DNA of 64,000 nt, from positions 62,001 through 126,000 of the forward strand of contig JACQZU010000024.1 of NCBI GenBank assembly GCA_016213735.1, given 5' to 3'. The position numbers were made by a program, and so were the translations under genes. This document shows, one piece after another, positions 1 through 64,000 of this stretch; the first letter of the stretch is position 1, and each line of letters opens with the position of its first letter. The notes beneath the pieces were generated by a model, which was given only the letters and a program-made list of their open reading frames with translations, had not been told where the DNA came from and ran no database searches. The stretch is from Acidobacteriota bacterium (lineage in GTDB: Bacteria > Acidobacteriota > Holophagae > Holophagales > Holophagaceae).

Positions 1-564
1 CGGCGGCGGCGGGGCCATGCCCGCGGCGTCGGGCAGGTAGGTCCCGAGGCAGAAGGCCACGAAGAGCCAGAGCAAGGCCGTGCCCCACCAGCGGCGCCCC
101 CGGGTTCCACGGAGGTACAGCACGAGGCCCAGGACGAAGAGGCCGCCTTCCAGAGCGAGGCTCGGGACCCGGTGGTTCCAGAGACCCAGGCCGAACTTCG
201 GATTCCCCCACAGAAGGGGCAGGTCGGGGCGGTGGGTGACCCAATCCAGGAGCCAGTGGCTCAGCACCGCCAGGCCCAGCCAGAGGGCGCCGGCCCGATC
301 CCGCCGCCAGGCGTACCACCCCAGGGAGAACAGCAGGGACCACCCCAGGGTTTCCGCGAGGCCGTGGGACAGGGGGTAGTGCTGGAGATCCAGGGCGTTC
401 ACCACGGTCGTTCCGGGCTTGACCTCGGCGCGCTCCACGCCCGCGAAGAGCAGCAGCAGCCAGAGGAAGTCGGCCCAGACGGCCGCCAGCCAGAGCAGGG
501 CCAGGGGCACCCGGGGGGCCCGGGGCCTGAAGGCGAGGGCCACGGCGTAATGGCCGATGTACAT
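1..564 (-). CDS. Integral membrane protein, 3' part cut by window edge
   Basis: The frame is open from an ATG at 564 to base 1 (188 codons), so the C-terminus is missing. The product starts MYIGHYAVAL and has about five hydrophobic segments. It also has a SHWLLDWVTH segment, which recalls the membrane proteins annotated as YdjM/DUF457-like metal-dependent hydrolases. That family link rests on general resemblance only. The start overlaps the stop of the MscS gene (TGATG), so the two are probably translationally coupled. No substrate can be assigned. Confidence 0.7.
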   Translation of the reverse strand, partial: MYIGHYAVALAFRPRAPRVPLALLWLAAVWADFLWLLLLFAGVERAEVKPGTTVVNALDLQHYPLSHGLAETLGWSLLFSLGWYAWRRDRAGALWLGLAVLSHWLLDWVTHRPDLPLLWGNPKFGLGLWNHRVPSLALEGGLFVLGLVLYLRGTRGRRWWGTALLWLFVAFCLGTYLPDAAGMAPPPP

Positions 565-1463
565 CACTCCCCTCCGGGGGGCGCGGGTTCAGGGTCCACC
601 GGCCGCGCTGCACTGTAAACCCGGCGCTGGGGAATGGGGCTCTCGATCCCCTCGATGCGGAAGCGCTGGAGGATGCGCTTGCGGTATTCCCGGGCCACGT
701 CCCACTGCTTGCCGGGAGCAGTCTTGGTGAGCGTTCGGAGGGTGCAGCCATCCTTCCCGAACCCCTCCACGCCCTTCACCTCCGTCGGCTCCAGGACGAG
801 CTCCGGAAGATCCTTGGCCAGCTTGCCGCCGATCTCGGCGAGCAGGGCCAGGACCTTCTCCAGGTCGGCATCGTAGCCGATCTCCACGTCCACCTGGGCC
901 CGGGCGAAGTCCTTGCTGAGCACCACCAGACGCGTGATGGATCCGTTGGGAAGGTAGTGGGCCCGCCCCTCGGCGTCCCGGATCTGGGTCACGCGGAGGG
1001 TCATGCGCTCCACGGTGCCCACGTGCTTGTCGTCCACGCTGATGATGTCCCCCACCCCGAACTGGTTCTCCATGAGGAGGAAGAAGCCGCTGATGACGTC
1101 CTTCACCAGGGCCTGGGCGCCGAAGCCCAGGGCCACGCCCGCCACCGCGGAGCCCGCCAGGAGGGGCTGGATGTTCACCCCGAACTCCTGGAGGGTCATG
1201 AGCAGGAAGAAGACCACCACCAGCACCCGGGCGGCGTTGTTCAGCACCGTGGAAAGGGTCTCCGCCCGCCGCTCGGCGTCCGTGGTGACCTCGTCGTTGC
1301 CGTCGTCCACGGCCCTCCGCACGGCCTTTCCGATCAGTTTCACGGCGTAGAGCAGGAGCAGGCAGACCGCCACCACGATCGCCAGGCGCTCCAGCTTGAT
1401 CCAGCCCTTGGCCCCCATCCAGGCCAGGAAGGCGTCCCATCGGGCATTCACGAGCATCGGCAT
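564..1463 (-). CDS. MscS-family small-conductance mechanosensitive channel
   Basis: This 299-residue protein would sit in the inner membrane and release solutes when membrane tension rises. Hydrophobic helices lie at about 27-44, 78-97 and 102-132. The third is the Gly/Ala-rich pore helix (GSAVAGVALGFGAQALVKD) typical of MscS. It is followed by the beta domain (GDIISVDDKHVGTVERM) and the alpha/beta vestibule. The length matches the short MscS class. It is coupled by a one-codon overlap to the downstream membrane gene. The start is the first ATG, with no strong ribosome site, and Met3 is an alternative. Confidence 0.93.
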   Translation of the reverse strand: MPMLVNARWDAFLAWMGAKGWIKLERLAIVVAVCLLLLYAVKLIGKAVRRAVDDGNDEVTTDAERRAETLSTVLNNAARVLVVVFFLLMTLQEFGVNIQPLLAGSAVAGVALGFGAQALVKDVISGFFLLMENQFGVGDIISVDDKHVGTVERMTLRVTQIRDAEGRAHYLPNGSITRLVVLSKDFARAQVDVEIGYDADLEKVLALLAEIGGKLAKDLPELVLEPTEVKGVEGFGKDGCTLRTLTKTAPGKQWDVAREYRKRILQRFRIEGIESPIPQRRVYSAARPVDPEPAPPGGE

Positions 1464-1795
1464 GAAGGGATTCTAGCGGTGAACGACGCTCCCCCTTTCA
1501 AGGACGGCCGCGATGCCCCCTGGACCCGAATGGTTGGAATGAAAAGCGTCCTTCCTGGAACCCCTCCCAGGGGAACGGGAGGGATTCCTCCCCGGCCCGG
1601 AGCCGCTGGAGAAGGTCCCCGAGAAAGGACCTGGGGATTCCGTTCCGTTCGACCTCCCTCACGGGGGCGGCCCGCCTGGACCCGCCCTGCCTGCCTCGGC
1701 AGCCGTCGAAGGGGGCTTCGCCGCCGTCCTCCCCGGCCGATCCCGGGCATCATTCTGGAAGAAGTCCCGAACCGTCCACACCCCGGAGGACGACC
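1464..1795. other. Intergenic region between divergent genes
   Basis: These 332 bases separate the minus-strand MscS gene from the plus-strand hydrolase cluster, so they should hold two outward promoters. I see no convincing -35/-10 pair, RNA gene or coding frame with family similarity. A GGAGGA ribosome site at 1785-1790 serves the GTG start at 1796. Confidence 0.5.
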
Positions 1796-3094
1796 GTGCC
1801 CCGACGCCGCGCAAGGATCCCGCTGGCCCTTTCCCTTTCGGGTACCATCCTCCTGGCCCAGACGGGCAGGAACCCGCTCGAATCCATCACCGCGGGGCTG
1901 GACCGCCTGTCGCCCAGCCTCCTGTCCCTCTACCAAGACCTTCACCGGCAGCCGGAACTGTCGGGAAAAGAGGTGAAGACCGCCGCCCGCATGGCAGGGG
2001 AGCTCCGGAAGGCGGGCTTCGAGGTGGCCACAGGCGTGGGTGGCACGGGGGTGGTGGGGGTGCTGCGGAACGGGGCCGGCCCGGTGCTTCTGCTCCGCAC
2101 GGAGCTGGACGCCCTGCCGGTGGAGGAAAAGACCGGCCTGCCCTTCGCGAGCCAGGTTCCAGGGGTGATGCATGCCTGCGGACACGACCTGCACATGGCC
2201 TGCTGGCTCGGTGCCGCCACCGTGCTGGCGGGGATGAAGGACCGCTGGCGGGGCACGCTGCTCATGGTGGGCCAGCCCGCGGAGGAGATCGTGGAGGGGG
2301 CTCGGGCCATGATCTCCGACGGGCTCTTCACCCGTTTCCCCAAGCCCACCGCGGCCCTGGCCCTCCACGATCGCGCGGACCTGCCCGCGGGGCGGGTCAG
2401 CTGGGTGGCGGGCTACGCCATGGCCAACGTGGACTCGGTGGATGTGACGGTCTTCGGGCGAGGTTCCCACGGCGCACGGCCGGAGCTGAGCGTGGATCCA
2501 GTCCTCATCGCCGCCCGCACGGTGCTCGCCCTTCAGACCCTTGTCTCCCGGGAGAAGGACCCCCTGGAGCCCGCCGTGCTCACGGTGGGCTCCATCCACG
2601 GCGGCACCAAGCACAACATCATTCCCGACGAAGTGAAGCTGCAGATGACGGTGCGGTCCTACGCCCCGGCGGTGCGGAAGCTCCTGCTCTCGGGGATTGG
2701 GCGCATCGCCCGGGCGGAGGCCCTGGCGGCCGGGGCGCCGAAGGAACCGGCAGTCGTCTACAGCGAGGGCCAGGAGGCCACCTGGAACGATCCTGCCCTC
2801 ACCCGCCGGCTCGCCGCGCGCCTCGCCCGGGAGCTGGGCCCGGAAAACGTGGTGGAGGGCCGGCCCGACATGGTGGCGGAGGACTTCGGCGAGTTCGGCA
2901 AGGCCGCCGGGATCCCCTCCGTGCTGCTCCGCTTCGGGGCCGCCGACCCGGCCCGGGTCCAGGCGGGAGGTCCCCTGCCCTCGCTCCACAGCGGGCACTT
3001 CGCGCCCCTGCCCGGGCCCGCGATCCGCACCGGGGCCACCGTGCTGGCCCTGGCGGCCCTGGAGATCCTCGACGGAACGGAGAACAAGAAATGA
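1796..3094 (+). CDS. Exported M20D-family amidohydrolase/carboxypeptidase
   Basis: The 432-residue product resembles hippurate hydrolase and IAA-amino acid hydrolase types, which cleave N-acyl amino acids with a two-metal centre. An Arg-rich start followed by a hydrophobic stretch to about residue 22 looks like a signal peptide. The family metal motif is MHACGHDLH, with Cys128 and His130. It is followed by the PAEE acid pair and a C-terminal LHSGHFAP histidine. The GTG start at 1796 is chosen for the GGAGGA five bases upstream. It overlaps the next hydrolase by ATGA. The substrate is unknown, but export suggests peptide or conjugate scavenging. Confidence 0.92.
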   Translation: MPRRRARIPLALSLSGTILLAQTGRNPLESITAGLDRLSPSLLSLYQDLHRQPELSGKEVKTAARMAGELRKAGFEVATGVGGTGVVGVLRNGAGPVLLLRTELDALPVEEKTGLPFASQVPGVMHACGHDLHMACWLGAATVLAGMKDRWRGTLLMVGQPAEEIVEGARAMISDGLFTRFPKPTAALALHDRADLPAGRVSWVAGYAMANVDSVDVTVFGRGSHGARPELSVDPVLIAARTVLALQTLVSREKDPLEPAVLTVGSIHGGTKHNIIPDEVKLQMTVRSYAPAVRKLLLSGIGRIARAEALAAGAPKEPAVVYSEGQEATWNDPALTRRLAARLARELGPENVVEGRPDMVAEDFGEFGKAAGIPSVLLRFGAADPARVQAGGPLPSLHSGHFAPLPGPAIRTGATVLALAALEILDGTENKK

Positions 3095-4536
3095 AGAGCC
3101 TGGTTCTGCTCATCGCGGCCCTCCCCCTCGGAGCCCGCCCGCCCCTCTCCCCGGAATTGAAGAAGGTCGTCACGGTGGAGGCCCCCCTGGTGGCCCTGGT
3201 GCATGCCCGGGTCATCGACGGGACCGGCGCCCCCGCTCGGGAGGATCAGACGATCCTGCTGCGGGACGGCCGCATCGAGGCCCTGGGGCCCGCGGGCCTG
3301 GCCGTGCCCAAGGAGGCCCAGGTCCTGGACCTGACCGGCCGCACTGTGCTGCCAGGCCTGGTGGGGATGCACAACCATCTCTTTTACACGCACTCGATCC
3401 ACAGCGACGAGCGGGGGGCGGCCCTGCCGCCCGGGCGCCTCTTCGCGGAGATCGGCTTCAGCGCGCCGCGCCTCTACCTGGCCTGCGGGGTCACCACCAT
3501 CCGCACCACGGGCAGCCTGGAGCCCTACGCCGACCTCAACATCAAGCGCCAGATCGACGCCGGCCGGATGCCGGGGCCCAAGGTCGAGCTCACCGCGCCC
3601 TACCTGGAGGGCCTGGAGCCCGCCGTGCCCCAGATGAATGTGCTCCGGGGGCCCGAGGACGCCAAGCGCTTCGTGGCTTTCTGGGCGGACGCGGGCTTCA
3701 CCTCCTTCAAGGCCTACATGAACATCACCCGGGCGGACCTGGGGGCGGCCATCGCCGCGGCCCATGCCCGCGGGATCAAGGTCACGGGGCACCTCTGCTC
3801 CGTGGGGTGGCGGGAGGCCGCGGCCCTGGGCCTGGACAACTTCGAACACGGCCCGGTGTACTCGGATTCCGAGTTCGCGGCTGGCAAGCAGCCGGACGCC
3901 TGCCTCCAGGGGGCTCCCGTGCGGGACTTCTGGCTCAAGGCCGACATCGCGGGACCCGAGGTGCAGGGACTCATCCAGGACCTGGTGAAACGCGGAACGG
4001 CCGTCACCTCCACCCTTCCTGTCTTTGAACTGGGCGTTCCGGGTCGGCCCCCCCTCCAGCAGAAGGTCCTGGACGCCATGAGTGCCGAATCACGGGCCAG
4101 CTACCTGGCCGCCCGGGGGCGGGTGCGGGTCACCCCTGACCCTCCCGCGGAGCGCCTCCTGAAGAAGGAGATGGCCTTCGAGCTGGCCTTCGCACGGGCC
4201 GGGGGTCTGCTCCTGGCGGGCCCGGATCCCACGGGCATGGGCGGCGTGCTGCCGGGCTACGGGGACCACCGGGAGCTGGAGCTGCTGGTGGAGGCCGGCT
4301 TCACGCCCCTGGAGGCGATCCGGATCGCCACCCACAACGGCGCGGCCTACCTGGGCCGCCTGGACCGCATCGGCACCCTGGCCCCGGGGAAGGACGCCGA
4401 CCTGCTCGTGGTGAAGGGGGACCCCAGCCGCCGCATCGAGGACATCGAGCAGGTGGAGCTTGTCTTCAAGGACGGCCTGGGATATGACCCGGCCAGGCTG
4501 CTCGAGTCCGTGCGGGGCCACGTGGGAATCCGATAG
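3091..4536 (+). CDS. Exported metal-dependent amidohydrolase (imidazolonepropionase-like)
   Basis: This is a 481-residue TIM-barrel hydrolase. A short hydrophobic N-terminus (MKSLVLLIAALPLGARP) looks like a signal peptide. The metal and catalytic set is visible: H94xH96 in GMHNHL, Lys207 (SFKAYMN), His234, His253 (FEHGPV) and Asp379 (AGPDPT). The composite beta-sandwich closes at the C-terminus with PGKDADLLVVKGDPS. Its start overlaps the M20 stop by four bases, so both are made together. The family includes prolidase-like and cyclic-imide hydrolases, and the substrate cannot be read from sequence. Confidence 0.92.
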   Translation: MKSLVLLIAALPLGARPPLSPELKKVVTVEAPLVALVHARVIDGTGAPAREDQTILLRDGRIEALGPAGLAVPKEAQVLDLTGRTVLPGLVGMHNHLFYTHSIHSDERGAALPPGRLFAEIGFSAPRLYLACGVTTIRTTGSLEPYADLNIKRQIDAGRMPGPKVELTAPYLEGLEPAVPQMNVLRGPEDAKRFVAFWADAGFTSFKAYMNITRADLGAAIAAAHARGIKVTGHLCSVGWREAAALGLDNFEHGPVYSDSEFAAGKQPDACLQGAPVRDFWLKADIAGPEVQGLIQDLVKRGTAVTSTLPVFELGVPGRPPLQQKVLDAMSAESRASYLAARGRVRVTPDPPAERLLKKEMAFELAFARAGGLLLAGPDPTGMGGVLPGYGDHRELELLVEAGFTPLEAIRIATHNGAAYLGRLDRIGTLAPGKDADLLVVKGDPSRRIEDIEQVELVFKDGLGYDPARLLESVRGHVGIR

Positions 4537-4605
4537 ACCCCAACCGGGTCCCGAATGGGGTCCGCTTATCATCGTGGGGTCGCCATGGCCCCTGGAGAAC
4601 CGCCC

Positions 4606-6792
4606 ATGCTCCGATCCCTGGTCTTCACCTCCCTTCTGGCCCTCCCGGCCGCCGTGGCCGTGGAGCCGCCCGTCTCCGTCCCGGACCCGGCGGGGGCCTG
4701 GGAGGGCTACCTGCAGGCCGGGGGGAGAGACACCGCGGTCCAGCTGAAGGTCACCCGGGCCGCGACGGGGGACCTGGAGGCCCACTGGAAGAGCGAACGC
4801 TCCGAGCGATGGGAGAAGGCCAAGTCCCTGAAGGTGGAAGGGGGGGCCTGGACCCTGGAATTGCCCCAGGGCGGAACCCTGTCGGGCCGTTTCAGCCCCG
4901 ACGGATCCCAACTGAGGGGCAGCATGGCCGGAAACCGGGGACCCCGAGGGCAGGGCCGCTTCGTGCTCCACCGGAAGGCCGCGGCCGCCCCCGCGGAGCC
5001 CTTTTCCTTCCAGGAACGCTACACGAAGCAGGAGCACCGCATTCCCATGCGGGACGGCACCCTGCTCTACACCGCGGTGTACACGCCGAAGAACCCCAAG
5101 GGACCGGGCCCCATCCTGCTGCAGCGCACGCCCTACTCCAGCGCGCCCTACGGACCCCAGGCCTACCCTCAGCTCATGGGGAACCTGGAGGCCTACGCCC
5201 GCTCCGGCTACATCCTGGCCTTCCAGGATGTGCGGGGCCGCTTCCAGAGCGCAGGGGTCTTCAAGCACGTGAGACCCATCCACCCGGCGCCCGGCCCCAA
5301 GGACACGGACGAGAGCACCGACACCTGGGACACCATCGATTGGCTGGTGAAGAACATCCCCGGCCACAACGGGCGGGTGGGCCAGACGGGACTCAGCTAC
5401 CCGGGCTTCTACGCGGCCTCGAGCCTGGTCCGTTCCCACCCCGCCCTGAAGGCGGTCTCCCCACAGGCCCCGATCATGGACTGGTTCATCGGGGACGACG
5501 ACCACCGCAACGGGGCGCTCTGCCTCGACATGTTCGAATTCTACGCGGGCTTCTTCGGCCCCGAGACCAACCACCCCGCCGAGCGCTTCGGCCAGGGCGT
5601 GGACTTCGGCACCCCGGACGGGTATCGCTGGTACCTGGAACTGGGCCCCGTGAAGAATCTCCTCGCCCGGGACGTTCGGCAACAGTCTCCCTTCATGAAG
5701 GAGGTGCTGGAGCACCCGAACTACGACGCCTTCTGGCAGGCGCGGAACCTGCGTCCCCACCTGAAGGACGTGAAGCCCGCGGTGCTCACCGTGGGGGGCT
5801 GGTATGACGGGGAGGACCTCTTCGGCGCCCTGGAGTGCTTCAAGAGCATCGGGCGCCAGAGCCCCGGCACCGACAACCGGCTCGTCATGGGACCCTGGTC
5901 CCATGGCCAGTGGCTGCGGGGCACCGGCGACACCCTGGGCCAGGCGGAGTTCGGCAGCGCCACATCGGAGTTCTTCCGTCAGAAGATCGAGAAGCCGTTC
6001 TTCGACCAGCACCTCCTGGGGACCGCGGACGCGGGCCTGCCCAAGGCGACCGTTTTCGAGGTGGGCGCGAACCGCTGGCGGCGCTTCGACGCCTGGCCTC
6101 CCCCCCAGGCCCGGGCCGTGTCCTTCTTCTTCCAGGAGAACGGGAAGCTCAGCCCGAGTGCTCCCGCCGCCTCCGACGGCCACGATGAATTCATCTCGGA
6201 CCCCGCACGGCCCGTGCCCTACAAGGCCGACATCAGCACCTACCACAGCGCGAGCTACCTGGTGGAGGATCAGCGTTTCGCCGCCACCCGCCCGGACGTT
6301 CTGGTCTACGAAGGGGAACCCCTGGCGGAGGACCTCACCGTCGCCGGACCGGTGCTGGCGGACCTGGTGGTCTCCACCTCAGGCACCGATTCGGACTGGG
6401 TGGTGAAGCTCATCGATGTCCATCCGGGGGCGGAACAGGATCCCATCCCCAATCCCCGTGGATACCGGAACGGGCACTGGCAGGAACTGGTGCGCGCCGA
6501 CGTGATGCGCGGGAAGTTCCGCAACAGCTTCGAGCGCCCCGAGCCCTTCGTCCCCGGCCAGCCCACCCGCGTCTCCTGGGCCCTCAACGACGTGCTGCAC
6601 ACCTTCCGGAAGGGCCACCGCATCATGGTGCAGGTGCAGTGCAGCTGGTTCCCCCTGGTGGACCGGAACCCCCAGACCTTCGTGGACATCAACCGGGCCG
6701 ATCCCATGGACTTCGTGAAGGCCACCCAGCGGGTCTACCGGAACGCCGTCCAGGCGAGCCGGATCCAGGTGGGGGTGATTCCCGGAGAGTGA
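4606..6792 (+). CDS. CocE/NonD (S15-type) alpha/beta hydrolase, exported
   Basis: The 728-residue protein matches the CocE/X-prolyl dipeptidyl-peptidase family. The catalytic Ser264 lies in GLSYPG, with downstream Asp (GGWYDGED) and His (GPWSHGQ). The C-terminal jelly-roll domain is present. I chose the ATG at 4606 over two upstream in-frame ATGs because it has a GGAG site eight bases away and opens a clear signal peptide (MLRSLVFTSLLALPAAVAV). Residues 20-135 are an extra N-terminal beta-rich region before the catalytic domain. With the two preceding genes it forms a set of secreted ester/amide hydrolases. Confidence 0.92.
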   Translation: MLRSLVFTSLLALPAAVAVEPPVSVPDPAGAWEGYLQAGGRDTAVQLKVTRAATGDLEAHWKSERSERWEKAKSLKVEGGAWTLELPQGGTLSGRFSPDGSQLRGSMAGNRGPRGQGRFVLHRKAAAAPAEPFSFQERYTKQEHRIPMRDGTLLYTAVYTPKNPKGPGPILLQRTPYSSAPYGPQAYPQLMGNLEAYARSGYILAFQDVRGRFQSAGVFKHVRPIHPAPGPKDTDESTDTWDTIDWLVKNIPGHNGRVGQTGLSYPGFYAASSLVRSHPALKAVSPQAPIMDWFIGDDDHRNGALCLDMFEFYAGFFGPETNHPAERFGQGVDFGTPDGYRWYLELGPVKNLLARDVRQQSPFMKEVLEHPNYDAFWQARNLRPHLKDVKPAVLTVGGWYDGEDLFGALECFKSIGRQSPGTDNRLVMGPWSHGQWLRGTGDTLGQAEFGSATSEFFRQKIEKPFFDQHLLGTADAGLPKATVFEVGANRWRRFDAWPPPQARAVSFFFQENGKLSPSAPAASDGHDEFISDPARPVPYKADISTYHSASYLVEDQRFAATRPDVLVYEGEPLAEDLTVAGPVLADLVVSTSGTDSDWVVKLIDVHPGAEQDPIPNPRGYRNGHWQELVRADVMRGKFRNSFERPEPFVPGQPTRVSWALNDVLHTFRKGHRIMVQVQCSWFPLVDRNPQTFVDINRADPMDFVKATQRVYRNAVQASRIQVGVIPGE

Positions 6793-6873
6793 GGGGGGCC
6801 GGCATCTCACCCTGAGGCCGAGGGGGATGGACTCCGGAGGCAAGGCGCGGAGGGAGCCGGTTTCCTGGCCGCC

Positions 6874-7539
6874 CTAGAAGCGGGCGCCGACGGTCAGGAC
6901 CAGGCTCGCCGCGTCCCGCAGCGTCGGACGACCCTGGGGCGGGGTGTCCAGGAGCCGGGTCCCTGCCACGGCGTTGTAGCGCCAGAACACGAACCTTCCC
7001 TCGATGAAGGCGGAGGCGTTGCTCTGGTATCCCATCCCCACCGAAAAGAAGGGAGTATCGGCCGCGGGCCAGGAGACCCGGCTGTCACGGATCTCCCGGT
7101 TGCCCTCGGTCACCTCCACCTGTTCCAGGTAGAGCCGGGATCGCTGCACGCCGCCGCCGCCGAGGAAGTAGGCCCCGGAGTCCCCGTCCCCCAGGTGGAG
7201 CACGAGGTCCATCCCCAGGGCGTAGCTGCGCAGCACCATCCGGTCCTCGGCGTAGGAGGCGTCCATCAGGGTCAGGAAGGCCTGGGACCAGAGGTTCCGG
7301 TCGTCCACCCGGTATCCCGTCCAGGAGGCACTGGCCCTCACGGCGAAGCGGTCCGAGAGGGGCTGGTGGAGGCCCAGGGTGACCCCGAAACCCAGCTGCC
7401 CATCCACGTCCGTGGCGAGCTTGGCCATGGGGAGGGCGCTGTGCACGGCGAGGATGCACCGGAGTTCGTCCGCCCCGGCCCGGAGAGGAAGCAGGGCTCC
7501 AGAGAGGACGGCTGCCAGAAGGACCGGACGAAGGTGCAT
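6874..7539 (-). CDS. Putative outer-membrane beta-barrel protein
   Basis: The 221-residue product has a signal peptide (MHLRPVLLAAVLSGALLPL). It continues with alternating short beta strands such as FAVRASASWTGYRV and ASAFIEGRFVFWRYN, and it ends in an aromatic residue (LTVGARF), as outer-membrane barrels do. I place the start at the ATG at 7539, behind a GAGGAGG site, and not at the open frame further upstream. No specific family is recognised. It lies between a hydrolase and homogentisate dioxygenase, and its role is unknown. Confidence 0.75.
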   Translation of the reverse strand: MHLRPVLLAAVLSGALLPLRAGADELRCILAVHSALPMAKLATDVDGQLGFGVTLGLHQPLSDRFAVRASASWTGYRVDDRNLWSQAFLTLMDASYAEDRMVLRSYALGMDLVLHLGDGDSGAYFLGGGGVQRSRLYLEQVEVTEGNREIRDSRVSWPAADTPFFSVGMGYQSNASAFIEGRFVFWRYNAVAGTRLLDTPPQGRPTLRDAASLVLTVGARF

Positions 7540-7609
7540 GGTGCCTCCTCGTGCATGGAAGCACCCTCGGGGCCCTTTTTCGGTGACGGGGATCAAGGTG
7601 GAGTCCGTC

Positions 7610-8722
7610 CTACTTCCAGCTCGCCCAGTAGTCAGGATTCTCAACGGCTTCCGCGGCGGGAGTGGCGTGCAGGGGGTGGAGCGTGTCCACCATGACCGCC
7701 ACTTCATCGGTGCGGTCCTTCTGGCGGCTGGCGGGAATGGCCTTGGGATGAGGGCCGTGATGGATTCCCTGGGGGTGCCAGGTCATCATGCCGGGCCCGA
7801 TTCCGTCGCGGCTGAAGAAGTGCCCGTCGCTGTAGAACAGCACCTCGTCATAGTCGATGTTGCTGTGGAAGAAGGGCACCCGCATCGCCCCCGCCTCTTC
7901 CTCGAAAGGCCTGGGGAGGAAGGAACAGATGACGAAGTTCCGCCCCAGGAAGGTGCTGTGGGCCGAGGGCGGAAGGTGGTAACGGTGGCTCATCACCGGG
8001 CGGATGTCCTTCACATTGACGCGCCAGACGGTGAGGTCGCCCTTCCAGCCCACCGCGTCCAAAGGATGGAAGGGGTAGAAGACCCGAGTGATCTGCCCCT
8101 CCCGCTGAATGTGTACCGCCCACTCCCGGTCCGCGCCTTCGGAGTAGGCCTCCAGCTCGGGAGTGTCGATCACCGCGGGGTCGAAGAGGGCGTGAGCGCC
8201 CAGCTGGTTCCGGTCCGGGATCGTCACCTCACCGGCGCTCTCGATCAGCAGGTAGCCCTGGGGCGAAGTGTTGGGCAGGAACCGGTAGGTGGTGCCCCGG
8301 GGAATGACCAGGTAGTCGCCCCGGGCGTAGTCGAGCACGCCGAAGCTGCATTCGAGGCGCCCGCCCCCGGCGTGGATGAAGTACACATCGTCGCCGTCGG
8401 CGTTGCGGTAGAAGAAGTCCATGGTCCGGGGCGCGACCCAGTGGAGGGCCACGTCGTGGTTGTGGAGCAGGCCTACGGGGGCGAAGGCGGCCTCGGGCTT
8501 CGCCGGGAGGCGGTTCAGGTCGTAGCTTCGGGGGCGCAGGGGTCCTTCGATGCGGGTCCAGGCCGTGGGGGGATGGAGCCGGTAGAAATGGGTGGTCCGC
8601 CCGAAGAAGCCCTGCCGGGCGAATTCCTCCTCGAAGGTGCCCTCGGGCAGGTCCACGTGGGCCTGGCGGGTGACGCGCCCCTTCCGGAGCGGGAAGATCG
8701 GGGTCTCATTGGCGAGGCGCAT
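7610..8722 (-). CDS. hmgA: Homogentisate 1,2-dioxygenase
   Basis: The 370-residue product matches the homogentisate dioxygenase family, which opens the homogentisate ring with O2 in tyrosine and phenylalanine breakdown. The cupin C-terminal half keeps the iron-site region, with NIDYDEVLFY (Glu ligand) and HPQGIHHGPHP (His ligands). It is shorter than the roughly 440-residue eukaryotic enzyme, as many bacterial relatives are. The start is the ATG at 8722, behind GAGGGGAA. No fumarylacetoacetase or maleylacetoacetate isomerase is next to it, so the rest of the pathway must lie elsewhere. It implies at least occasional aerobic growth. Confidence 0.9.
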   Translation of the reverse strand: MRLANETPIFPLRKGRVTRQAHVDLPEGTFEEEFARQGFFGRTTHFYRLHPPTAWTRIEGPLRPRSYDLNRLPAKPEAAFAPVGLLHNHDVALHWVAPRTMDFFYRNADGDDVYFIHAGGGRLECSFGVLDYARGDYLVIPRGTTYRFLPNTSPQGYLLIESAGEVTIPDRNQLGAHALFDPAVIDTPELEAYSEGADREWAVHIQREGQITRVFYPFHPLDAVGWKGDLTVWRVNVKDIRPVMSHRYHLPPSAHSTFLGRNFVICSFLPRPFEEEAGAMRVPFFHSNIDYDEVLFYSDGHFFSRDGIGPGMMTWHPQGIHHGPHPKAIPASRQKDRTDEVAVMVDTLHPLHATPAAEAVENPDYWASWK

Positions 8723-8828
8723 GGTGGTTCCCCTCGGTGCAGGAGCCAGTCTAGCCAGCGGGATTGAGGAGTCCCCTCTCCACGTTCCCCCGGGAGGCCC
8801 GGTCGATATCCTGTTCGGAAGGAATGCT

Positions 8829-10031
8829 GTGCATCGACTCGCCCTTACATGGATCCTTGGTTTCCTGCTGGCGGCCCTTCCCCTGCCGGGCGGGGACGCG
8901 GCCCCCGGGCTCTCCCCCGGGGCCGAGGCCCTCGTGGCCCGGGCCTTCCGGGGCCTCGGCCCCGGGTCCGTGCTGGACTTCCACGCGCACCTGGTAGGGC
9001 TGGAGGCCGGCGGGGCCTTCGTCAACCCGCGCAAGCTGAGCCCCAGGCATCCCCTGGAATGGGCCACCACCCGCTTGTACCTCCGCGCCAGCGGGGTCCA
9101 GGGCCTCCGTGATTTCGACCGGGCCTACGTGGGGAAGCTCCTGGAACGGGCCGGTGCCTTCCCGGCGCCCCTGCGGATCCACCTCCTGGCCATGGACCGC
9201 GTGTACCGCCGGGACGGAAGCCCCGACGACGCGCACACCGAATTCTTCGTGCCCAACGAGGCGGTGGTGGACCTGGCGCGGCGGCACCCCGATCGCTTCG
9301 TCCCCGTCATTTCCGTGCACCCCTACCGGAAGGACGCCCTGGAGGAACTGGACCGCTGGGCCGCGGAAGGGGTGCGCTGCGTCAAATGGCTGCCCAACGC
9401 CCAGGGCATGGATCCCGCCGATCCTCTCTGCGACCCTTTCTATGCCCGGATGGCGGTTCACCGCATGGTGCTCCTCAGCCACGCGGGAGAGGAGCGGGCG
9501 GTGAAGGCCGGGGAGGCCCAGCGCCTGGGCAACCCTCTCCGCCTGCGGCGGGCCCTGGATGCAGGCGTCACCGTGGTCGTGGCGCACTGCGCCGGCCTGG
9601 GGGAAGGCGAGGACCTGGACCACCCGGGGCGCCGGGTGCCCAACTTCGAGCTCTTCCTGCGCCTGATGGGGGAGGAGAAGTACCGGGGCCGCCTGTTCGG
9701 GGACCTCTCGGCCCTCACCCAGGCCAACCGCATGCCCGGGCCCCTGCGGGCCATCCTCCGGGATCCCGGCCTCCAGGCCCGCCTGGTGAACGGAAGCGAC
9801 TATCCCCTGCCGGGCATCCCCCTCCTGGTCTCTCCGCGCCAGTTCGCCCGCTTGGGAATGGTGGGGCCCGGAGAGGCCCGTGCCATCGTGGAACTCCTCC
9901 GGACCAATCCGCTTCTGGGGGATTTCGTGCTCAAACGGACGCTCCGGGATCCGCATTCTGGAAAAGGCCTGGATCCCGCGATTTTCACCCGGGACCCTTC
10001 CTTCCTCAGTGGTCCTCCGCCAGCTCCGTGA
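8829..10031 (+). CDS. Exported TIM-barrel amidohydrolase (Amidohydro_2-like)
   Basis: A GTG start at 8829, behind GGAAGGAA, gives 400 residues. The N-terminus (VHRLALTWILGFLLAALPL) looks like a signal peptide, which is unusual for this mostly cytoplasmic family. Metal-site motifs are LDFHAHLVG (HxH), CVKWLPNAQGMDP, VVVAHCAG and NGSDYPLPG (Asp). The family includes gamma-resorcylate decarboxylase-like and lactone hydrolase-like enzymes. The gene is divergent from hmgA, but a pathway link is only a guess. Its last 26 bases overlap the moeA end on the other strand. Confidence 0.82.
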   Translation: MHRLALTWILGFLLAALPLPGGDAAPGLSPGAEALVARAFRGLGPGSVLDFHAHLVGLEAGGAFVNPRKLSPRHPLEWATTRLYLRASGVQGLRDFDRAYVGKLLERAGAFPAPLRIHLLAMDRVYRRDGSPDDAHTEFFVPNEAVVDLARRHPDRFVPVISVHPYRKDALEELDRWAAEGVRCVKWLPNAQGMDPADPLCDPFYARMAVHRMVLLSHAGEERAVKAGEAQRLGNPLRLRRALDAGVTVVVAHCAGLGEGEDLDHPGRRVPNFELFLRLMGEEKYRGRLFGDLSALTQANRMPGPLRAILRDPGLQARLVNGSDYPLPGIPLLVSPRQFARLGMVGPGEARAIVELLRTNPLLGDFVLKRTLRDPHSGKGLDPAIFTRDPSFLSGPPPAP

Positions 10032-11211
10032 ACTGGAGGCGCACGGGTCCTCCCGCGGGGACCTCCTCCACCCCCTCCGGGACCAGGGCCAGGGCGTTGG
10101 CCCGCATCATGGAGGAAAGAATGCCGGAGCCCTGGGGCCCCGTGAGGCGGGCACGCCAGCGGCTCCCTTCCTGCTCCGCCACGACCCGCAGCCAGTGGAG
10201 CTTGCCGTCAGGGCGGCCCTTGTGGAAACCGTCCGTGAGGAAGGCCTCCGCCTCGGGGCGGAAGAGGTGGCGGAATCCCATCATCTGCCGCAAGGCGGGC
10301 CTCACGTAGGCTTCCACCATCAGCAGGGCGGGCACGGGGTTGCCCGGGAGGCCCACGACGGGCTTCCCGCGCCAGGTCCAGAGGCCCAGGGGCTGGCCGG
10401 GCTTCTGGGCCACCTTCCAGAAGACCTGTTCGGCTCCGATGCGTTCCAGGACAGGCTTCACGAAGTCGCGGTCCCCCACGGACACGCCCCCCGTGGTGAG
10501 GACCAGGTCCGCCGCCTCCAGGGCCTCGCGGAGGGCGGCTTCCACCGCCCGGGGATCGTCCGCCACCCGCGGGAAGGGCAGGGGGACGGCGCCGAGGGCC
10601 CGCGCCTGGGCACAGAGAGCCGGCAGGTTGGCGTCGCGGATGCGGCCCGGCCCCGGGGTCTCGGTGAAGGGCACGAGCTCGTTGCCGGTGGTGAGCACCG
10701 CCACGCGCGCGGGCGCCCGCACCGGCAGCTCGGCGAGGCCCACCGAGGCCAGCACCCCGAGGTCCGCGGGACGGAGGGCCTGCCCCTTCGCCACCAGGCA
10801 TGTGCCGGGGGCGACATCCTCTCCCGCGCGACGGATGTGGGCGCCGGGTGCGGGGACCCGGAGCAGCTCCACCCAGCCGGGGCCGGAGCGGGTCTCCTCG
10901 AGGGGCACCACCGCGTCCGCGCCCGCCGGGATGGGCGCCCCGGTCATGATCCGCAGGGCCTTTCCCGGAGGCAGTTCGGGCCAGACATCCCCCGCGGCCA
11001 GGTCCCCCGCCACCTCCAGGCGCCGGAGTCCAGTCCCGGCCTGCAGGGCGTAGCCGTCCATGGCGGAATTGTCGAAGGGGGGCACCCGCTCGCCTGAGAG
11101 GAGGTCCTCCGCCGCGGCCAGGCCCAGGGCCTCGCCGAGGGGCTCGCGCCGCACCGGCAGGGGGCCCGCGCAATCCAGAAGGGCCTTGAGGGCGTCCCCC
11201 ACGGAAATCAT
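10006..11211 (-). CDS. moeA: Molybdopterin molybdenumtransferase MoeA
   Basis: The 401-residue protein inserts molybdate into adenylylated molybdopterin in the cytoplasm. Typical motifs are DNSAMDGYAL near the N-terminus, APIPAGADAVVP, TTGNELVP, GGVSVGDRDFV and LPGNPVPALL. Length and domain order are normal for MoeA. An AAGGAGG site precedes the ATG. It sits ten bases downstream of the YkuD/Mur-ligase fusion gene and is probably the last gene of that transcript. No other molybdenum cofactor gene is in the window. Confidence 0.97.
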   Translation of the reverse strand: MISVGDALKALLDCAGPLPVRREPLGEALGLAAAEDLLSGERVPPFDNSAMDGYALQAGTGLRRLEVAGDLAAGDVWPELPPGKALRIMTGAPIPAGADAVVPLEETRSGPGWVELLRVPAPGAHIRRAGEDVAPGTCLVAKGQALRPADLGVLASVGLAELPVRAPARVAVLTTGNELVPFTETPGPGRIRDANLPALCAQARALGAVPLPFPRVADDPRAVEAALREALEAADLVLTTGGVSVGDRDFVKPVLERIGAEQVFWKVAQKPGQPLGLWTWRGKPVVGLPGNPVPALLMVEAYVRPALRQMMGFRHLFRPEAEAFLTDGFHKGRPDGKLHWLRVVAEQEGSRWRARLTGPQGSGILSSMMRANALALVPEGVEEVPAGGPVRLQFTELAEDH

Positions 11212-11221
11212 CGTGCCTCCT

Positions 11222-13138
11222 TCACAGGGCCTCCAGGATGGCAGCGGCCAGATCGCTGAGGCTGGGGTCCCGTGCGCCCATCACCAGGATGAGGTCACCG
11301 TCCCGGGCCTCGGCGGCCAGTTCTTCGACCAGGCGTTCCCGGGAGGGGGCAAAGGCCGCCGGGGCCCCCCGGGCCTGGAGATCCGCGACGACTTCCGCCG
11401 AGCTGAGGTCCTTCGCCGCGGTGCCGCCGGCGTAGAAGACCTCCAGCATCCAGAGCCGGTCACGGGGGCCCAGTTCCGCGGCGAAGGCGTCCACCAGTTC
11501 GGCGCGCATGAAGCGCAGGGGGCCGAAGCCGTGGGGCTGGAACACCGCCAGAACGCGGGGCGAGCGCAGGCGGGCGGTCCGGAGCGAGGCGGTGATCTTG
11601 GCGGGGTTGTGGCCGAAGTCGTCCACCACCACCACGCCCTTCCGCTCGCCCAGCACCTGGAATCGGCGGGCCACGCCCTGGAAGGCGGCCAGGGGGGCCG
11701 CCAGTTCCCCCAGAGGCACCCCCAGGGCCACGCAGGCGGCCAGGGCCGCCACGGCGTTCTCAGCGTTGTGGAGGCCCGGCTGGGGCACCGTGAAGGGAAT
11801 TCCCTCGACTTCGAAACTGGAAGATTCCGCACCGGTGCGGAGGTTCAAGGCCCGGAGGCCGGGTCCCTCGCCCAGGCCGAAGCGCAGGGCTCCCGGATGC
11901 AGCGCGGCCAGCGCGGGATCGTCCCCCACCAGCAAGCCCTCCCGCAGGCGGTCCGCGAATCTCCGGAAAAAATCCAGCACCACGGCGGGCTCCTTGTGGT
12001 CCCTCTGAAGGTTCAACAGGAGTCCCAGGCAGGCGTCATAGCGAACCAGGGACCCGTCGCTCTCGTCGGCCTCGACCACCAGGAATTCCGAAGCTCCCGC
12101 CCAGGCGTTGCCCCAGAGGCCCTCCGAGCGCAGGCGGATCAGGTCCCCCCCCGTGATCACGGAAGGGTCCCGCCCCGCGCCCCGTAGCAGCTCGAAGACC
12201 ATGGCCGTCGTGGTGGACTTGCCGCTGGTTCCGCTCACCGCCACGGTGCGGGCGCCGGCCACGAAGTGGGCCAGCAGTTCGGACCGGTGGATCAGGGGCA
12301 CGCCGCGGCGCTGGGCCTCCGCGAAGTCGGGGACCTCGGGCTCCACCGCGGTGGAGGTGACCAGGCCCGAGCAGTCCCCCGCCAGACCGCTGCCGTCCTG
12401 GGGGTGGAGGGCGATGCCCAGGGACTCCAGGCGCGCGCGGGCGGCGGGAAAGAGGCCCCGGTCGAAGCTGCGGTCGCTGCCGCTGGCCCGCCCCCCGCGC
12501 AGGGCCAGGAACTGGGCCAGGGCGCTCATGCCGCTGCCGCCCACGCCCGCGAAGTGAAGGCGGCCGAGGCCCAAGGCGGCTCCGCCCGGGGCGATGAGGA
12601 CGGGGTCGCCTTCCCGGGCGATCTCGAAGAGTTGCAGGACCGCGGCGTTCCCCAGGCGCACGCAGCCGTGGGAGCAGGGCTCGCCGAGGCGCCCCTCCTG
12701 GTTGGTCCCGTGGAGGTAGATGAAGCGATCCAGGGAATCGCACCCGGGACCCCGGTTGACGCCCTCCTCCAGGCCCTCCAGCGTCAGGATGCGCGTGAGG
12801 ATGAGGTCCTCGGCCGAGGCCTCGCCGCGCCACACCTGGCCGGTGGGAACGCGGCCGCGGAACACGGCGCCGTCGGGCGCTTCCGAGCCGATGCGGGCGT
12901 GGACCCGGTGCCAGCCCGGGGGGGTGCGGTAGGAGTCCTGGCCGCCGCCCAGGCCCTTCGCGGCCGTGGAGACGGGCGCCTCGAAGCGGAGAACCCCCTC
13001 CTCCAGCAGGCCCAGGCGCTGGCGGTCCACGTCCACCACCAGGAGCCGGGCGGGCAGGTCCGGGAAGGGCGTCCCGGCCCGGGCCAGGCCCGCCAGGCCC
13101 AGGGCCCGGAAGCGGGCGGCCCCGAGGGGATCAGCCAT
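11222..13138 (-). CDS. Fusion of L,D-transpeptidase (YkuD) and MurC-like Mur ligase
   Basis: This 638-residue protein joins two peptidoglycan domains. Residues 30-185 form a YkuD domain with the full catalytic motif (His143, then SHGCVR with Cys159 and Arg161). Residues 192-638 form a three-domain Mur ligase: GVGGSGMSALA at 198-208, the P-loop GTSGKSTT at 303-310, EADESDGS near 357, GLHNAENA near 456, DDFGHNP near 506 and FQPHGFGP near 533. The last motifs are closest to MurC. YkuD enzymes normally act outside the membrane and Mur ligases inside. No signal peptide or membrane segment is seen, so both should be cytoplasmic. It overlaps the upstream membrane gene by eight bases. The substrate may be recycled muropeptide or a side-chain ligation. 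Confidence 0.88.
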   Translation of the reverse strand: MADPLGAARFRALGLAGLARAGTPFPDLPARLLVVDVDRQRLGLLEEGVLRFEAPVSTAAKGLGGGQDSYRTPPGWHRVHARIGSEAPDGAVFRGRVPTGQVWRGEASAEDLILTRILTLEGLEEGVNRGPGCDSLDRFIYLHGTNQEGRLGEPCSHGCVRLGNAAVLQLFEIAREGDPVLIAPGGAALGLGRLHFAGVGGSGMSALAQFLALRGGRASGSDRSFDRGLFPAARARLESLGIALHPQDGSGLAGDCSGLVTSTAVEPEVPDFAEAQRRGVPLIHRSELLAHFVAGARTVAVSGTSGKSTTTAMVFELLRGAGRDPSVITGGDLIRLRSEGLWGNAWAGASEFLVVEADESDGSLVRYDACLGLLLNLQRDHKEPAVVLDFFRRFADRLREGLLVGDDPALAALHPGALRFGLGEGPGLRALNLRTGAESSSFEVEGIPFTVPQPGLHNAENAVAALAACVALGVPLGELAAPLAAFQGVARRFQVLGERKGVVVVDDFGHNPAKITASLRTARLRSPRVLAVFQPHGFGPLRFMRAELVDAFAAELGPRDRLWMLEVFYAGGTAAKDLSSAEVVADLQARGAPAAFAPSRERLVEELAAEARDGDLILVMGARDPSLSDLAAAILEAL

Positions 13139-13565
13139 CCGTCAGCCGGCGCGGGAGAAAGGACCGATGCCGCCAGGTGCGGGGCATGTGGGATCCCACC
13201 GAGGCCACCACCGCCGCCGCCAGGTACCAGGGGTACCGGTCCGAGGCCAGGTGCATGCCCACCGCGAGGCAGCCCAGCTTGAGCAGGAGGGCGAGGCCGC
13301 TGCCCTCGAACATCACCGCAGCGCTGCGGTAGAGGTCCAGGGCCCAAAGACCCAGGCCGGAGAAGACCGTCAGGCAGATGGCCACCCGCAGGGCCCGGCG
13401 GTCGTGGACGTAAGGGGTGGCCCCGAGCATCACCGCCATGGCGGCGATGTGGACGCTGCGCAGGGCCACGTTGATCCAGCGGGCCCACAGGGCCTGGCGG
13501 GGAACCGCGGGGAAGAGGGTTCGGGCCAGGGGGCCGGACTGGAGCCTGAGGACCATTTCGCGCAT
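13131..13565 (-). CDS. Small integral membrane protein
   Basis: The 144-residue product has about four hydrophobic segments (around 28-45, 52-71, 80-95 and 105-122), linked by short Arg-rich loops. It ends RHRSFLPRRLTDG. I do not recognise the family. The start is the ATG at 13565, and Met4 is an alternative. Its stop overlaps the YkuD/Mur-ligase start by eight bases (ATGGCTGA), so the two are very likely co-translated. That makes it a candidate membrane partner for the fusion protein. Confidence 0.75.
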   Translation of the reverse strand: MREMVLRLQSGPLARTLFPAVPRQALWARWINVALRSVHIAAMAVMLGATPYVHDRRALRVAICLTVFSGLGLWALDLYRSAAVMFEGSGLALLLKLGCLAVGMHLASDRYPWYLAAAVVASVGSHMPRTWRHRSFLPRRLTDG

Positions 13566-13685
13566 GGATCCAGTGTCCCCCAGGGCCCCTGTGACGGGTG
13601 ACGCTGGATGCCACGCGCCCGGAAAGTGCCGCCAGGCGAGAAGGCGGGAGTAGAATTCATTCACGATCTCTAGGTCGGGTGATCC

Positions 13686-15548
13686 ATGCGCCTCCTCCAG
13701 CCCCTCCTCGGCGCCCTGTTCCTGGTTCTGGCCTGCGGGGGGGGCGGCGGGGGCCCGGCCCCGGGTCCCAACGGAACCGGGCCCTCGATCACGGCCCAGC
13801 CGGCGGACCAGAGCGCCTCCGTGGGCCAGGCCGCCACCTTCCGGGTGGGAGCCGCCGGTTCCGCGCCCCTGGCCTACCAGTGGCGGCGCAACGGCGCGAA
13901 CCTGTCCAACGCGGTTGCGGAATCCTACACCACGCCCGCCCTGGTCCTTGCGGACGACGGCGCCCGCTTCTCCGTGGTGGTGAGCAATGCCTACGGCAGC
14001 GTGACCAGCGCCGAGGCCGCCGTGCATGTGACCCTGGCCCCCAGCGCCCCGCAGATCACGGCCCAGCCCACCGACCAGAGCGCCTCCGTGGGGGGCACAG
14101 CCACCTTCCGCGTCACGGCCACCGGCACGCCTCCCCTCGCCTACCAGTGGCGCCGGAACGGCGCGAACGTGGCCAACGCCGTCGCCGAGGCCTACACCAC
14201 GCCCGCCCTGCTCCTGGCCGACGACGGCGCCCGCTTCTCCGTGGTGGTGAGCAACGCCCATGGCAGCGTGACCAGCCAGGAGGCGGTCCTCCACGTGGGG
14301 GCCCCGGGGGCCTGCCCCAGAATGCCCCTGGCCACGGGCTTCGCCGTGCTGCAGGCCCCCGCCCTGGCGGAGCCCGCACCCCGGGTCCAGTACACCGACC
14401 CCGCCTTCGGCGCGTGCGTCACCCGGGTCACGGACCGCCTCCATGACCTCTCGGGGGGAGACACCAGCGCCGGGCTGAAGAACGAGTACAGCCGGGTGCA
14501 GGCCTTCAACGCCGGCGAGAGCCGGCTCCTCATCCGGGGCATCGACGCCACCTGGTACCTCTACGACGCGGCCACCCTCCAGGTGATCCGCCGCCTGCCC
14601 TTCGACGGCTCCGTGGACCCCCGGTGGGACGGCAGCGACCCCAACCTTCTTTATTTCAGCGAGGGCACCCGCCTCATGCGCTGCGACGTTCGCCAGGGGG
14701 ATCCGGTGGCGGTGCGGGACTTCGGGCCGGACTTCCCCGGGGCCGCCGCGGTGTGGACCCGCTGGGAGGGCAGCCCCAGCGCGAGCGGGCGCTGGTGGGG
14801 CTTCATGGCCCAGGACGCCGCGGGTCGGGTGCTGGCCTTCCTGGTCTACGACCTCCAGACCGACACCATCGCCGCCCGGCGCAACTTCTCCAGCTATCCC
14901 GACGTGGACAGCGTGACCATCAGTCCCAGCGGGAATTTCTTCCTCGTCCAGGCGGACTACTGCCCCACGGGCAAGGGCACGGACGCCCAGCCTTGCGGCC
15001 TCATGGTCTACGACAAGAACCTGCAGAACGGCCGGGGCCTCCTGCGGGTGGTGGGCCACTCGGACCTCGCCTACGACGCCCAGGGCCGGGAGGTGATGGT
15101 CTACCAGGACAACGACACCGACACGATCTCCATGGTGGACCTGGCCACGGGGGGCATCACGCCGCTGTGGCCCATCGATTTCAGCCACACCGCCATTGGT
15201 CTCCACTTCTCGGGGCGGGCCTTCAACCGCCCCGGATGGGCTCTGGTCTCCACCCACGACGACGACACGGCCTGCCACACCTGGATGGACGACTCCCTCT
15301 TCGCCGTGGAGCTCAAGGCGGACGGCCGCGTGTTGCGGATCGCCCACACCCGAAGCCTGGTGGACGGCCGCCAGGAGCACGACTACTGGGCCGAGCCCCA
15401 GGCCACGGTGAACCGGGATTTCACGAAAGCGCTGTTCACCACCAACTGGGGGCGCTCCGGCACGGGAGCGACCGAGTGCTTCCAGGTGGACCTGCCCGTG
15501 GACTGGGTGAACCGCCTGCCCGCATCGGGAGCGGTCCCGAGGAAGTGA
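13686..15548 (+). CDS. Lipoprotein with two Ig-like repeats and a beta-propeller-like domain
   Basis: The 620-residue product has a lipobox (LFLVLAC) followed by a run of six glycines, which marks a lipid-anchored surface or periplasmic protein. Two near-identical Ig-like repeats follow at about 38-122 and 122-206, each with ITAQP, DQSASVG, LAYQWRRNG and DDGARFSVVVSNA. The C-terminal 400 residues hold repeated short beta segments (DATWYLYDAATLQVIRRLPF, YDLQTDTI, YQDNDTDTISMVDLATGG), consistent with a WD40/TolB-type propeller. The role is unknown, with carbohydrate or protein binding most likely. It sits alone between divergent neighbours. Confidence 0.85.
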   Translation: MRLLQPLLGALFLVLACGGGGGGPAPGPNGTGPSITAQPADQSASVGQAATFRVGAAGSAPLAYQWRRNGANLSNAVAESYTTPALVLADDGARFSVVVSNAYGSVTSAEAAVHVTLAPSAPQITAQPTDQSASVGGTATFRVTATGTPPLAYQWRRNGANVANAVAEAYTTPALLLADDGARFSVVVSNAHGSVTSQEAVLHVGAPGACPRMPLATGFAVLQAPALAEPAPRVQYTDPAFGACVTRVTDRLHDLSGGDTSAGLKNEYSRVQAFNAGESRLLIRGIDATWYLYDAATLQVIRRLPFDGSVDPRWDGSDPNLLYFSEGTRLMRCDVRQGDPVAVRDFGPDFPGAAAVWTRWEGSPSASGRWWGFMAQDAAGRVLAFLVYDLQTDTIAARRNFSSYPDVDSVTISPSGNFFLVQADYCPTGKGTDAQPCGLMVYDKNLQNGRGLLRVVGHSDLAYDAQGREVMVYQDNDTDTISMVDLATGGITPLWPIDFSHTAIGLHFSGRAFNRPGWALVSTHDDDTACHTWMDDSLFAVELKADGRVLRIAHTRSLVDGRQEHDYWAEPQATVNRDFTKALFTTNWGRSGTGATECFQVDLPVDWVNRLPASGAVPRK

Positions 15549-15620
15549 GGCCCGATCCTCTCCCCGGAAAGATCCTCCGGGTCGCTGTCCGCGAGGCGGG
15601 GTTCCGCGCCACAATGGCCC

Positions 15621-16838
15621 ATGGCCCGCCACCTGGTTCATTTCCGCCGGGGCCTGCCCGGCGACGATCCCATCTTCCTCCTCAACGCCGAGGCGCAGCG
15701 GCGCAAGGCCGCCGGGGAGGACATCCTGAACGCCACCGTGGGGGCCCTCCTGGACGACGGGGGGCGGCTGGTGGTGCTGGACGTGGTGATGGAACTTTGG
15801 CGGGAGCTCGGGGAGATGGAGGTCGCGCCCTACGCCCCCATTGCGGGGGACCCGGCCTTCCTCCGGGGCATCACCAACCTGCACTGGCCCCAGGTGGAGG
15901 GAGTCGCCGCGGGGGTGGCCACCCCTGGGGGCAGCGGCGCCCTGGCCTTGACGGTGCGCAACTTCCTCGAGCCCGGCATGGCCCTCCTCACGGCCAGGCC
16001 CTTCTGGGGGCCCTACCAGACCATCGCCGAGGAGGACGGCCTGCGCGTGGAAACCGCCCCCTGGCTCGGCTACGGCGAGGGGCCCGGCCTCGACCTCGAC
16101 GCCTGGGAGGAAAAGGCCCGCGCCCTCATGAGCCAGCAGGACCGTCTCCTCGTCTGGCTCAATGATCCCTGCCACAACCCCACCGGCCGGAGCCTGCCCG
16201 GACCTGATCGCCGAAACCTCCTCGGCTTGCTGTCCAGGCTCGCGGACCGGGGCCCGGTGACGCTCCTGCTGGATTCGGCCTACCAGGACTACGCGTCGGA
16301 CCCCGCGGCCGTCCACGAGGCCATGTCGGACTACGCGGCCTTGGGGGCGGAAGGGAAGGTCCAGGTGGGCGCCAGCCTCAGCCTCTCCAAGAGCCTCACC
16401 CTCTACGGCAGCCGGGGGGGGGCCCTGGTCTTTCCCTGGTGCAAGGATCCCGAGGTCCAGCCGGCCCTCACCATGAGCTGCCGGGGGCTCTTCTCGAACT
16501 GTCCCCGAGCGCCCCAGTCCCTCGTGGTGCGCCTCCTCCAGGACGGGCGGGCGCTGGAGCGCCTGGCCCTGGAGCACCGCCACTGGTCGGAAGTGCTCCG
16601 CGGGCGTGCCCAGGCCTTGGAGACGGCACTCCGGACGGAGGGTATGGCCGGCGAGGTCTGGGACGGAGGGTTCTTCACCACCCTCCGCCTGACGGAGCAC
16701 CGGGAAGTGTTCGAGCGCCTGCGGACCCGGGGGGTCTTCGTGGTCCCCCTGCCCGAGGGCCTTCGGGTGGGCCTCTGCGGCCTCCGGGCGGCCGACGCCC
16801 CGCGGTTCGCCCGGGCCCTCCGGGAGGCCTGCGCCTGA
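15621..16838 (+). CDS. Class I/II PLP-dependent aminotransferase
   Basis: The 405-residue enzyme matches fold-type I aminotransferases of the aspartate/aromatic group. Visible features are the glycine loop TPGGSGALALTV, LNDPCHNPTGR (substrate Asn-Pro region), DSAYQDYASD (PLP Asp/Tyr) and SLSKSLTLYGSRGGAL, which holds the Schiff-base lysine. The C-terminal RVGLCGL contains the carboxylate-binding Arg. It is followed directly by tRNA-Val. Which amino acid it uses cannot be told from sequence. Confidence 0.92.
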   Translation: MARHLVHFRRGLPGDDPIFLLNAEAQRRKAAGEDILNATVGALLDDGGRLVVLDVVMELWRELGEMEVAPYAPIAGDPAFLRGITNLHWPQVEGVAAGVATPGGSGALALTVRNFLEPGMALLTARPFWGPYQTIAEEDGLRVETAPWLGYGEGPGLDLDAWEEKARALMSQQDRLLVWLNDPCHNPTGRSLPGPDRRNLLGLLSRLADRGPVTLLLDSAYQDYASDPAAVHEAMSDYAALGAEGKVQVGASLSLSKSLTLYGSRGGALVFPWCKDPEVQPALTMSCRGLFSNCPRAPQSLVVRLLQDGRALERLALEHRHWSEVLRGRAQALETALRTEGMAGEVWDGGFFTTLRLTEHREVFERLRTRGVFVVPLPEGLRVGLCGLRAADAPRFARALREACA

Positions 16839-16848
16839 TTCCCGAAGC

Positions 16849-16877
16849 TTGGAAGGGGCCCCGATCGCTGGTATTCT
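16849..16877 (+). promoter_or_regulatory. Promoter of tRNA-Val
   Basis: TTGGAA at 16849-16854 and TATTCT at 16872-16877 are separated by exactly 17 bases and end 11 bases before the tRNA. This is the expected sigma-70 geometry. It overlaps the end region of the aminotransferase gene only upstream of its -10. Confidence 0.5.
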
Positions 16878-16888
16878 GAGGGGCCCGC

Positions 16889-16963
16889 GGGCGCATAACT
16901 CAGCGGTAGAGTGCTATCTTCACACGGTAGAAGTCCCAGGTTCGAATCCTGGTGCGCCCACCA
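16889..16963 (+). tRNA. tRNA-Val (CAC)
   Basis: A full cloverleaf is present. The acceptor pairs GGGCGCA with TGCGCCC, the D arm is ACTC/GAGT, and the anticodon stem is CTATC/GGTAG around loop TTCACAC, giving anticodon CAC for GUG codons. The T arm contains GGTTCGAATCC. The CCA end is encoded. A 17-spaced promoter precedes it and an intrinsic terminator follows directly. Confidence 0.96.
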
Positions 16964-16996
16964 AAAAGGCCCTGATGTGGCATCAGGGCCTTTTTT
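16964..16996 (+). terminator. Intrinsic terminator after tRNA-Val
   Basis: A ten-pair stem, GGCCCTGATG (16968-16977) with CATCAGGGCC (16981-16990), closes a three-base loop. It is extended by A/T pairs and followed by six T residues. It should separate tRNA-Val from efp transcription. Confidence 0.9.
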
Positions 16997-17029
16997 GGTG
17001 ATGTGAACACTTCCAGGAGAGGCCCAACC

Positions 17030-17596
17030 ATGCCGTTCATCAATGCGACCCAGGTGCGCGTGGGGATGATCATCAATTTCGAGGGTGAGCTCTGCCGGGT
17101 CACCAGCGTCGAGCACCAGACCCCCGGAAACCTCCCGGCCCGCATCGTCACCAAGATGAAGCGCCTCAAGGACGGCATCAACCGGGAGAACCGCTTCGGC
17201 TCCAGCGACCGCATCGACAAGGCGAGCCTGGAACAGCACCAGATGGAATTCCTCTACGAGGACGGGGACCGGATCGTCCTGATGAACAACGAGAACTACG
17301 AGCAGATCGAGCTGCCGGTGGAATTCCTGGGGGACGATCACGTCTTCCTCCAGCCGAACATGGTCGTGGAGGTGGAATTCCACGACGGCAATCCGATCTC
17401 CATCTCCATGCCGGACAGCGTGGTCCTCGAAATCCTCGAAACCGACCCCGTGATGAAGAACGCCAACGCCACGGGTTCCTACAAGCCCGCCAAGCTGGAG
17501 AACGGCGTCACCGTGGGGGTGCCGCCCTACATGGAGAGCGGAGAGAAGATCCGGGTCAAGATCGAGGACCGGAGCTTCATGGAACGGGTGAAATGA
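17030..17596 (+). CDS. efp: Elongation factor P
   Basis: The 188-residue protein has the three beta-barrel domains of EF-P, which rescues ribosomes stalled at polyproline. The start is the ATG at 17030, behind GGAGAGG; an upstream in-frame ATG lacks this. The domain I loop reads HQTPGNLPARIV, so position 34 is Asn. The Lys that is modified by EpmA, or the Arg rhamnosylated by EarP, is absent. The C-terminal signature (ATGSYKPAKLENG, GVPPYMESGEKIRVK) is intact. It stands alone between tRNA-Val and a Crp/Fnr gene. Confidence 0.97.
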   Translation: MPFINATQVRVGMIINFEGELCRVTSVEHQTPGNLPARIVTKMKRLKDGINRENRFGSSDRIDKASLEQHQMEFLYEDGDRIVLMNNENYEQIELPVEFLGDDHVFLQPNMVVEVEFHDGNPISISMPDSVVLEILETDPVMKNANATGSYKPAKLENGVTVGVPPYMESGEKIRVKIEDRSFMERVK

Positions 17597-17709
17597 GGAC
17601 CCCGGTCCCCGGGATTTGCCGTGGCTGTTGACTTTCGGGGGGGCCCTGCCGAATGCTTGGCTCTGGGCAAGCAATGCTGAAAGACCCCCCCCCTTCCACC
17701 GGACGCGCC

Positions 17710-18384
17710 ATGGGCCAGGCAGTCGTCAATCTTCGCCGGATCGAGTACCTGCGGGGCCTGCCCCAGGCGGAGGCGGAGGCCCTGGCGGAGGTCAGCGAAC
17801 TCCGGCACTACGCCGACCGGGCGACGATCTTCAACCAGGGCGAGAAGCTGCACGGGATCTTCGTGGTGGTCCAGGGGGCCCTCAAGGTGTTCCGGACCGA
17901 CGGACGGGGCCGGGTCCAGGTGCTCAAGATCCTCCACCCCGGGGAGTGCATCGGGGAGGTCCAGGTCTTCGATGGGGGCCCCGCGGCCTCCACCGCCGAG
18001 GCCCACGGGGACACCGAGTGCTGGCTCATTCCGGCCTCGGCCCTCCTTCGCATGGCCCACACCAACCCCATCGTGGGCGAGGCCCTGATCCAGCACTTCG
18101 CCGCCAAGATCCGCCACCTGGTGGACCTGGTGGAGACCCTCAGCCTCCACAGCGTCCCCGAGCGCGTGGCCCAGATGATCTGCGAGTACCACGCCCACAA
18201 CCCCAGCCGCCACCTAGTGGAGTTCCAGGAGACCCAGGAGGACCTGGCCCAGTGCATCGGCGCGAGCCGGGAAGCCTTCAGCCGGGCCCTGCGACTCCTC
18301 ACGGACCTCGGCCTCATTCAGAGCACCTTCCCCGTGGTTCGCATCCTGGACGTCGCCAAGCTCCAGCACTACGCGCGCGGATAG
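17710..18384 (+). CDS. Crp/Fnr-family transcriptional regulator
   Basis: From the ATG at 17710 the product is 225 residues, with a cyclic-nucleotide-binding-type barrel at about 12-125 and a winged helix at about 145-220. The barrel includes GEKLHGIFVVVQGALKVFR and HPGECIGEVQVFDGG. The recognition helix region is EDLAQCIGASREAFSRALRLL. There is no N-terminal cysteine cluster like the one that holds the FNR iron-sulfur centre, so an Fnr-type oxygen sensor is not supported. In-frame ATGs at 17653 and 17674 are possible starts, and no site has a strong ribosome signal. It lies upstream of, but convergent with, the anaerobic electron-transfer genes. Confidence 0.9.
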   Translation: MGQAVVNLRRIEYLRGLPQAEAEALAEVSELRHYADRATIFNQGEKLHGIFVVVQGALKVFRTDGRGRVQVLKILHPGECIGEVQVFDGGPAASTAEAHGDTECWLIPASALLRMAHTNPIVGEALIQHFAAKIRHLVDLVETLSLHSVPERVAQMICEYHAHNPSRHLVEFQETQEDLAQCIGASREAFSRALRLLTDLGLIQSTFPVVRILDVAKLQHYARG

Positions 18385-18408
18385 GAATTCACATCCCGCC
18401 GCCAACAT

Positions 18409-18565
18409 GCCAAGGGCGCCGAGAAAAAGGGCGTTTGGCTTGGGGGTTCGTTTGGAAGGGGGGGAGCCACGGAGGTCCCCGAGCTCGCGGCCCGAGGGTG
18501 ACGCTCCGGCAAAGCGCCAAGAGGCACCAGGGGGGATTCCCTTGGCGGCCTTGGCGTCTTGGAGG
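18409..18565. repeat. Intergenic GCCAAG/CTTGGC palindromic element
   Basis: The gap between the Crp/Fnr gene and the NfnAB fusion holds several copies of GCCAAG on one strand (18409, 18516) and CTTGGC on the other (18541, 18550), with CGCCAAG and CTTGGCG able to pair. It looks like a short interspersed palindromic element. Both flanking genes point into it, so it could also act as a weak bidirectional stop. Confidence 0.45.
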
Positions 18566-18580
18566 TGATTTCCTGTTGCT

Positions 18581-21340
18581 CTACGGCCCCATCAGCCGTT
18601 TGTGCATGGCCGCGGCGGCCCTGCGGCCCTGGCCCATGGCCAGGATCACGGTGGCGCCGCCGGTGATGGCGTCGCCGCCGGCGTAGACGCCGGGGATGGT
18701 GGTCTCGCCGGTCTCCTCGTCCACCACCATGACGCCCCCCTTGAGGGTCTTGAGTGCCCCCTTCTGGGTCTGGGCGATGAGGGGATTGACGTCGAAGCCC
18801 AGGGCGATCACCAGGGTTTCGCAGGGGATCAGGGAGCGCTGGTCGGTCATTCGGACGCCGCGCCGTCCGTCGGGGCCTGGCTCGGTGAGTTCCATGACGG
18901 CGCACTCCGCGGTCTGGAGCCAGCCCTTCTCGTCGGCGATGAGGCGCACAGGCGTGTTGAGGAAGTGGAACTGCACGCCCTCTTCCTCGGCGTGCTCCAG
19001 CTCCTCGATGCGGGCGGTGCTCTCCTTGCGCGTCCGGCGGTAGACGATGTGGACGTTCTCCGCCCCCATGCGCCGGGCGGCGCGGGCGGCATCCATGGCG
19101 GTGTTGCCGGCGCCGACGATGATGACGTTCTTGGTCACAGTCACCGGGGTGCCGTAGTTCGGGAAGAGGTCCGCCCGCATCAGGTTGATGCGCGTGAGGA
19201 ATTCGTTGGCGGTGTAAACGCCCTTGGCCTCCTCGCCCGGAATCCCGAGCATCTTGGGCAGCCCTGCGCCGGTCCCGATGAAAACGGCGTCGTTCTCCTT
19301 CTGGAGCTCCTCGAGGGTGATGCTTCGGCCCACCAGGGTGTTCATGACGAACTTCACGCCCAGCTGCGCCAGCACGCCCACTTCCTGGTCCACGATGGAG
19401 TTGGGAAGCCGGAACTCCGGGATTCCGTAGAGCAGCACCCCGCCGGGCTTGTGCAGGGCATCGTAGACGGTGACCTCATGGCCCTTCTTGACCAGTTCCC
19501 CCGCCACGGTGATGCCCGCGGGGCCCGCGCCCACGACGGCCACCTTCTTGCCGGTGGGCGGATCCACGGGGGGCAGTTCGGAGGCTCCCAGCATGGAGTC
19601 CGCGGCGTAGCGCTCGAGGCGGCCGATGGAGACGGGCAGCTGCTTGATGCCCACCACGCACTTGATCTCGCACTGCTTCTCCTGGGGACAGACCCGGCCG
19701 CAGACCGAGCCCAGGCTGGAGGCCTCCTTGATGACCATGGCCGCGGCCTTGGGATCGCCGTCCACGATCTTCTGGAGGAAGCGCGGGATGTCGATCCCCA
19801 CAGGGCAGCCGTCGATGCAGTGCGGCACCTTGCACTGGATGCAGCGGGCTGCCTCCAGGCGGGCCTGTTCCGGGCTGAAGCCCAGGTTCACCTCCTGGAA
19901 GTTGGTGATGCGGATGGCCGGCTCCTGGCAGGTCATCTCCTGGCGGGGGATCTTCATTTTCTGGCTGGGCTTGAGGGTGGCCCAGTCCAGGCTCCGCCAG
20001 TCCAGCTCGGTGGCGGGCTCCTTCAGGTCCGGCATCACGAAGGCGGGGCCCGCCGGGGCGCGGCCCACGTGGCAGGCATGGTCCGTGGCCTCGTTCTCCA
20101 GGGTCCGGTACCAGTCCTGGCGGTTCCGGAGCATCTGGAAGTCCACCTTGTGGCCGTCGAAATCCGGTCCGTCGAAGCAGGCGAACTTCACCTCGCCGCC
20201 CACGGCCACACGGCAGCCGCCGCACATGCCGGTGCCGTCCACCATGGTCGCGTTGAGGCTCACAAGGGTGAAGACCCCGTAGGGTTTCGTCATCTCCGCG
20301 CAGGCCTGCATCATCACCATTGGCCCCACGGCCACGACTTCGGCCACGGGCTCCCGGTCCAGGATCTCCTTGAGGGCGTGGGTCACGATGCCCTTGCGGC
20401 CCCAGGATCCGTCGTCGGTGGTGATGATGAGCTCGGAGGAGGCGGCGCCCAGCTCCTCCGCCAGCAACACCCTCTCCTTGCTCCGGCCCCCCAGGATGGT
20501 GATGACCCGGCGCCCTTCGGCGTGGAGTTCCTCCGCAGCGGGCAGGATGGCGGCGCTGCCGTAGCCGCCCGCCACCAGCACCACGGTGCCCTCCTCCACC
20601 AGTTCAGTGGGCCGCCCCATGGGGCCCGCCACCGCATAGAGCCGGTCACCGGCCTGGAGCTTGCCCATGGCCCGGGTGGTGGCGCCCACCTCCTGCATGA
20701 CAAAGCGGATCCAGCCCACCTTGGGATCCCCGCCGGCCAGGGTCAAGGGGATGCGCTCGCTCTCGGGGAAGGGTGAAACCATGAAGAACTGGCCTGGCTT
20801 CCGGTTCCGGGCCACCATGGGCGCCTGGACGATGAAGGACCAGGTCTCCGGCGCCAGGAGCTTCTTTTCGAGGATCAAGTAGCCTTCGGAGGTCACCGCG
20901 TCCGGGGTGCAGAGGTAGCGCCCCTTCAGGAGGGGCAGCATCAGCTTCTCCTCGGACTCGATGTGGGGGATGACGATGCCCAGGAGCTGCCGGCCGATCG
21001 CCCGGACGGACTCCGGGTTGGCCACCTGGTCCCCGTCGATGGCGGTGAGCAACTGGAGGGTGAGGTCCCACATCTGGCGGTGGTCCTCGTAGAGCCTCGA
21101 TTGGAGGGCCTCGGCACCGATCTCCTCCAGGAGGGGGAAGAGATCCCGCTCCTCCGCCTCGTTGTGGGGCCGAAGGACCTCGTAGATCCACCGGGCCCCG
21201 GCATCCACCTTTCTCCAGTCGCCGGCCTCCAGGGCCGCGCCCAGGGCCTCGAGTTCATCGACGGCGGCGGCGTGCTCTCCCCTCCAGCCGTCGAGGTCCA
21301 CCTTTTCAGGGAGGGGGGTGAGGATCGGCAAGGGGCTCAT
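18581..21340 (-). CDS. Hemerythrin - NfnA - NfnB fusion (NADH/ferredoxin:NADP oxidoreductase-like)
   Basis: The 919 residues carry three modules. Residues 15-140 are a hemerythrin domain with a full iron-ligand pattern (His23, His59, Glu63, His87, His126, Glu130). Residues 150-430 match NfnA/SudB, with a flavin loop (RKPGQFFMV), a nucleotide loop (GGYGSAAILPAAEEL) and a [2Fe-2S] site (DGTGMCGGC plus a later Cys). Residues 450-919 match NfnB/SudA, a GltD-like subunit with [4Fe-4S] motifs (CIQCKVPHCIDGCP, CGRVCPQEKQC), FAD (VVGAGPAG) and NADP (VGAGNTAMD) loops. Nfn couples NADH and reduced ferredoxin oxidation to NADP reduction. NfnA-NfnB fusions are known, but the hemerythrin head is unusual. 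It lies downstream of PFOR, with its own regulatory gap. Confidence 0.92.
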   Translation of the reverse strand: MSPLPILTPLPEKVDLDGWRGEHAAAVDELEALGAALEAGDWRKVDAGARWIYEVLRPHNEAEERDLFPLLEEIGAEALQSRLYEDHRQMWDLTLQLLTAIDGDQVANPESVRAIGRQLLGIVIPHIESEEKLMLPLLKGRYLCTPDAVTSEGYLILEKKLLAPETWSFIVQAPMVARNRKPGQFFMVSPFPESERIPLTLAGGDPKVGWIRFVMQEVGATTRAMGKLQAGDRLYAVAGPMGRPTELVEEGTVVLVAGGYGSAAILPAAEELHAEGRRVITILGGRSKERVLLAEELGAASSELIITTDDGSWGRKGIVTHALKEILDREPVAEVVAVGPMVMMQACAEMTKPYGVFTLVSLNATMVDGTGMCGGCRVAVGGEVKFACFDGPDFDGHKVDFQMLRNRQDWYRTLENEATDHACHVGRAPAGPAFVMPDLKEPATELDWRSLDWATLKPSQKMKIPRQEMTCQEPAIRITNFQEVNLGFSPEQARLEAARCIQCKVPHCIDGCPVGIDIPRFLQKIVDGDPKAAAMVIKEASSLGSVCGRVCPQEKQCEIKCVVGIKQLPVSIGRLERYAADSMLGASELPPVDPPTGKKVAVVGAGPAGITVAGELVKKGHEVTVYDALHKPGGVLLYGIPEFRLPNSIVDQEVGVLAQLGVKFVMNTLVGRSITLEELQKENDAVFIGTGAGLPKMLGIPGEEAKGVYTANEFLTRINLMRADLFPNYGTPVTVTKNVIIVGAGNTAMDAARAARRMGAENVHIVYRRTRKESTARIEELEHAEEEGVQFHFLNTPVRLIADEKGWLQTAECAVMELTEPGPDGRRGVRMTDQRSLIPCETLVIALGFDVNPLIAQTQKGALKTLKGGVMVVDEETGETTIPGVYAGGDAITGGATVILAMGQGRRAAAAMHKRLMGP

Positions 21341-21415
21341 GGGGGCTCCTGGGCTGCGGGCGGCGCTTACATAAGCGCCCGGATCCGAGGACCCGGGCGG
21401 CGCTTCATCTTTTTT

Positions 21416-21432
21416 ATCAGGAAAGACCTGAT
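21416..21432. promoter_or_regulatory. Candidate operator: ATCAGG-N5-CCTGAT inverted repeat
   Basis: A perfect six-base inverted repeat, ATCAGG (21416-21421) and CCTGAT (21427-21432), lies 76 bases upstream of the hemerythrin-Nfn start. A second imperfect pair, CCTGA and TCAGG, follows at 21438-21449. The spacing fits a dimeric repressor or activator. No T run follows on the minus strand, so a terminator is less likely. The regulator is unknown. Confidence 0.4.
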
Positions 21433-21477
21433 GATTACCTGAAATCAGGGCCGGAGTGGTGCGGCCAGCTCAGGCGA

Positions 21478-22470
21478 TCAGGGTTTCCAGCCCTGGAGGA
21501 TGCGCATGTAGTTGGCCCGGGTGAAGGCCAGGGGGCTGGGGCATTTCCGGAGGCTCATGCTGCCGAGCATCTGCCGCAGGGAGGTGTACTCGTGCTCCTC
21601 CATCCAGTGGATCATCCCCTCCCGAAGGATGTTGAGGCGTTCAGGCCCGTGCTGGAGGAGTGTGGAAACCACCTGGACCGCGGAGGCCCCGGCCATCACC
21701 GATTTCAGGGCGTCCATGGCGGTGTGGACCCCCCCGGTGACCGCGAGGGGGACATTCACTTGGCCGTGCAGGATGGCCAGCCAGCGGAGCCTCAGGAGGA
21801 GTTCGCCGGAATCTGAAAGGCGAAGGCTGGGGAGCGCCTCCAGGTGCTCCAGGTCGATGTCGGGCTGGAAGAACCGGTTGAAGAGGACCAGGGCGTCCGC
21901 CCCCCCTGCCGCCAGGCCCGCGGCCAGGTGGGGCAGGGCCGTGTGCTGGGCCGAGAGCTTCACCGCCACGGGGATCTTCACGGAGGACTTGACGGTCTTG
22001 AGCATGTCCAGGGTCCGCTTCTCGACCTGCGCCCCCGTCTCCTCCACCGAGGTGGCCAGGTAGTAGACATTCAGTTCCAGGCCGTCGGCCCCCGCCTGCT
22101 CGATGAGCCTGGCGTAGTCCAGCCACCCGGAGGGTGTGACGCCGTTCAGGCTCGCGATGAGGGGAACCCCCACCGCCTCCTTGATCCTTCGGATCTGGTC
22201 CAGGTAGTTCTCGGGGCCGAGGCGGAACTCCGCGGGCTGCGGAAAGTAGCTGGTGGCCTCCGCGGAGTTGGCGGAATGCAGTTCCATGTCGAGGATCGTG
22301 CCCCACTGTTCCCGGGTGATCTGCTCCTCGAAGAGGCTGTGCATGACGATGGCCGCGACCCCGGCGTCCTCCAGGCGGCGGACCAGGTCAAGGTCGTCCA
22401 CCATGGGGGAGGCCCCCGCGATCAGGGGGTGGGGAAGCTCGAAGCCGAGGTAGGTGGTCCGGAGGTCCAT
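21478..22470 (-). CDS. Dihydroorotate dehydrogenase-like flavoprotein
   Basis: The 330-residue TIM-barrel protein resembles class 1 dihydroorotate dehydrogenase (AGASPMVDD, IASLNGVTPSGW, ELNVYY, PVAVKLSAQ, GGVHTAMDALKSVMAGA). It belongs to a subgroup often found beside pyruvate:ferredoxin oxidoreductase, so pyrimidine synthesis is not its likely job. It starts nine bases after the nifJ stop, so the two share a transcript. It may pass electrons between an organic substrate and ferredoxin, which is inference from the neighbourhood. Confidence 0.9.
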   Translation of the reverse strand: MDLRTTYLGFELPHPLIAGASPMVDDLDLVRRLEDAGVAAIVMHSLFEEQITREQWGTILDMELHSANSAEATSYFPQPAEFRLGPENYLDQIRRIKEAVGVPLIASLNGVTPSGWLDYARLIEQAGADGLELNVYYLATSVEETGAQVEKRTLDMLKTVKSSVKIPVAVKLSAQHTALPHLAAGLAAGGADALVLFNRFFQPDIDLEHLEALPSLRLSDSGELLLRLRWLAILHGQVNVPLAVTGGVHTAMDALKSVMAGASAVQVVSTLLQHGPERLNILREGMIHWMEEHEYTSLRQMLGSMSLRKCPSPLAFTRANYMRILQGWKP

Positions 22471-22479
22471 GGTCGTCCC

Positions 22480-25400
22480 CTACTGTTCCTTTCCGTTTTC
22501 CTGATCGGCGGCCCGGCCGCGGAGGGTGGGTGGCCGGCTCCCGTCCCAGTGTGCGCTCCCCTCCTCCACGTCCTCGGAGCGGCGGACCGGCATGGCCACC
22601 TTGGCGAGCTGCTCATAGACCGCGAAGCGGTTGGTGACCTCGCGCTGGGCGGAGGCGAGAAGGTGCTTGAAGGCCTCCGGGTCCTGCTGCTCGATCATCC
22701 GGAAGCGGGTCTCGTTGCGCACGTACTGCCCGAGGGGGATCTTGGGGTGGGAGCTGTCCATGACGAGGGGCAGCTCGCCCTCGACCACGCGGCGGGGGTC
22801 GTAGCGGAAGAGGGGCCAGTGCCCGCTGTCCACGGCCAGCCTGGACTGCTCGGCGCCCATGGAGAGGTCGAAGCCGTGGGCGATGCAGGGGCTGTAGGCC
22901 AGGATCAGGGAGGGCCCCGGGTAGGAGTCCGCCTCGAGGAAGGCCTTGACGGTCTGGTTGTCCTTGGCGCCCCAGGCGACCTTGGCGACGTACACGCCGC
23001 CGCCGGCCATGGCGATCATGCCGAGGTCCTTCTTCGCAGTGGTCTTGCCGGCCATGGCGAACTTCGCGCCCGCCCCGATGGGCGTGGCCTTGGAGGCCTG
23101 CCCGCCGGTGTTGGAGTAGACCTCGGTGTCGAGCACGAGGATGTTCACCTTGCGCCCGCTGGCCAGCACGTGATCCAGCCCGCCGTAGCCGATGTCGTAG
23201 GCCCAGCCGTCGCCTCCCACGATCCAGACGCTCTTCTTCACGAGGTAGTCCGCCAGGACGAGCAGGCGCCGTGATTCGGGGTCCTTGGCCCCCGCGAGCT
23301 TGGCCTTGAGGGCCGCCACCCGCTCCCGCTGGGCGCGGATGCCCGCCTCCGTGGCGTGGTCGCCCGTCAGGATGCCGGCCACCAGCTCGTCGCCCAGCTT
23401 GCCGCCGAGCCCGTGGAGCAGCTCCAGCGCCATCTCCTCCTGCTTGTCCACCGCGAGGCGCAGCCCAAAGCCGAACTCGGCGTTGTCCTCGAAGAGGCTG
23501 TTGCACCATGCGGGGCCGCGGCCGTCCTTGTCCACCGCGTAGGGGGTGGTGGGCAGGTTGCCGCCGTAGATGGAGGAGCAGCCCGTGGCGTTCGCGATGA
23601 GGGCGCGGTCGCCGAAGAGCTGGGTGAGCAGCTTGACGTAGGGGGTCTCCCCGCAGCCCGAACAGGCGCCGCTGAACTCGAACAGGGGCTCCAGGAACTG
23701 GGTGCCCTTCACGTCCATCTTCACGGTGGTGCGGTCCGGGTCGGGGATCCCGAGGAAGAACTCGAAGCCCCTGGCCTCGCGCTCGCGGATCGGCGCCTGG
23801 GGCACCATGTCGATCGCCTTGTGCCGTGGGTTGCTCTTGTCCTTCACGGGGCAGACCATCACGCACAGAGAGCAGCCGGTGCAGTCCTCGGGGGCCACCT
23901 GGATGGTGTACTTCTGCCCCTTGTACTCGGGTCCCTTGTAGTCCATGGACTGGAAGCCCTCGGGCGCGCCGGCCAGGGCGGCCGGCTCGTACACCTTGGC
24001 GCGGATGGCCGCGTGGGGGCATACGAACACGCACTTGTTGCACTGGATGCAAATCTTGTTGTCCCACTCGGGGATCTCGATGGCGATGTTGCGCTTCTCC
24101 CACTTCGTGGTGGCCATGGGCCAGGTGCCGTCCACGGGAAAGGCGCTCACGGGGAGCAGGTCGCCCTTGCCCGCCATCATCACCGCCGTCACCTTCTTCA
24201 CGAAGTCCGGGGCCTTGTCGCTGACGATGGGCGGCATCACGCGGGTGGCGGTGACCGCGCCGGGGATCTTCACTTCGTAGAGGTGGGCAAGGGTCTCGTC
24301 CACCGCCTCGAAGTTCTTCTTCACGACGTGCTCGCCCTTCTTGCCGTATGTCTTCTCGATGGACTTCTTGATCTGGTAGATCGCCTCCTCGCGGGGCAGC
24401 ACGCCGGAGATGGCGAAGAAGCAGGTCTGCATGATGGTGTTGATGCGCACCCCCATGCCCGTGTTCCGCCCCACCTCGTAGGCGTCGATCACGAAGAACT
24501 TCAGCTTCTTGGCGATGATCTGCTCCTGGAATTCCCTGGGCAGCGTGTCCCACACCTGGTCCGGCCCGTGGGGCGTGTTCAGCAGGAAGGTCGCGCCCTC
24601 CTTCGCCGGCTCGAGCATGGGGTACTTGTCCAGGAAGCTCGTGTTGTGGCAGGCGACGAAGTTGGCCTGGCGCACCAGGTAGGCGCTGCGGATCTGCCGC
24701 GGCCCGAAGCGGAGGTGGGAGATGGTGATGGCCCCGGACTTCTTGGAGTCGTAGACGAAGTACCCCTGGCCGAAGTTGTCGGTCTCCTCCGCGATGATCT
24801 TGATGGAGTTCTTGTTGGCTCCCACCGTGCCGTCCGCGCCCAGGCCGTAGAAGAGGCAGCGGGTGACGTCCTCCGCCTCGATGTCGAAGTCCGGGTCCCA
24901 GGGCAGGCTGCTGTGGTGCACGTCGTCCAGGATCCCCACCGTGAAGTGGCGCTTCGGCTCGGCCTTCGCCATCTCGTCGTAGACCGACTTGATCATGGCG
25001 GGAGTGAACTCCTTGCTGGAGAGGCCGTAGCGGCCGGCGACGATCTTCGGATCAAGGGCGGTGAGCTTCTCCTCCCGGGCCTGGCGCAGCGCGGCCACGA
25101 CGTCGGTGTAGAGGGGGTCGCCCAGCGCGCCGGGCTCCTTGCAGCGGTCCAGCACCGCGAGGCACCGGGTGCTGGCCGGAAGGGCGTGCACGAAGTCCTT
25201 GATGGAGAAGGGGCGGTACAGCCTCAGCTTGAGGACGCCCAGCTTCTCGCCGCGGGCGTTGGCCCAGTCCACGTACTCGTGGGTGGTGTCGGCCCCGGAG
25301 CCCATGAGGACGATCACCCGCTCCGCGTCGGGGGCGCCGTGGTACTCGTACAGCCTGTACTGGCGGCCCGTCAGCCTGGCGAAGCGGTCCATCTCCTCCT

Positions 25401-26133
25401 GGACGATGGCGGGGCAGGCCGTGTAGTAGCCGTTCCCGGCCTCCCGGGCCTGGAAGAAGGTGTCGGGATTCTGGGCCGTGCCCCGCAGGACCGGATGGTC
25501 CGGCGTGAGGGCCCTCGCCCGGTGGGCCTCGATCAGCTCGTCTGGGAGCATGTGGAGCAGGTCCTCGTTGGCGAGCTCCTCGATCTTGGCGACCTCGTGA
25601 GAGGTGCGGAAGCCGTCGAAGAAGTGGAGGAAGGGCACCCGGGAGCGCAGCGTCGCAGCCTGGGAAATGAGGGCGAAGTCGTGGGCGCACTGCACGCTGT
25701 CCGAAGCCAGCATGGCGAAGCCGGTGGGCCGGACGCTCATCACGTCGCTGTGGTCGCCGAAGATGGACAGGGCGTGGGTGGCGATGGTCCTGGCGCTCAC
25801 GTGCATGCAGAAGGCCGTGAACTCGCCGGCGATCTTGTACATGTTCGGGATCATCAGAAGCAGGCCCTGGCTGGCGGTGAAGGTGGTGGTCAACGCGCCG
25901 GCCTGGAGGGCCCCGTGCACCGCGCCGGCGGCGCCGCCCTCGCTCTGCATCTCCACCACCTGGGGCACGGTGCCCCAGATGTTCTTCTTCCCGAAGGCGC
26001 TCCATTCGTCGGAGAACTCGCCCATGTTGGAGGAGGGGGTGATGGGGTAGATGGCGATGACCTCGTTGGTGCGGTGGGCGACCGAGGCGGTGGCCTCATT
26101 GCCGTCCACCGTGATCATGCGTCGGGTGGTCAT
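22480..26133 (-). CDS. nifJ: Pyruvate:ferredoxin (flavodoxin) oxidoreductase
   Basis: The 1217-residue single-chain enzyme converts pyruvate and CoA to acetyl-CoA and CO2, reducing ferredoxin. It has the full domain series. The N-terminal part starts TVDGNEATASVAHRTNEV. A ferredoxin-like insert carries CIQCNKCVFVCP and CTGCSLCVMVCP. The thiamine-diphosphate domain includes ACSGCGETPYVK, NATGCSSIYGGNLP and GGDGWAYDIGYGG. A strong GGAGGAGG site precedes the ATG. The length equals that of typical PFOR/NifJ. It leads a minus-strand group with the DHOD-like gene and, after a short regulatory gap, the NfnAB fusion. The protein is oxygen-sensitive in most organisms. Confidence 0.98.
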   Translation of the reverse strand: MTTRRMITVDGNEATASVAHRTNEVIAIYPITPSSNMGEFSDEWSAFGKKNIWGTVPQVVEMQSEGGAAGAVHGALQAGALTTTFTASQGLLLMIPNMYKIAGEFTAFCMHVSARTIATHALSIFGDHSDVMSVRPTGFAMLASDSVQCAHDFALISQAATLRSRVPFLHFFDGFRTSHEVAKIEELANEDLLHMLPDELIEAHRARALTPDHPVLRGTAQNPDTFFQAREAGNGYYTACPAIVQEEMDRFARLTGRQYRLYEYHGAPDAERVIVLMGSGADTTHEYVDWANARGEKLGVLKLRLYRPFSIKDFVHALPASTRCLAVLDRCKEPGALGDPLYTDVVAALRQAREEKLTALDPKIVAGRYGLSSKEFTPAMIKSVYDEMAKAEPKRHFTVGILDDVHHSSLPWDPDFDIEAEDVTRCLFYGLGADGTVGANKNSIKIIAEETDNFGQGYFVYDSKKSGAITISHLRFGPRQIRSAYLVRQANFVACHNTSFLDKYPMLEPAKEGATFLLNTPHGPDQVWDTLPREFQEQIIAKKLKFFVIDAYEVGRNTGMGVRINTIMQTCFFAISGVLPREEAIYQIKKSIEKTYGKKGEHVVKKNFEAVDETLAHLYEVKIPGAVTATRVMPPIVSDKAPDFVKKVTAVMMAGKGDLLPVSAFPVDGTWPMATTKWEKRNIAIEIPEWDNKICIQCNKCVFVCPHAAIRAKVYEPAALAGAPEGFQSMDYKGPEYKGQKYTIQVAPEDCTGCSLCVMVCPVKDKSNPRHKAIDMVPQAPIREREARGFEFFLGIPDPDRTTVKMDVKGTQFLEPLFEFSGACSGCGETPYVKLLTQLFGDRALIANATGCSSIYGGNLPTTPYAVDKDGRGPAWCNSLFEDNAEFGFGLRLAVDKQEEMALELLHGLGGKLGDELVAGILTGDHATEAGIRAQRERVAALKAKLAGAKDPESRRLLVLADYLVKKSVWIVGGDGWAYDIGYGGLDHVLASGRKVNILVLDTEVYSNTGGQASKATPIGAGAKFAMAGKTTAKKDLGMIAMAGGGVYVAKVAWGAKDNQTVKAFLEADSYPGPSLILAYSPCIAHGFDLSMGAEQSRLAVDSGHWPLFRYDPRRVVEGELPLVMDSSHPKIPLGQYVRNETRFRMIEQQDPEAFKHLLASAQREVTNRFAVYEQLAKVAMPVRRSEDVEEGSAHWDGSRPPTLRGRAADQENGKEQ

Positions 26134-26543
26134 GCGTTCCTCCTCCAGTTGGATTCCGGGGCCCGTGTCCCATTCCTTCCCGGACGGATCTTGCCGCCTC
26201 CGGGGGTGCTTTCACCCGGGCCGAAGACCAGCATGGACCCAGTCTGGAAATGGTAAGGGATCCCGCCCCCCAGATGTGGCTGGCATCACAGCGGAATGGC
26301 CACTGAGGCCATCCATTCCTGCGGTTCCTGGTCAGGTATCGTTCAGGTTGCCGGCATCTGGACTCGGTCCAGGGATCGCCTTACCCGACTGTGGGGAATG
26401 GATTTCCGAGATTTCCGCCGCCCAGACTCCCGGTGTCAGTCTCATCTGCCGTGGAATTTCCTCCCGTTGGATTTCATACTGAATGGCAAAGAAAACCTTG
26501 TGGCCTTCGATCCCGGAGGCGCACCCCCTCAAAAGGAGAGTTC
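26134..26543. other. Divergent intergenic region upstream of nifJ and the small cytochrome
   Basis: These 410 bases contain no supported gene. Two direct copies of TCAGGT lie five bases apart at 26332-26337 and 26343-26348. This is the same core and the same spacing as the inverted repeat upstream of the hemerythrin-Nfn gene, so a shared regulator is possible. An AAAGGAG site at the right end serves the cytochrome. Confidence 0.4.
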
Positions 26544-26777
26544 ATGCGCAAGTACCTGCTTCTCGCCGTGGCCGCGCTCGTCGCCGCCGCGCCGGCCGCC
26601 GCCAAGATGACCACCGTCAAGGGCGCGAAGTGCACCGTCTGCCACGACGGCACCCCGAAGGACAAGAAGTTCAACGAGAAGGCCGCCAAGATGGTCGCCA
26701 AGTACAAGGAAGAGCAGTGCAAGGACTGCCACGGCTGGGCCGACGGCAAGCTGACCACCACCAAGAAAGAGAAATAG
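26544..26777 (+). CDS. Small di-heme c-type cytochrome-like protein
   Basis: The 77-residue product has a signal peptide (MRKYLLLAVAALVAAAPAAA). The mature part is about 55 residues with two heme-attachment motifs, CTVCH and CKDCH. It is Lys-rich (ends KLTTTKKEK) and has almost no room for a fold beyond the hemes. An AAAGGAGAG site precedes the ATG. It is likely a periplasmic electron shuttle. It is divergent from nifJ and followed by its own terminator. The low complexity of the linker makes the family uncertain. Confidence 0.88.
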   Translation: MRKYLLLAVAALVAAAPAAAKMTTVKGAKCTVCHDGTPKDKKFNEKAAKMVAKYKEEQCKDCHGWADGKLTTTKKEK

Positions 26778-26794
26778 CTCCAAGTCCTCATCGA

Positions 26795-26827
26795 ACAGAA
26801 CGGGCCCCGAGGGGCCCGTTCCTGTTT
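26795..26827 (+). terminator. Intrinsic terminator after the small cytochrome
   Basis: AACGGGCCCC (26799-26808) pairs perfectly with GGGGCCCGTT (26811-26820), followed by CCTGTTTG. The T run is weak but the stem is very stable. Confidence 0.75.
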
Positions 26828-26855
26828 GGAAGCCGGAAGAGTCCTGCCGGGATGG

Positions 26856-27041
26856 TCAGGATGGTGACGGGGCCTCGGGGGCGGGACCCTCGTTCACCGG
26901 CATGAAGGGAAAGGTGATCTGGGGAATGACCTCGTCGTCTCCCAGGAAGCCATCTTTCGGGTTTCGCCGAATTTCGAGAATCTGCGCCGAGGGACTCGGG
27001 GGGGCGCCGCACAAGCGCCGGTCATCCGTGATCACTGTCAT
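26856..27041 (-). CDS. Short hypothetical protein
   Basis: An ATG at 27041 behind GGGAGGTGG opens a 61-residue frame (MTVITDDRRLCGAPPSPSA...) that ends in a Pro/Glu-rich tail. No family, signal peptide or membrane segment is recognised. The ribosome site is the main support, and the frame could be chance in this GC-rich sequence. If it is not real, 26778-27184 is non-coding apart from the cytochrome terminator. Confidence 0.35.
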   Translation of the reverse strand: MTVITDDRRLCGAPPSPSAQILEIRRNPKDGFLGDDEVIPQITFPFMPVNEGPAPEAPSPS

Positions 27042-27184
27042 CCTCCACCTCCCGGGTCCAATGGGGTCCCCCCGAGGATATGGGAAATTCCAATGAAGTC
27101 CCATGGTGTTTTTCGGAGCCCATTCGGCCCAGGACGGGCCTTCCCTAGAATTGTAAATTCTGGGACTTCCCGCGACGCTCCGGC

Positions 27185-27213
27185 TTGAACCCGCCTGCCC
27201 CCTGGCCTAGACT
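27185..27213 (+). promoter_or_regulatory. Promoter of tRNA-Asn
   Basis: TTGAAC at 27185-27190 and TAGACT at 27208-27213 are separated by 17 bases, and the tRNA begins 13 bases after the -10. The geometry matches the tRNA-Val promoter in this window. Confidence 0.55.
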
Positions 27214-27225
27214 GTGGATTCCCCT

Positions 27226-27300
27226 TCCGGAGTAGCTCAGGGGTAGAGCGATCGGCTGTTAACCGATTGGTCGGGGGTTCAAATCCCTCCTCCGGAGCCA
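27226..27300 (+). tRNA. tRNA-Asn (GTT)
   Basis: The acceptor pairs TCCGGAG with CTCCGGA, the D arm is GCTC/GAGC, and the anticodon stem is ATCGG/CCGAT around loop CTGTTAA, giving anticodon GTT. The T loop is TTCAAAT and CCA is encoded. Its 3' end is also the first ten bases of the 296-base tandem repeat that follows. Confidence 0.96.
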
Positions 27301-28035
27301 ATGCCACGGGCCGCCGAAAGGCGGCCTTTTGGTTTTTCGGCTTCTCCCGCCCGGAGGAGGGATTTGGACCCCCGAATCGAGGATGGCGCGAAGGTAGGGC
27401 CAGCCGAACACGCACCGCGTGCGAGGCGGTCCCGCGCAGCGGGAGGCCCGTTCGCAGCCAGCCTCGCGGGTTTTGGCCGCCGGCCAAAACGGGGTTCAAA
27501 TCCCTCCGCCTATCGCAGGCTCCACGGGAGCCTGCTCCCAATCGCTTGCGGCGAGGCCGCTGCGCTCTTGGAGGCGGAGCCTCCCATCCGGAGCCAATGC
27601 CACGGGCCGCCGAAAGGCGGCCTTTCGGTTTTTCGGCTTCTCCCGCCCGGAGGAGGGATTTGGACCCCCGAATCGAGGATGGCGCCCGGGTAGCCCAAGC
27701 GGAGAACGCACTGCGTTCGCAGCGGGCCGCCGGAGGCGGATGGGCGCGGGCAGCCAGCCTCGCGGGTTTTGGCCGCCGGCCAAAACGGGGTTCAAATTCC
27801 TCCGCCTATCGCAGGCTCCACGGGAGCCTGCTCCCAATCGCTTGCGGCGAGGCCGCTGCGCTCCTGGAGGCGGAGCCTCCCATCCGGAGCCAATGCCACG
27901 GGCCGCCGAAAGGCGGCCTTTTGGTTTTTCGGCATCTCCCGGCCGGAGGAGGGATTTGGACCCCCGAATCGAGGATGGCGCCCGGGTAGCCCAAGCGGAG
28001 AACGCACTGCGTTCGCAGCGGGCCGCCGGAGGCGG
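27291..28035 (+). repeat. Tandem array of 296-bp tRNA-Asn-derived structured repeats
   Basis: Units start at 27291, 27587 and 27883. The first two are exactly 296 bases and the third breaks off near 28035. Each begins with the tRNA 3' end (TCCGGAGCCA) and then a copy of the terminator hairpin. Next come an inverted T-arm-like piece (GGAGGAGGGATTTGGACCCC), two hairpins of variable sequence, GTTTTGGCC-GCC-GGCCAAAAC and a direct T-arm-like piece (GGGGTTCAAATCC). GCAGGCTCC-ACG-GGAGCCTGC and GGAGGC-GGA-GCCTCC close the unit. No coding frame here is credible. Confidence 0.9.
27308..27337 (+). terminator. tRNA-Asn terminator, duplicated in each repeat unit
   Basis: GGCCGCC (27309-27315) and GGCGGCC (27320-27326) close a GAAA tetraloop, followed by a T-rich tail (TTTTGGTTTTT). 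Identical stems recur at about 27605 and 27901 within the later repeat units. Confidence 0.85.
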
Positions 28036-28125
28036 GCGGAGGCGGGCGGCCCGGTGGGGCTCGGGTACCATCAAGACCGCCGTCGTGCCGGGACGGAGGC
28101 GGACCACCCTGCCAAGGAGTACCAC

Positions 28126-28404
28126 ATGTTGCGGCTCTACCCTGCCTCGGGACACCCCAATGGCCTTGAAATGGATCCCTGGTTTTTTCTCCAGGGGGAC
28201 AGACTCTTCCCCGATCTGGGCCACCCTACGGGAAAGAGTCCCCAGGCCTGGTTCAGGCTGCGTGAAGGCTTGGTGTATCCGGACGAGGGCCTTTCCCAGT
28301 GGCCCAGGGACATCGCGTGGTTCCGGCTCCAGGACAGTCGCCTCTATCCCGAACCCGGCCACCCGGACGGCCCCGCCACCGAACCCTGGTATGTCCTTCG
28401 CTAG
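28126..28404 (+). CDS. Small protein built of four short WF/GHP repeats
   Basis: The ATG at 28126 follows AAGGAG and opens a 92-residue protein just past the repeat array. It consists almost wholly of four units of about 22-24 residues with the pattern R-L-Y/F-P-x-x-G-H-P-x-G ... W-F-x-L. Examples are RLYPASGHPNG...PWFFLQ, RLFPDLGHPTG...AWFRLR, LVYPDEGLSQW...AWFRLQ and RLYPEPGHPDG...PWYVLR. There is no signal peptide, cysteine or membrane segment. I do not recognise the family. The regular repeats, ribosome site and base use argue that it is a real gene. Confidence 0.75.
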   Translation: MLRLYPASGHPNGLEMDPWFFLQGDRLFPDLGHPTGKSPQAWFRLREGLVYPDEGLSQWPRDIAWFRLQDSRLYPEPGHPDGPATEPWYVLR

Positions 28405-28665
28405 TCCGCCCAGCTGGAAAGGTCGGTGCTGAAGGTCGACCGAGGCAGGTTGCCCCCCGAGGGGAAATGGCCCCTAGGCACCCAACAAACGCAGGGCGGA
28501 TGAGAATCCTCCCGCCTACGAAGGGAGGACCTCCCTTCCAGGCCCTCGCCGCCCGTATCCCATGATCCGGGCGATCCCCTTCTGCTCATCCGGGCGGGCT
28601 ACACTGATGCCCCCGCCCGTTCTGGCCCCTCGTTCGAAGGATCGTCCCCCCGCCTGCAGGCCTCC

Positions 28666-29772
28666 ATGGACTGGAATCGTGACCAGCGAATCGTCCTGAC
28701 CCTCGACGCGGGAGGCACCAACCTCGTCTTCGATGCCATTCAGGGCGGGCGGCCGATCCTTGCTCCCCTTGGGAGGTCGACCCCGGGGCACGACCTGGAC
28801 GCCTGCCTGTCCTGCATCGTGGGGGGCTTCCAGACCCTGTGGGATCGGCTGCCGCAGGCTCCCTCCGCGATCAGTTTCGCCTTCCCCGGCCCTGCGGACT
28901 ATCGGGCCGGCATCATCGAGGCGCAGAAAAACCTTCCCGCCTTCAGGGGGGGAGTGCCCCTGGGCCCTCTTCTCGAGGAACGTTTCGGCCTGCCGGTCTT
29001 CATCAACAACGACGGGGACCTCTTCGCCTTCGGAGAAGCCCTGGCGGGCCTTCTGCCCGAAGTGAACGGGGCCCTCGCCCAGGCCGGCAGCCCCCGGCGC
29101 CACCGTAACCTTTTCGGAATCACCCTCGGCACGGGTTTCGGCGGCGGACTCGTCGGGGACGGCCGGCTCTTCCTCGGAGACAACGGATCCGCATCGGAAA
29201 TCTGGAGCCTGCGCAACGGGCTCGACCCCGCCCTTCCCGCGGAGGAGGGCGCCAGCATCCGGGCCCTCCGGCGGGGCTACGCCGACCTCACGGGCCTGTC
29301 CCCGGAGGCGGTTCCAGAACCCAGGATTCTCCACCAGATCGCTCGGGGAGAGGCGCCAGGGGACCCCAGGGCCGCGCGGGAAGCCTTCCGGAGGCTGGGA
29401 GAGGTGGCCGGCGACGCAGTGGCAAGCGCAACGGCCATCGTGGACGGACTCGTCGTCGTGGGGGGCGGGCTCGCGGGGGCGGCGGATCTCATCCTCCCGG
29501 CCCTGGTGGGGGCCATGAACGGGACCCTGCGCACCCGCGACGGGGACGAGATCCCCCGATTGGAGTCCCGGGCGTTCAACCTCGACGATCCCGAGGAGCG
29601 CCGGCTTTTCCTGGCCGGGGATCTCCGCGAGGTGCCGGTCCCAGGCTCCACCCGTCGGGTGACCTACGACCGCCTGAAGCGCATCGGGGTCGGTCGCTCC
29701 CGCCTGGGCACCAGCCGCGCCGTGGCCGTGGGGGCCTACGCCTTCGCCCTGGAAGCCCTGGACAGCCGCTGA
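28666..29772 (+). CDS. ROK-family sugar kinase-like protein
   Basis: The 368-residue product has the ASKHA phosphate-binding start (LTLDAGGTNLVFDA), a PGPADYRAG segment, NNDGDLFAFGEAL, and the second phosphate loop GITLGTGFGGGL, all typical of ROK glucokinase or N-acetylhexosamine kinases. The usual ROK zinc-binding CxxGxxGC cluster is not visible where expected after the GTGFGGG loop, so it may be a divergent member. There is no repressor helix-turn-helix at the N-terminus. The 261-base gap before it holds an inverted repeat (GAAGGGAG/CTCCCTTC near 28520) but no clear promoter. Confidence 0.85.
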   Translation: MDWNRDQRIVLTLDAGGTNLVFDAIQGGRPILAPLGRSTPGHDLDACLSCIVGGFQTLWDRLPQAPSAISFAFPGPADYRAGIIEAQKNLPAFRGGVPLGPLLEERFGLPVFINNDGDLFAFGEALAGLLPEVNGALAQAGSPRRHRNLFGITLGTGFGGGLVGDGRLFLGDNGSASEIWSLRNGLDPALPAEEGASIRALRRGYADLTGLSPEAVPEPRILHQIARGEAPGDPRAAREAFRRLGEVAGDAVASATAIVDGLVVVGGGLAGAADLILPALVGAMNGTLRTRDGDEIPRLESRAFNLDDPEERRLFLAGDLREVPVPGSTRRVTYDRLKRIGVGRSRLGTSRAVAVGAYAFALEALDSR

Positions 29773-29878
29773 AGTCTCGGCCGGGAAAGCGGATCCAACC
29801 GCCTGCAATTCAGGGCTTTTCCGTGCTTCCCTGGACGCCCGGGGTGGGCGATGCTGGGCGGATCTTCCTGGATGACCC

Positions 29879-32113
29879 GTGAAGGAATGCCCCGCGTGTG
29901 GTACCTGCGCCGATGATTCGGAAAACACCTGTCCTGTTCATGGCCTGAGCCTGTCTCCCACGCTCCCGGGTCCGCGCCTCCTGGACGGGAAGTACCGCCT
30001 CGAGGCCCGGCAGGGCCGGGGGGGCATGGGCGCCGTCTACCGGGCCCGGCACCTTGGCCTGGACCGCGCTTTCGCCCTGAAGCTGGTCCTCCCGGACCTC
30101 GCCTCGGATCCCTCCTTCCTGGCCTTCTTCCGTTCGGAGGCCCTCGCCCTGGGCCGGCTTCGGCACCCGGGTGTGGTGGGCGTGACGGATTTCGGCGTGG
30201 ATCCCAGGGGTGCCGGAGTGCCCTACCTGGTGATGGAACTGCTCGAAGGACGCAGCCTGGCGGAACTCCTCCGGCGGGAGGGGCCCCTCTCCCCCGCACG
30301 GGCCCTGGGCATCCTCCGGCAGGTCGCCGAGGCTGTGGACCAGGCCCATGCATTGGGCGTGCTCCACAGGGACCTCAAGCCCTCCAATATTTTCCTGGCC
30401 GGCGAGGGCCCCGGGGAGACTGCCAAGGTCCTGGACTTCGGGCTGGCGCACCTCCTCGAAGGGCCGAGCCGGGATTGGAAGGCCCCTGGCCGCCGGCCTT
30501 CTCAAGAGCCCGGACCCGCCACGGGGGACCTCCGCACCGTGCCCATCCCTGTCGCCCTGGACCCGGCGCCCAACCTGTCGCCCCACCCGGCCACCGTCCG
30601 GATCCCTGTCCGCGCGGGGGAGAGCCCCGAGGGGTGGTCCTCGGTCCACGAACTGGTGGGGACCCCCGAGTACCTCGCCCCGGAGAGCATTGAAGGGCGG
30701 CGCCCAGGCCCCTCGGTGGACGTCTATGCCTTCGGGGTCCTGGCCTACGAGATGATTGTCGGCCGCGTCCCCTTCCAGGGCAGCCTGGAAGAGGTGCTCA
30801 CCCAGCAGGCCCGCATGCCTCCGCCCGCGCCCAGCCGGTTCCAGCCCGGCATCCCCTCCGAGGTGGAGAACGCCCTGCTGGGATTCCTGGCCAAGGAACC
30901 CGCCACCCGGCCCCCCTCCCTGGGCGAGGCCCAGGCCATCCTGGAGCGCGCCTGCGCGGTCCACGGCATCCACGCCTGGCGCCGCCACGAGGTGCCCCGC
31001 CGACTCCGCTACGCCCTCCTGGCCGCGGCCGTGGCGACCGCTCTCGCCTGGGCCCTCCCCCGCGCCAACGTCGTCGCCGCCCTGGAGCATCGCCTCGAGG
31101 ATCTTCGCACCAGCCTTGCACCGCCCCGGGCCGGGAATCCCCGGATCCTCCTGGTCGGGCTGCGGGAAGCTAGCCTGGACGACGGCTCCGCCAACTTCTT
31201 TGAAAAGGCGGACCGCCTGGTGGAGGGACTGGAGAGCCTCCTCGAGGCCGGCGCCGACAAGGTGGGCGTGGACCTGCTTCTGCCCCGCCGCTTCGCGGCT
31301 TCCGAGCGCCTCTCCCGCCTGGTGCTCACGCATCGGGAACGCCTGGTCCTGGGCCTCTTCGCGGGCCCGGGGGGCGAACCCAAGGGCTGGGAGTGCCTGA
31401 GCCCCCTGACCCGGGCGGCCCTCGGCTCCCAGGCGGGGCTGGAGCGGCTGTTCGGCCTGCTGAACCTGGAGCCGGACAGTGACGGGCGCATCCGCCGCTT
31501 CCAGGTCCGGGCCGCCTCCCCCGGAGGCCAGGAATTTCTGCCCCTGGCGGCCCGGCTGTCCGGCGCACCGAAGACCCTGGGCCTCCACCGCATCAACCTG
31601 GCCGTGGACCCGGCCACTTTCCAGCGCGTCCCCTGGGACGGGTTGCCCCAGCGCCTTGCGGCCGACCCGGGCCTCCTGCGCGGGCGCCTCGTGCTGGTGG
31701 GGGTGGACTCCCCGGCCCTGGAGGACATGCACGCCGTCCCGGGGATCCGTGGGCGCCCTTCCGAGCTCAGCGGCCTTTCGATTCACGCCCTGATCCTCCA
31801 CACCCTGCATGAAGGGGGGAGCGGCAACGGGCCCCCCTGGGCCGGCCCGGCCCTTGCGGCCGCGCTTTCGGGTCTCTGCGCCTGGACGATGCTCCGGACC
31901 TTCCGGGCCTGGAAGGCCTGGCTCTGGGTGGGGATCCTCCTGGCCGGGAGCACGGGACTCCTGGTCCTGCTGGGCGCCGCGGGGCAGGTGCTTCCCATGG
32001 CGGGCCCCCTCCTGGCCACGCTCGTGATCTGCGCCGGAGCCCCCGTGGCCCGGCGCCTCCTTCCCCCCATTCCACCGCCCCTGCCCCCCCTGGAGGGACC
32101 CCATGCGTCCTGA
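29879..32113 (+). CDS. Zinc-ribbon Ser/Thr protein kinase with CHASE2 sensor domain
   Basis: The 744 residues run from a GTG start. A zinc ribbon (CPACGTC...CPVHG) occupies 4-22. The Hanks-type kinase domain covers 40-355, with the glycine loop GRGGMG (46-51), Lys68, HRDLKPSN (163-170), DFG at 186-188 and APE near 267-269. One membrane helix lies at about 379-397, a CHASE2 sensor at 405-640 and three C-terminal helices after 655. CHASE2 should face the periplasm and the kinase the cytoplasm. DFG and APE are about 80 residues apart, so the activation segment carries an insertion with two similar stretches (RTVPIPV, ATVRIPV). It overlaps the FecR-like gene by 11 bases. Confidence 0.93.
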   Translation: MKECPACGTCADDSENTCPVHGLSLSPTLPGPRLLDGKYRLEARQGRGGMGAVYRARHLGLDRAFALKLVLPDLASDPSFLAFFRSEALALGRLRHPGVVGVTDFGVDPRGAGVPYLVMELLEGRSLAELLRREGPLSPARALGILRQVAEAVDQAHALGVLHRDLKPSNIFLAGEGPGETAKVLDFGLAHLLEGPSRDWKAPGRRPSQEPGPATGDLRTVPIPVALDPAPNLSPHPATVRIPVRAGESPEGWSSVHELVGTPEYLAPESIEGRRPGPSVDVYAFGVLAYEMIVGRVPFQGSLEEVLTQQARMPPPAPSRFQPGIPSEVENALLGFLAKEPATRPPSLGEAQAILERACAVHGIHAWRRHEVPRRLRYALLAAAVATALAWALPRANVVAALEHRLEDLRTSLAPPRAGNPRILLVGLREASLDDGSANFFEKADRLVEGLESLLEAGADKVGVDLLLPRRFAASERLSRLVLTHRERLVLGLFAGPGGEPKGWECLSPLTRAALGSQAGLERLFGLLNLEPDSDGRIRRFQVRAASPGGQEFLPLAARLSGAPKTLGLHRINLAVDPATFQRVPWDGLPQRLAADPGLLRGRLVLVGVDSPALEDMHAVPGIRGRPSELSGLSIHALILHTLHEGGSGNGPPWAGPALAAALSGLCAWTMLRTFRAWKAWLWVGILLAGSTGLLVLLGAAGQVLPMAGPLLATLVICAGAPVARRLLPPIPPPLPPLEGPHAS

Positions 32114-32882
32114 GGCGCTCCTGACCCTGGTCCTCTGTTCCACCCTTGGGCACGCCTCGGGCACGCCCCTGGCGATCGTCTGCCAGGTGGAAGGGGAGCC
32201 GCTCCTCCGCCCCGCCCGGGGTAAGGCCGAGCCGCTCCGGTTGTTCCAGTGGATCCCGGCGGGCGCCAGGCTGCAGACCTCCGGCGCATCCCGCGCGGTG
32301 CTCGTCTACGCGGATGGGAGCCGCTTCGCCCTGGGGGGGGAGTCCCTGGCGGAACTGCGCCCGGAGGGCCTCCGCACCTTGAGGGGGAAGGTGGCGAAGC
32401 TCGATCCGGTTCCGATGATCCCCGCGATGGCGAAGGCGCCCCTGGGGGTTCCGGGCCGCCCGGGGGGCATGACAGTCCGTAACCTGGGGGGACCTCCCCC
32501 CTGGGTGAGGGCGAAGTTCCCCCCCGACGGCGGGGCCCTCCTGGCGTCTTCGGCGCACCTCTCCTTCATGCCCGTAGATCCGGGAGGTCAGTTCAGGATC
32601 CGGATCCTGGACGCCTCGGGAGCGGTGGTGCATGCCCAGGAGGGCCCGGCCAGGGAGATGGCGGTGCCTCCAAGGGCCCTGGAGGCCGGGGCACGCTACA
32701 CCTGGGAGGTGGTCCAGTTGGACACGCATCCTCCGCGGACCCTCCGGGCCTCCTTCCGGACGGTTCCCGCGCGGGAGGCCGAGGTCCGTGAGCGCTTGCG
32801 CGCGGAACAGGCGCGCAACCCTTCCCCGGAAATCAGCAACCTGCTGGAAGCCATGGATCGGTGGCTCGGCTTGAAACCCTGA
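32103..32882 (+). CDS. FecR-like secreted protein
   Basis: The 259-residue product has a probable signal peptide (MRPEALLTLVLCSTLGHAS). It continues with a FecR-type segment (LFQWIPAGARLQTSGASRAVLVYADGS...LGGESLAEL) and then a beta-rich C-terminal part (FRIRILDASGAVVHAQEG, ARYTWEVVQLDT) that resembles a fibronectin-like fold. FecR-like domains often sit in envelope sensors. The start overlaps the kinase gene by 11 bases and the next gene begins 19 bases later, so the three are one operon. The family call rests on pattern, not on a catalytic motif. Confidence 0.75.
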   Translation: MRPEALLTLVLCSTLGHASGTPLAIVCQVEGEPLLRPARGKAEPLRLFQWIPAGARLQTSGASRAVLVYADGSRFALGGESLAELRPEGLRTLRGKVAKLDPVPMIPAMAKAPLGVPGRPGGMTVRNLGGPPPWVRAKFPPDGGALLASSAHLSFMPVDPGGQFRIRILDASGAVVHAQEGPAREMAVPPRALEAGARYTWEVVQLDTHPPRTLRASFRTVPAREAEVRERLRAEQARNPSPEISNLLEAMDRWLGLKP

Positions 32883-32901
32883 GCGCCCGAGGAAAGACGC
32901 C

Positions 32902-35900
32902 ATGCCCTCCATGCCCCTGCGGCACCTCGTCCCGGCGCTCCTCCTGCTGGCGCCCGTGCCGGCCCCGGCGGCCGGAGGGGCGGGCGCCGCCTGGCGGGCC
33001 CTGAAGCAGGAGGTGGATGCCCTCAGCGCCCAGGCTCGCTACGACCAGGCCGCAGTGGCCGCGCGGAAGGCCCTGGCGCTCGCGGAACGCCAAGCGGGCC
33101 CCACCCACCTCGACACCGCCACCAGCGCGGAGGACCTCGCGCTCATCCTGGTGGGACAGGCCCGCTACGAGGAGGCGGAGGCCCTGCACCGCCGGGCCCT
33201 GGCCATCCGGGAACGCCACTTCGGCCCGGCCCATCCCGAAGTCGCCACGAGCCTCGGCAACCTGGGGGCCCTCGCCCGGGCCCGGGGGCGCCTCCAGGAG
33301 GCCCGCCCCCTCTACGAGCAGTCCCTGGCCCTCCTGGAGAAGGCCCGGGGGCCCAGGCACCCCGAGGTGGCCCTGGCCGCGAACAACCTGGGCCTGCTCC
33401 TCCTCGACCTCAACCAGGCCAAGGAGGCCGGGCCCCTGCTCCATCGGGCCCTGGAAATCTGGGAAGCAGCCAGGGGACCGGAGCATCCCGATGTGGCCAC
33501 GGCCCTGACGAACCTGGCGAGCCTGGCCGGGGACCAGGGGCGGGAGCAGGAGGCCGAGTCCCTGGAGCGGCGGGCCCTGGCCATTCGGGAGAAGGCCTTC
33601 GGGCCCGAGCACATCGAGGTCGCCCGGAGCCTGCACAACCTGGCATGGAGTTTCGAGCGCCTGGGCCAGTCGGCCACCGCGGAGCCGCTCCACCGCCGGG
33701 CCCTGGCCATCCGGGAGAAGGTGCTGGGCCCGGAGCACCCCGAGGTGGCCGCGAGCCTGGACGGGCTGGCCAGGCTCCACCGGGGCCAGGGGCGCTACGA
33801 CCTGGCGCGCCCGCTCTACGAACGCGCGCTGGCCATCGTGGAAAGGGCCAAGGGGCCCAGCCACCTCGAGACCGCCTCCCAACTGGGCCACCTCGCGGGC
33901 TGCCGCGAGGACCAGGGGGAATTCCGGGAAGCGGAAGCCCTCCGGAAGCGCAGCCTGGAGATCCTGGAAGGGGTCCACGGGCCGGAGCACCCCAAGGTCG
34001 CCCTGGCCGTCCACGACCTGGCCTACTGTCTTCGCAGCCTTGGGCGCCTCGGGGAGGCAGAGCCGCTGTTCAGGCGGGCCATGGCCCTCTGGGAGCAGGC
34101 CTACGGCCCCGACTACTCGGAACTGGGGGCGGCTGCGGGCAACCTGGCCCAGCTGTATTTCGACCAGGGGCGCTTCGACCTGGCGGGGCCCCTCTACCGC
34201 AGGGCCCTCGCGATCCAGGAGAAGGCCCTGGGACTGGAACACCCCGACCTCGGCTACGCCCTCAACAACCTGGCGGCCTACCTGGAGTCCCAGGGGGCCT
34301 TCGACGAGGCGGAGCCTCTCTACCTCCGGGCCCTCGCCATCGTGGAGCGACATTTCGGGAAGGAGCACCGGCACGCCGGCTCCCTCGCCAACAACCTCGG
34401 ATTCCTCTACCACCGCCAGGGGCGCTACGAGCAGGCCGCCCAGCTCTTCCGAAGGTCCCTGGAGATCGCGGAGAAGAACCTCGGACCGGAGCACCCGGAT
34501 GTGGCGGTCGGCCTCACCAACCTGGGCGGCCTGAACCGTCTGCTCCGCCGCTTCGACGAGGCCGAGGCCTGCCTCCGCCGCGCCCTGGCCATCAAGGAGA
34601 ACCGCTTCGGCCCCGACAGCACCGAGGTCGCCCTGGCCCTGTCCAACCTGGGGAAGCTCCACGCCCAGGCCGGCCGCCCCGGCGAGGCCGAGGCCGTCTT
34701 CCAGCGGGCCCTGGGCCTCTGGGAGCAGGCCCTGGGGCCCGCCCACCCGAGCCTGGCCGCCACCCTCTTGAACCTGGCGGATCTCTGGGAGGGCCAGGGC
34801 CGGCGGGCCGAGGCCCTCCAGGTGACCCGCCGGGTCACGGCCCTCTACCGGGAGCGGATCCTGCGGGCGGGGACCGAGATCCTTCCGGCCCAGGAGTCCG
34901 CCCGCAACCGGGAGGGGTTTTTCAAGCACCTCGCCCTGCTGTCCGCGGCCGTCCCGGGGGAGGACCCCGCCCGGTTGGCGGACGAGTCCTTCCAGGTGGC
35001 CCAGCTGGAGCAGGCCACGGCCGCGGGGGCCGCGGTGGCGAAGATGGCCGCCCGCTTCGCCCGCCGGGAGGATGCCGCGGCGGCCCTGGTGCGGCGCCGG
35101 CAGGACGCCCAGGACCAGCGGGCGCGGCTGCAGAGCCGGCTCCTGCGGGCCTCCGGCCTGCCCCCGGGAGAGCGGGATCTCGCAGAGGAGGCCCGCCAGC
35201 GCGCGGAGATCCAGCGCCTGGGCCAGGAGCTCGCCGAGGCCGACCGGGAACTGGGAGCACGCTTCCCGGATGTCCAGGCCCTCGTCCAGGCCGAGCCCCA
35301 GTCCCTCGCCCAGGTCCAGACCCAATTGCACGCGGACGAGGCGATGCTCGCGTACAGCGTGGCCGAGGATCGCGCCTGGGTATGGGTGCTTCGAAAAAAG
35401 GGCTCGTCCTTCCTGCCCTTGACCATTCCAGGGGCCCGCCTCCGCGCCGGCGTCCGCGCCGTCCGGGCGGCGATGGAGCCGGCCTCCCCCCAGGCCCTTC
35501 CCCTCGACCTCCTCCACGAGCTGTACCGGGGCCTGCTGGCGCCGGTGGCGCCCCGGATCCGTGGCGTCCGCCACCTCCTCCTGGTCCCCGCAGGCCCCCT
35601 CCAGAGCCTGCCCTTCGGCATGCTGGTGGCCTCCAGGCCCTCCGCGACGGCCTCGGGAGCGGCCTACCGGCGCGTGGACTGGTTCATCAAGCACCACGCC
35701 CTGTCGGTGCTGCCCTCGGTGGGCTCCCTGCGGGCGCTCCGACGCTTCGCCCCTTCCGGGAAGGCCGCGGAGCCCTTCATCGGTTTCGGCGATCCCCGTT
35801 TGCGGCAGGACGCCCCCTCCCCACCGGGAGCCCGGGGCGGATTGCAGCTGGCCTCCCTCTTCCGGGGCCTGGCCCCGGACAGGGGGACCGCTCCGGGCCT

Positions 35901-36585
35901 GGACCTGGCCGATGGGGACGTCCTCCGACAGCAGCCCTCCCTTCCGGAGACCGCCGAGGAGATCCGGACCCTGGCCAGGATCAGCGGGGCGGGACCGGAA
36001 TCGGTCTGGCTCGGAACGCAGGCCACGGAGGGAAACGTGAAGCGTCTGGACCTCTCCCGCTACAGGGTGATCGCCTTCGCCACCCATGGCGTCACGGCCG
36101 GCGAGGCGGGGGCCGGTCTGGAACCGGGGCTGATCCTCACCCCCCCCGCCCAGGCCACCCCGGAGGACGACGGCTACCTCAGCGCCGGGGAGATCGCGCA
36201 ACTGAAGCTGGACGCGGACTGGGTGCTGCTCTCCGCCTGCAACACCGCCGCGGGGGACGGCAGCCCGGGGGCGGAGGGGCTCTCCGGCCTGGCCAGGGCC
36301 TTCTTCTACGCGGGCAGCCGGGCGCTCCTGGTCTCCCATTGGCCCGTGGCCTCCGAGGCCACGGTGCGGCTCACCACAGAGATGCTTCGCCGGTACCAGG
36401 CGGCCCCCTCCCAGGGCAAGGCCAGGGCCCATCAACAGGCCATGCTGGACTTGATGCGCACGCCGGGACACCCGGACTACGCCCACCCCTTTTTCTGGGC
36501 CCCCTTCGTCGTCGTCGGGGATGGCGGTGCCCCCTCCCCCCGGGCCACCCCTCCGATGCCTCCCCGGAGCCGGCCTGCCCCATAA
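32902..36585 (+). CDS. TPR-CHAT protein (caspase-like peptidase), exported
   Basis: The 1227-residue product begins with a signal-like segment (LRHLVPALLLLAPVPAPAAGG). About fourteen 42-residue kinesin-light-chain-type TPRs follow at about 45-640; repeated signs are EAEALHRRALAIRE and GPEHPEVA. A helical linker leads to a C-terminal CHAT domain (about 860-1210). The caspase-like dyad is present: His1062 in FATHGV and Cys1113 in LLSACNTAAGDG, followed by GLARAFFYAGSRALLVSHWPV. CHAT enzymes are cysteine proteases that cut protein partners, and the TPRs would choose the target. It closes the kinase/FecR-like operon. Here it seems to act in the periplasm. Confidence 0.95.
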   Translation: MPSMPLRHLVPALLLLAPVPAPAAGGAGAAWRALKQEVDALSAQARYDQAAVAARKALALAERQAGPTHLDTATSAEDLALILVGQARYEEAEALHRRALAIRERHFGPAHPEVATSLGNLGALARARGRLQEARPLYEQSLALLEKARGPRHPEVALAANNLGLLLLDLNQAKEAGPLLHRALEIWEAARGPEHPDVATALTNLASLAGDQGREQEAESLERRALAIREKAFGPEHIEVARSLHNLAWSFERLGQSATAEPLHRRALAIREKVLGPEHPEVAASLDGLARLHRGQGRYDLARPLYERALAIVERAKGPSHLETASQLGHLAGCREDQGEFREAEALRKRSLEILEGVHGPEHPKVALAVHDLAYCLRSLGRLGEAEPLFRRAMALWEQAYGPDYSELGAAAGNLAQLYFDQGRFDLAGPLYRRALAIQEKALGLEHPDLGYALNNLAAYLESQGAFDEAEPLYLRALAIVERHFGKEHRHAGSLANNLGFLYHRQGRYEQAAQLFRRSLEIAEKNLGPEHPDVAVGLTNLGGLNRLLRRFDEAEACLRRALAIKENRFGPDSTEVALALSNLGKLHAQAGRPGEAEAVFQRALGLWEQALGPAHPSLAATLLNLADLWEGQGRRAEALQVTRRVTALYRERILRAGTEILPAQESARNREGFFKHLALLSAAVPGEDPARLADESFQVAQLEQATAAGAAVAKMAARFARREDAAAALVRRRQDAQDQRARLQSRLLRASGLPPGERDLAEEARQRAEIQRLGQELAEADRELGARFPDVQALVQAEPQSLAQVQTQLHADEAMLAYSVAEDRAWVWVLRKKGSSFLPLTIPGARLRAGVRAVRAAMEPASPQALPLDLLHELYRGLLAPVAPRIRGVRHLLLVPAGPLQSLPFGMLVASRPSATASGAAYRRVDWFIKHHALSVLPSVGSLRALRRFAPSGKAAEPFIGFGDPRLRQDAPSPPGARGGLQLASLFRGLAPDRGTAPGLDLADGDVLRQQPSLPETAEEIRTLARISGAGPESVWLGTQATEGNVKRLDLSRYRVIAFATHGVTAGEAGAGLEPGLILTPPAQATPEDDGYLSAGEIAQLKLDADWVLLSACNTAAGDGSPGAEGLSGLARAFFYAGSRALLVSHWPVASEATVRLTTEMLRRYQAAPSQGKARAHQQAMLDLMRTPGHPDYAHPFFWAPFVVVGDGGAPSPRATPPMPPRSRPAP

Positions 36586-36613
36586 TGCCCCAGCGCTTCG
36601 ATCGAGGTTCTCC

Positions 36614-37294
36614 ATGCGTCCCCGGATCCCCTTCGCCTTCTGCCTCGCCTTCGCGGCCCTCCTGGGGGCCCAGGACCTCGCCAGCCTGAGCAACAGCACC
36701 GCCGGGAAGGGCCTCAAGGAGGCCCTCCAGCGCGGCGCGGAGTCCGCGGTGTCCAGGCTGTCGGCCCAGGACGGCTTCCTGGGGAACGAGCGCGTGAAAA
36801 TTCCCCTCCCGCCGGCCCTGGCCAAGGCCGAGCGCCTGCTGCGGAACTTCGGCCAAGGGCATGCGGCAGACCAGCTGGTGGCCACCATGAACCGGGCAGC
36901 CGAGTCCGCGGTGGCGGAGGCCAGGCCGATCCTCGTGGATTCCATCCGCAGGATGACCCTGGCGGACGCCAAGTCCATCCTCACGGGCCCCGAAGACAGC
37001 GCCACCCAGTATTTCCGCCGCAGCGCCGGCGAGGCGATCGCCGTGAAGTTCAAGCCCAAGGTGGCCGCCGCCACGAGGAAGGTGAAGCTGGCGGAGGACT
37101 ACGACCGATTCGCCGGGCCGGCGGCCCAGCTGGGACTCATCGAAAAGGCGGATGCCAACCTGGACGACTACGTGACCCGCAAGGCGGTGGACGGCCTCTT
37201 CGTGATGATCGCGGACCAGGAGAAGGCCATCCGGGCGGATCCCCTGGGCCAGTCGAGCCGGTTGCTGGCCACGGTGTTCGGGGCCCTCAAGTGA
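36614..37294 (+). CDS. DUF4197 family secreted protein
   Basis: The 226-residue product has a signal peptide (MRPRIPFAFCLAFAALLGAQ) and the DUF4197 pattern: GLKEALQRGAESAV, KIPLPPALAKAE, MNRAAESAV, GPEDSATQYFRR and GLFVMIADQEKAIR. The function of the family is not established. The ATG at 36614 is chosen because it opens the signal peptide. It lies 28 bases after the CHAT gene and could be read from the same transcript, but nothing links it to that system. Confidence 0.9.
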   Translation: MRPRIPFAFCLAFAALLGAQDLASLSNSTAGKGLKEALQRGAESAVSRLSAQDGFLGNERVKIPLPPALAKAERLLRNFGQGHAADQLVATMNRAAESAVAEARPILVDSIRRMTLADAKSILTGPEDSATQYFRRSAGEAIAVKFKPKVAAATRKVKLAEDYDRFAGPAAQLGLIEKADANLDDYVTRKAVDGLFVMIADQEKAIRADPLGQSSRLLATVFGALK

Positions 37295-37334
37295 CCCTCT
37301 CCCGGGAAGCCCGGAGCCCGGCAGGCCGCCCCGC

Positions 37335-39128
37335 ATGGTGAGGGAGCTGGACGGCCACCAGGTCTTCGGCCTCTTCCGGGAGGGCGCCCGAAGCCTGGAT
37401 GCCCGGCGCGCCGAACTGGACCGTATCAACGTCTTCCCGGTTCCGGACGGGGACACCGGATCCAACATGGCCCTCACCCTCCGCTTCGCGGTGGAGGCGG
37501 CCCAGGTGTCCGATTCCGCCGCCCTCACCCTGGGTTCCCTTGCGGAATCCGCTCTGGCAGGGGCCCGGGGCAACTCGGGAGTGATCCTGGCCCAGTTCAT
37601 CGTGGGGCTGGCGGAATCCCTCGGGGAGGCGGCCCGGGTGGACATGGAGCGCTTCGCCCGGGCGGTGGCCCACGCCTACGCAAGCGCCCGCCACGCTGTC
37701 CGGGAGCCCCGGGACGGCACCATCCTCTCCGTGATCCGCGACTGGGCGGCGGCGCTCCATCGGGAACAGGCCCGCAGCAGCGGATTCCCGGCCCTCTTCC
37801 GGGCCGCCCACCCGGACCTGGAGCAGGCCCTCGCAGCCACCACGGGCCAACTGGAGGTCCTGAGGGCCGCGGGTGTGGTGGACGCCGGGGCCTCGGGGTT
37901 CGTGGCCTTCGTCGCCGGGGGAAGCGCCTATCTGGAATCCGGCGCGCCCCGCCTGCCGGAACAGGATGTGGCCCTCCCGGAGGCGCCCTTCCCCGAGGAC
38001 GCCGGCTGGGACATGGGCGCGGATCCCCGCAAGGGGCCTCGTTACTGCAGCGAGTTCTTCCTGCTGCCCGCGAGCGGGAAACTCGACCTGGAGGCCCTGG
38101 GGCGCGACCTGGATGGCCAGGGAGACAGCCTGATCGTGGCAGGTGGTGCGCGGGGTGCCCGAGTTCACATCCACACGGACGACCCCGCGGGCGCCATGAA
38201 CCGCGTCGCGGCCCTGGGGCGGGTGCGGGACCAGAAGGTGGACGACATGCACCGCCAGTTCGAGGACGCGCGCCTCGATCACGGTCGGGTGGCCCTGCTG
38301 ACCGACTCCTGCTGCGATCTCCCCCAGGAACTCCTGGACCGGCACCGCATCCATGTCGTCCCCCTGACCCTCCGTTTCGGCGAGGTCGAGTACCTGGACC
38401 GCCTGACCCTGGACCCCGCGACCCTCTACGACAGGCTGGACGCGGCCCCTGTCTTCCCCGCCTCCTCACAGCCCGCGCCGGCGGTTTTCGAGCGGGCCTA
38501 CCAGAGACTCCTGGCCCACCACGACCGGGTGCTCGCCCTCCACGTTGCGAGCAGGCTTTCCGGCACCTTCGAGGCCAGCCGCAGGGCAGCGGCCCGCATC
38601 GACCCTGCACGGATCACTGTCCTGGACACCAAGCACCTCTCTGGCTCCCTGGGTCTCCTCGTGCTGCAGGCGGCCAGGCTCCTGGAGTCAGGCCTGGATC
38701 CCGACACCCTGGTCGCGCAGTTCCCGGCCCTCCGGGATGGAGCCAGCATCCTGGTTTCTGTCCGGACCCTGGAATCCATGGTCCGGGGTGGCCGGGTGAG
38801 CCCTCTGGGCGGCAGGCTGGCCCGCCTCCTCAACCTGAAGCCCATCGTCTCGGTGGACGAGACCGGGGCCTCCAAGCTGTATGGCGCCGCCTTCAGCGTG
38901 GAGCAGAACCTCCGGAAGATCGTCCGGATGGTGGCCGAGCGCCACACCCGCGCTCCCATTCGGAGCTGGGCCGTGGTGCATGGGGCCAACCCGGCCGGGG
39001 CCCGGGACCTGGCCTCCCGGGTGGAGCGTGTCCTGGGCTTTCCCCCGGAGCACCTGAGCGGCATCTCGGCGGTTGTCGGAATGAATGCTGGCCGAGGCGC
39101 CGTGGCCGTGGTCAGCCTGTCCTTCTAG
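37335..39128 (+). CDS. FakA-like (DAK2) and DegV (FakB-like) fusion protein
   Basis: The 597 residues join the two partners of bacterial fatty-acid kinase. Residues 1-195 are a DAK2/DhaL kinase domain (FPVPDGDTGSNMALTL, GARGNSGVILAQF). Residues 230-300 match the FakA middle domain (YCSEFFLL, GDSLIVAGG, VHIHTDDPAG). From residue 318 to the end is a DegV lipid-binding domain (LLTDSCCDLPQELL, ASSQPAP, HVASRLSGTFEASR, LDTKHLSGSLG). In Firmicutes FakA and FakB are separate proteins, and FakB presents the fatty acid for phosphorylation. Fusion would fix a 1:1 ratio. Its end overlaps the next, convergent gene by 17 bases. Confidence 0.92.
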   Translation: MVRELDGHQVFGLFREGARSLDARRAELDRINVFPVPDGDTGSNMALTLRFAVEAAQVSDSAALTLGSLAESALAGARGNSGVILAQFIVGLAESLGEAARVDMERFARAVAHAYASARHAVREPRDGTILSVIRDWAAALHREQARSSGFPALFRAAHPDLEQALAATTGQLEVLRAAGVVDAGASGFVAFVAGGSAYLESGAPRLPEQDVALPEAPFPEDAGWDMGADPRKGPRYCSEFFLLPASGKLDLEALGRDLDGQGDSLIVAGGARGARVHIHTDDPAGAMNRVAALGRVRDQKVDDMHRQFEDARLDHGRVALLTDSCCDLPQELLDRHRIHVVPLTLRFGEVEYLDRLTLDPATLYDRLDAAPVFPASSQPAPAVFERAYQRLLAHHDRVLALHVASRLSGTFEASRRAAARIDPARITVLDTKHLSGSLGLLVLQAARLLESGLDPDTLVAQFPALRDGASILVSVRTLESMVRGGRVSPLGGRLARLLNLKPIVSVDETGASKLYGAAFSVEQNLRKIVRMVAERHTRAPIRSWAVVHGANPAGARDLASRVERVLGFPPEHLSGISAVVGMNAGRGAVAVVSLSF

Positions 39129-39879
39129 GCGGCCAGGGCACCAGGAGGCTGGTCCGCGTCCGGTAGTCCCGGAGGTCTGCGTCCCCGCGGGCCCGAAGTT
39201 CCGCAGCCTGTTCGAGGGGGGGGATGCCTGTCCCGAAACGGATCAGCAGGGTCAGGAAGCATGGCCCCAGGACCACCAGATGCCACCCCCCTGCCAGGGA
39301 CGGGAGCGCGAAGATCCAGAGTCCCCACCAGAGGAGGATCTCCCCGAAGTAGTTGGGGTGCCGGGACCACGCCCAGAGCCCCCGGGTGAGAGGGCCCTGT
39401 CCCCCTCGCCGCTTCCAGGCGGCCTTCTGGGCGTCGGCCACCGCCTCCAGCAGGAGGCCCGCCAGCCAGAGGGCCGCCCCGGCCGCGTGCAGGGGCGAGG
39501 GTGGCGGCGTGGGCGCGGACAGGACCCGGAGGACCGGGAGCAGGATCACAGGGACGGCGAGGGCCTGGAACAGCCAGAAGGCGCCGAATTTCAGCGGACG
39601 CTCCCGGATGCCGTCAAAGCGCCGGTCCACCTTCATCCGGAGGATCCGGGCGAAGAGGTAGGACCCCAGCCGGAGGGCCCAGAGAACCACCATGCAGGCG
39701 GCCGCCAGGCGCAGCGGGTCCCCCGCGCCTCCCGCCCAGGCCTGCAGGGCCACCACAAGGGCGAAGCTCAGGCTGTAGGAAAGGTCCGTGACGGCGTCGC
39801 TCCGCCGCGAGGAAGCCAGGGCGAAGAAGGCCCCGTTGACCGCCAGGCTCACGGCGAAAGCGGCCAGGAGGGGCCTCAT
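39112..39879 (-). CDS. DUF1295 / steroid 5-alpha-reductase-like membrane protein
   Basis: The 255-residue product has about six hydrophobic helices. It has the family signature DAVTDLSYS near the N-terminus and WAWSRHPNYFGEILLWWGLW near the C-terminus. The latter is the NADPH/substrate-binding region shared with isoprenylcysteine methyltransferases and 5-alpha reductases. The substrate is unknown. The 3' end overlaps the FakA-DegV gene by 17 bases on the opposite strand. Confidence 0.92.
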   Translation of the reverse strand: MRPLLAAFAVSLAVNGAFFALASSRRSDAVTDLSYSLSFALVVALQAWAGGAGDPLRLAAACMVVLWALRLGSYLFARILRMKVDRRFDGIRERPLKFGAFWLFQALAVPVILLPVLRVLSAPTPPPSPLHAAGAALWLAGLLLEAVADAQKAAWKRRGGQGPLTRGLWAWSRHPNYFGEILLWWGLWIFALPSLAGGWHLVVLGPCFLTLLIRFGTGIPPLEQAAELRARGDADLRDYRTRTSLLVPWPPRRTG

Positions 39880-39925
39880 GGGGGTCCTGCCCCCGGGCCA
39901 GCGAAGGAAGCCCTGGAGAGGCCGC

Positions 39926-40510
39926 TCACCCCTTCTGCAGTTCCAGAAGGATCTGCCGGGCGCAGGCCTTGAGGGTCTCGATGACGCCCGTCCCCCTGTT
40001 GGCCACGGCCTCGATCATGGGTTCGTTCCGGAAGCGAAGGAGCCGTTCCATCTCGTCCGCCGGGGCCGCGCTCGGCATGTCGCGCTTGTTCAGTTGGAGG
40101 ACGTAGGGGATGGAGCGGATGTCGAAGCCGTTTTCCTTGAGGTTCGTGGCCAGGTTCGCGATGGATTCGATGTTGGCCTCCATCCTGGGGCGCTGGCTGT
40201 CCGCGACGAAGATGACCCCGTCGCAGCCCCGGAGGATCAGCTTCCGGCTGGCGTCGTAGAAGACCTGGCCCGGAACGGTGTAAAGGTGGAAGCGGACCTT
40301 GAATCCCTTCACCGTGCCCATGTCGAGGGGGAGGAAATCGAAGAACAGGGTCCGGTCGGTCTCGGTGGCCAGGCTGACGAGTTTGCCTTTCTTCTCCGGA
40401 TTCGCCTGCTCGTAGATCCACTGGATGTTGGTGGTCTTCCCGCACAAACCGGGGCCATAGTAGACGATCTTGCAGTTGATCTCGCGGGACGCGTAGTTGA
40501 TGAAGGTCAT
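39926..40510 (-). CDS. mglA: MglA-type polarity GTPase
   Basis: The 194-residue Ras-like GTPase has the P-loop GPGLCGKTTN, switch region ETDRTLFFDF, TVPGQVFYDASR in place of the Ras DTAGQ, and LNKRDMP as the guanine-specificity motif. These are hallmarks of MglA, which sets cell polarity and controls motility together with its GAP MglB. mglB lies 11 bases upstream, as in Myxococcus. No gliding or pilus genes are in the window, so the output pathway is not visible. Confidence 0.96.
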   Translation of the reverse strand: MTFINYASREINCKIVYYGPGLCGKTTNIQWIYEQANPEKKGKLVSLATETDRTLFFDFLPLDMGTVKGFKVRFHLYTVPGQVFYDASRKLILRGCDGVIFVADSQRPRMEANIESIANLATNLKENGFDIRSIPYVLQLNKRDMPSAAPADEMERLLRFRNEPMIEAVANRGTGVIETLKACARQILLELQKG

Positions 40511-40521
40511 GGCGGGTCCCG

Positions 40522-41019
40522 TCAGTCGCCGAAGAGTTTGTCGATGTCCTCGTCGGTGATCTCCGAGAAGGGACTCTCGAAGCGGGCCGAGCCGCCGCTC
40601 TCGCTCTGGGCCCGGATCTCCACCTTGTCGAAGATCTCCTGGAGTTCCCGGCTGGCCTTCTTCACCCGCAGGCGCACCAGGGCAAGGCTCGAGTTCTGGT
40701 CGAAGATCACCACCAGGATTCCCCGCTTCCCCACGATGGAGATGTGCAGGTTGTCCTTCTCGCCCTCATGAAAGAGCAGGCTGAATTCCTTCTCACCGAT
40801 GAGCTTGGCCAGTCCGTCCGTGGCAGCTACGTTGCCGGCGGTGAGGGAGGCGAGGCTGGTGGCGTCGATGCTTCGCACGTCCCCCGCAGCGGCGATCTGC
40901 TGGCCGTTCTTGTCCACGAGAAAGACCACCTTCGCCTGGGCATCGCGCTGGAGGCGGCCGATGATGTCCTGGAGCGCCTTGTACTCCTCCTCGTACATGA
41001 CGAGATCCAACTTGGCCAC
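40522..41019 (-). CDS. mglB: MglB-type Roadblock/LC7 GTPase-activating protein
   Basis: I place the start at the GTG at 41019, six bases after GGAGGG. This gives 165 residues and an N-terminus (VAKLDLVMYEEEY) that lines up with Myxococcus MglB. The Roadblock fold is clear: KVVFLVDKNGQQIAAAG, IDATSLASLTAGNVAATDGLAKLIGE, FHEGEKDNLHISIVGKRGILVVIFD. The acidic tail ITDEDIDKLFGD is also MglB-like. It is co-transcribed with mglA. Confidence 0.95.
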   Translation of the reverse strand: MAKLDLVMYEEEYKALQDIIGRLQRDAQAKVVFLVDKNGQQIAAAGDVRSIDATSLASLTAGNVAATDGLAKLIGEKEFSLLFHEGEKDNLHISIVGKRGILVVIFDQNSSLALVRLRVKKASRELQEIFDKVEIRAQSESGGSARFESPFSEITDEDIDKLFGD

Positions 41020-41108
41020 GCTGCCCTCCAGGGGATCCGGGGATGGACTTCGAGGATACCGCACTTGCCGAAGGCAAGCCTTCCCGGCCCGGGGCCCGCA
41101 AGCCCCTG

Positions 41109-41139
41109 AAAAACCAGCGGGCCCCGGACGGGGCCCGCT
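41109..41139 (-). terminator. Intrinsic terminator of the Lys/Ala-repeat gene
   Basis: AGCGGGCCCC (41116-41125) pairs perfectly with GGGGCCCGCT (41130-41139). On the minus strand it is followed by GGTTTTTC. It lies 20 bases past the stop of the gene ending at 41159 and separates it from mglB. Confidence 0.85.
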
Positions 41140-41158
41140 GTGCAGAAAGGGGCTTGAG

Positions 41159-41740
41159 TTACTTCTTCTCGGCGGGAGCGGCCTCGGCCTTCGCAGCCTT
41201 CGCCTTGCCCTTGGCCTTCGCCTTGGCCTTGGCCTTGGGCTTCTCGGGAGCGGCAGCAGCCTTCTCGGCGGCCTTGGGCTCGGCCTTGGCTTCGGCCTTC
41301 GGGGCGGCCTTGGCCTTGGGCTCGGCCTTCTTCTCTTCCAGGCTCAGCGCCTTCTTCTCGGCGGGAGCGGCCTCGGCCTTCGCAGCCTTCGCCTTGGCCT
41401 TCGCCTTGGCCTTGGCCTTGGGCTTCTCGGGGGTGGCGGCGGCCTTCTCGGCGGCCTTGGGCTCAGCCTTGGCTTCGGCCTTCGGGGCAGCCTTGGCCTT
41501 GGGCTCGGCCTTCTTCTCTTCCAGGCTCAGAGCCTTCTTCTCGGCGGGAGCGGCCTCGGCCTTGGCGGCCTTCGCCTTGGCCTTGGCCTTGGCCTTCGCC
41601 TTGGGCTTCTCGGTGGCGGCGGCCTTGGGGGCGGCCTCGACCTTGGCGGCGGCAGCCTTGGGCTCGACCTTCTTCGCGTCCTCGGCGAAGGCGGGGGAGA
41701 TCAGGGCCGCAGCGACCAGCATGAGGGCAAGCTTCTTCAT
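41159..41740 (-). CDS. Exported Lys/Ala/Glu-rich repeat protein
   Basis: The 193-residue product starts with a clean signal peptide (MKKLALMLVAAALISPAFA). The rest is low-complexity, made of nearly three copies of a 61-63-residue unit: a PKAKAKAKAKAKAAKAEAAP block, then EKKALSLEEKKAEPKAKAAP, then KAEAKAEPKAAEKAA. The repeats are also direct at DNA level, with starts at about 41162, 41351 and 41534. The KAKA blocks resemble the C-terminal tail of histone H1 and AlgP, yet the signal peptide sends this one out of the cytoplasm. It may bind polyanions in the envelope. A GGAGAG site precedes the ATG. Confidence 0.85.
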   Translation of the reverse strand: MKKLALMLVAAALISPAFAEDAKKVEPKAAAAKVEAAPKAAATEKPKAKAKAKAKAKAAKAEAAPAEKKALSLEEKKAEPKAKAAPKAEAKAEPKAAEKAAATPEKPKAKAKAKAKAKAAKAEAAPAEKKALSLEEKKAEPKAKAAPKAEAKAEPKAAEKAAAAPEKPKAKAKAKAKGKAKAAKAEAAPAEKK

Positions 41741-41853
41741 TGGGACTCTCCATGGGTTTCCGGCACGGCCGGATCCGACGGTTTGAGCACGAATCAGGCC
41801 AATTCTTAAGCGGTTTGTTTTTTTGAGTTAATCATCCCGTCGGCCTGCGGAAG

Positions 41854-41872
41854 TTGTGGGAATTTGCCACAA
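41854..41872. promoter_or_regulatory. Inverted repeat TTGTGG-N7-CCACAA
   Basis: A six-base inverted repeat lies between the NtrC-type regulator and the Lys/Ala-repeat gene, about 115 bases upstream of the latter. The spacing suits a dimer-binding operator. No T run follows closely, so a terminator is less likely. The bound protein is unknown. Confidence 0.3.
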
Positions 41873-41894
41873 GTTGCAATTTCCTACAGTCTCG

Positions 41895-43319
41895 TCAATC
41901 TTCCGCGCCGTCCCCCAGGCCCAGGTCCTTCAATTTCCGGTAGAGGGTGGTCCGGTCCTTTCCGAGGATTTCCGCGATCCGGCTTTTCCGGGATTCATGA
42001 CGGAGAAGCACCTGGATGTACCTGCGCTCAAGTTCCTCCAGGGAGGGCAGCCGATCCCACCCCTCGATCAATTCGAGGAGAGGCGTGGGGGCGTGGGGGA
42101 TGGGAGATTCACGGCGGACCTCCTCTCGGACCTTCGCCGGCAGATCATCCGGGGTGATTTCCCGTCCCCGGCTGAGCTGGGTCAGGTGTTCGATGACGTT
42201 GGCCATCTCCCGGACGTTGCCCGGCCAGGAGTAGGCCTCAAGGTGCCTCCGGGCGTCGGCCCGGAGGGTGTAGGTGACGCCGTCCTTCTCCGAGTACAGA
42301 GCGAGGTAGTGGTCCACCAGCAGCGGGATGTCGGAAATCACGCGCCCGGTCTTCTCCTCGAGGGACTTGCGCTCCCGGAGGGCGGGGACCCGGATTTCCA
42401 CCACGGAGAGACGGTAGTAGAGGTCCTCACGGAACTTTCCCTCCTTCACCATGGCCGCGAGCTCGCGATTGGAGGCAGCGATCACCCGGACGTCCACCTT
42501 CACGGTCTTGTTGCCTCCGACCTTCCGGACTTCCTGTTCCTGCAGGACCCGCAGGAGGCGCACCTGGAAGCTGGGGCTCGTCTCCCCGATCTCGTCCAGG
42601 AAGATCGTTCCACCGCTGGCCTCTTCGAACAGGCCCTTCTTGTCGTTGATGGCCCCCGTGAAGCTTCCCCTCACGTGGCCGAAGAGCTCCGATTCCAGAA
42701 GGGTCTCGGTGAGGGCCCCGCAGTTGACCGCCACGAAGGGGCGCTCCTTTCGATCGCTGCTCTCGTGAATGGAGCGGGCCACCAGTTCCTTGCCGGTGCC
42801 GCTCTCCCCGGAGATGAGCACCGTCGCCTTGGAATTCTGGAGGGACGCGATGGTCCGGTAGACCTCCATCATCTTGGGGCTGGACCCGATCATCACGCTG
42901 CGCTGGCGGCGGGCGGCGGCGCTGGGGGCCGAGGCGCCCCCCTTGGCCTCCCGGCGGACCAGGGCGCGCTTGACCAGGGCTTTCAGCTCCTCGTTGTTCC
43001 AGGGTTTGGAGAGAAAGTCGAAGGCGCCCTCCCGGACGGCCTCCAGGGCCTTTTCCAGGGTGCCGAAGCCCGTCAGCAGGATGGTCTCTACCCCCAGGGG
43101 CTTGGCGGCCTTGAGCAGGTCCAGCCCGTCCAGTCTGGCCTCGAGGTTGATGTCGGAGAGCATCAGCTCGAAGCCCCCGGACTTCAGGTGATGGAGGGCT
43201 TCCTCCGGCTTGGTGGCCTTCACGACCTGGAGGCCCAGGCCCCCCTCTTCCGAGCCCAGCAGAAGCTCGAGAAGGTCGCAGGTCTCCTTGCTGTCGTCCA
43301 CCACCAGAATGCGCGCCAT
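41895..43319 (-). CDS. NtrC-family sigma-54-dependent response regulator
   Basis: The 474-residue protein has a receiver domain (phospho-acceptor Asp56 in LSDINLE), an AAA+ domain (Walker A GESGTGKE, Walker B GGTIFLDEIGE) and a Fis-type helix-turn-helix (ESRKSRIAEILGKDRTTLYRKL). The sigma-54 contact loop reads GSFTGA rather than the consensus GAFTGA. The start is the ATG at 43319, behind GGAGGATCC. No histidine kinase is adjacent, so it is an orphan regulator here. Its targets cannot be named. Confidence 0.95.
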   Translation of the reverse strand: MARILVVDDSKETCDLLELLLGSEEGGLGLQVVKATKPEEALHHLKSGGFELMLSDINLEARLDGLDLLKAAKPLGVETILLTGFGTLEKALEAVREGAFDFLSKPWNNEELKALVKRALVRREAKGGASAPSAAARRQRSVMIGSSPKMMEVYRTIASLQNSKATVLISGESGTGKELVARSIHESSDRKERPFVAVNCGALTETLLESELFGHVRGSFTGAINDKKGLFEEASGGTIFLDEIGETSPSFQVRLLRVLQEQEVRKVGGNKTVKVDVRVIAASNRELAAMVKEGKFREDLYYRLSVVEIRVPALRERKSLEEKTGRVISDIPLLVDHYLALYSEKDGVTYTLRADARRHLEAYSWPGNVREMANVIEHLTQLSRGREITPDDLPAKVREEVRRESPIPHAPTPLLELIEGWDRLPSLEELERRYIQVLLRHESRKSRIAEILGKDRTTLYRKLKDLGLGDGAED

Positions 43320-43413
43320 GGATCCTCCGGGAATTCCGATGCAGGGCCGGGGCGGACCTTGGCAGGAGCCGGCCCGGCGAGTACCCTCCAGGGTATTCCT
43401 TGCGGAGAATCCC

Positions 43414-44166
43414 ATGAAAGTGCCCATTCGCCTGGCGTCCGCCCTCCTGCTCTGCGCTGCGGCCCTCCTCGCAGGGGACCTGACGATCGTCTCGAAGAAC
43501 AGCGGCAAGTTCAACGAAGGCACCAGCACCCAGTACTACAGCGCCTCGTTCCAGCGCCACAACCACGAGGGGACCAAGACGGACCAGCTCACGGATTTCA
43601 AGGCCGGGGTGATGTACACGATCAAGCACAAGGACAGGAAGATCGAGAAGATGAGCTTCGATGACCTGGCCGCCGCGGCGGAAGGCATGGAAGCCCAGAT
43701 GGCCAAGATGAAGGAGCAGATGGCCAACATGCCGGAATTCCTGAGGAAGACCATGGGGATGGACGCGGACAGCGTTTCCGTGGAGGAGGTCGAGAAGGAC
43801 ACCGTCGCGGGACGGAAGTGCCGTGTCTACAAGGTCGTGGTCGGAAAACTGCAGATGGAGCTGGCCAATGATCCCACCCTGACCCTCCCGATTTCTCCGG
43901 AGGCCTGGGCTCGGTTCGGGAAGCTCCGGGGCATGGCCATGGGCGGCGGAATGGGCGGCTACAAAAAACTGTACGAGGAGATGAGCAAGCTCAAGGGAGT
44001 CACGCTACGTTCCCGGAGCACCTTCCCCATCGTCGGGGAGATGGTGACGGAGGCTGTGGAGGTCAAGGAGGGCCCCATTCCCGCCGCGGTCTTCGCCCTG
44101 CCCGAGGGTTACAAGGTGGAGGACGTGGGCAAGAAGCTGGTGGAGCAGTCCCGCAAGGCCCGCTGA
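43414..44166 (+). CDS. DUF4412-like secreted protein
   Basis: The 250-residue product has a signal peptide (MKVPIRLASALLLCAAALLAG). It continues with beta segments resembling DUF4412 (YYSASFQRHNHEGTK, FKAGVMYTIKHKDRK) and a Met/Lys-rich helix (MEAQMAKMKEQMANMPEFL). It has one VAGRKCRVYKV segment. The function is unknown. It lies 10 bases upstream of xseB but is unrelated to it in function. GGAG precedes the ATG. Confidence 0.8.
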   Translation: MKVPIRLASALLLCAAALLAGDLTIVSKNSGKFNEGTSTQYYSASFQRHNHEGTKTDQLTDFKAGVMYTIKHKDRKIEKMSFDDLAAAAEGMEAQMAKMKEQMANMPEFLRKTMGMDADSVSVEEVEKDTVAGRKCRVYKVVVGKLQMELANDPTLTLPISPEAWARFGKLRGMAMGGGMGGYKKLYEEMSKLKGVTLRSRSTFPIVGEMVTEAVEVKEGPIPAAVFALPEGYKVEDVGKKLVEQSRKAR

Positions 44167-44176
44167 GTCAAGCCCC

Positions 44177-44413
44177 ATGCCCGAACCCCCGTCCAGCTTC
44201 GACAGCGACCTCGAGCGCCTCGAGGCCCTGGTGCAGCGCCTGGAGGCCGGGACCCTCGGCCTGGAGGAGGCTCTGGCCACCTTCGAGGAGGGCGTGGGCC
44301 TTGGGCAGCGGCTCCAGGCCCAGTTGGGAGACGCGCAGCGGAGGGTGGAGGTGCTCAAGCAGGGCCTGGGGGGCGAGTACCGTGCGGAACCCCTCGAGGG
44401 CGAGGGGCCGTGA
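44177..44413 (+). CDS. xseB: Exodeoxyribonuclease VII small subunit
   Basis: The 78-residue helical protein has the family signature FDSDLERLEALVQRLEAGTL and LEEALATFEEGVGL. It binds the large subunit XseA to cut single-stranded DNA. Its stop overlaps the GTG start of ispA (GTGA). The xseB-ispA-dxs order is common in bacteria. xseA is not in the window. Confidence 0.95.
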   Translation: MPEPPSSFDSDLERLEALVQRLEAGTLGLEEALATFEEGVGLGQRLQAQLGDAQRRVEVLKQGLGGEYRAEPLEGEGP

Positions 44414-45303
44414 CCCAGGACCCCTCGTCCGCCAGCGTCCAGGCGGATCTGGAACGCCTGCTTCCCCTGCTCCAGCCGCGCCTCCTGGCGCTATTCGAGG
44501 GTGGTGAGGCCCCCCGCCTCGGGGAAGCCATGCGTTACAGCCTGGAAGCCGGGGGAAAGCGCGTGCGGCCCGTGCTCTGCATTCTGGCCTCGGAAAGCGT
44601 CGGGGGGCATGCGGAGGATGCGCTGCCCTGTGCCTTGGCCCTGGAACTTGTCCATACCTACTCCCTCATCCACGACGACCTTCCCGCCATGGACGACGAC
44701 GACCTGCGCCGGGGAAGGCCGACCAGCCACAAGGTCTTCGGAGAGGGATGCGCCATCCTGGCAGGAGACGGCCTGCTCACGGAGGCCTTCCGCGTCCTCG
44801 CGAGGGAAGGAAGGTTGACGGACCCTCGCCGGGTCGAGACGGCGGCCCTGCTCGCAGAAGCCGCGGGCTGGCGAGGAATGGCGGGGGGGCAGGCCCTGGA
44901 CCTGGAATCCGAGGGCGGGGAATTCGGCCTGGATCATCTCCAACTCATCCACCGGCTCAAGACGGGCGCGCTCATCCGCGCCGCCCTGGAGATGGGCGGG
45001 GTGGCCGGAGGGGCCTCGGAGACCCACCGGAAGGCCCTCCGGGACGCCGGGGCCGCCCTGGGATTGGCCTTCCAGATCCAGGACGACATCCTGGACGCCA
45101 CCTCCACCGCCGAGCAGATGGGCAAGCGGGTTGGCAAGGACGAGGGGAGGGGTAAAATCACCTACCCCGCGCTCCTGGGTCTTGCTGGAGCGAGGTCGGC
45201 CCTCCGGTCGGCCACGGAGAATGCCTTATGCCTGCTTCAGCCCCTCCCCAATCCGGGCCCCCTTTCGGGGTGGGCGCGGTTCTTGGCGGAGCGCATCGCG
45301 TAG
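44410..45303 (+). CDS. ispA: Farnesyl/geranyl diphosphate synthase (polyprenyl synthetase)
   Basis: The 297-residue enzyme condenses isopentenyl diphosphate with allylic diphosphates. It has the first aspartate-rich motif (HDDLPAMDDDDLRRGRPT), the GGKRVRP substrate motif, the KTG segment (LIHRLKTGALI) and the second aspartate-rich motif (FQIQDDILD). Length is normal for short-chain synthases. The GTG start overlaps the xseB stop, and the 3' end overlaps dxs by 76 bases. Confidence 0.95.
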   Translation: MTQDPSSASVQADLERLLPLLQPRLLALFEGGEAPRLGEAMRYSLEAGGKRVRPVLCILASESVGGHAEDALPCALALELVHTYSLIHDDLPAMDDDDLRRGRPTSHKVFGEGCAILAGDGLLTEAFRVLAREGRLTDPRRVETAALLAEAAGWRGMAGGQALDLESEGGEFGLDHLQLIHRLKTGALIRAALEMGGVAGGASETHRKALRDAGAALGLAFQIQDDILDATSTAEQMGKRVGKDEGRGKITYPALLGLAGARSALRSATENALCLLQPLPNPGPLSGWARFLAERIA

Positions 45304-47207
45304 AGGCGTCCCGCTATCCTCTCCTCGACTCGGTGGCCGCCCCGGAACAGATCCGTCATTTCAGCCTGCCCCAGCTGGAGGAGCTGGCCCACGAGGTCCG
45401 GGAGTTCATCATCGATTCCGTCAGCGAGACCGGGGGGCACTTCGCCTCCAACCTCGGCACGGTGGAGCTCACGGTCGCCCTCTTCAACCAGTTCGACTTC
45501 CGCCGCGACCGGATCGTCTGGGATGTGGGGCACCAGGCCTACTCCCACAAGATCCTCACCGGACGCAAGGGGCGCTTCGGCACCCTGCGGCAGCACCACG
45601 GGCTCAGCGGATTCCTGAAGCGGGAGGAGAGCCCGGTCTACGACCATTTCGGTGCGGGCCACGCCAGCACCAGCATCTCGGCCATCCTCGGCATGGCCAA
45701 GGCCCGGGACCTCCAGGGCGAGGACCACACCTGCGTGGCGGTGATCGGAGACGGGTCCATGACCGCGGGGATGGCCTTCGAGGCCCTCAACCAGGCTGGC
45801 TACCTCAAGACCAGGAAGTTCCTGGTGATCCTCAACGACAACGACATGAGCATCAACCCCAACGTGGGCTCGCTCCAGGGCTACCTGAACCAGCTCATCT
45901 CCGGGCAGTACTACCACCGTTGGCGGGACCGCATCGAGCATGCCATCAAGGCCTTCCCCATCGCCGGCCTCGCCCGCCGCATGGCCAAGGTGGCGAAGTG
46001 GACCGAGGAGAGCATGAAGCGCCTGATGGTGCCGGGCCTGCTTTTCGAGGACCTTGGCTTGGCCTACATGGGGCCCGTGAATGGCCACGACGTGGGGGCC
46101 ACCCTCAAGGCGCTCCGGGAGGCGAAGCAGCTGCTGGCCGAAGGCCCCGTGCTCCTCCACGTGCAGACCAAGAAGGGGTACGGCTACGAACCGGCCGCCA
46201 ACGACCCGCTCAAATGGCACGGGGTGACCGCCTTCGATGCCGAGGCCGGCGAGATCAGGAAGGCCGCCCCCGCTCCCCCGGCCTACACCAAGGTGTTCGC
46301 CGACGCCCTCATCGAGCTGGCGGGACGGGACGAGAAGATCGTCGCCATCACCGCCGCCATGCTCGACGGCACTGGGCTCAACCACTTCCAGAAGGCCTTC
46401 CCCGAACGGTGCTTCGACGTGGGGATCGCCGAGCAGCACGCGGTCACCTTCGCCGCGGGCCTGGCCGCGCAGGGCATGCGGCCGGTCTGCGCCATCTACA
46501 GCACCTTCCTCCAGCGGGGCTTCGACCAGGTCCTCCACGACGTCTGCCTGCAGGACCTTCCCGTGACTTTCGCGCTTGACCGCGCCGGCATTGTCGGAGC
46601 GGATGGGCCCACCCACCACGGGCTCTACGATCTCGCCTACCTTCGGTGCATGCCCAACATGATCCTGATGGCGCCCAAGGACGAGAACGAGCTCCGCCAG
46701 ATGCTGGTCACCGCCCTCTACAGCGACCGGCCTGCCGCGCTCCGCTACCCCCGAGGAAACGCCCTGGGTCAGCCCCGCGAGGGCAGCCTCGTGGCCCTTC
46801 CCATCGGCAAGGGGGAGCTCCTTCGGGAAGGGCACGACCTCCTCTTCGTCGCCCTGGGCACCATGGTCGGACCCGCCCAGGCCCTGGCCGACCGGTTGGC
46901 GGAGGACGGTTGCACCTGCGCGGTCATCAATGCCCGCTTCGTGAAACCCCTGGACGAGACCCTGATCCTGGAATGGTCCAGGAGGGTGCGGGGGGTGGTG
47001 ACCCTCGAAGAGGGCTGCGCTCCCGGGGGCTTTTCCGCTGCAGTGCTGGAAGCCTTGGCGGACGGGGGGCGGAGCATGCCCGTCCTCCGCCTGGCCGTTC
47101 CGGACCATGTCGTCCAGCACGGGGACCCTCGACGACTCCTCGAGGAGGAGGGGCTCGGACCGAAGGAAGCGGAGACGAGGGTGCGGAGTTTCCTCAGCCG
47201 TCTATGA
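45228..47207 (+). CDS. dxs: 1-deoxy-D-xylulose-5-phosphate synthase
   Basis: The 659-residue thiamine-diphosphate enzyme makes the first MEP-pathway intermediate from pyruvate and glyceraldehyde 3-phosphate. Seen motifs are LLDSVAAPEQIRHFS at the usual N-terminal position, GTVELTVALF, DVGHQAYSHKILTGR, GAGHASTSIS, the ThDP motif VIGDGSMTAGMAFEALN, and DRAGIVGADGPTHHG. The ATG at 45228 needs a 76-base overlap with ispA but has GGAG upstream. Later starts would cut the conserved LLDSV segment. Confidence 0.96.
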   Translation: MPASAPPQSGPPFGVGAVLGGAHRVEASRYPLLDSVAAPEQIRHFSLPQLEELAHEVREFIIDSVSETGGHFASNLGTVELTVALFNQFDFRRDRIVWDVGHQAYSHKILTGRKGRFGTLRQHHGLSGFLKREESPVYDHFGAGHASTSISAILGMAKARDLQGEDHTCVAVIGDGSMTAGMAFEALNQAGYLKTRKFLVILNDNDMSINPNVGSLQGYLNQLISGQYYHRWRDRIEHAIKAFPIAGLARRMAKVAKWTEESMKRLMVPGLLFEDLGLAYMGPVNGHDVGATLKALREAKQLLAEGPVLLHVQTKKGYGYEPAANDPLKWHGVTAFDAEAGEIRKAAPAPPAYTKVFADALIELAGRDEKIVAITAAMLDGTGLNHFQKAFPERCFDVGIAEQHAVTFAAGLAAQGMRPVCAIYSTFLQRGFDQVLHDVCLQDLPVTFALDRAGIVGADGPTHHGLYDLAYLRCMPNMILMAPKDENELRQMLVTALYSDRPAALRYPRGNALGQPREGSLVALPIGKGELLREGHDLLFVALGTMVGPAQALADRLAEDGCTCAVINARFVKPLDETLILEWSRRVRGVVTLEEGCAPGGFSAAVLEALADGGRSMPVLRLAVPDHVVQHGDPRRLLEEEGLGPKEAETRVRSFLSRL

Positions 47208-47277
47208 GCCCCCGGGGCTTGCACGCGTGCCCCCGGGTCCATAGGCTTTACAATTCCCCGATCCCAGAGGTTCTCGC

Positions 47278-48150
47278 ATGCGTGCCTTTCCATCCCTTCG
47301 GGTCGCCGCTTGTATGGCCCTGGCTTTCACCGCGAGTCTCGGCCAGGAATGGGACCCCGCCAAAGAGGCCCGGGGGTGGGCCCGGTTCGACCGCGACGGG
47401 TCCTGCGTCTTCTTCCATTCCGCAGGGCGGAGGCTGGTGACCTGGAGCAGGGACCTGCCCCTCCCGCCGGTGGACCTGTCACGCCTTGACGGCGCCCCGG
47501 AGTTCTGGACCCTCGACAGCCTGGGTAACGCCTGGGTGGTCTCCGGGAACCTGCTCCAATACGTCGAGAAAAATGGTCGCCTGGGCCCTCGGGTCCGACT
47601 CCCCGGGTCCGTATCGGACCTCACCTGGGACGTGCGGGGCTTTGTTCTCTCTTACCGGGCCCCCGAGCCCTACGTGGAGAAACGGGAATACAAAGGGGGC
47701 GGTCTCCTCTGGTCCTGGGGCACCCGGCCTGAGGGCCGCGACGGAGGCCCGGCGCTCCACCGGATTGAGCTGGCAGACAACGGCGACGTGCTGGTCACGC
47801 GGGGGTCCTCGATGACGGTGGACATCGTCGATGGCGCCAAGGGTCGCCCTTCGCTCCAGACGGCCTTCTCCTGGAAGGGAGCGGTGGCTCCGGATTTGAA
47901 CCTCACCGGGGACCGGGCTCCCCTTGCCTCGTGGCTGGGGAAGAATGTGATCTTCAGCGCCGTTCCGGGGCGCCAGGCTCCCCACGCGGGGATGAACGGG
48001 ATGCTCCTCGCGCGGCTCGACCTGGGAAGCCGCAGCCTGCAGTTCCTCCCGACGGGGCTCGGGGAGGACTTCAGCTTCGTGGGGATCTTCGAGGACCAGG
48101 CCGTCTTCCTCTCCCCCCAGGGAGGACTGGCCTTCGCCGCCATCCAGTAG
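47278..48150 (+). CDS. Hypothetical secreted beta-rich protein
   Basis: The 290-residue product has a signal peptide (MRAFPSLRVAACMALAFTASLG) and repeated short strands such as LDSLGNAWVVSGNLLQYV and VSDLTWDVRGFVLSY, consistent with a propeller-like fold. No family is recognised. It follows dxs after 70 bases. That gap holds a GC-rich inverted repeat around a GCACGCGTGC core and a TACAAT box at 47249, so it may have its own promoter. Confidence 0.75.
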   Translation: MRAFPSLRVAACMALAFTASLGQEWDPAKEARGWARFDRDGSCVFFHSAGRRLVTWSRDLPLPPVDLSRLDGAPEFWTLDSLGNAWVVSGNLLQYVEKNGRLGPRVRLPGSVSDLTWDVRGFVLSYRAPEPYVEKREYKGGGLLWSWGTRPEGRDGGPALHRIELADNGDVLVTRGSSMTVDIVDGAKGRPSLQTAFSWKGAVAPDLNLTGDRAPLASWLGKNVIFSAVPGRQAPHAGMNGMLLARLDLGSRSLQFLPTGLGEDFSFVGIFEDQAVFLSPQGGLAFAAIQ

Positions 48151-48159
48151 GGAGAAAGT

Positions 48160-49770
48160 TCAGCGGGACCGGCCGAGGAGGCGCTCCCGGTCGATCGCAG
48201 GAATGGTGCGCCATTCCCCGTCCTGGGGGAGGGTGAGCGCGGGGCGGCCAAGGATGTGCTGGAACAGCAGATTCCTCAAGCTTCCCTGGGTCACGACCTC
48301 GGGCCGCCCGGTGAAGCCGATCGCGTCCATGTAGCCCCCTCCGCCCGCAAGCCGGTAGGTGGTAAGGGCGAGGGTGAAGGACTGCTCCGGCGTCACGGGC
48401 CGCCCCTGGTGCCTGAGCTGGGTGACGCGCTGTCCCCGGGGCCGACTCAGGTCCAGCGCGTAGGTGCATCCCCCCACGGTGTCCACGTCGTAGAAGGCCA
48501 CCTCTGGATCAAGAAACTCGGGCTCATGGCTGAATCCGTAGGAGGCCGCAGCGTGTTCCAGGTAGGCCCTGAGCTGGGCTCCCGTGATCTTGATTCTGGC
48601 CAGGCGGTTCTCGTAGGGCATCAGGGCCCAGAACTGGCGGATGGAGGCGGGGCCCTTGGGAACGAAGTACCAGGGAGGCGGCACGCTGGCGGCCGAGAGC
48701 TGGGCGCCCACGGCCTCCCGCTGCACCTGGTGCTGGAGCTGCATCACCGGCCCGTCCTCGATGCGGCACCAGCGGCCGTCAAGGTCGTCGGCCAGGGTGG
48801 TGGCGAAGGTGTCCAGGTACTTGTCCGTGGCCTGCCGAAGGCGGGCGGTGGCATCCAGGATCGCGGGGTCCGGGACCGTGGCAGGATCCGGGCGGAGAAG
48901 GCCCGCCTTGACCGCCAGGACCTTCCAGCGTCCATCCTTCCGGGCCAGGCTGAACTCTGCTTGGGCCAGGGCACGGCCGAAGCACTGGGCTTCAAGAATG
49001 GGCACGCCCCGGTGGACGCTCTCCACCGCGCGGTGCGTGTGGCCGGCCAGGAGCAGGTCGATCCCCGGGACCTGGTCCACCAGGCGGAGGCCCACATTGG
49101 CATCCCCGGGTTTTCCCGGCAGCCCCCCGAGGCCGCTGTGGATGGCCACCACCACCAGGTCCGCCCGCTCCTGCTCGCGAAGCCTGGGCACCCAGGTCCG
49201 GGCGGATTCCACGGGATCCAGGAAGCGCAGACCATCGATGGATTCGGGTTCGGCCATTCGCGGAACCGCGGGAGTGGTGAGGCCGAGAATCGCGACGCGG
49301 ACCCCGGCCCTCTCCACCAGGGTGAAGGCGGGGAAGGCCCCTTTCCCGTCCTTGGCATGGACGGTATTGGCGCTGAGGAAGGGGAAGCCCGCTTCCTTCT
49401 CGGCGGATCTGAGGGCCGTCAGACCCCAGTCGAATTCGTGGTTTCCAAGGGTCATGGCCGCGTAGCCCAGGAGCTTCATGGCCGCCAGGGAGGGTTCCGG
49501 GAGTTCAGGGTGGAGGCGGGTGCGCACGTAGTTCAGGGGCTCGCCCTGGAGGGCGTCCCCGCAGTCCACGAGCACGGTGTTCGGGTTGGTGGCGAGGCGT
49601 TCCCTGATGAGGGGGGCGAGGAGGGCCCAGCCCTGGGTTTCCGGGCGCAGGCGGTAGGTGTCCTGGGGCATCACCCGGCCGTGGAGGTCCGTGGTCCCCA
49701 GCACCTGGACCTTCAGTTCCTGGGCTGGGAGGCCCAGGACTAGGAACAGCACGAAAATCCAGCGAAGCAA
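48160..49770 (-). CDS. 5'-nucleotidase / 2',3'-cyclic phosphodiesterase family metallophosphatase, exported
   Basis: The 536-residue enzyme has a signal peptide (LLRWIFVLFLVLGLPAQ). The two-metal calcineurin-like domain carries LGTTDLHGR, DCGDALQGEP, LGNHEFDWG and AGHTHR. The C-terminal 5'-nucleotidase domain includes GSLRNLLFQHILG. The family hydrolyses nucleotides or cyclic nucleotides in the periplasm. The only start that fits is TTG at 49770, supported by GGGAGACGAGG just upstream. It is divergent from the DUF6941-like gene. Confidence 0.92.
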   Translation of the reverse strand: MLRWIFVLFLVLGLPAQELKVQVLGTTDLHGRVMPQDTYRLRPETQGWALLAPLIRERLATNPNTVLVDCGDALQGEPLNYVRTRLHPELPEPSLAAMKLLGYAAMTLGNHEFDWGLTALRSAEKEAGFPFLSANTVHAKDGKGAFPAFTLVERAGVRVAILGLTTPAVPRMAEPESIDGLRFLDPVESARTWVPRLREQERADLVVVAIHSGLGGLPGKPGDANVGLRLVDQVPGIDLLLAGHTHRAVESVHRGVPILEAQCFGRALAQAEFSLARKDGRWKVLAVKAGLLRPDPATVPDPAILDATARLRQATDKYLDTFATTLADDLDGRWCRIEDGPVMQLQHQVQREAVGAQLSAASVPPPWYFVPKGPASIRQFWALMPYENRLARIKITGAQLRAYLEHAAASYGFSHEPEFLDPEVAFYDVDTVGGCTYALDLSRPRGQRVTQLRHQGRPVTPEQSFTLALTTYRLAGGGGYMDAIGFTGRPEVVTQGSLRNLLFQHILGRPALTLPQDGEWRTIPAIDRERLLGRSR

Positions 49771-49805
49771 CCTCGTCTCCCTTCCCGCCGGGGGAAAACC
49801 TTAGC

Positions 49806-49834
49806 TTGGACGAATTTCCTCCCAGGGGTAAACT
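49806..49834 (+). promoter_or_regulatory. Promoter of the DUF6941-like gene
   Basis: TTGGAC at 49806-49811 and TAAACT at 49829-49834 are separated by 17 bases. They sit 36 bases before the ATG at 49871. Confidence 0.5.
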
Positions 49835-49870
49835 GGCCCTTCAACTGTTTTGTTTTCCTTCGGAGATCCC

Positions 49871-50338
49871 ATGCAGGAAGTCCAGATCAAGGCCCCCAAG
49901 CACGAATTCACCATCCTCTGCGACGACATCCGCCAGGAGATGGGCGGCAAGACCTCCCTCATGGGCCTTTACGACCACCACATCGTGGTCCCCCAGGTGC
50001 CCTTCGTCCTTCCCAAGGTCTGCTTCTACACCCGGTTCAGCCGCATGGACGGTCAGTTCAAGTTCAGTTTCTCCATCGTGGCCCCCGGCGGCGAGCGCAA
50101 GGACATCATCCGCGACTCCGACGTCCAGATCCCCGACGGCGCGAAGGAAGGCACCTTCAACGTGATCGCCAGCCCCTTCGAGGTCGGCGGCGAGGGCGTC
50201 TTCGAGGTGATCATCGGCCTCGCCAAGGGCGCCGACCGCTTCGAGTACGTCTACAAGTTCGCCATCAGCAACGGCCAGCGCCTCCAGGCGGAGTACGAGC
50301 AGTTCGTGGCCGAGCAGCAGAAGGCCGGCGCGAATTGA
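49871..50338 (+). CDS. DUF6941-like protein
   Basis: The 155-residue product has no signal peptide or membrane segment. It begins MQEVQIKAPKHEFTILCDDIRQEMGGKTSLMG and continues with beta strands (LPKVCFYTRFSR, FKFSFSIVAPGG). The look is that of the DUF6941 family, whose role is unknown. CGGAG precedes the ATG. A clear promoter lies before it and two strong terminators after it, so it is a well-isolated, probably well-expressed unit. Confidence 0.8.
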   Translation: MQEVQIKAPKHEFTILCDDIRQEMGGKTSLMGLYDHHIVVPQVPFVLPKVCFYTRFSRMDGQFKFSFSIVAPGGERKDIIRDSDVQIPDGAKEGTFNVIASPFEVGGEGVFEVIIGLAKGADRFEYVYKFAISNGQRLQAEYEQFVAEQQKAGAN

Positions 50339-50384
50339 TTTTCTCCGGGGGGCACCGCTTCGCTCGGCCCCCCGGACCCCCGCG

Positions 50385-50417
50385 AAACAGCCCGGCGAAG
50401 CCGGGCTGTTTCTTTTT
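50385..50417 (+). terminator. First of two tandem terminators
   Basis: AAACAGCCCGGC (50385-50396) pairs with GCCGGGCTGTTT (50400-50411) around a GAA loop, followed by CTTTTT. It lies 47 bases after the DUF6941-like stop. Confidence 0.9.
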
Positions 50418-50467
50418 CCTGCCTCAGCCGGGGGACCGCGCTGCGCGCTACACCCCCGGACCCCCGC

Positions 50468-50500
50468 GCAACCACCCGGCCGAGCCGGGTGGTTGCTTTT
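50468..50500 (+). terminator. Second tandem terminator
   Basis: GCAACCACCCGGC (50468-50480) pairs with GCCGGGTGGTTGC (50484-50496) around a CGA loop, followed by TTTTC. The same lead-in, ending CCCCGGACCCCCGCG, precedes both terminators, so the whole unit looks duplicated. Confidence 0.9.
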
Positions 50501-50555
50501 CATCCTGCGGGGAGACCGCGGAGCTGGGTCTGGGGGGGCCCGCTATCCTGGTCCC

Positions 50556-51560
50556 ATGGACGGCGCCCGCACGGCCAAGCAGCGGATCTTCCTCGGGGCC
50601 GAGGCCGACGCGGCACTGCGCAGGAAGCGGGTGGCCCTGGTGGGCCTGGGCGCCACCGGGTCCGTGCAGGCCGCCTGGCTGGCCCGGGGAGGCGTGGGGC
50701 ACCTGACCCTCATGGACCGGGACCTGGTGGAGCTGAGCAACCTCCAGCGCCAGATCCTCTACACCGAGGGGGACCTGGGACGCTTCAAGGCGGAAGCCGC
50801 GGCGACGCGCCTTGCCGAGGCCAACCCCGAGGTGGACCTGCGGCCGGTGGTGGCCGACCTCACCAGCGGGAATGCACTGGAGCTCCTCTCGGGCTTCGAC
50901 CTGATCCTGGACGGCACGGACAACTTCGAAGCCCGCTTCCTCCTCAACGACGTGGCCCTCCGCACCGGCACTCCCTGGATCTACGCCGGCGCCATCGGCG
51001 CGGAGGGGGTGGTATGGCCCCTCAACCCTCCGAGGACTCCCTGCCTCCGCTGCCTGCTCGAGGAACCTCCCTCCAGCGGCGACGTGGACACCTGCGACAG
51101 CGCGGGGGTGCTGGGCCCCGCGGTGGGGGTCATCGGCTCCTGGGCGGCCCTGGAGGCCCTCAAGATCCTCTCCGGAAAGGAGCCCCACGAGGAGCTGGCC
51201 CGCTTCGACCTGTGGCGCAATGAACGGCAGTTCATCCGGGCGCCCGCGGAGCGATGCCGATTCTGCAAGGAGGGAATCACCGAATTCCTGGATGCCCGCT
51301 GGACCCTCCGGGCCTCCGCCCTCTGTGGACTGGAGGGCGTCCAGATCCGGGTGAACCCCCCCGGACACCTGGACCTGGAGGGGATCGCGGCGCGCCTCCG
51401 GACCCGCACCGGCACCCCCTGGACGCTCTCGGACCCAGCCCTGCGAGGCGAGGATGGGGGCTGCCGCGTCACCCTGTTCCGCGACGGCCGGGCGATCCTG
51501 CACGGCCCCGTCACTCCCGAGCGGGCCCGCGGCTGGTACACCGAGGTGGTGGGATGCTGA
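50556..51560 (+). CDS. ThiF/MoeB/HesA-family E1-like adenylyltransferase
   Basis: The 334-residue protein activates a C-terminal Gly-Gly sulfur carrier in thiamine or molybdopterin synthesis. It has the nucleotide loop LVGLGATGS, DRDLVELSNLQRQ, DGTDNFEARFLLND, two zinc CxxC pairs (CLRC, CRFC) and TCDSAGVLGP. The last 80 residues are not a rhodanese domain, unlike long MoeB/MOCS3 proteins, and look unfamiliar. The start is the ATG at 50556. It overlaps rdgB by seven bases. A link to MoeA at 10006 is possible but not shown. Confidence 0.9.
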   Translation: MDGARTAKQRIFLGAEADAALRRKRVALVGLGATGSVQAAWLARGGVGHLTLMDRDLVELSNLQRQILYTEGDLGRFKAEAAATRLAEANPEVDLRPVVADLTSGNALELLSGFDLILDGTDNFEARFLLNDVALRTGTPWIYAGAIGAEGVVWPLNPPRTPCLRCLLEEPPSSGDVDTCDSAGVLGPAVGVIGSWAALEALKILSGKEPHEELARFDLWRNERQFIRAPAERCRFCKEGITEFLDARWTLRASALCGLEGVQIRVNPPGHLDLEGIAARLRTRTGTPWTLSDPALRGEDGGCRVTLFRDGRAILHGPVTPERARGWYTEVVGC

Positions 51561-52192
51561 AGGTCCTGCTGGCGTCCCGCAACGCGGGCAAGCTCCAGGA
51601 GTTCGCCGAGCTCCTGCCTGGTTTCGATCTGCACCCCTGGCCCCGGGAGGCCCCCGAGATCCCGGAAGAGGGATGCTTCTTCCAGGACAATGCGCTGCAG
51701 AAGGCCGGCTTCGCCCGGGCCTGGTGGCGGGCCCATGGGACAGGGCCCTTGGACGCGGTGCTCGCGGACGATTCAGGGCTGTGCGTGGATGCCCTCTGGG
51801 GAGGCCCGGGGGTCCTCAGCGCGCGCTTCGGGAAGGGGTTGGGGCAGCTGGAGAAGAACCTCCGCCTCCTGGACATGCTGCCCCCGGAAGCATCGCGGAC
51901 GGCGCGATTCGTCTGCGTGCTCGCCCTCCTGCCCCTGCCCGAGGGGCGGGCCCTGATCACCAGCGGCCAGGTGGAGGGGCGACTGGCTGGGGAGAACCGG
52001 GGCGCCGGGGGTTTCGGCTTCGATCCGATCTTCATCCCGGAAGGCCACACCCAGACCTTCGGCGAATTGGCCCCCGGAATGAAGCACGCCCTCAGCCACA
52101 GGGGACGGGCCTGTGAACGGCTAAGGGCGATCCTCCAGGTCGAGTTCGATGCGGATCGGCGGAGCGGGCGCCTCCGGGACAACCTCCCCTGA
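51554..52192 (+). CDS. rdgB: Non-canonical purine NTP pyrophosphatase (RdgB/HAM1)
   Basis: The 212-residue enzyme removes ITP and XTP from the nucleotide pool. It has the start motif LLASRNAGKLQEF, ADDSGLCVDAL, GGFGFDPIF and SHRGRA. The frame runs about 25 residues beyond the usual SHR-A end, and this tail lies antisense to the next gene. Its ATG overlaps the end of the ThiF-like gene. Confidence 0.95.
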   Translation: MLKVLLASRNAGKLQEFAELLPGFDLHPWPREAPEIPEEGCFFQDNALQKAGFARAWWRAHGTGPLDAVLADDSGLCVDALWGGPGVLSARFGKGLGQLEKNLRLLDMLPPEASRTARFVCVLALLPLPEGRALITSGQVEGRLAGENRGAGGFGFDPIFIPEGHTQTFGELAPGMKHALSHRGRACERLRAILQVEFDADRRSGRLRDNLP

Positions 52193-52651
52193 GGTTTCCA
52201 TCGGCTGGGTCGGGGGGGTGGGCGCGGCGGGGGAGTTCCCCTCGTCGAACCCGCGTTCCCGCAGCGCCACGGCGGCCTGGTAGGCGGCGAGGACCGCGGT
52301 GCGGACCCGCAGGTAGCTGCTTTCCGTGACCTTGGTGGCGAACGTGAGGGTGGCCACAAGGTAGTATCGGCCGTCCGGCAGCGTCTGGGGGGCGCTCACC
52401 TGGATCTGGGGGGGCAGGATGGCGCTGGAGCTGCCTTCCCGCATCTGGGTGGAGAGGTTTTCGGACCATGCCAGAAGCCTGGGAGCGAGGGCCAGCCCCG
52501 CCTCGGGAGAGTCCACGGTGAGCCTTCCGTAGAGGGTGAAGAAGAGGCGCAGCTGGGGGCCGTCCATGGCGTGGTTGGCGTAGCCCGCCATGCTGGCGAT
52601 CTGCTGGAAGTCCCGGAGGAGGGCCTGCAGTTTCACGCTGCCGGCGGCCAT
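52121..52651 (-). CDS. Hypothetical cytoplasmic protein
   Basis: The 176-residue product has no signal peptide. Its first 130 residues look like a compact alpha/beta domain (LQALLRDFQQIASMAGYAN, LRLFFTLYGRLTVD, GRYYLVATLTFATKV). The last 45 are a Pro/Glu-rich tail. No family is recognised. It starts one base after the mtnP reading direction would end upstream and is probably co-transcribed after mtnP. Its 3' end overlaps rdgB by 72 bases on the other strand. Confidence 0.7.
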   Translation of the reverse strand: MAAGSVKLQALLRDFQQIASMAGYANHAMDGPQLRLFFTLYGRLTVDSPEAGLALAPRLLAWSENLSTQMREGSSSAILPPQIQVSAPQTLPDGRYYLVATLTFATKVTESSYLRVRTAVLAAYQAAVALRERGFDEGNSPAAPTPPTQPMETSGEVVPEAPAPPIRIELDLEDRP

Positions 52652-52652
52652 G

Positions 52653-53516
52653 TCAAAACCCGTACTTTCCGGTCAGGAGCCTCAGGCGCTCCCGGGTCTC
52701 CCGGGGGACGCGGGCGGCATCGCAGAAGAGGGCCGCCTTCAGGGTCTCTCCGCAGGGACAGTCCCGGGGCTGGGCGGACAGCCGCGGCACCGCCTCGGCG
52801 ATGAGGGTCTGGGCCTTGGCCACGTTGGCCTGCATGACCTCCAGCACCGAGGCCGCCTCCACGGCCTCTTCGCCCTCCCTCCAGGCGTCGTAGTCCGTCA
52901 CCAGGGCGATGGTGGCGAAGCAGAGTTCCGCCTCCCGGGCGAGCTTGGCCTCCGTCACCTGGGTCATGCCGATGAGGTCCGCTCCCCAGGAGCGGTGCAG
53001 CAGGCTTTCCGCCCGGGTGCTGAAAGCGGGGCCTTCCATGCAGACGTAGGTGGCCCCGTCCTCCAGGGGCAGGCCCAGCCGCCGTCCACAGGCCAGCAGG
53101 GCCTCCGTGCAGGGTCCGCAGGTGGGCTCCGCGAAGCCCACGTGAGCCACCAGGCCCTCCCCGAAGAAGGTGTCCTTCCGGAACTTGGTCCGGTCGATGA
53201 ACTGCCGGACCAGGCGCAGCTCCCCGGGGCGATGCCGTTCCTGCAGGCTGCCCACGGCCGAGACCGAGACCACCCGCTCGACCCCAAGGGACTTCAGGGC
53301 CCACAGGTTGGCCCTGTACGGCACCTCGGTGGGCGTGAATCGATGATGGGCCCCGTGCCGCGCCAGGAAGATCACGGGCGTCCCGTTGAGGATTCCCCTC
53401 CGAAGCGGCGCCGAGGGCTCCCCGAAGGGCGTGGAGACCTCGTGGTCCTCCAGCACTTCCAGGCCCTGCATGGCATAGAGCCCGCTGCCGCCGAGGATGC
53501 CGATGGGAGACGCCAT
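52653..53516 (-). CDS. mtnP: S-methyl-5'-thioadenosine phosphorylase
   Basis: The 287-residue enzyme cleaves methylthioadenosine in methionine salvage. Motifs are GILGGSGLYAM, FLARHGAHHR (phosphate/His), VSAVGSLQERHRPGEL, MEGPAFSTRAES, DLIGMT and VTDYDAW. The DYD in the last motif marks adenine rather than guanine nucleoside use. Length is normal. It is separated from the unknown gene at 52651 by a single base. Confidence 0.94.
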   Translation of the reverse strand: MASPIGILGGSGLYAMQGLEVLEDHEVSTPFGEPSAPLRRGILNGTPVIFLARHGAHHRFTPTEVPYRANLWALKSLGVERVVSVSAVGSLQERHRPGELRLVRQFIDRTKFRKDTFFGEGLVAHVGFAEPTCGPCTEALLACGRRLGLPLEDGATYVCMEGPAFSTRAESLLHRSWGADLIGMTQVTEAKLAREAELCFATIALVTDYDAWREGEEAVEAASVLEVMQANVAKAQTLIAEAVPRLSAQPRDCPCGETLKAALFCDAARVPRETRERLRLLTGKYGF

Positions 53517-53694
53517 AGGGGACCATTGTGACGCATCCGGGCATTCGGGCCGATGCCTTCATCCAGAGCGGGTGCCGCTTCGTCCAGGACCCGGTCCGCC
53601 TGGCCCCCTTCCGACGTCCGGTGGGCCAGGATCCTTCCCCCGAAGGCTCGCGGGGGATCATTGTTTGCTGGGTCCCCTGAACCCTGGGGTCGTC

Positions 53695-55923
53695 ATGCGC
53701 CGCTCCTTCCTCATCCTGACCTTCCTGCTTCCCCTCCTTTTTTCCTGCGGCGGAGGGGGTGGCGGAGGCGGGAACCCTCCCTCGCCCCCGGTTTCCGTGA
53801 CCGTGAGCCCGGCCTCGGTGAGCCTCCGGACCGGGGAAACGCAGACCTTCACCGCCGCGGTCTCGGGGAGCCCCAACCCCGGCGTGGCCTGGAGCGTGAT
53901 CGAGCCTGGAGGGGGCACCATCACGGCCGGTGGGACCTACCACGCCCCGGCCCAGGCCGGCAGCTTTCACGTCCGGGCCACCGCTGCGGGGGACCCCTCC
54001 CGGTGGGGGGAGGCCGTGGTCACCGTCACCGCCGTTCCGACCGCGGCCCGGATCCTGCTGCTCCACCACAGCACGGGCGGCGTCATCTGGAACGGCGGGC
54101 TACCGGCCTGGTTCGCGGCCCACAACGCCGCCCACGGCACCGCCTACCAGGTCTCCGAACGCTCCTACCCCGACGCGCCCTACCCCTGGCAGAACGACCC
54201 CTATGACTACTGGAACCTGTGGGTCAACCCTTCGGGCCCCGCCGACCCGGCCCGGCCAGGGGTCCACCCGCTTGGGACCCTCGCGGCCGCCTACGACGTC
54301 ATCGTGTTCAAGCACTGCTTCCCCGTAAGCGACGTGGAGGCCGACACGGGCAGCCCTGATGCGGCTTCGTCCGTCCGGCGGGCCGAAAACTACAAGCTCC
54401 AGTACGCCGCCCTCAAGGCCCGCCTCCGTCAATTCCCCGCCACCCGATTCGTCCTCTGGACCGGCGCGGCCCGCATCCAGTCCGAGACCACGGCCGCGCG
54501 GGCCCAGCGCGCCGCGGACTTCTTCGCGTGGGTGAAGACGCAATGGGACGAACCCGGAGACAACATCTGGCTCTGGGACTTCCGGGAACTGGAGACCGAG
54601 GGCGGCCTCTACCTGAAGGGCGCCAACTCCGCGGGGGACAGCCACCCCGGGGCCGCCTTCGCCCAGCGGGTCGCGCCCTACCTGGGCCAGCGGCTGGTGA
54701 ATGTGATCGAGGGCCGGGGCGACACCACGCGCCTGGACGGCAACGACGGCGCCGTCACGACGCCTGCATGCAATGGGGCCTCGCTGGGTCCCGGGGCCAG
54801 CCTGCAGGGGTACCGTCCCTTCCCCCCCGACAGCCCCTGGAACCTGGACATCAGCGCCGCCCCGGTGGACCCGGACAGCGCCGCCATCATCGCGTTCATC
54901 GGCGCCTCCCGCGGACTGCATCCGGATTTCGGGGCGGGCCTCTGGGACGGAGGCCCCATCGGGATCCCCTACCAGGTCGTGGACGGGACCCAGGCCAAGG
55001 TCCGGGTGCGTTTCACGGCCTACGGTGACGAGAGCGATCCCGGGCCCATGCCCGTCCCCCCCGGGGCGCCCGTCGAGGGCGGTCCCGGAAGTCCCGGGGA
55101 CCGGCACGTCCTCGTCCTGGACCGCAGCGCCTGCATGCTCTACGAGCTGTACCGCGCCTTTCCCCAGGCCGACGGCAGCTGGAACGCGGACAGCGCGGCG
55201 GTGTGGGACCTGAAGTCCAACGCCCTGCGCCCCTTCGGCTGGACCAGCGCGGACGCCGCGGGCCTGCCCATTTTTCCGGGCCTGGCCCGATACGACGAGG
55301 TGGCCGCCGGGGAGATTCCCCACGCCCTCCGCTTCACCGCCCCCACCACGCGGAGGGCCTACGTGCTTCCGGCCACCCACTGGGCCTCCAGCACCACCAA
55401 CCCCGGAGCGCCGCCCATGGGAACGCGGGTCCGCCTGAAGGCTTCCGTGGATGTGTCGGGCTTTCCGGCCCAGGCCCAGGTGGTGCTGCGGGCCCTGAAG
55501 AAGCACGGCATGATCCTGGCGGACAACGGCTCGGCCTGGTACATCGGCGGGGCCCCCGACGAGCGGTGGAACAACGACGCCCTGGCCACCCTGTCCAGCA
55601 TCAAGGGTTCGGACCTGGAGGTGGTCCAGCTGGGGACCGTCCACACGGCGAATCCCGCGGGGGACCCGCCGGCCATCGCATCCTTCACCGCCAGCCCCGC
55701 CACCGTGGCGCCAGGGGGCGCCTCCACCCTTTCCTGGTCCGCGGCCCACGCGACGCGCTTCTTCGTCACCCCTGAGGTGGGCTGGGCCCCCGGGAGCGCC
55801 ACGGTCCGCCCGACGGCCTCCACGACCTACACCCTCACCGCCCAGGGGCCCTTCGGCTCGGCCACCCGGAGCGTCACGGTGACCGTGGCCCCCGCGGCTC
55901 CTGCCGTGGAACCCCGCCGGTGA
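53695..55923 (+). CDS. Large multidomain lipoprotein (SGNH-like segment, Ig-like ends)
   Basis: The 742-residue product has a lipobox (LLPLLFSC) followed by a run of eight glycines. It then has a bacterial Ig-like domain (VSVTVSPASVSLRTGETQTF), an SGNH/esterase-like region (RILLLHHSTGGVIWNG...DSHPG), a long unclassified domain at about 350-640 (PFPPDSPWN, PATHWASSTTN, GMILADNGSAWYIGG), and a C-terminal Ig-like domain (IASFTASPATVAPGGASTLSW). It is surface or periplasmic. A polysaccharide or ester substrate is a guess. It stands alone. Confidence 0.85.
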   Translation: MRRSFLILTFLLPLLFSCGGGGGGGGNPPSPPVSVTVSPASVSLRTGETQTFTAAVSGSPNPGVAWSVIEPGGGTITAGGTYHAPAQAGSFHVRATAAGDPSRWGEAVVTVTAVPTAARILLLHHSTGGVIWNGGLPAWFAAHNAAHGTAYQVSERSYPDAPYPWQNDPYDYWNLWVNPSGPADPARPGVHPLGTLAAAYDVIVFKHCFPVSDVEADTGSPDAASSVRRAENYKLQYAALKARLRQFPATRFVLWTGAARIQSETTAARAQRAADFFAWVKTQWDEPGDNIWLWDFRELETEGGLYLKGANSAGDSHPGAAFAQRVAPYLGQRLVNVIEGRGDTTRLDGNDGAVTTPACNGASLGPGASLQGYRPFPPDSPWNLDISAAPVDPDSAAIIAFIGASRGLHPDFGAGLWDGGPIGIPYQVVDGTQAKVRVRFTAYGDESDPGPMPVPPGAPVEGGPGSPGDRHVLVLDRSACMLYELYRAFPQADGSWNADSAAVWDLKSNALRPFGWTSADAAGLPIFPGLARYDEVAAGEIPHALRFTAPTTRRAYVLPATHWASSTTNPGAPPMGTRVRLKASVDVSGFPAQAQVVLRALKKHGMILADNGSAWYIGGAPDERWNNDALATLSSIKGSDLEVVQLGTVHTANPAGDPPAIASFTASPATVAPGGASTLSWSAAHATRFFVTPEVGWAPGSATVRPTASTTYTLTAQGPFGSATRSVTVTVAPAAPAVEPRR

Positions 55924-55980
55924 GGGCGGCCCGGTCATTTTCCGGACCCGCAGCACCTTCCCTTTGGTAGCGTGGTCCCC

Positions 55981-56556
55981 ATGATCCCCCTCTACCTGCT
56001 GCGGCACGGTCCCGCGATGGGCCCCGAGGGCGGCGCGCCCACCGGGCGCATGGACGTGCCCCTCTCGGAAGGGGCCCTGGCCCTCTGGCCCCGGGTGAAG
56101 GCCGAGCTGCTGGAGCTCGGGATTCAGCGGGTGCTCTGCTCGGACCTTCGCCGCTCGAAGGAGCCTGCCCTGGACCTGGGCCTGCCCTGCCTGGTCCTGC
56201 CCGACCTGGGGGAGCAGGCCTTCGGCGAGTGGGAAGGCCAGCCCTGGGCCGAGATGCGGGGGGGAGAGGCCTTCCTGGGGAGCCCCGTGCACACCGCGCC
56301 CCCCGGGGGGGAGTCCTTCGCCCACTGCGCCAGCCGCAGTCTGCTCATCCTTCAGGGCGCCCTCGACGGCGAGGCCCCCACGCTCGTGCTGGGCCACGGC
56401 GGCCCCCTGCGGGCCATCCTCGCCCACTTCCTGGGCCTGCCCCTGGACCGGGCCCTGGACCTGGCCTGGCCTCCCTACGGCCTGACGAAGCTGGAAGTCC
56501 ACGGCTCCAACCGCGCGGTGCTCCGCTACCACAACCGGACGATGCCGCGGCCCTGA
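55981..56556 (+). CDS. Histidine phosphatase family protein (CobC-like possible)
   Basis: The 191-residue product has the phosphohistidine start motif LYLLRHGPAMGPEGG and the second His in LVLGHGGPLRAIL, as in phosphoglycerate mutase-like phosphatases. It lies directly upstream of the cobalamin riboswitch and btu genes, so alpha-ribazole phosphatase (CobC) is a reasonable guess, though the family is broad. A GTG three codons upstream is an alternative start. Confidence 0.85.
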   Translation: MIPLYLLRHGPAMGPEGGAPTGRMDVPLSEGALALWPRVKAELLELGIQRVLCSDLRRSKEPALDLGLPCLVLPDLGEQAFGEWEGQPWAEMRGGEAFLGSPVHTAPPGGESFAHCASRSLLILQGALDGEAPTLVLGHGGPLRAILAHFLGLPLDRALDLAWPPYGLTKLEVHGSNRAVLRYHNRTMPRP

Positions 56557-56605
56557 GGCCTGGACCGGACAGGGAAGCTTGCCAGGACCCTGGCTCTGTG
56601 AAAGC

Positions 56606-56795
56606 CTGGGTCCCTGACAACTCGTCCTGGATGCTCGGGAAGCAGGTGAGATTCCTGCGCTGCCCCGCAACGGTATGCACCCCGGCCTTGGCCGGGAGAC
56701 CCATCCGGAACCACTGAGGCGCTGCCTCGGGAAGGTTCGGGAGCCACCACTTGGTGGTCGTCGCGTGCAAGCCCGGAGACCGGTCCCGGACCCCT
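56606..56795 (+). promoter_or_regulatory. Cobalamin (AdoCbl) riboswitch
   Basis: The leader has the conserved parts of the B12 riboswitch in order: GGTGAGATTCC (56645), GCCCCGCAACGGTA (56662), CCACTG (56711), GGGAAGG (56729) and the B12 box AAGCCCGGAGACCGG (56769-56783). A closing stem P1 pairs GGGTCC (56608) with GGACCC (56788). It controls btuB-F-C-D downstream. The btuB ribosome site GAGGAG (56863-56868) lies in the loop of a CATGC/GCATG hairpin, which suggests translational control. Confidence 0.95.
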
Positions 56796-56875
56796 GACCC
56801 CGCCGAGGGAGCGGGCGCTGCGCGGTCGAGGCCGCCCGTCGCCCCCATTCCCGGCTCCATGCGAGGAGGCATGCG

Positions 56876-58909
56876 ATGGGAGCACGAAACTGGATCCTCA
56901 CCGGACTCGGCCTGACCGCCGCCCTGGGGGCGGAGGAGCCGCCCCGGACCCCGCCCTCCGCGGGCGCCACCGTGACCGTCACCGCGGAGGCCCAGCCCGT
57001 GGAGGTCACGCGCACCCCGGCGCCGGTGCGCATCGTGGACACCCCGGAACTGGAGCGCCTGGGCAGCCGCACCCTGGGGGAACTGCTGACCGTCCTGCAA
57101 CCTGGGTCGCTCATGGAGAGCGGGGGCCCGGGAAGCAAGGCCTCCGCCTTCCTCAACGGGACCTTGAGCCGGAACGTGGTGATCCTGCTGGACGGCATGC
57201 GCCTGAACGACCCCACCACCCCCAGCCCGGACCTTGGGACCCTCAGCCTGATGGGCATCGCCCGGGTGGAGCTGGTGCTGGGCCCGGCCTCCGTGCTCTA
57301 CGGCAGCGATGCCATCGGCGGCGTCATCGCGCTCAGCAGTGTGGGCAAGGGCCCCGAAGGTTTCCACGGGCGGACCGGCCTCAAGGCCGGGACGGATTCC
57401 CTGCTCGGCGCGGGGGCCCAGGTGCAGCTGACAAGGCTCCAAACCTGGGTGAGCGGGGGCCTGGAGGGCCTCCGCCAGGGGAGTCCGCTGCCCGGGGACA
57501 CCTTCCGCCAGGCGGGGGCCTTCCTCCGGGCCGGGACGCGCCTGGGAGAGAGCGAGTGGACGGCCTTCTACCGCAACAGCGGCCAGACCGCCTCCGCGCC
57601 CTTCGCCGTGGTGGGGTGGCCTGCGGTGCGTGACTATCAGGCGCAGCGGGAGACCCAGGCTCGACAGGAGCACTGGGGACTCCAGCTTCGGTGGCCCCTG
57701 GGGCCCGGGGTGCTCCTCGAAGGGGCGGCCCAGGCGATGTCGGGAGGGAACGGGGATCCCCTGGAGGGCGGCGGCCGCGGGCAGACCCGGCGGGACTTCC
57801 GCCGCGCGGAGGCCCTGCTCACCCTGCACTGGACCCCCCGCGGGGACCTGCGGATCTCGGGCCGGCTGGAGGGCCGCTCGGACACCAGCTGGGCGAAGAA
57901 CTACTACGACCCGTCCACTTTCGCCGCCGTCCCCTACCGGGGCGAAGGCCGGGACCTGGCCGCCGCCCTGGAGGTCCGGTGGAACCTGGCGGAAGGCCTC
58001 GACTGGGTGTCGGGGATGCGGCGCGACGCCGGGCACCGGGACCTCTCCCGGCGCGACAGCGGCCTGCGGACCCGGGCCGGGGCCGGGGACGCGGGCACCT
58101 GGCGCAGCGGCCTGAACTGGAGGCTCGCCCCGGAGTTCCGCCTCTACGCCAGCGCGGGCAGCGGTTTCCGCATGCCCACCGCCACGGAGTTCGCCCTGAA
58201 CGCCCAGGCGGAAGGCCAGGACCAACGCATCTACCCGATCCTTCCCGAGCGGAGCCGCACGCTGCAGGCGGGAGCCACCGGGATCTTCGGCGGCCACTGG
58301 GAGTACCGCCTGGAGGTCCAGCGCACCCGCCTCCAGGACCTCCTCGCCTACGCCTACGACACCAGCTTCGCCTTTCCGCCGCTCTTCACCTCCCACTACG
58401 AGAACCGGGGCGCGGTGCGCGCCCAGAGCGTGGAGGGGGCCCTGGGCTGGCGGGGCGGCTCCCAGGCGGCCTACGGTTGGGATCTTGTCCTGAGGAGCCA
58501 GGAGACCCGCGACCTGGAGCACCAGGACCCCGCCCGGCGTTTCGGCAGCCTGGAGAACACGGCCATCCTGCGCCACCCCTTCTTCGTGGGTTCCCTCTCG
58601 GCCTTCGTGCAGGGGCAGGCCTGGCGCGTCTGGTTGCGCCTGGACCGCGTGGGGCCCCGATACGACCTGGAGGACACGGGGGGTTCCATTCTCCCCATGC
58701 GGCCCTACCGGGACCTGGCCCTGGGGCTGTCCTTCCAGGCGCCCCGAGGCCTCCAGCTCACCCTTCGGGGGGAGAACCTCCTGCAGCGCCGCTGGAGCGA
58801 CAAGGACTGGCTCAGGGGCCGCTTCGACCAGGAAGGCGACGCCGCCCTGGTCTTCGGTTTCCCCGCCCCCGCCCCCCGCTGGACCCTGGGCGCCACCTGG
58901 AGCTGGTGA
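56876..58909 (+). CDS. btuB: TonB-dependent cobalamin receptor BtuB
   Basis: The 677-residue product has a signal peptide (MGARNWILTGLGLTAALGAE), a plug domain (TRTPAPVRIVDTPELE, RNVVILLDGMRLND, GPASVLYGSDAIGGVI) and a beta barrel ending in the aromatic TLGATWSW. It imports corrinoids through the outer membrane using TonB energy. Riboswitch control and the next three genes support cobalamin as substrate. It overlaps btuF by one base (TGATG). Confidence 0.94.
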   Translation: MGARNWILTGLGLTAALGAEEPPRTPPSAGATVTVTAEAQPVEVTRTPAPVRIVDTPELERLGSRTLGELLTVLQPGSLMESGGPGSKASAFLNGTLSRNVVILLDGMRLNDPTTPSPDLGTLSLMGIARVELVLGPASVLYGSDAIGGVIALSSVGKGPEGFHGRTGLKAGTDSLLGAGAQVQLTRLQTWVSGGLEGLRQGSPLPGDTFRQAGAFLRAGTRLGESEWTAFYRNSGQTASAPFAVVGWPAVRDYQAQRETQARQEHWGLQLRWPLGPGVLLEGAAQAMSGGNGDPLEGGGRGQTRRDFRRAEALLTLHWTPRGDLRISGRLEGRSDTSWAKNYYDPSTFAAVPYRGEGRDLAAALEVRWNLAEGLDWVSGMRRDAGHRDLSRRDSGLRTRAGAGDAGTWRSGLNWRLAPEFRLYASAGSGFRMPTATEFALNAQAEGQDQRIYPILPERSRTLQAGATGIFGGHWEYRLEVQRTRLQDLLAYAYDTSFAFPPLFTSHYENRGAVRAQSVEGALGWRGGSQAAYGWDLVLRSQETRDLEHQDPARRFGSLENTAILRHPFFVGSLSAFVQGQAWRVWLRLDRVGPRYDLEDTGGSILPMRPYRDLALGLSFQAPRGLQLTLRGENLLQRRWSDKDWLRGRFDQEGDAALVFGFPAPAPRWTLGATWSW

Positions 58910-59727
58910 TGCCCCGCCTCCGGGTCCTCCTGCTCTTGTTGGCCGTCCTTCCGCTGCTGGCCGCGAGGCCGGCGCGGGTGGTGAGCCAGACCGTGGGAAC
59001 GGACGAACTGCTGCTGGCCCTCGCGGATCCCGCCCAGATCGCCGCCCTCAGCCACATCAGCCGGGATCCGGCCTTCAGCCCCGTGGCGGCGGAGGCCAGG
59101 GGCCATCCCGCCCTCCGGGACAGCGATGCGGAGAGCGTGCTGTCGTTCCGGCCGGACCTGGTGCTGGCGGCCAGCTACACCCGGCCCGAGACCTTGGCCC
59201 TCCTTCGTCGCGCGGGGGTGCGCCTCGTGGTGCTGGAGCGATTCGACACCCTGGAGGACGTCTACGCCAACCTGCGGACCCTGGGGCGGGAACTGGGGCA
59301 GGGAGCCCGGGCCGAGGCCCTGGTGGCCCGCTGCCGGGCCCGGGTGGAGGCGCTGGCCTCCCGCCTGGGAGGTGTCCGTCCGGTCCGGGTGCTCAGCGCG
59401 AGCCTCCACCCCTTCACCTCCGGCGGGGGAACCACCTTCCAGGATCTCTGCGAGCACGCGGGGGCGGTCAACGTCGCCGCGGAAGCCGGCCTGAGGGGCC
59501 ACGCGGCCACCCCCTCGGAGAAGCTTCTCCTGTGGAACCCTGAAGTCCTGGTGACGGACTCGGATGCCGCCCGCCTCGCCCAGCTGCCTCACTATCGGGT
59601 CCTCCCGGCCTTCAGGCAGGGCCGGGTGGTGGTGCTTCCGGGTCCCCTGATGTCCAGCGTTTCCCACCATCGCATCTCGGCCTACGAGACCCTGGCCCGG
59701 GCCCTGCACCCGGAGCGGTTCCCATGA
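58909..59727 (+). CDS. btuF: Periplasmic cobalamin-binding protein
   Basis: The 272-residue product has a signal peptide (MPRLRVLLLLLAVLPLLAA) and the type III binding-protein pattern. Supporting segments are VSQTVGTDELLLALADP, LSFRPDLVLAASYTRPETLALLRRAGVRLVVLERFDTLEDVYANLRTLG and SEKLLLWNPEVLVTDS. It would deliver corrinoid to BtuCD. It overlaps both neighbours, so the operon is tightly coupled. Confidence 0.93.
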   Translation: MPRLRVLLLLLAVLPLLAARPARVVSQTVGTDELLLALADPAQIAALSHISRDPAFSPVAAEARGHPALRDSDAESVLSFRPDLVLAASYTRPETLALLRRAGVRLVVLERFDTLEDVYANLRTLGRELGQGARAEALVARCRARVEALASRLGGVRPVRVLSASLHPFTSGGGTTFQDLCEHAGAVNVAAEAGLRGHAATPSEKLLLWNPEVLVTDSDAARLAQLPHYRVLPAFRQGRVVVLPGPLMSSVSHHRISAYETLARALHPERFP

Positions 59728-60707
59728 GGGGCCGGGCCGCGGGGCCGACCCTGGTGGGCCTGCTGGTCCTGGCCTTCCTGGCCGCCCTCGCCTTCGGGGA
59801 ACTCCGCCTGGGACCGGGAGAGGTGCTTGCCGCCCTGGGGGGGGGCGGAGACGAGGTGGCCCGCACGGTGGTCCGGGACTTCCGCCTGCCCCGGGCCCTG
59901 GTGGGCCTTGCGGTGGGTGCGGCCCTGGGGGCCAGCGGGGTGGTGATGCAGGCCTTCTTCCGGAACTCCCTGGCCAGCCCGGGCCTGCTGGGGGTCAGCA
60001 GCGGGGGGGCCCTGGGGGCCGTGGCGGTGCTGGCCCTGGGGCCCGCCCTGGGCCTGGGGGCCGCCCTGTGGGCGCTGCCCCTGGCTTCCATCCTTGGGGC
60101 CTTCGCCGCCACCGGGGCCGTGCTGCTCTTGGCGCGGCAGGGCGCGAGCACCGAGCGGCTCCTGCTGTCGGGGGTGGCCCTCAACGCCCTGCTCGGGGCG
60201 GGCACCAGCTTCCTTCTCACCAGCACCGCCGGGCACTTCGAGGTGAACGCCCAGATCCTCTTCTGGCTCATGGGCGGCCTGGAGAGCCGCGGGTGGGAGC
60301 ACGTCTGGCTGGGCCTGCCCACGATTCTCCTGGGCTGCCTCCTGCTCCTCCCCCTGGGGCGCGCCATGGACCTGCTGAGCCTGGGGGAACAGAGCGCCCA
60401 GAGCCTGGGGGTGGACGTGGGGCGTCTCCGGGGGCAGCTCATCGTCCTCTCCACCGTGCTCACCGCCTTGGCCACGGCGGTGGCGGGCATCGTGGGCTTC
60501 GTGGGCCTCGTGGTGCCCCACGTGCTCCGGCTGCTCTTCGGCCCGTCCCACCGGCGCCTGCTGCCCCTGTCCATGCTCGGGGGGGCGGCCTTCCTCCTCG
60601 CCTGCGACCTCATCACCCGCTGCTTCCCCATCGGGCTGCGCCTGGGCGTGGTCACCGCCCTGGTGGGCGGGCCCTTCTTCCTCTGGCTCCTTCGGAGGCC
60701 CCGGTGA
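59724..60707 (+). CDS. btuC: FecCD-type cobalamin ABC permease
   Basis: The 327-residue membrane protein has about ten helices and the family motifs RLPRALVGLAVGAALGASGVVMQ, NSLASPGLLGVSSG, GTSFLLTST and VVPHVLRLLFGPSHRRLLP. It forms the inner-membrane channel for BtuF cargo. The start overlaps btuF by four bases and the stop overlaps btuD. Confidence 0.95.
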   Translation: MRGRAAGPTLVGLLVLAFLAALAFGELRLGPGEVLAALGGGGDEVARTVVRDFRLPRALVGLAVGAALGASGVVMQAFFRNSLASPGLLGVSSGGALGAVAVLALGPALGLGAALWALPLASILGAFAATGAVLLLARQGASTERLLLSGVALNALLGAGTSFLLTSTAGHFEVNAQILFWLMGGLESRGWEHVWLGLPTILLGCLLLLPLGRAMDLLSLGEQSAQSLGVDVGRLRGQLIVLSTVLTALATAVAGIVGFVGLVVPHVLRLLFGPSHRRLLPLSMLGGAAFLLACDLITRCFPIGLRLGVVTALVGGPFFLWLLRRPR

Positions 60708-61441
60708 CCGCCCTGCGGGCGGACCGCCTCTCGGTGCCGGGGCGCCTGGAGGAACTCTCGCTGGCCCTCGGCCCCGGGGAACTGGTGGCCCTGGTCGGTC
60801 CCAACGGTGCGGGAAAGTCCACCCTGCTTCAGGCCCTGGCGGGCCTCCTGCCCGCCCGGGGGTCCGTGGCCTGGCAGGGCCAAGAGATCACCCGGATCCC
60901 GGTCCTGGACCGGGCCCGGCGCCTGGCCTGGGTGGGGCAGGAGGCCCCCTTCGAGTTCGCCTTCCCCGTTCGGGAGGTGGTGGCCCAGGGCCGCTATGCC
61001 TGGAGCGACGATCCCGCGGGGATCGCCGAGGCCCTGGAGGAGCTGGACATCACCCATCTCGGAGACCGCCCGGTCACCCGTCTGTCCGGCGGAGAACGGC
61101 ACCGTGTGGGGCTGGCCCGAGCCCTGGCCACCGGAGCCCCTCTCCAGCTCTGGGACGAACCCACGGCTCAGCTGGACGTTCGGCACGCCCTGGAGGTGTT
61201 TCGCCTCGCCCGCCGCCTGGCCTCCGAAGGGGGAACAGTGCTGGTGAGCCTCCACGACTTGCGGGCGGCCTATCGCTTCGACCGTGTGCTGGTCCTGGAG
61301 GGGGGGCGACTCGCCGGCAACGGAATTCCCCATGCGGTGCTTACGGCGGACCTGCTTCTCAAGGTCTTCGGAGTGAGGGCGTCCTTCGTGGAGTCCCTGG
61401 TGCCGGAATTGCCCACGGCGGCGGGTCCCCCCGTCGCCTGA
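60704..61441 (+). CDS. btuD: Cobalamin ABC transporter ATPase
   Basis: From the GTG that overlaps the btuC stop, the product is 245 residues. It has Walker A GPNGAGKST, signature LSGGERHRVGLARAL, Walker B QLWDEPTAQLD and the switch His in VSLHDLRAAY. It powers BtuC. It is the last gene of the riboswitch-controlled operon; 128 bases follow before the next gene. Confidence 0.95.
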   Translation: MTALRADRLSVPGRLEELSLALGPGELVALVGPNGAGKSTLLQALAGLLPARGSVAWQGQEITRIPVLDRARRLAWVGQEAPFEFAFPVREVVAQGRYAWSDDPAGIAEALEELDITHLGDRPVTRLSGGERHRVGLARALATGAPLQLWDEPTAQLDVRHALEVFRLARRLASEGGTVLVSLHDLRAAYRFDRVLVLEGGRLAGNGIPHAVLTADLLLKVFGVRASFVESLVPELPTAAGPPVA

Positions 61442-61569
61442 TTCCAGCTCCCTGTCCGGAGCCTGTCGTTGCTTGACCTCCCGCGCTTTCCGAAGGGATC
61501 CTGGACCCAGTTCGTCCCGAAGGCATCCACCCTTCCCCGCGGGACCCAGTCCCGCCCCCGGAGGACTCT

Positions 61570-62463
61570 ATGAACGAAGGCCGGCGTCGCGCCCTCCTCG
61601 TCCTTCTGGGGGTCCTGGCCGCGGTGGGCGTGCGCGGGGCCGAGCCGCCGAAGGAACTGCTCTTCGGGCTCATTCCCGAAATGAACATCTTCACCCAGAA
61701 GGCCCGCTTCGCGGCCCTGGGAGAGCACCTCTCGAAAAGCCTCGGGGTGCCCATCCGCTTCACCATCCTCTCCCGGTACGGAAACATCATCCAGAGCTTC
61801 AAGACCGAGCGCATGGACGGGGCCTTCTTCGGTTCCTTCACGGGGGCCCTGGCCATCGAGAGGCTTGGCGTGGAGCCCCTCGCCCGGCCGGTGAACCTGG
61901 ACGGGACCTCCGCCTACCGTGGCTACCTCTTCGCCCGGAAGGACAGCGGGATCCGGACCCTGGCGGACATGCGCAAGAAGCGCATGGCCTTCGTGGACCG
62001 GGCCACCACGGCGGGGTTCCTCTTTCCCCTGGCCTACCTCCGGAAGGGGGGCGTCACCTCGAGGGAGGGCTATTTTTCTGGCTCCTTCTTCACCGGCAGC
62101 CACGACGCCGCCATCGCCGCGGTGCTGGAACACAAGGCGGACCTGGGCGCCGCCAAGCACAGCGTCTACGATCGCGTGCGCCGGGCGGACCCCCGGGTGG
62201 ACCGCGACCTGGTCATCCTGGCGGAGAGCCCCTGGGTTCCCTCCAATGGACTCTGCGTGCGGAAGGACCTTCCCCCCGAACTGCGGCGACGAATCAAGGC
62301 CGCCCTCCTGGAACTGCACGAACGGCCCGGGGGGCCGGAGGTCCTGAGCCGCTTCGGGGCCCTGCGCTTCATCGAGACCACCGCGGCGGACTACGCGCCC
62401 GTGGCCGAGATGGCGAAACAGGCTGGAATCGACATGAGCACCTATGACTACCAGAACCGCTGA
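61570..62463 (+). CDS. PhnD-like periplasmic binding protein
   Basis: The 297-residue product has a signal-like N-terminus and the phosphate/phosphite/phosphonate-binding pattern: FGLIPEMNIF, LGEHLSKSLGVPIRF, RMDGAFFGSFTGALAIERLG, DSGIRTLADMRKKRMAFVD and GSHDAAIAAVLEHKADLGAA. No transporter permease or ATPase follows. A sensor with GGDEF output begins 30 bases downstream. It therefore probably acts as the ligand-binding arm of signalling, not of uptake. GGAGGA precedes the ATG. Confidence 0.9.
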   Translation: MNEGRRRALLVLLGVLAAVGVRGAEPPKELLFGLIPEMNIFTQKARFAALGEHLSKSLGVPIRFTILSRYGNIIQSFKTERMDGAFFGSFTGALAIERLGVEPLARPVNLDGTSAYRGYLFARKDSGIRTLADMRKKRMAFVDRATTAGFLFPLAYLRKGGVTSREGYFSGSFFTGSHDAAIAAVLEHKADLGAAKHSVYDRVRRADPRVDRDLVILAESPWVPSNGLCVRKDLPPELRRRIKAALLELHERPGGPEVLSRFGALRFIETTAADYAPVAEMAKQAGIDMSTYDYQNR

Positions 62464-62493
62464 GCCCCGCCGGGCCCGGGGAGGGCCCCGCCG

Positions 62494-64000
62494 GTGAAGC
62501 GCCGGATCGTCCTGTCCCTGCTTTTCCTGGTGGGCTGCTCGGTGGTGGGCGCCCTCGTGGCGGTGCGCTCCATCCGGGAAACCCGGGAGGAGCTCCAGAG
62601 CCTCATCCGCCTCCACCAGATCGAGGAGATGCGGCAGGCGCTGATGATCGCCATCCAGGCAAGCCAGTCGGACCTCCTCAGCCTGAACACCAGCCTGGGG
62701 AGGAAGGCCGACGCCATCACCGACAACGTCCTCCACCTGGAGCGTTCGGCCCGGAAATGCACGACCTGCCACCATGAGCCCCAAGTCGCCGCCCGGATCG
62801 ATGCGCTCAACCGGCAGGTCTCCCACTTCGAGGCGGACCTCAGCTACTTCATCACCGCCTCGGCCGACGAGGGGCGCATCGAAAAGCTGAAGGCCGAAGC
62901 CGCGGTGGCCGGCATGCAGCTCCTGAAGATGACCGAGCAGATGTCGGTGGAGGCCACCCTCCGCCTGGAACAGCGCACCGAGCGGGCCATGCGGCGGATC
63001 TACGAGGTGGAGGTGCTCCTGAAGGGCGTCAGCCTTGCGGTCATTCTCCTGGCGGTGGGAGTGGCGGTGTCGCTCACCCGGACCGTCACCCGCCCCGTGG
63101 CCCGGCTCATCCAGGCCACCCGGGCCATCGCCGCCGGGCAGCTGGGCTTCGAGACCCCGGTGCAGGACCGCACCGAGTTCGGGGAACTGGCCAAGCACTT
63201 CAACAAGATGAGCCGGGGCCTCAAGGAGATGTACGAGGAGTTGCAGGGACAGATCCAGGTCCGGGTGCAGGCGGAGGAGGCCCTCCGGAAGAGCGAAGAG
63301 CGTTACGCCCTGGCCGCCCGGGGCGCCAACGACGGCCTCTGGGACTGGAACCTTCGCACCCAGGCCGTGTTCTACTCGACCCGCTGGAAAGAGATGCTGG
63401 GCTGGGCCGACCACGAGGTGGGGACCGCCCCGGAGGAATGGCTGGGACGGATCCACCCCGAGGACCGGGCCCGGGTGGACGCCCTCCTCGCCTCCCGCCT
63501 GAAGGGGGGAGAGGAGAGTTTCGCCACGGAATACCGCATCCGCCACCGCGACGGCACCGACCTCTGGGTGATGTGCCGGGGCATCGTGGTCCCCGACGAA
63601 ACCGGTTCCCCGGTCCGGATCGCCGGATCCCAGACGGACATCACCGCCCGCAAGAAGGCTGAGGAGCAGCTCCTCTTCGACGCCCTTCACGACACCCTGA
63701 CGGGCCTGGCGAACCGCGCCCTCTTCCACGACCGCCTGGAGCGGGCCCTTGCCGCGGCCCGCCGGCACGGAGGCCGCACCTCGGGCGTGCTGTTCGTGGA
63801 CCTGGACCGTTTCAAGGTCCTGAACGACACCCTGGGCCATGTCACGGGGGACCACATCCTCGTGGAGGTGGCCCACCGCCTGATCGGGACCATGCGCCCC
63901 GGCGACACCGTGGCCCGCTTCGGCGGGGATGAATTCGCCATCCTGGTGGAGAACATCACGGGGCTGCCCGAGGCCCTGGGGGTGGTGGAACGGCTCCAGG
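62494..64000 (+). CDS. Heme-CXXCH / HAMP / PAS / GGDEF membrane sensor, partial at 3' end
   Basis: From a GTG behind GGAGGG the open frame covers 502 codons and runs off the window. A membrane helix is at about 4-24. The periplasmic helical domain carries a heme-attachment motif, CTTCH (Cys89, Cys92, His93). A second helix is at about 172-192, then HAMP, a PAS/PAC domain at about 268-390 (NDGLWDWNLRTQAVFYS, VPDETGSPVRIAGSQTDIT) and GGDEF (FGGDEFAIL) with an RPGD inhibitory site five residues before. It would make cyclic di-GMP in response to redox state or ligand. Whether EAL follows is not visible. Confidence 0.93.
   Translation, partial: MKRRIVLSLLFLVGCSVVGALVAVRSIRETREELQSLIRLHQIEEMRQALMIAIQASQSDLLSLNTSLGRKADAITDNVLHLERSARKCTTCHHEPQVAARIDALNRQVSHFEADLSYFITASADEGRIEKLKAEAAVAGMQLLKMTEQMSVEATLRLEQRTERAMRRIYEVEVLLKGVSLAVILLAVGVAVSLTRTVTRPVARLIQATRAIAAGQLGFETPVQDRTEFGELAKHFNKMSRGLKEMYEELQGQIQVRVQAEEALRKSEERYALAARGANDGLWDWNLRTQAVFYSTRWKEMLGWADHEVGTAPEEWLGRIHPEDRARVDALLASRLKGGEESFATEYRIRHRDGTDLWVMCRGIVVPDETGSPVRIAGSQTDITARKKAEEQLLFDALHDTLTGLANRALFHDRLERALAAARRHGGRTSGVLFVDLDRFKVLNDTLGHVTGDHILVEVAHRLIGTMRPGDTVARFGGDEFAILVENITGLPEALGVVERLQ

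Follow-up and report, generated by a model that had tools for sequence, protein, structure and literature searches.

The question raised by this locus is why an L,D-transpeptidase-fold (YkuD) domain and a Mur ligase should reside on one polypeptide. The gene lies in the window, meaning the entire stretch of 64,000 nucleotides of Holophagaceae DNA that was analyzed, where positions 11222-13138 of the minus strand form a single ORF of 638 amino acids with zero internal stops. An earlier note on this DNA had recognized both domains and regarded their cellular locations as contradictory. The protein is probably a bifunctional enzyme that recycles peptidoglycan peptides in the cytoplasm, for which we infer both activities, their substrates, and any coupling between them. 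The relevant features are as follows.

11222-13138, minus strand: coding sequence of the YkuD-Mur ligase fusion protein, 638 amino acids, ATG start, intact orthologues
12593-13048, minus strand: YkuD domain (L,D-transpeptidase/L,D-carboxypeptidase fold), residues 31-182 (PF03734; ElsL is the best NCBIfam match)
12656-12673, minus strand: SHGCVR, residues 156-161, with catalytic Cys159 (orthologue alignment)
12704-12712, minus strand: HGT, residues 143-145, with catalytic His143 (orthologue alignment)
12254-12559, minus strand: Mur ligase N-terminal domain (UDP-sugar binding), residues 194-295 (PF01225)
11732-12238, minus strand: Mur ligase middle domain (ATPase), residues 301-469 (PF08245)
12209-12232, minus strand: P-loop GTSGKSTT, residues 303-310 (G[TS]HGKT in MurC and Mpl rows)
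11270-11668, minus strand: Mur ligase C-terminal domain (incoming substrate), residues 491-623 (PF02875)
11519-11539, minus strand: QPHGFGP clade-specific loop, residues 534-540 (joint alignment against MurC and Mpl)
11267-11281, minus strand: MGARD clade motif, residues 620-624, with invariant Arg623 (orthologue alignment)

Residues 31-182 match the YkuD profile with an E-value of 8.7e-18 and 65.7 bits (Pfam cut-off 23.4), and the Mur_ligase, Mur_ligase_M, and Mur_ligase_C domains follow in order, each above its Pfam cut-off and with the P-loop present. Thus, an intact reading frame with four Pfam domains above cut-off bears out the presence of an L,D-transpeptidase-fold domain and a Mur ligase on one chain. 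Both halves were also said to carry complete catalytic motifs (HGT, SHGCVR with Cys159, and the P-loop at 303-310), which agrees with an alignment of 20 Holophagaceae orthologues in which almost every one of these residues is the same throughout. Ser156, His157, Gly158, Cys159, and Arg161 are unchanged in all 20, as is the catalytic pair His143 and Cys159; the GTSGKST of the P-loop is invariant in the same alignment, and HGT, SHGCxR, GTSGKST, EADESDG, DH, HN, DD, HNPAK, and QPHG are each invariant or nearly so.

It is exceedingly improbable that this gene is an artefact, with a missed stop or a frameshift merging two genes. The identical frame-joined architecture is present in at least 20 genomes, some of them single-contig, across three lineages, and GC3 is high both before and after the YkuD/ligase junction; together these observations exclude such an error near residue 190, where the earlier note had located the risk. 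The structure prediction that had been suggested as a check returned one confident chain (AlphaFold2, mean pLDDT 92.8, pTM 0.91), which likewise argues against an artefact. When this model was compared with known structures, the ligase part matched Haemophilus influenzae MurC (1p3d) with a Z-score of 46.9 and an rmsd of 1.9 Å over 435 aligned residues, and matched Mpl (3hn7) more poorly (Z 31.3, rmsd 4.6, 425 residues). The YkuD part, modeled by itself, matched Bacillus subtilis YkuD (1y7m; Z 15.6, rmsd 2.7, 116 residues). The claim that the protein lacks a signal peptide also stands. An in-frame TGA lies two codons 5′ of the ATG, and a search of residues 1-60 for a hydrophobic stretch found none, so the fusion protein should remain in the cytoplasm.

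The ligase half belongs to neither of the two families that it most resembles. Its score against the MurC profile (TIGR01082) is 281.1 bits, below the curated cut-off of 335.1, and its score against the Mpl profile (TIGR01081) is 99.8 bits, below the curated cut-off of 388.7; intact Mpl proteins of Acidobacteriota reach about 315-498 bits against this profile. In a joint alignment, the ligase and its relatives share the motifs GTSGKST (GTNGKTT at the P-loop of a Brocadiales member), DDF[GA]HN..K, [FY]QPHG[FY].P, a YAGGT-type motif, and MGARD, whereas the MurC rows carry G[TS]HGKT and QPHR[YF][TS]R. Each of the seven Mpl rows carries AFFDK or AYFDK, and most also carry an EP[AR]SNT loop; the Mpl motif (S/T)AFFDKRSK and the EPRSNT loop are absent from all 16 rows of the new clade that were aligned. 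In a maximum-likelihood tree, MurC forms one group (100/96) and Mpl forms another (99/100), and the new clade falls outside both. Judged by curated score, motif, and tree, the ligase is a member of a third clade beside MurC and Mpl.

The residues of H. influenzae MurC that are thought to bind L-Ala are Tyr346, His348, His376, Arg377, and Arg380 (PMC3060825). Their equivalents in the fusion ligase are Phe508, His510, His536, Gly537, and Pro540, such that Tyr346 is replaced by Phe, as in Mpl, and the putative L-Ala-holding pair Arg377/Arg380 is replaced by Gly537/Pro540. If the first residue is already part of a peptide, its carboxylate would not need to be held, as in Mpl. Thus, the earlier description of a MurC-like ligase is apt for the fold, and the sequence is about 30-38% identical to MurC, but the fusion ligase scores under the MurC cut-off, has lost the Arg pair, carries GTSGKS rather than G[TS]HGKT, and is accompanied by a real MurC. 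Given the replaced L-Ala residues, the separate MurC, and the distribution described below, MurC is probably the wrong name for its activity. Mpl offers the closer functional parallel, since it is also a MurC-related three-domain ligase that occurs beside canonical MurC and is paired with an L,D-carboxypeptidase (TIGR01081; PMC3060825), and by analogy the reaction expected of the fusion ligase is the same. The fusion ligase nevertheless differs from Mpl in lacking AFFDK and EP[AR]SNT, in its score (99.8 vs 388.7 bits), and in its separate tree branch, and the clade probably arose separately from MurC-like ancestors.

For the YkuD half, the best NCBIfam match is ElsL (NF040925), although the score of 118.6 bits is below the cut-off of 270. 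ElsL of Acinetobacter baumannii, described in 2021, is a leaderless cytoplasmic YkuD protein with demonstrated L,D-carboxypeptidase activity on tetrapeptides (PMC8649774). The fusion shares with it the absence of a leader, given the TGA two codons before the ATG, and the catalytic cysteine (Cys159), and by analogy would likewise convert tetrapeptide to tripeptide ahead of a ligase; it differs in that ElsL stands alone and the YkuD domain of the fusion is attached to its ligase. The earlier suggestion of L,D-peptide trimming therefore holds up. ElsL feeds Mpl, and on loss of ElsL, Mpl makes toxic tetrapeptide precursors (PMC8649774), an effect for which PMC13046382 also cites Templin et al.

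These comparisons are consistent with a two-step reaction. The YkuD domain would act as an L,D-carboxypeptidase: with Cys159 forming the acyl-enzyme, it would cleave the terminal D-Ala off recovered tetrapeptide (L-Ala-D-Glu-mDAP-D-Ala), whether free or sugar-bound. The ligase would then activate UDP-MurNAc with ATP as an acyl-phosphate and join this to the tripeptide at its free amino group, yielding UDP-MurNAc-tripeptide for MurF. One chain would thereby do the jobs of ElsL or LdcA and of Mpl, and physical linkage of trimmer and ligase would bar from new wall any untrimmed tetrapeptide, a source of toxic precursors in the absence of LdcA or ElsL. The acceptor and peptide in this scheme are deduced from family knowledge, distribution, and gene association. 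By analogy with the known pathway, the two domains would catalyze consecutive steps in the cytoplasm, so the supposed contradiction between their locations falls away.

Genome distribution points to a Mpl-type tripeptide ligase acting on UDP-MurNAc. The source genome encodes five Mur ligases, namely MurC, MurD, MurE, and MurF from separate genes and the fusion ligase. Canonical MurC is thus present elsewhere in this genome, which answers the earlier concern that the fusion might be its sole MurC, and the fusion genomes that were checked retain canonical MurC as well. Mpl was sought in the source genome, whose recycling genes were searched family by family, and was not found. Among 60 relatives, the ligase clade occurs in 23 genomes, Mpl in 10, and both in none (naive Fisher p 0.009, uncorrected for relatedness). 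In a set of 396 Acidobacteriota genomes, Mpl called by the curated TIGR01081 cut-off of 388.7 is present in 179 but in none of the 39 from Holophagaceae, of which 34 have the clade ligase. Because the absence of Mpl within Acidobacteriota concerns one lineage, these counts are not independent; the absence in Holophagaceae is one evolutionary event, and repeat support comes from other lineages, which supply most of the 14 named clade-carrying genomes in which no Mpl over cut-off was found. Sister family f2 has separate ElsL-like YkuD genes (147-156 bits vs ElsL; 46-48% identical to the fused YkuD domain) and separate Mpl genes, and by analogy would possess both proposed functions in unfused form. 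Neither the fusion nor Mpl is present in three reduced Holophagaceae genomes (0.9-1.2 Mb; G007, G016, and G024 of genus g8), all of which retain MurC and two of which have AmpG over cut-off.

The same domain order was found in other genomes, as the earlier note had proposed to check. Full-length fusions that are 62-70% identical occur in about 20 of the 37 Holophagaceae genomes first searched, and fusions at 57-60% identity occur outside the family in Methyloceanibacter, other Hyphomicrobiaceae, and Candidatus Eisenbacteria. Stand-alone members of the ligase clade are found in Elusimicrobia, Planctomycetota, Brocadiales, and some Eisenbacteria, and a search with two peptide patterns recovered 298 relatives of the ligase in about 85,000 species genomes. 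In the YkuD tree the fused domains stay together with support of only 66/87, and in the ligase tree the fused rows do not form one group, so a single origin of the fusion with later losses is, from these trees, likely rather than certain. In some alphaproteobacterial members (L111, L112, L128, L132, and L134, from Methyloceanibacter and relatives), SHGC is replaced by SCGC or SQGC and the catalytic His and Cys are kept. B. subtilis YkuD itself has SKGC, so this replacement need not inactivate them.

Gene associations repeatedly bring an L,D-carboxypeptidase to this ligase. In one Holophagaceae locus (L078), the ligase stands without a YkuD part, and immediately 3′ of it begins an S66/LdcA gene, which suggests that the trimming function was swapped rather than lost. 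In L142, three consecutive genes separately encode an ElsL-like YkuD protein, the ligase, and a lytic transglycosylase of SLT type. A comparable arrangement exists for true Mpl, which in G059 is preceded by an LdcA gene; the two proposed activities are again adjoining, but the peptidase is of another family (S66) and the genes are separate. In the source genome, the single S66 protein was rejected as a cytoplasmic trimmer, since it begins MNHRRSFLKSALAAALAAPLAPRLGAAP, an export signal, and the YkuD part is therefore the only cytoplasmic L,D-carboxypeptidase candidate found there. In some Elusimicrobia the ligase comes after an NlpC/P60 gene or is continuous with it. As a point against the proposed reading, no L,D-carboxypeptidase gene was found in the readable flanks of clade members from Elusimicrobia, Planctomycetota, and Brocadiales.

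Two further loci bear on gene structure. In the elusimicrobial locus L125 (462-3923, plus strand), C39_2, NlpC/P60, and a clade Mur ligase occupy one open frame of 1154 amino acids, which from its sequence is possibly a second murein-hydrolase fusion; in related genomes (compare L133 and L138), this upstream gene seems instead to lie in a different frame and to overlap that of the ligase. Locus L121 was considered as a case in which a distinct ElsL gene overlaps that of the ligase, but the YkuD matches there fall in two frames, and assembly frameshifts in a fused gene are more likely. We excluded L121 from the evidence.

An alternative is that the ligase is a second MurC, a conditional paralogue that adds L-Ala to UDP-MurNAc, with YkuD as an accessory domain. 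Indeed, its best matches in both sequence and structure are to MurC rather than Mpl (281 vs 99.8 bits; Z 46.9 vs 31.3), the clade gene directly follows murD in five genomes of genus g5, and overproduced Escherichia coli Mpl can itself take L-Ala (PMC3060825). However, the fusion genomes that were checked already keep canonical MurC, the change of Arg377 and Arg380 to Gly and Pro and of Tyr346 to the Phe of Mpl affects the very residues thought to bind L-Ala, and a second MurC leaves unexplained the repeated pairing with an L,D-carboxypeptidase as a fused YkuD, an adjacent YkuD, or an adjacent LdcA. We therefore regard this reading as unlikely. We consider it quite unlikely that the enzyme uses a different acceptor or peptide, such as another muropeptide sugar or a secondary-metabolite peptide, in a role outside peptidoglycan recycling. 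Compared with MurC and Mpl, the UDP-sugar domain has an extended loop after GSD, which means that the acceptor could differ, the C-terminal domain has clade-specific loops, and the neighbors in the source genome are not murein genes. Set against these points are the MurC fold at 1.9 Å over 435 residues, a distribution complementary to that of Mpl, and the proximity of murD in genus g5, of the lytic transglycosylase in L142, and of NlpC/P60 in several Elusimicrobia.

The YkuD domain might instead perform exchange or transfer: after formation of the tripeptidyl acyl-enzyme, the terminal residue would be swapped (D-amino-acid editing) or a different amine would take the tripeptide, and the peptide thus edited would be attached by the ligase. 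YkuD enzymes commonly carry out transpeptidation or exchange besides hydrolysis, and the catalytic Cys and His are invariant, as this reading would expect. ElsL, the nearest characterized relative, hydrolyzes its substrate (PMC8649774), the presence of LdcA in place of the YkuD part in L078 implies simple trimming, and a tetrapeptide-type product would block MurF; exchange or transfer is accordingly very unlikely. Trimming followed by tripeptide ligation remains our preferred reading. We also propose, tentatively and as a possibility rather than a probability, that the clade is a third group of UDP-MurNAc:peptide ligases, of MurC-like ancestry independent of Mpl, that forms a built-in proofreading pair with YkuD and has replaced Mpl and ElsL/LdcA in Holophagaceae and, by gene transfer, in some Alphaproteobacteria and Eisenbacteria. 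The fused YkuD would hand fresh tripeptide to the ligase, such that tetrapeptide could not enter new precursors.

A search of the open-access literature found no description of the fusion or of the ligase clade. Cytoplasmic trimming by YkuD (ElsL), tripeptide ligation (Mpl), and Mur-ligase fusions (MurC-Ddl, NF011171; MurE-MurF, NF008896) are each already known. These fusions also place two precursor-synthesis steps on one chain, but they join biosynthetic ligases, whereas the present fusion joins a recycling peptidase to a ligase. What seems new is this combination, together with a third ligase clade as an apparent substitute for Mpl. Bacteria without LdcA and Mpl possibly degrade wall tripeptides to amino acids rather than reuse them (PMC13046382). 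If our assignment is correct, lineages of this kind would have, in the fusion and its ligase clade, a full route for tripeptides that is missed when genomes are searched for LdcA and Mpl homologues. The fusion would also couple a recycling peptidase with a precursor ligase on one chain, which makes sense given the toxicity of untrimmed tetrapeptide precursors, and a third solution makes the rules by which MurC and Mpl select substrates testable.

The immediate surroundings of the gene are less instructive. The fusion gene overlaps a 144-amino acid membrane-protein ORF (13131-13565) by 8 bases; the overlap and the non-murein character of the neighbors were correctly described. Neither this ORF nor moeA lies beside the gene in relatives, except for a 44% homologue of the 144-amino acid protein in L078, and we therefore rejected the operon as a hint of function. 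Elsewhere, and in favor of the recycling reading, the source genome encodes AnmK, GH3 (NagZ-type), and Amidase_2 (AmpD-type) proteins. Its only AmpG candidate is an AmpG-family permease or paralogue (162 vs 350 bits), whereas strict AmpG (>400 bits) occurs in every other Holophagaceae genome with a full-length fusion among the 60, a difference that weighs against our reading but that we treat cautiously, since the source assembly is in draft form (28 contigs, 97% completeness). The AmpG-family permease gene at G000:C10:205775-207055 (L149:7775-9055, minus strand) adjoins HGSNAT-like, GHL10 glycosidase, and SIS-domain genes and is perhaps part of a wall-sugar uptake cluster; in G014, an AmpG paralogue adjoins a gene that is murQ-like as judged from sequence. 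At G000:C10:190588-192324 (L155:2588-4324, plus strand), one open frame combines a Peptidase_M15 domain (D-Ala-D-Ala dipeptidase, DdpX-like) with a C-terminal match to YkuD that is weak (21-24 bits); a gene of the DAP/Orn/Arg decarboxylase family lies just downstream. Within the window, positions 7610-8842 of the minus strand encode a very distant relative of homogentisate 1,2-dioxygenase (59 bits vs a cut-off of 511).
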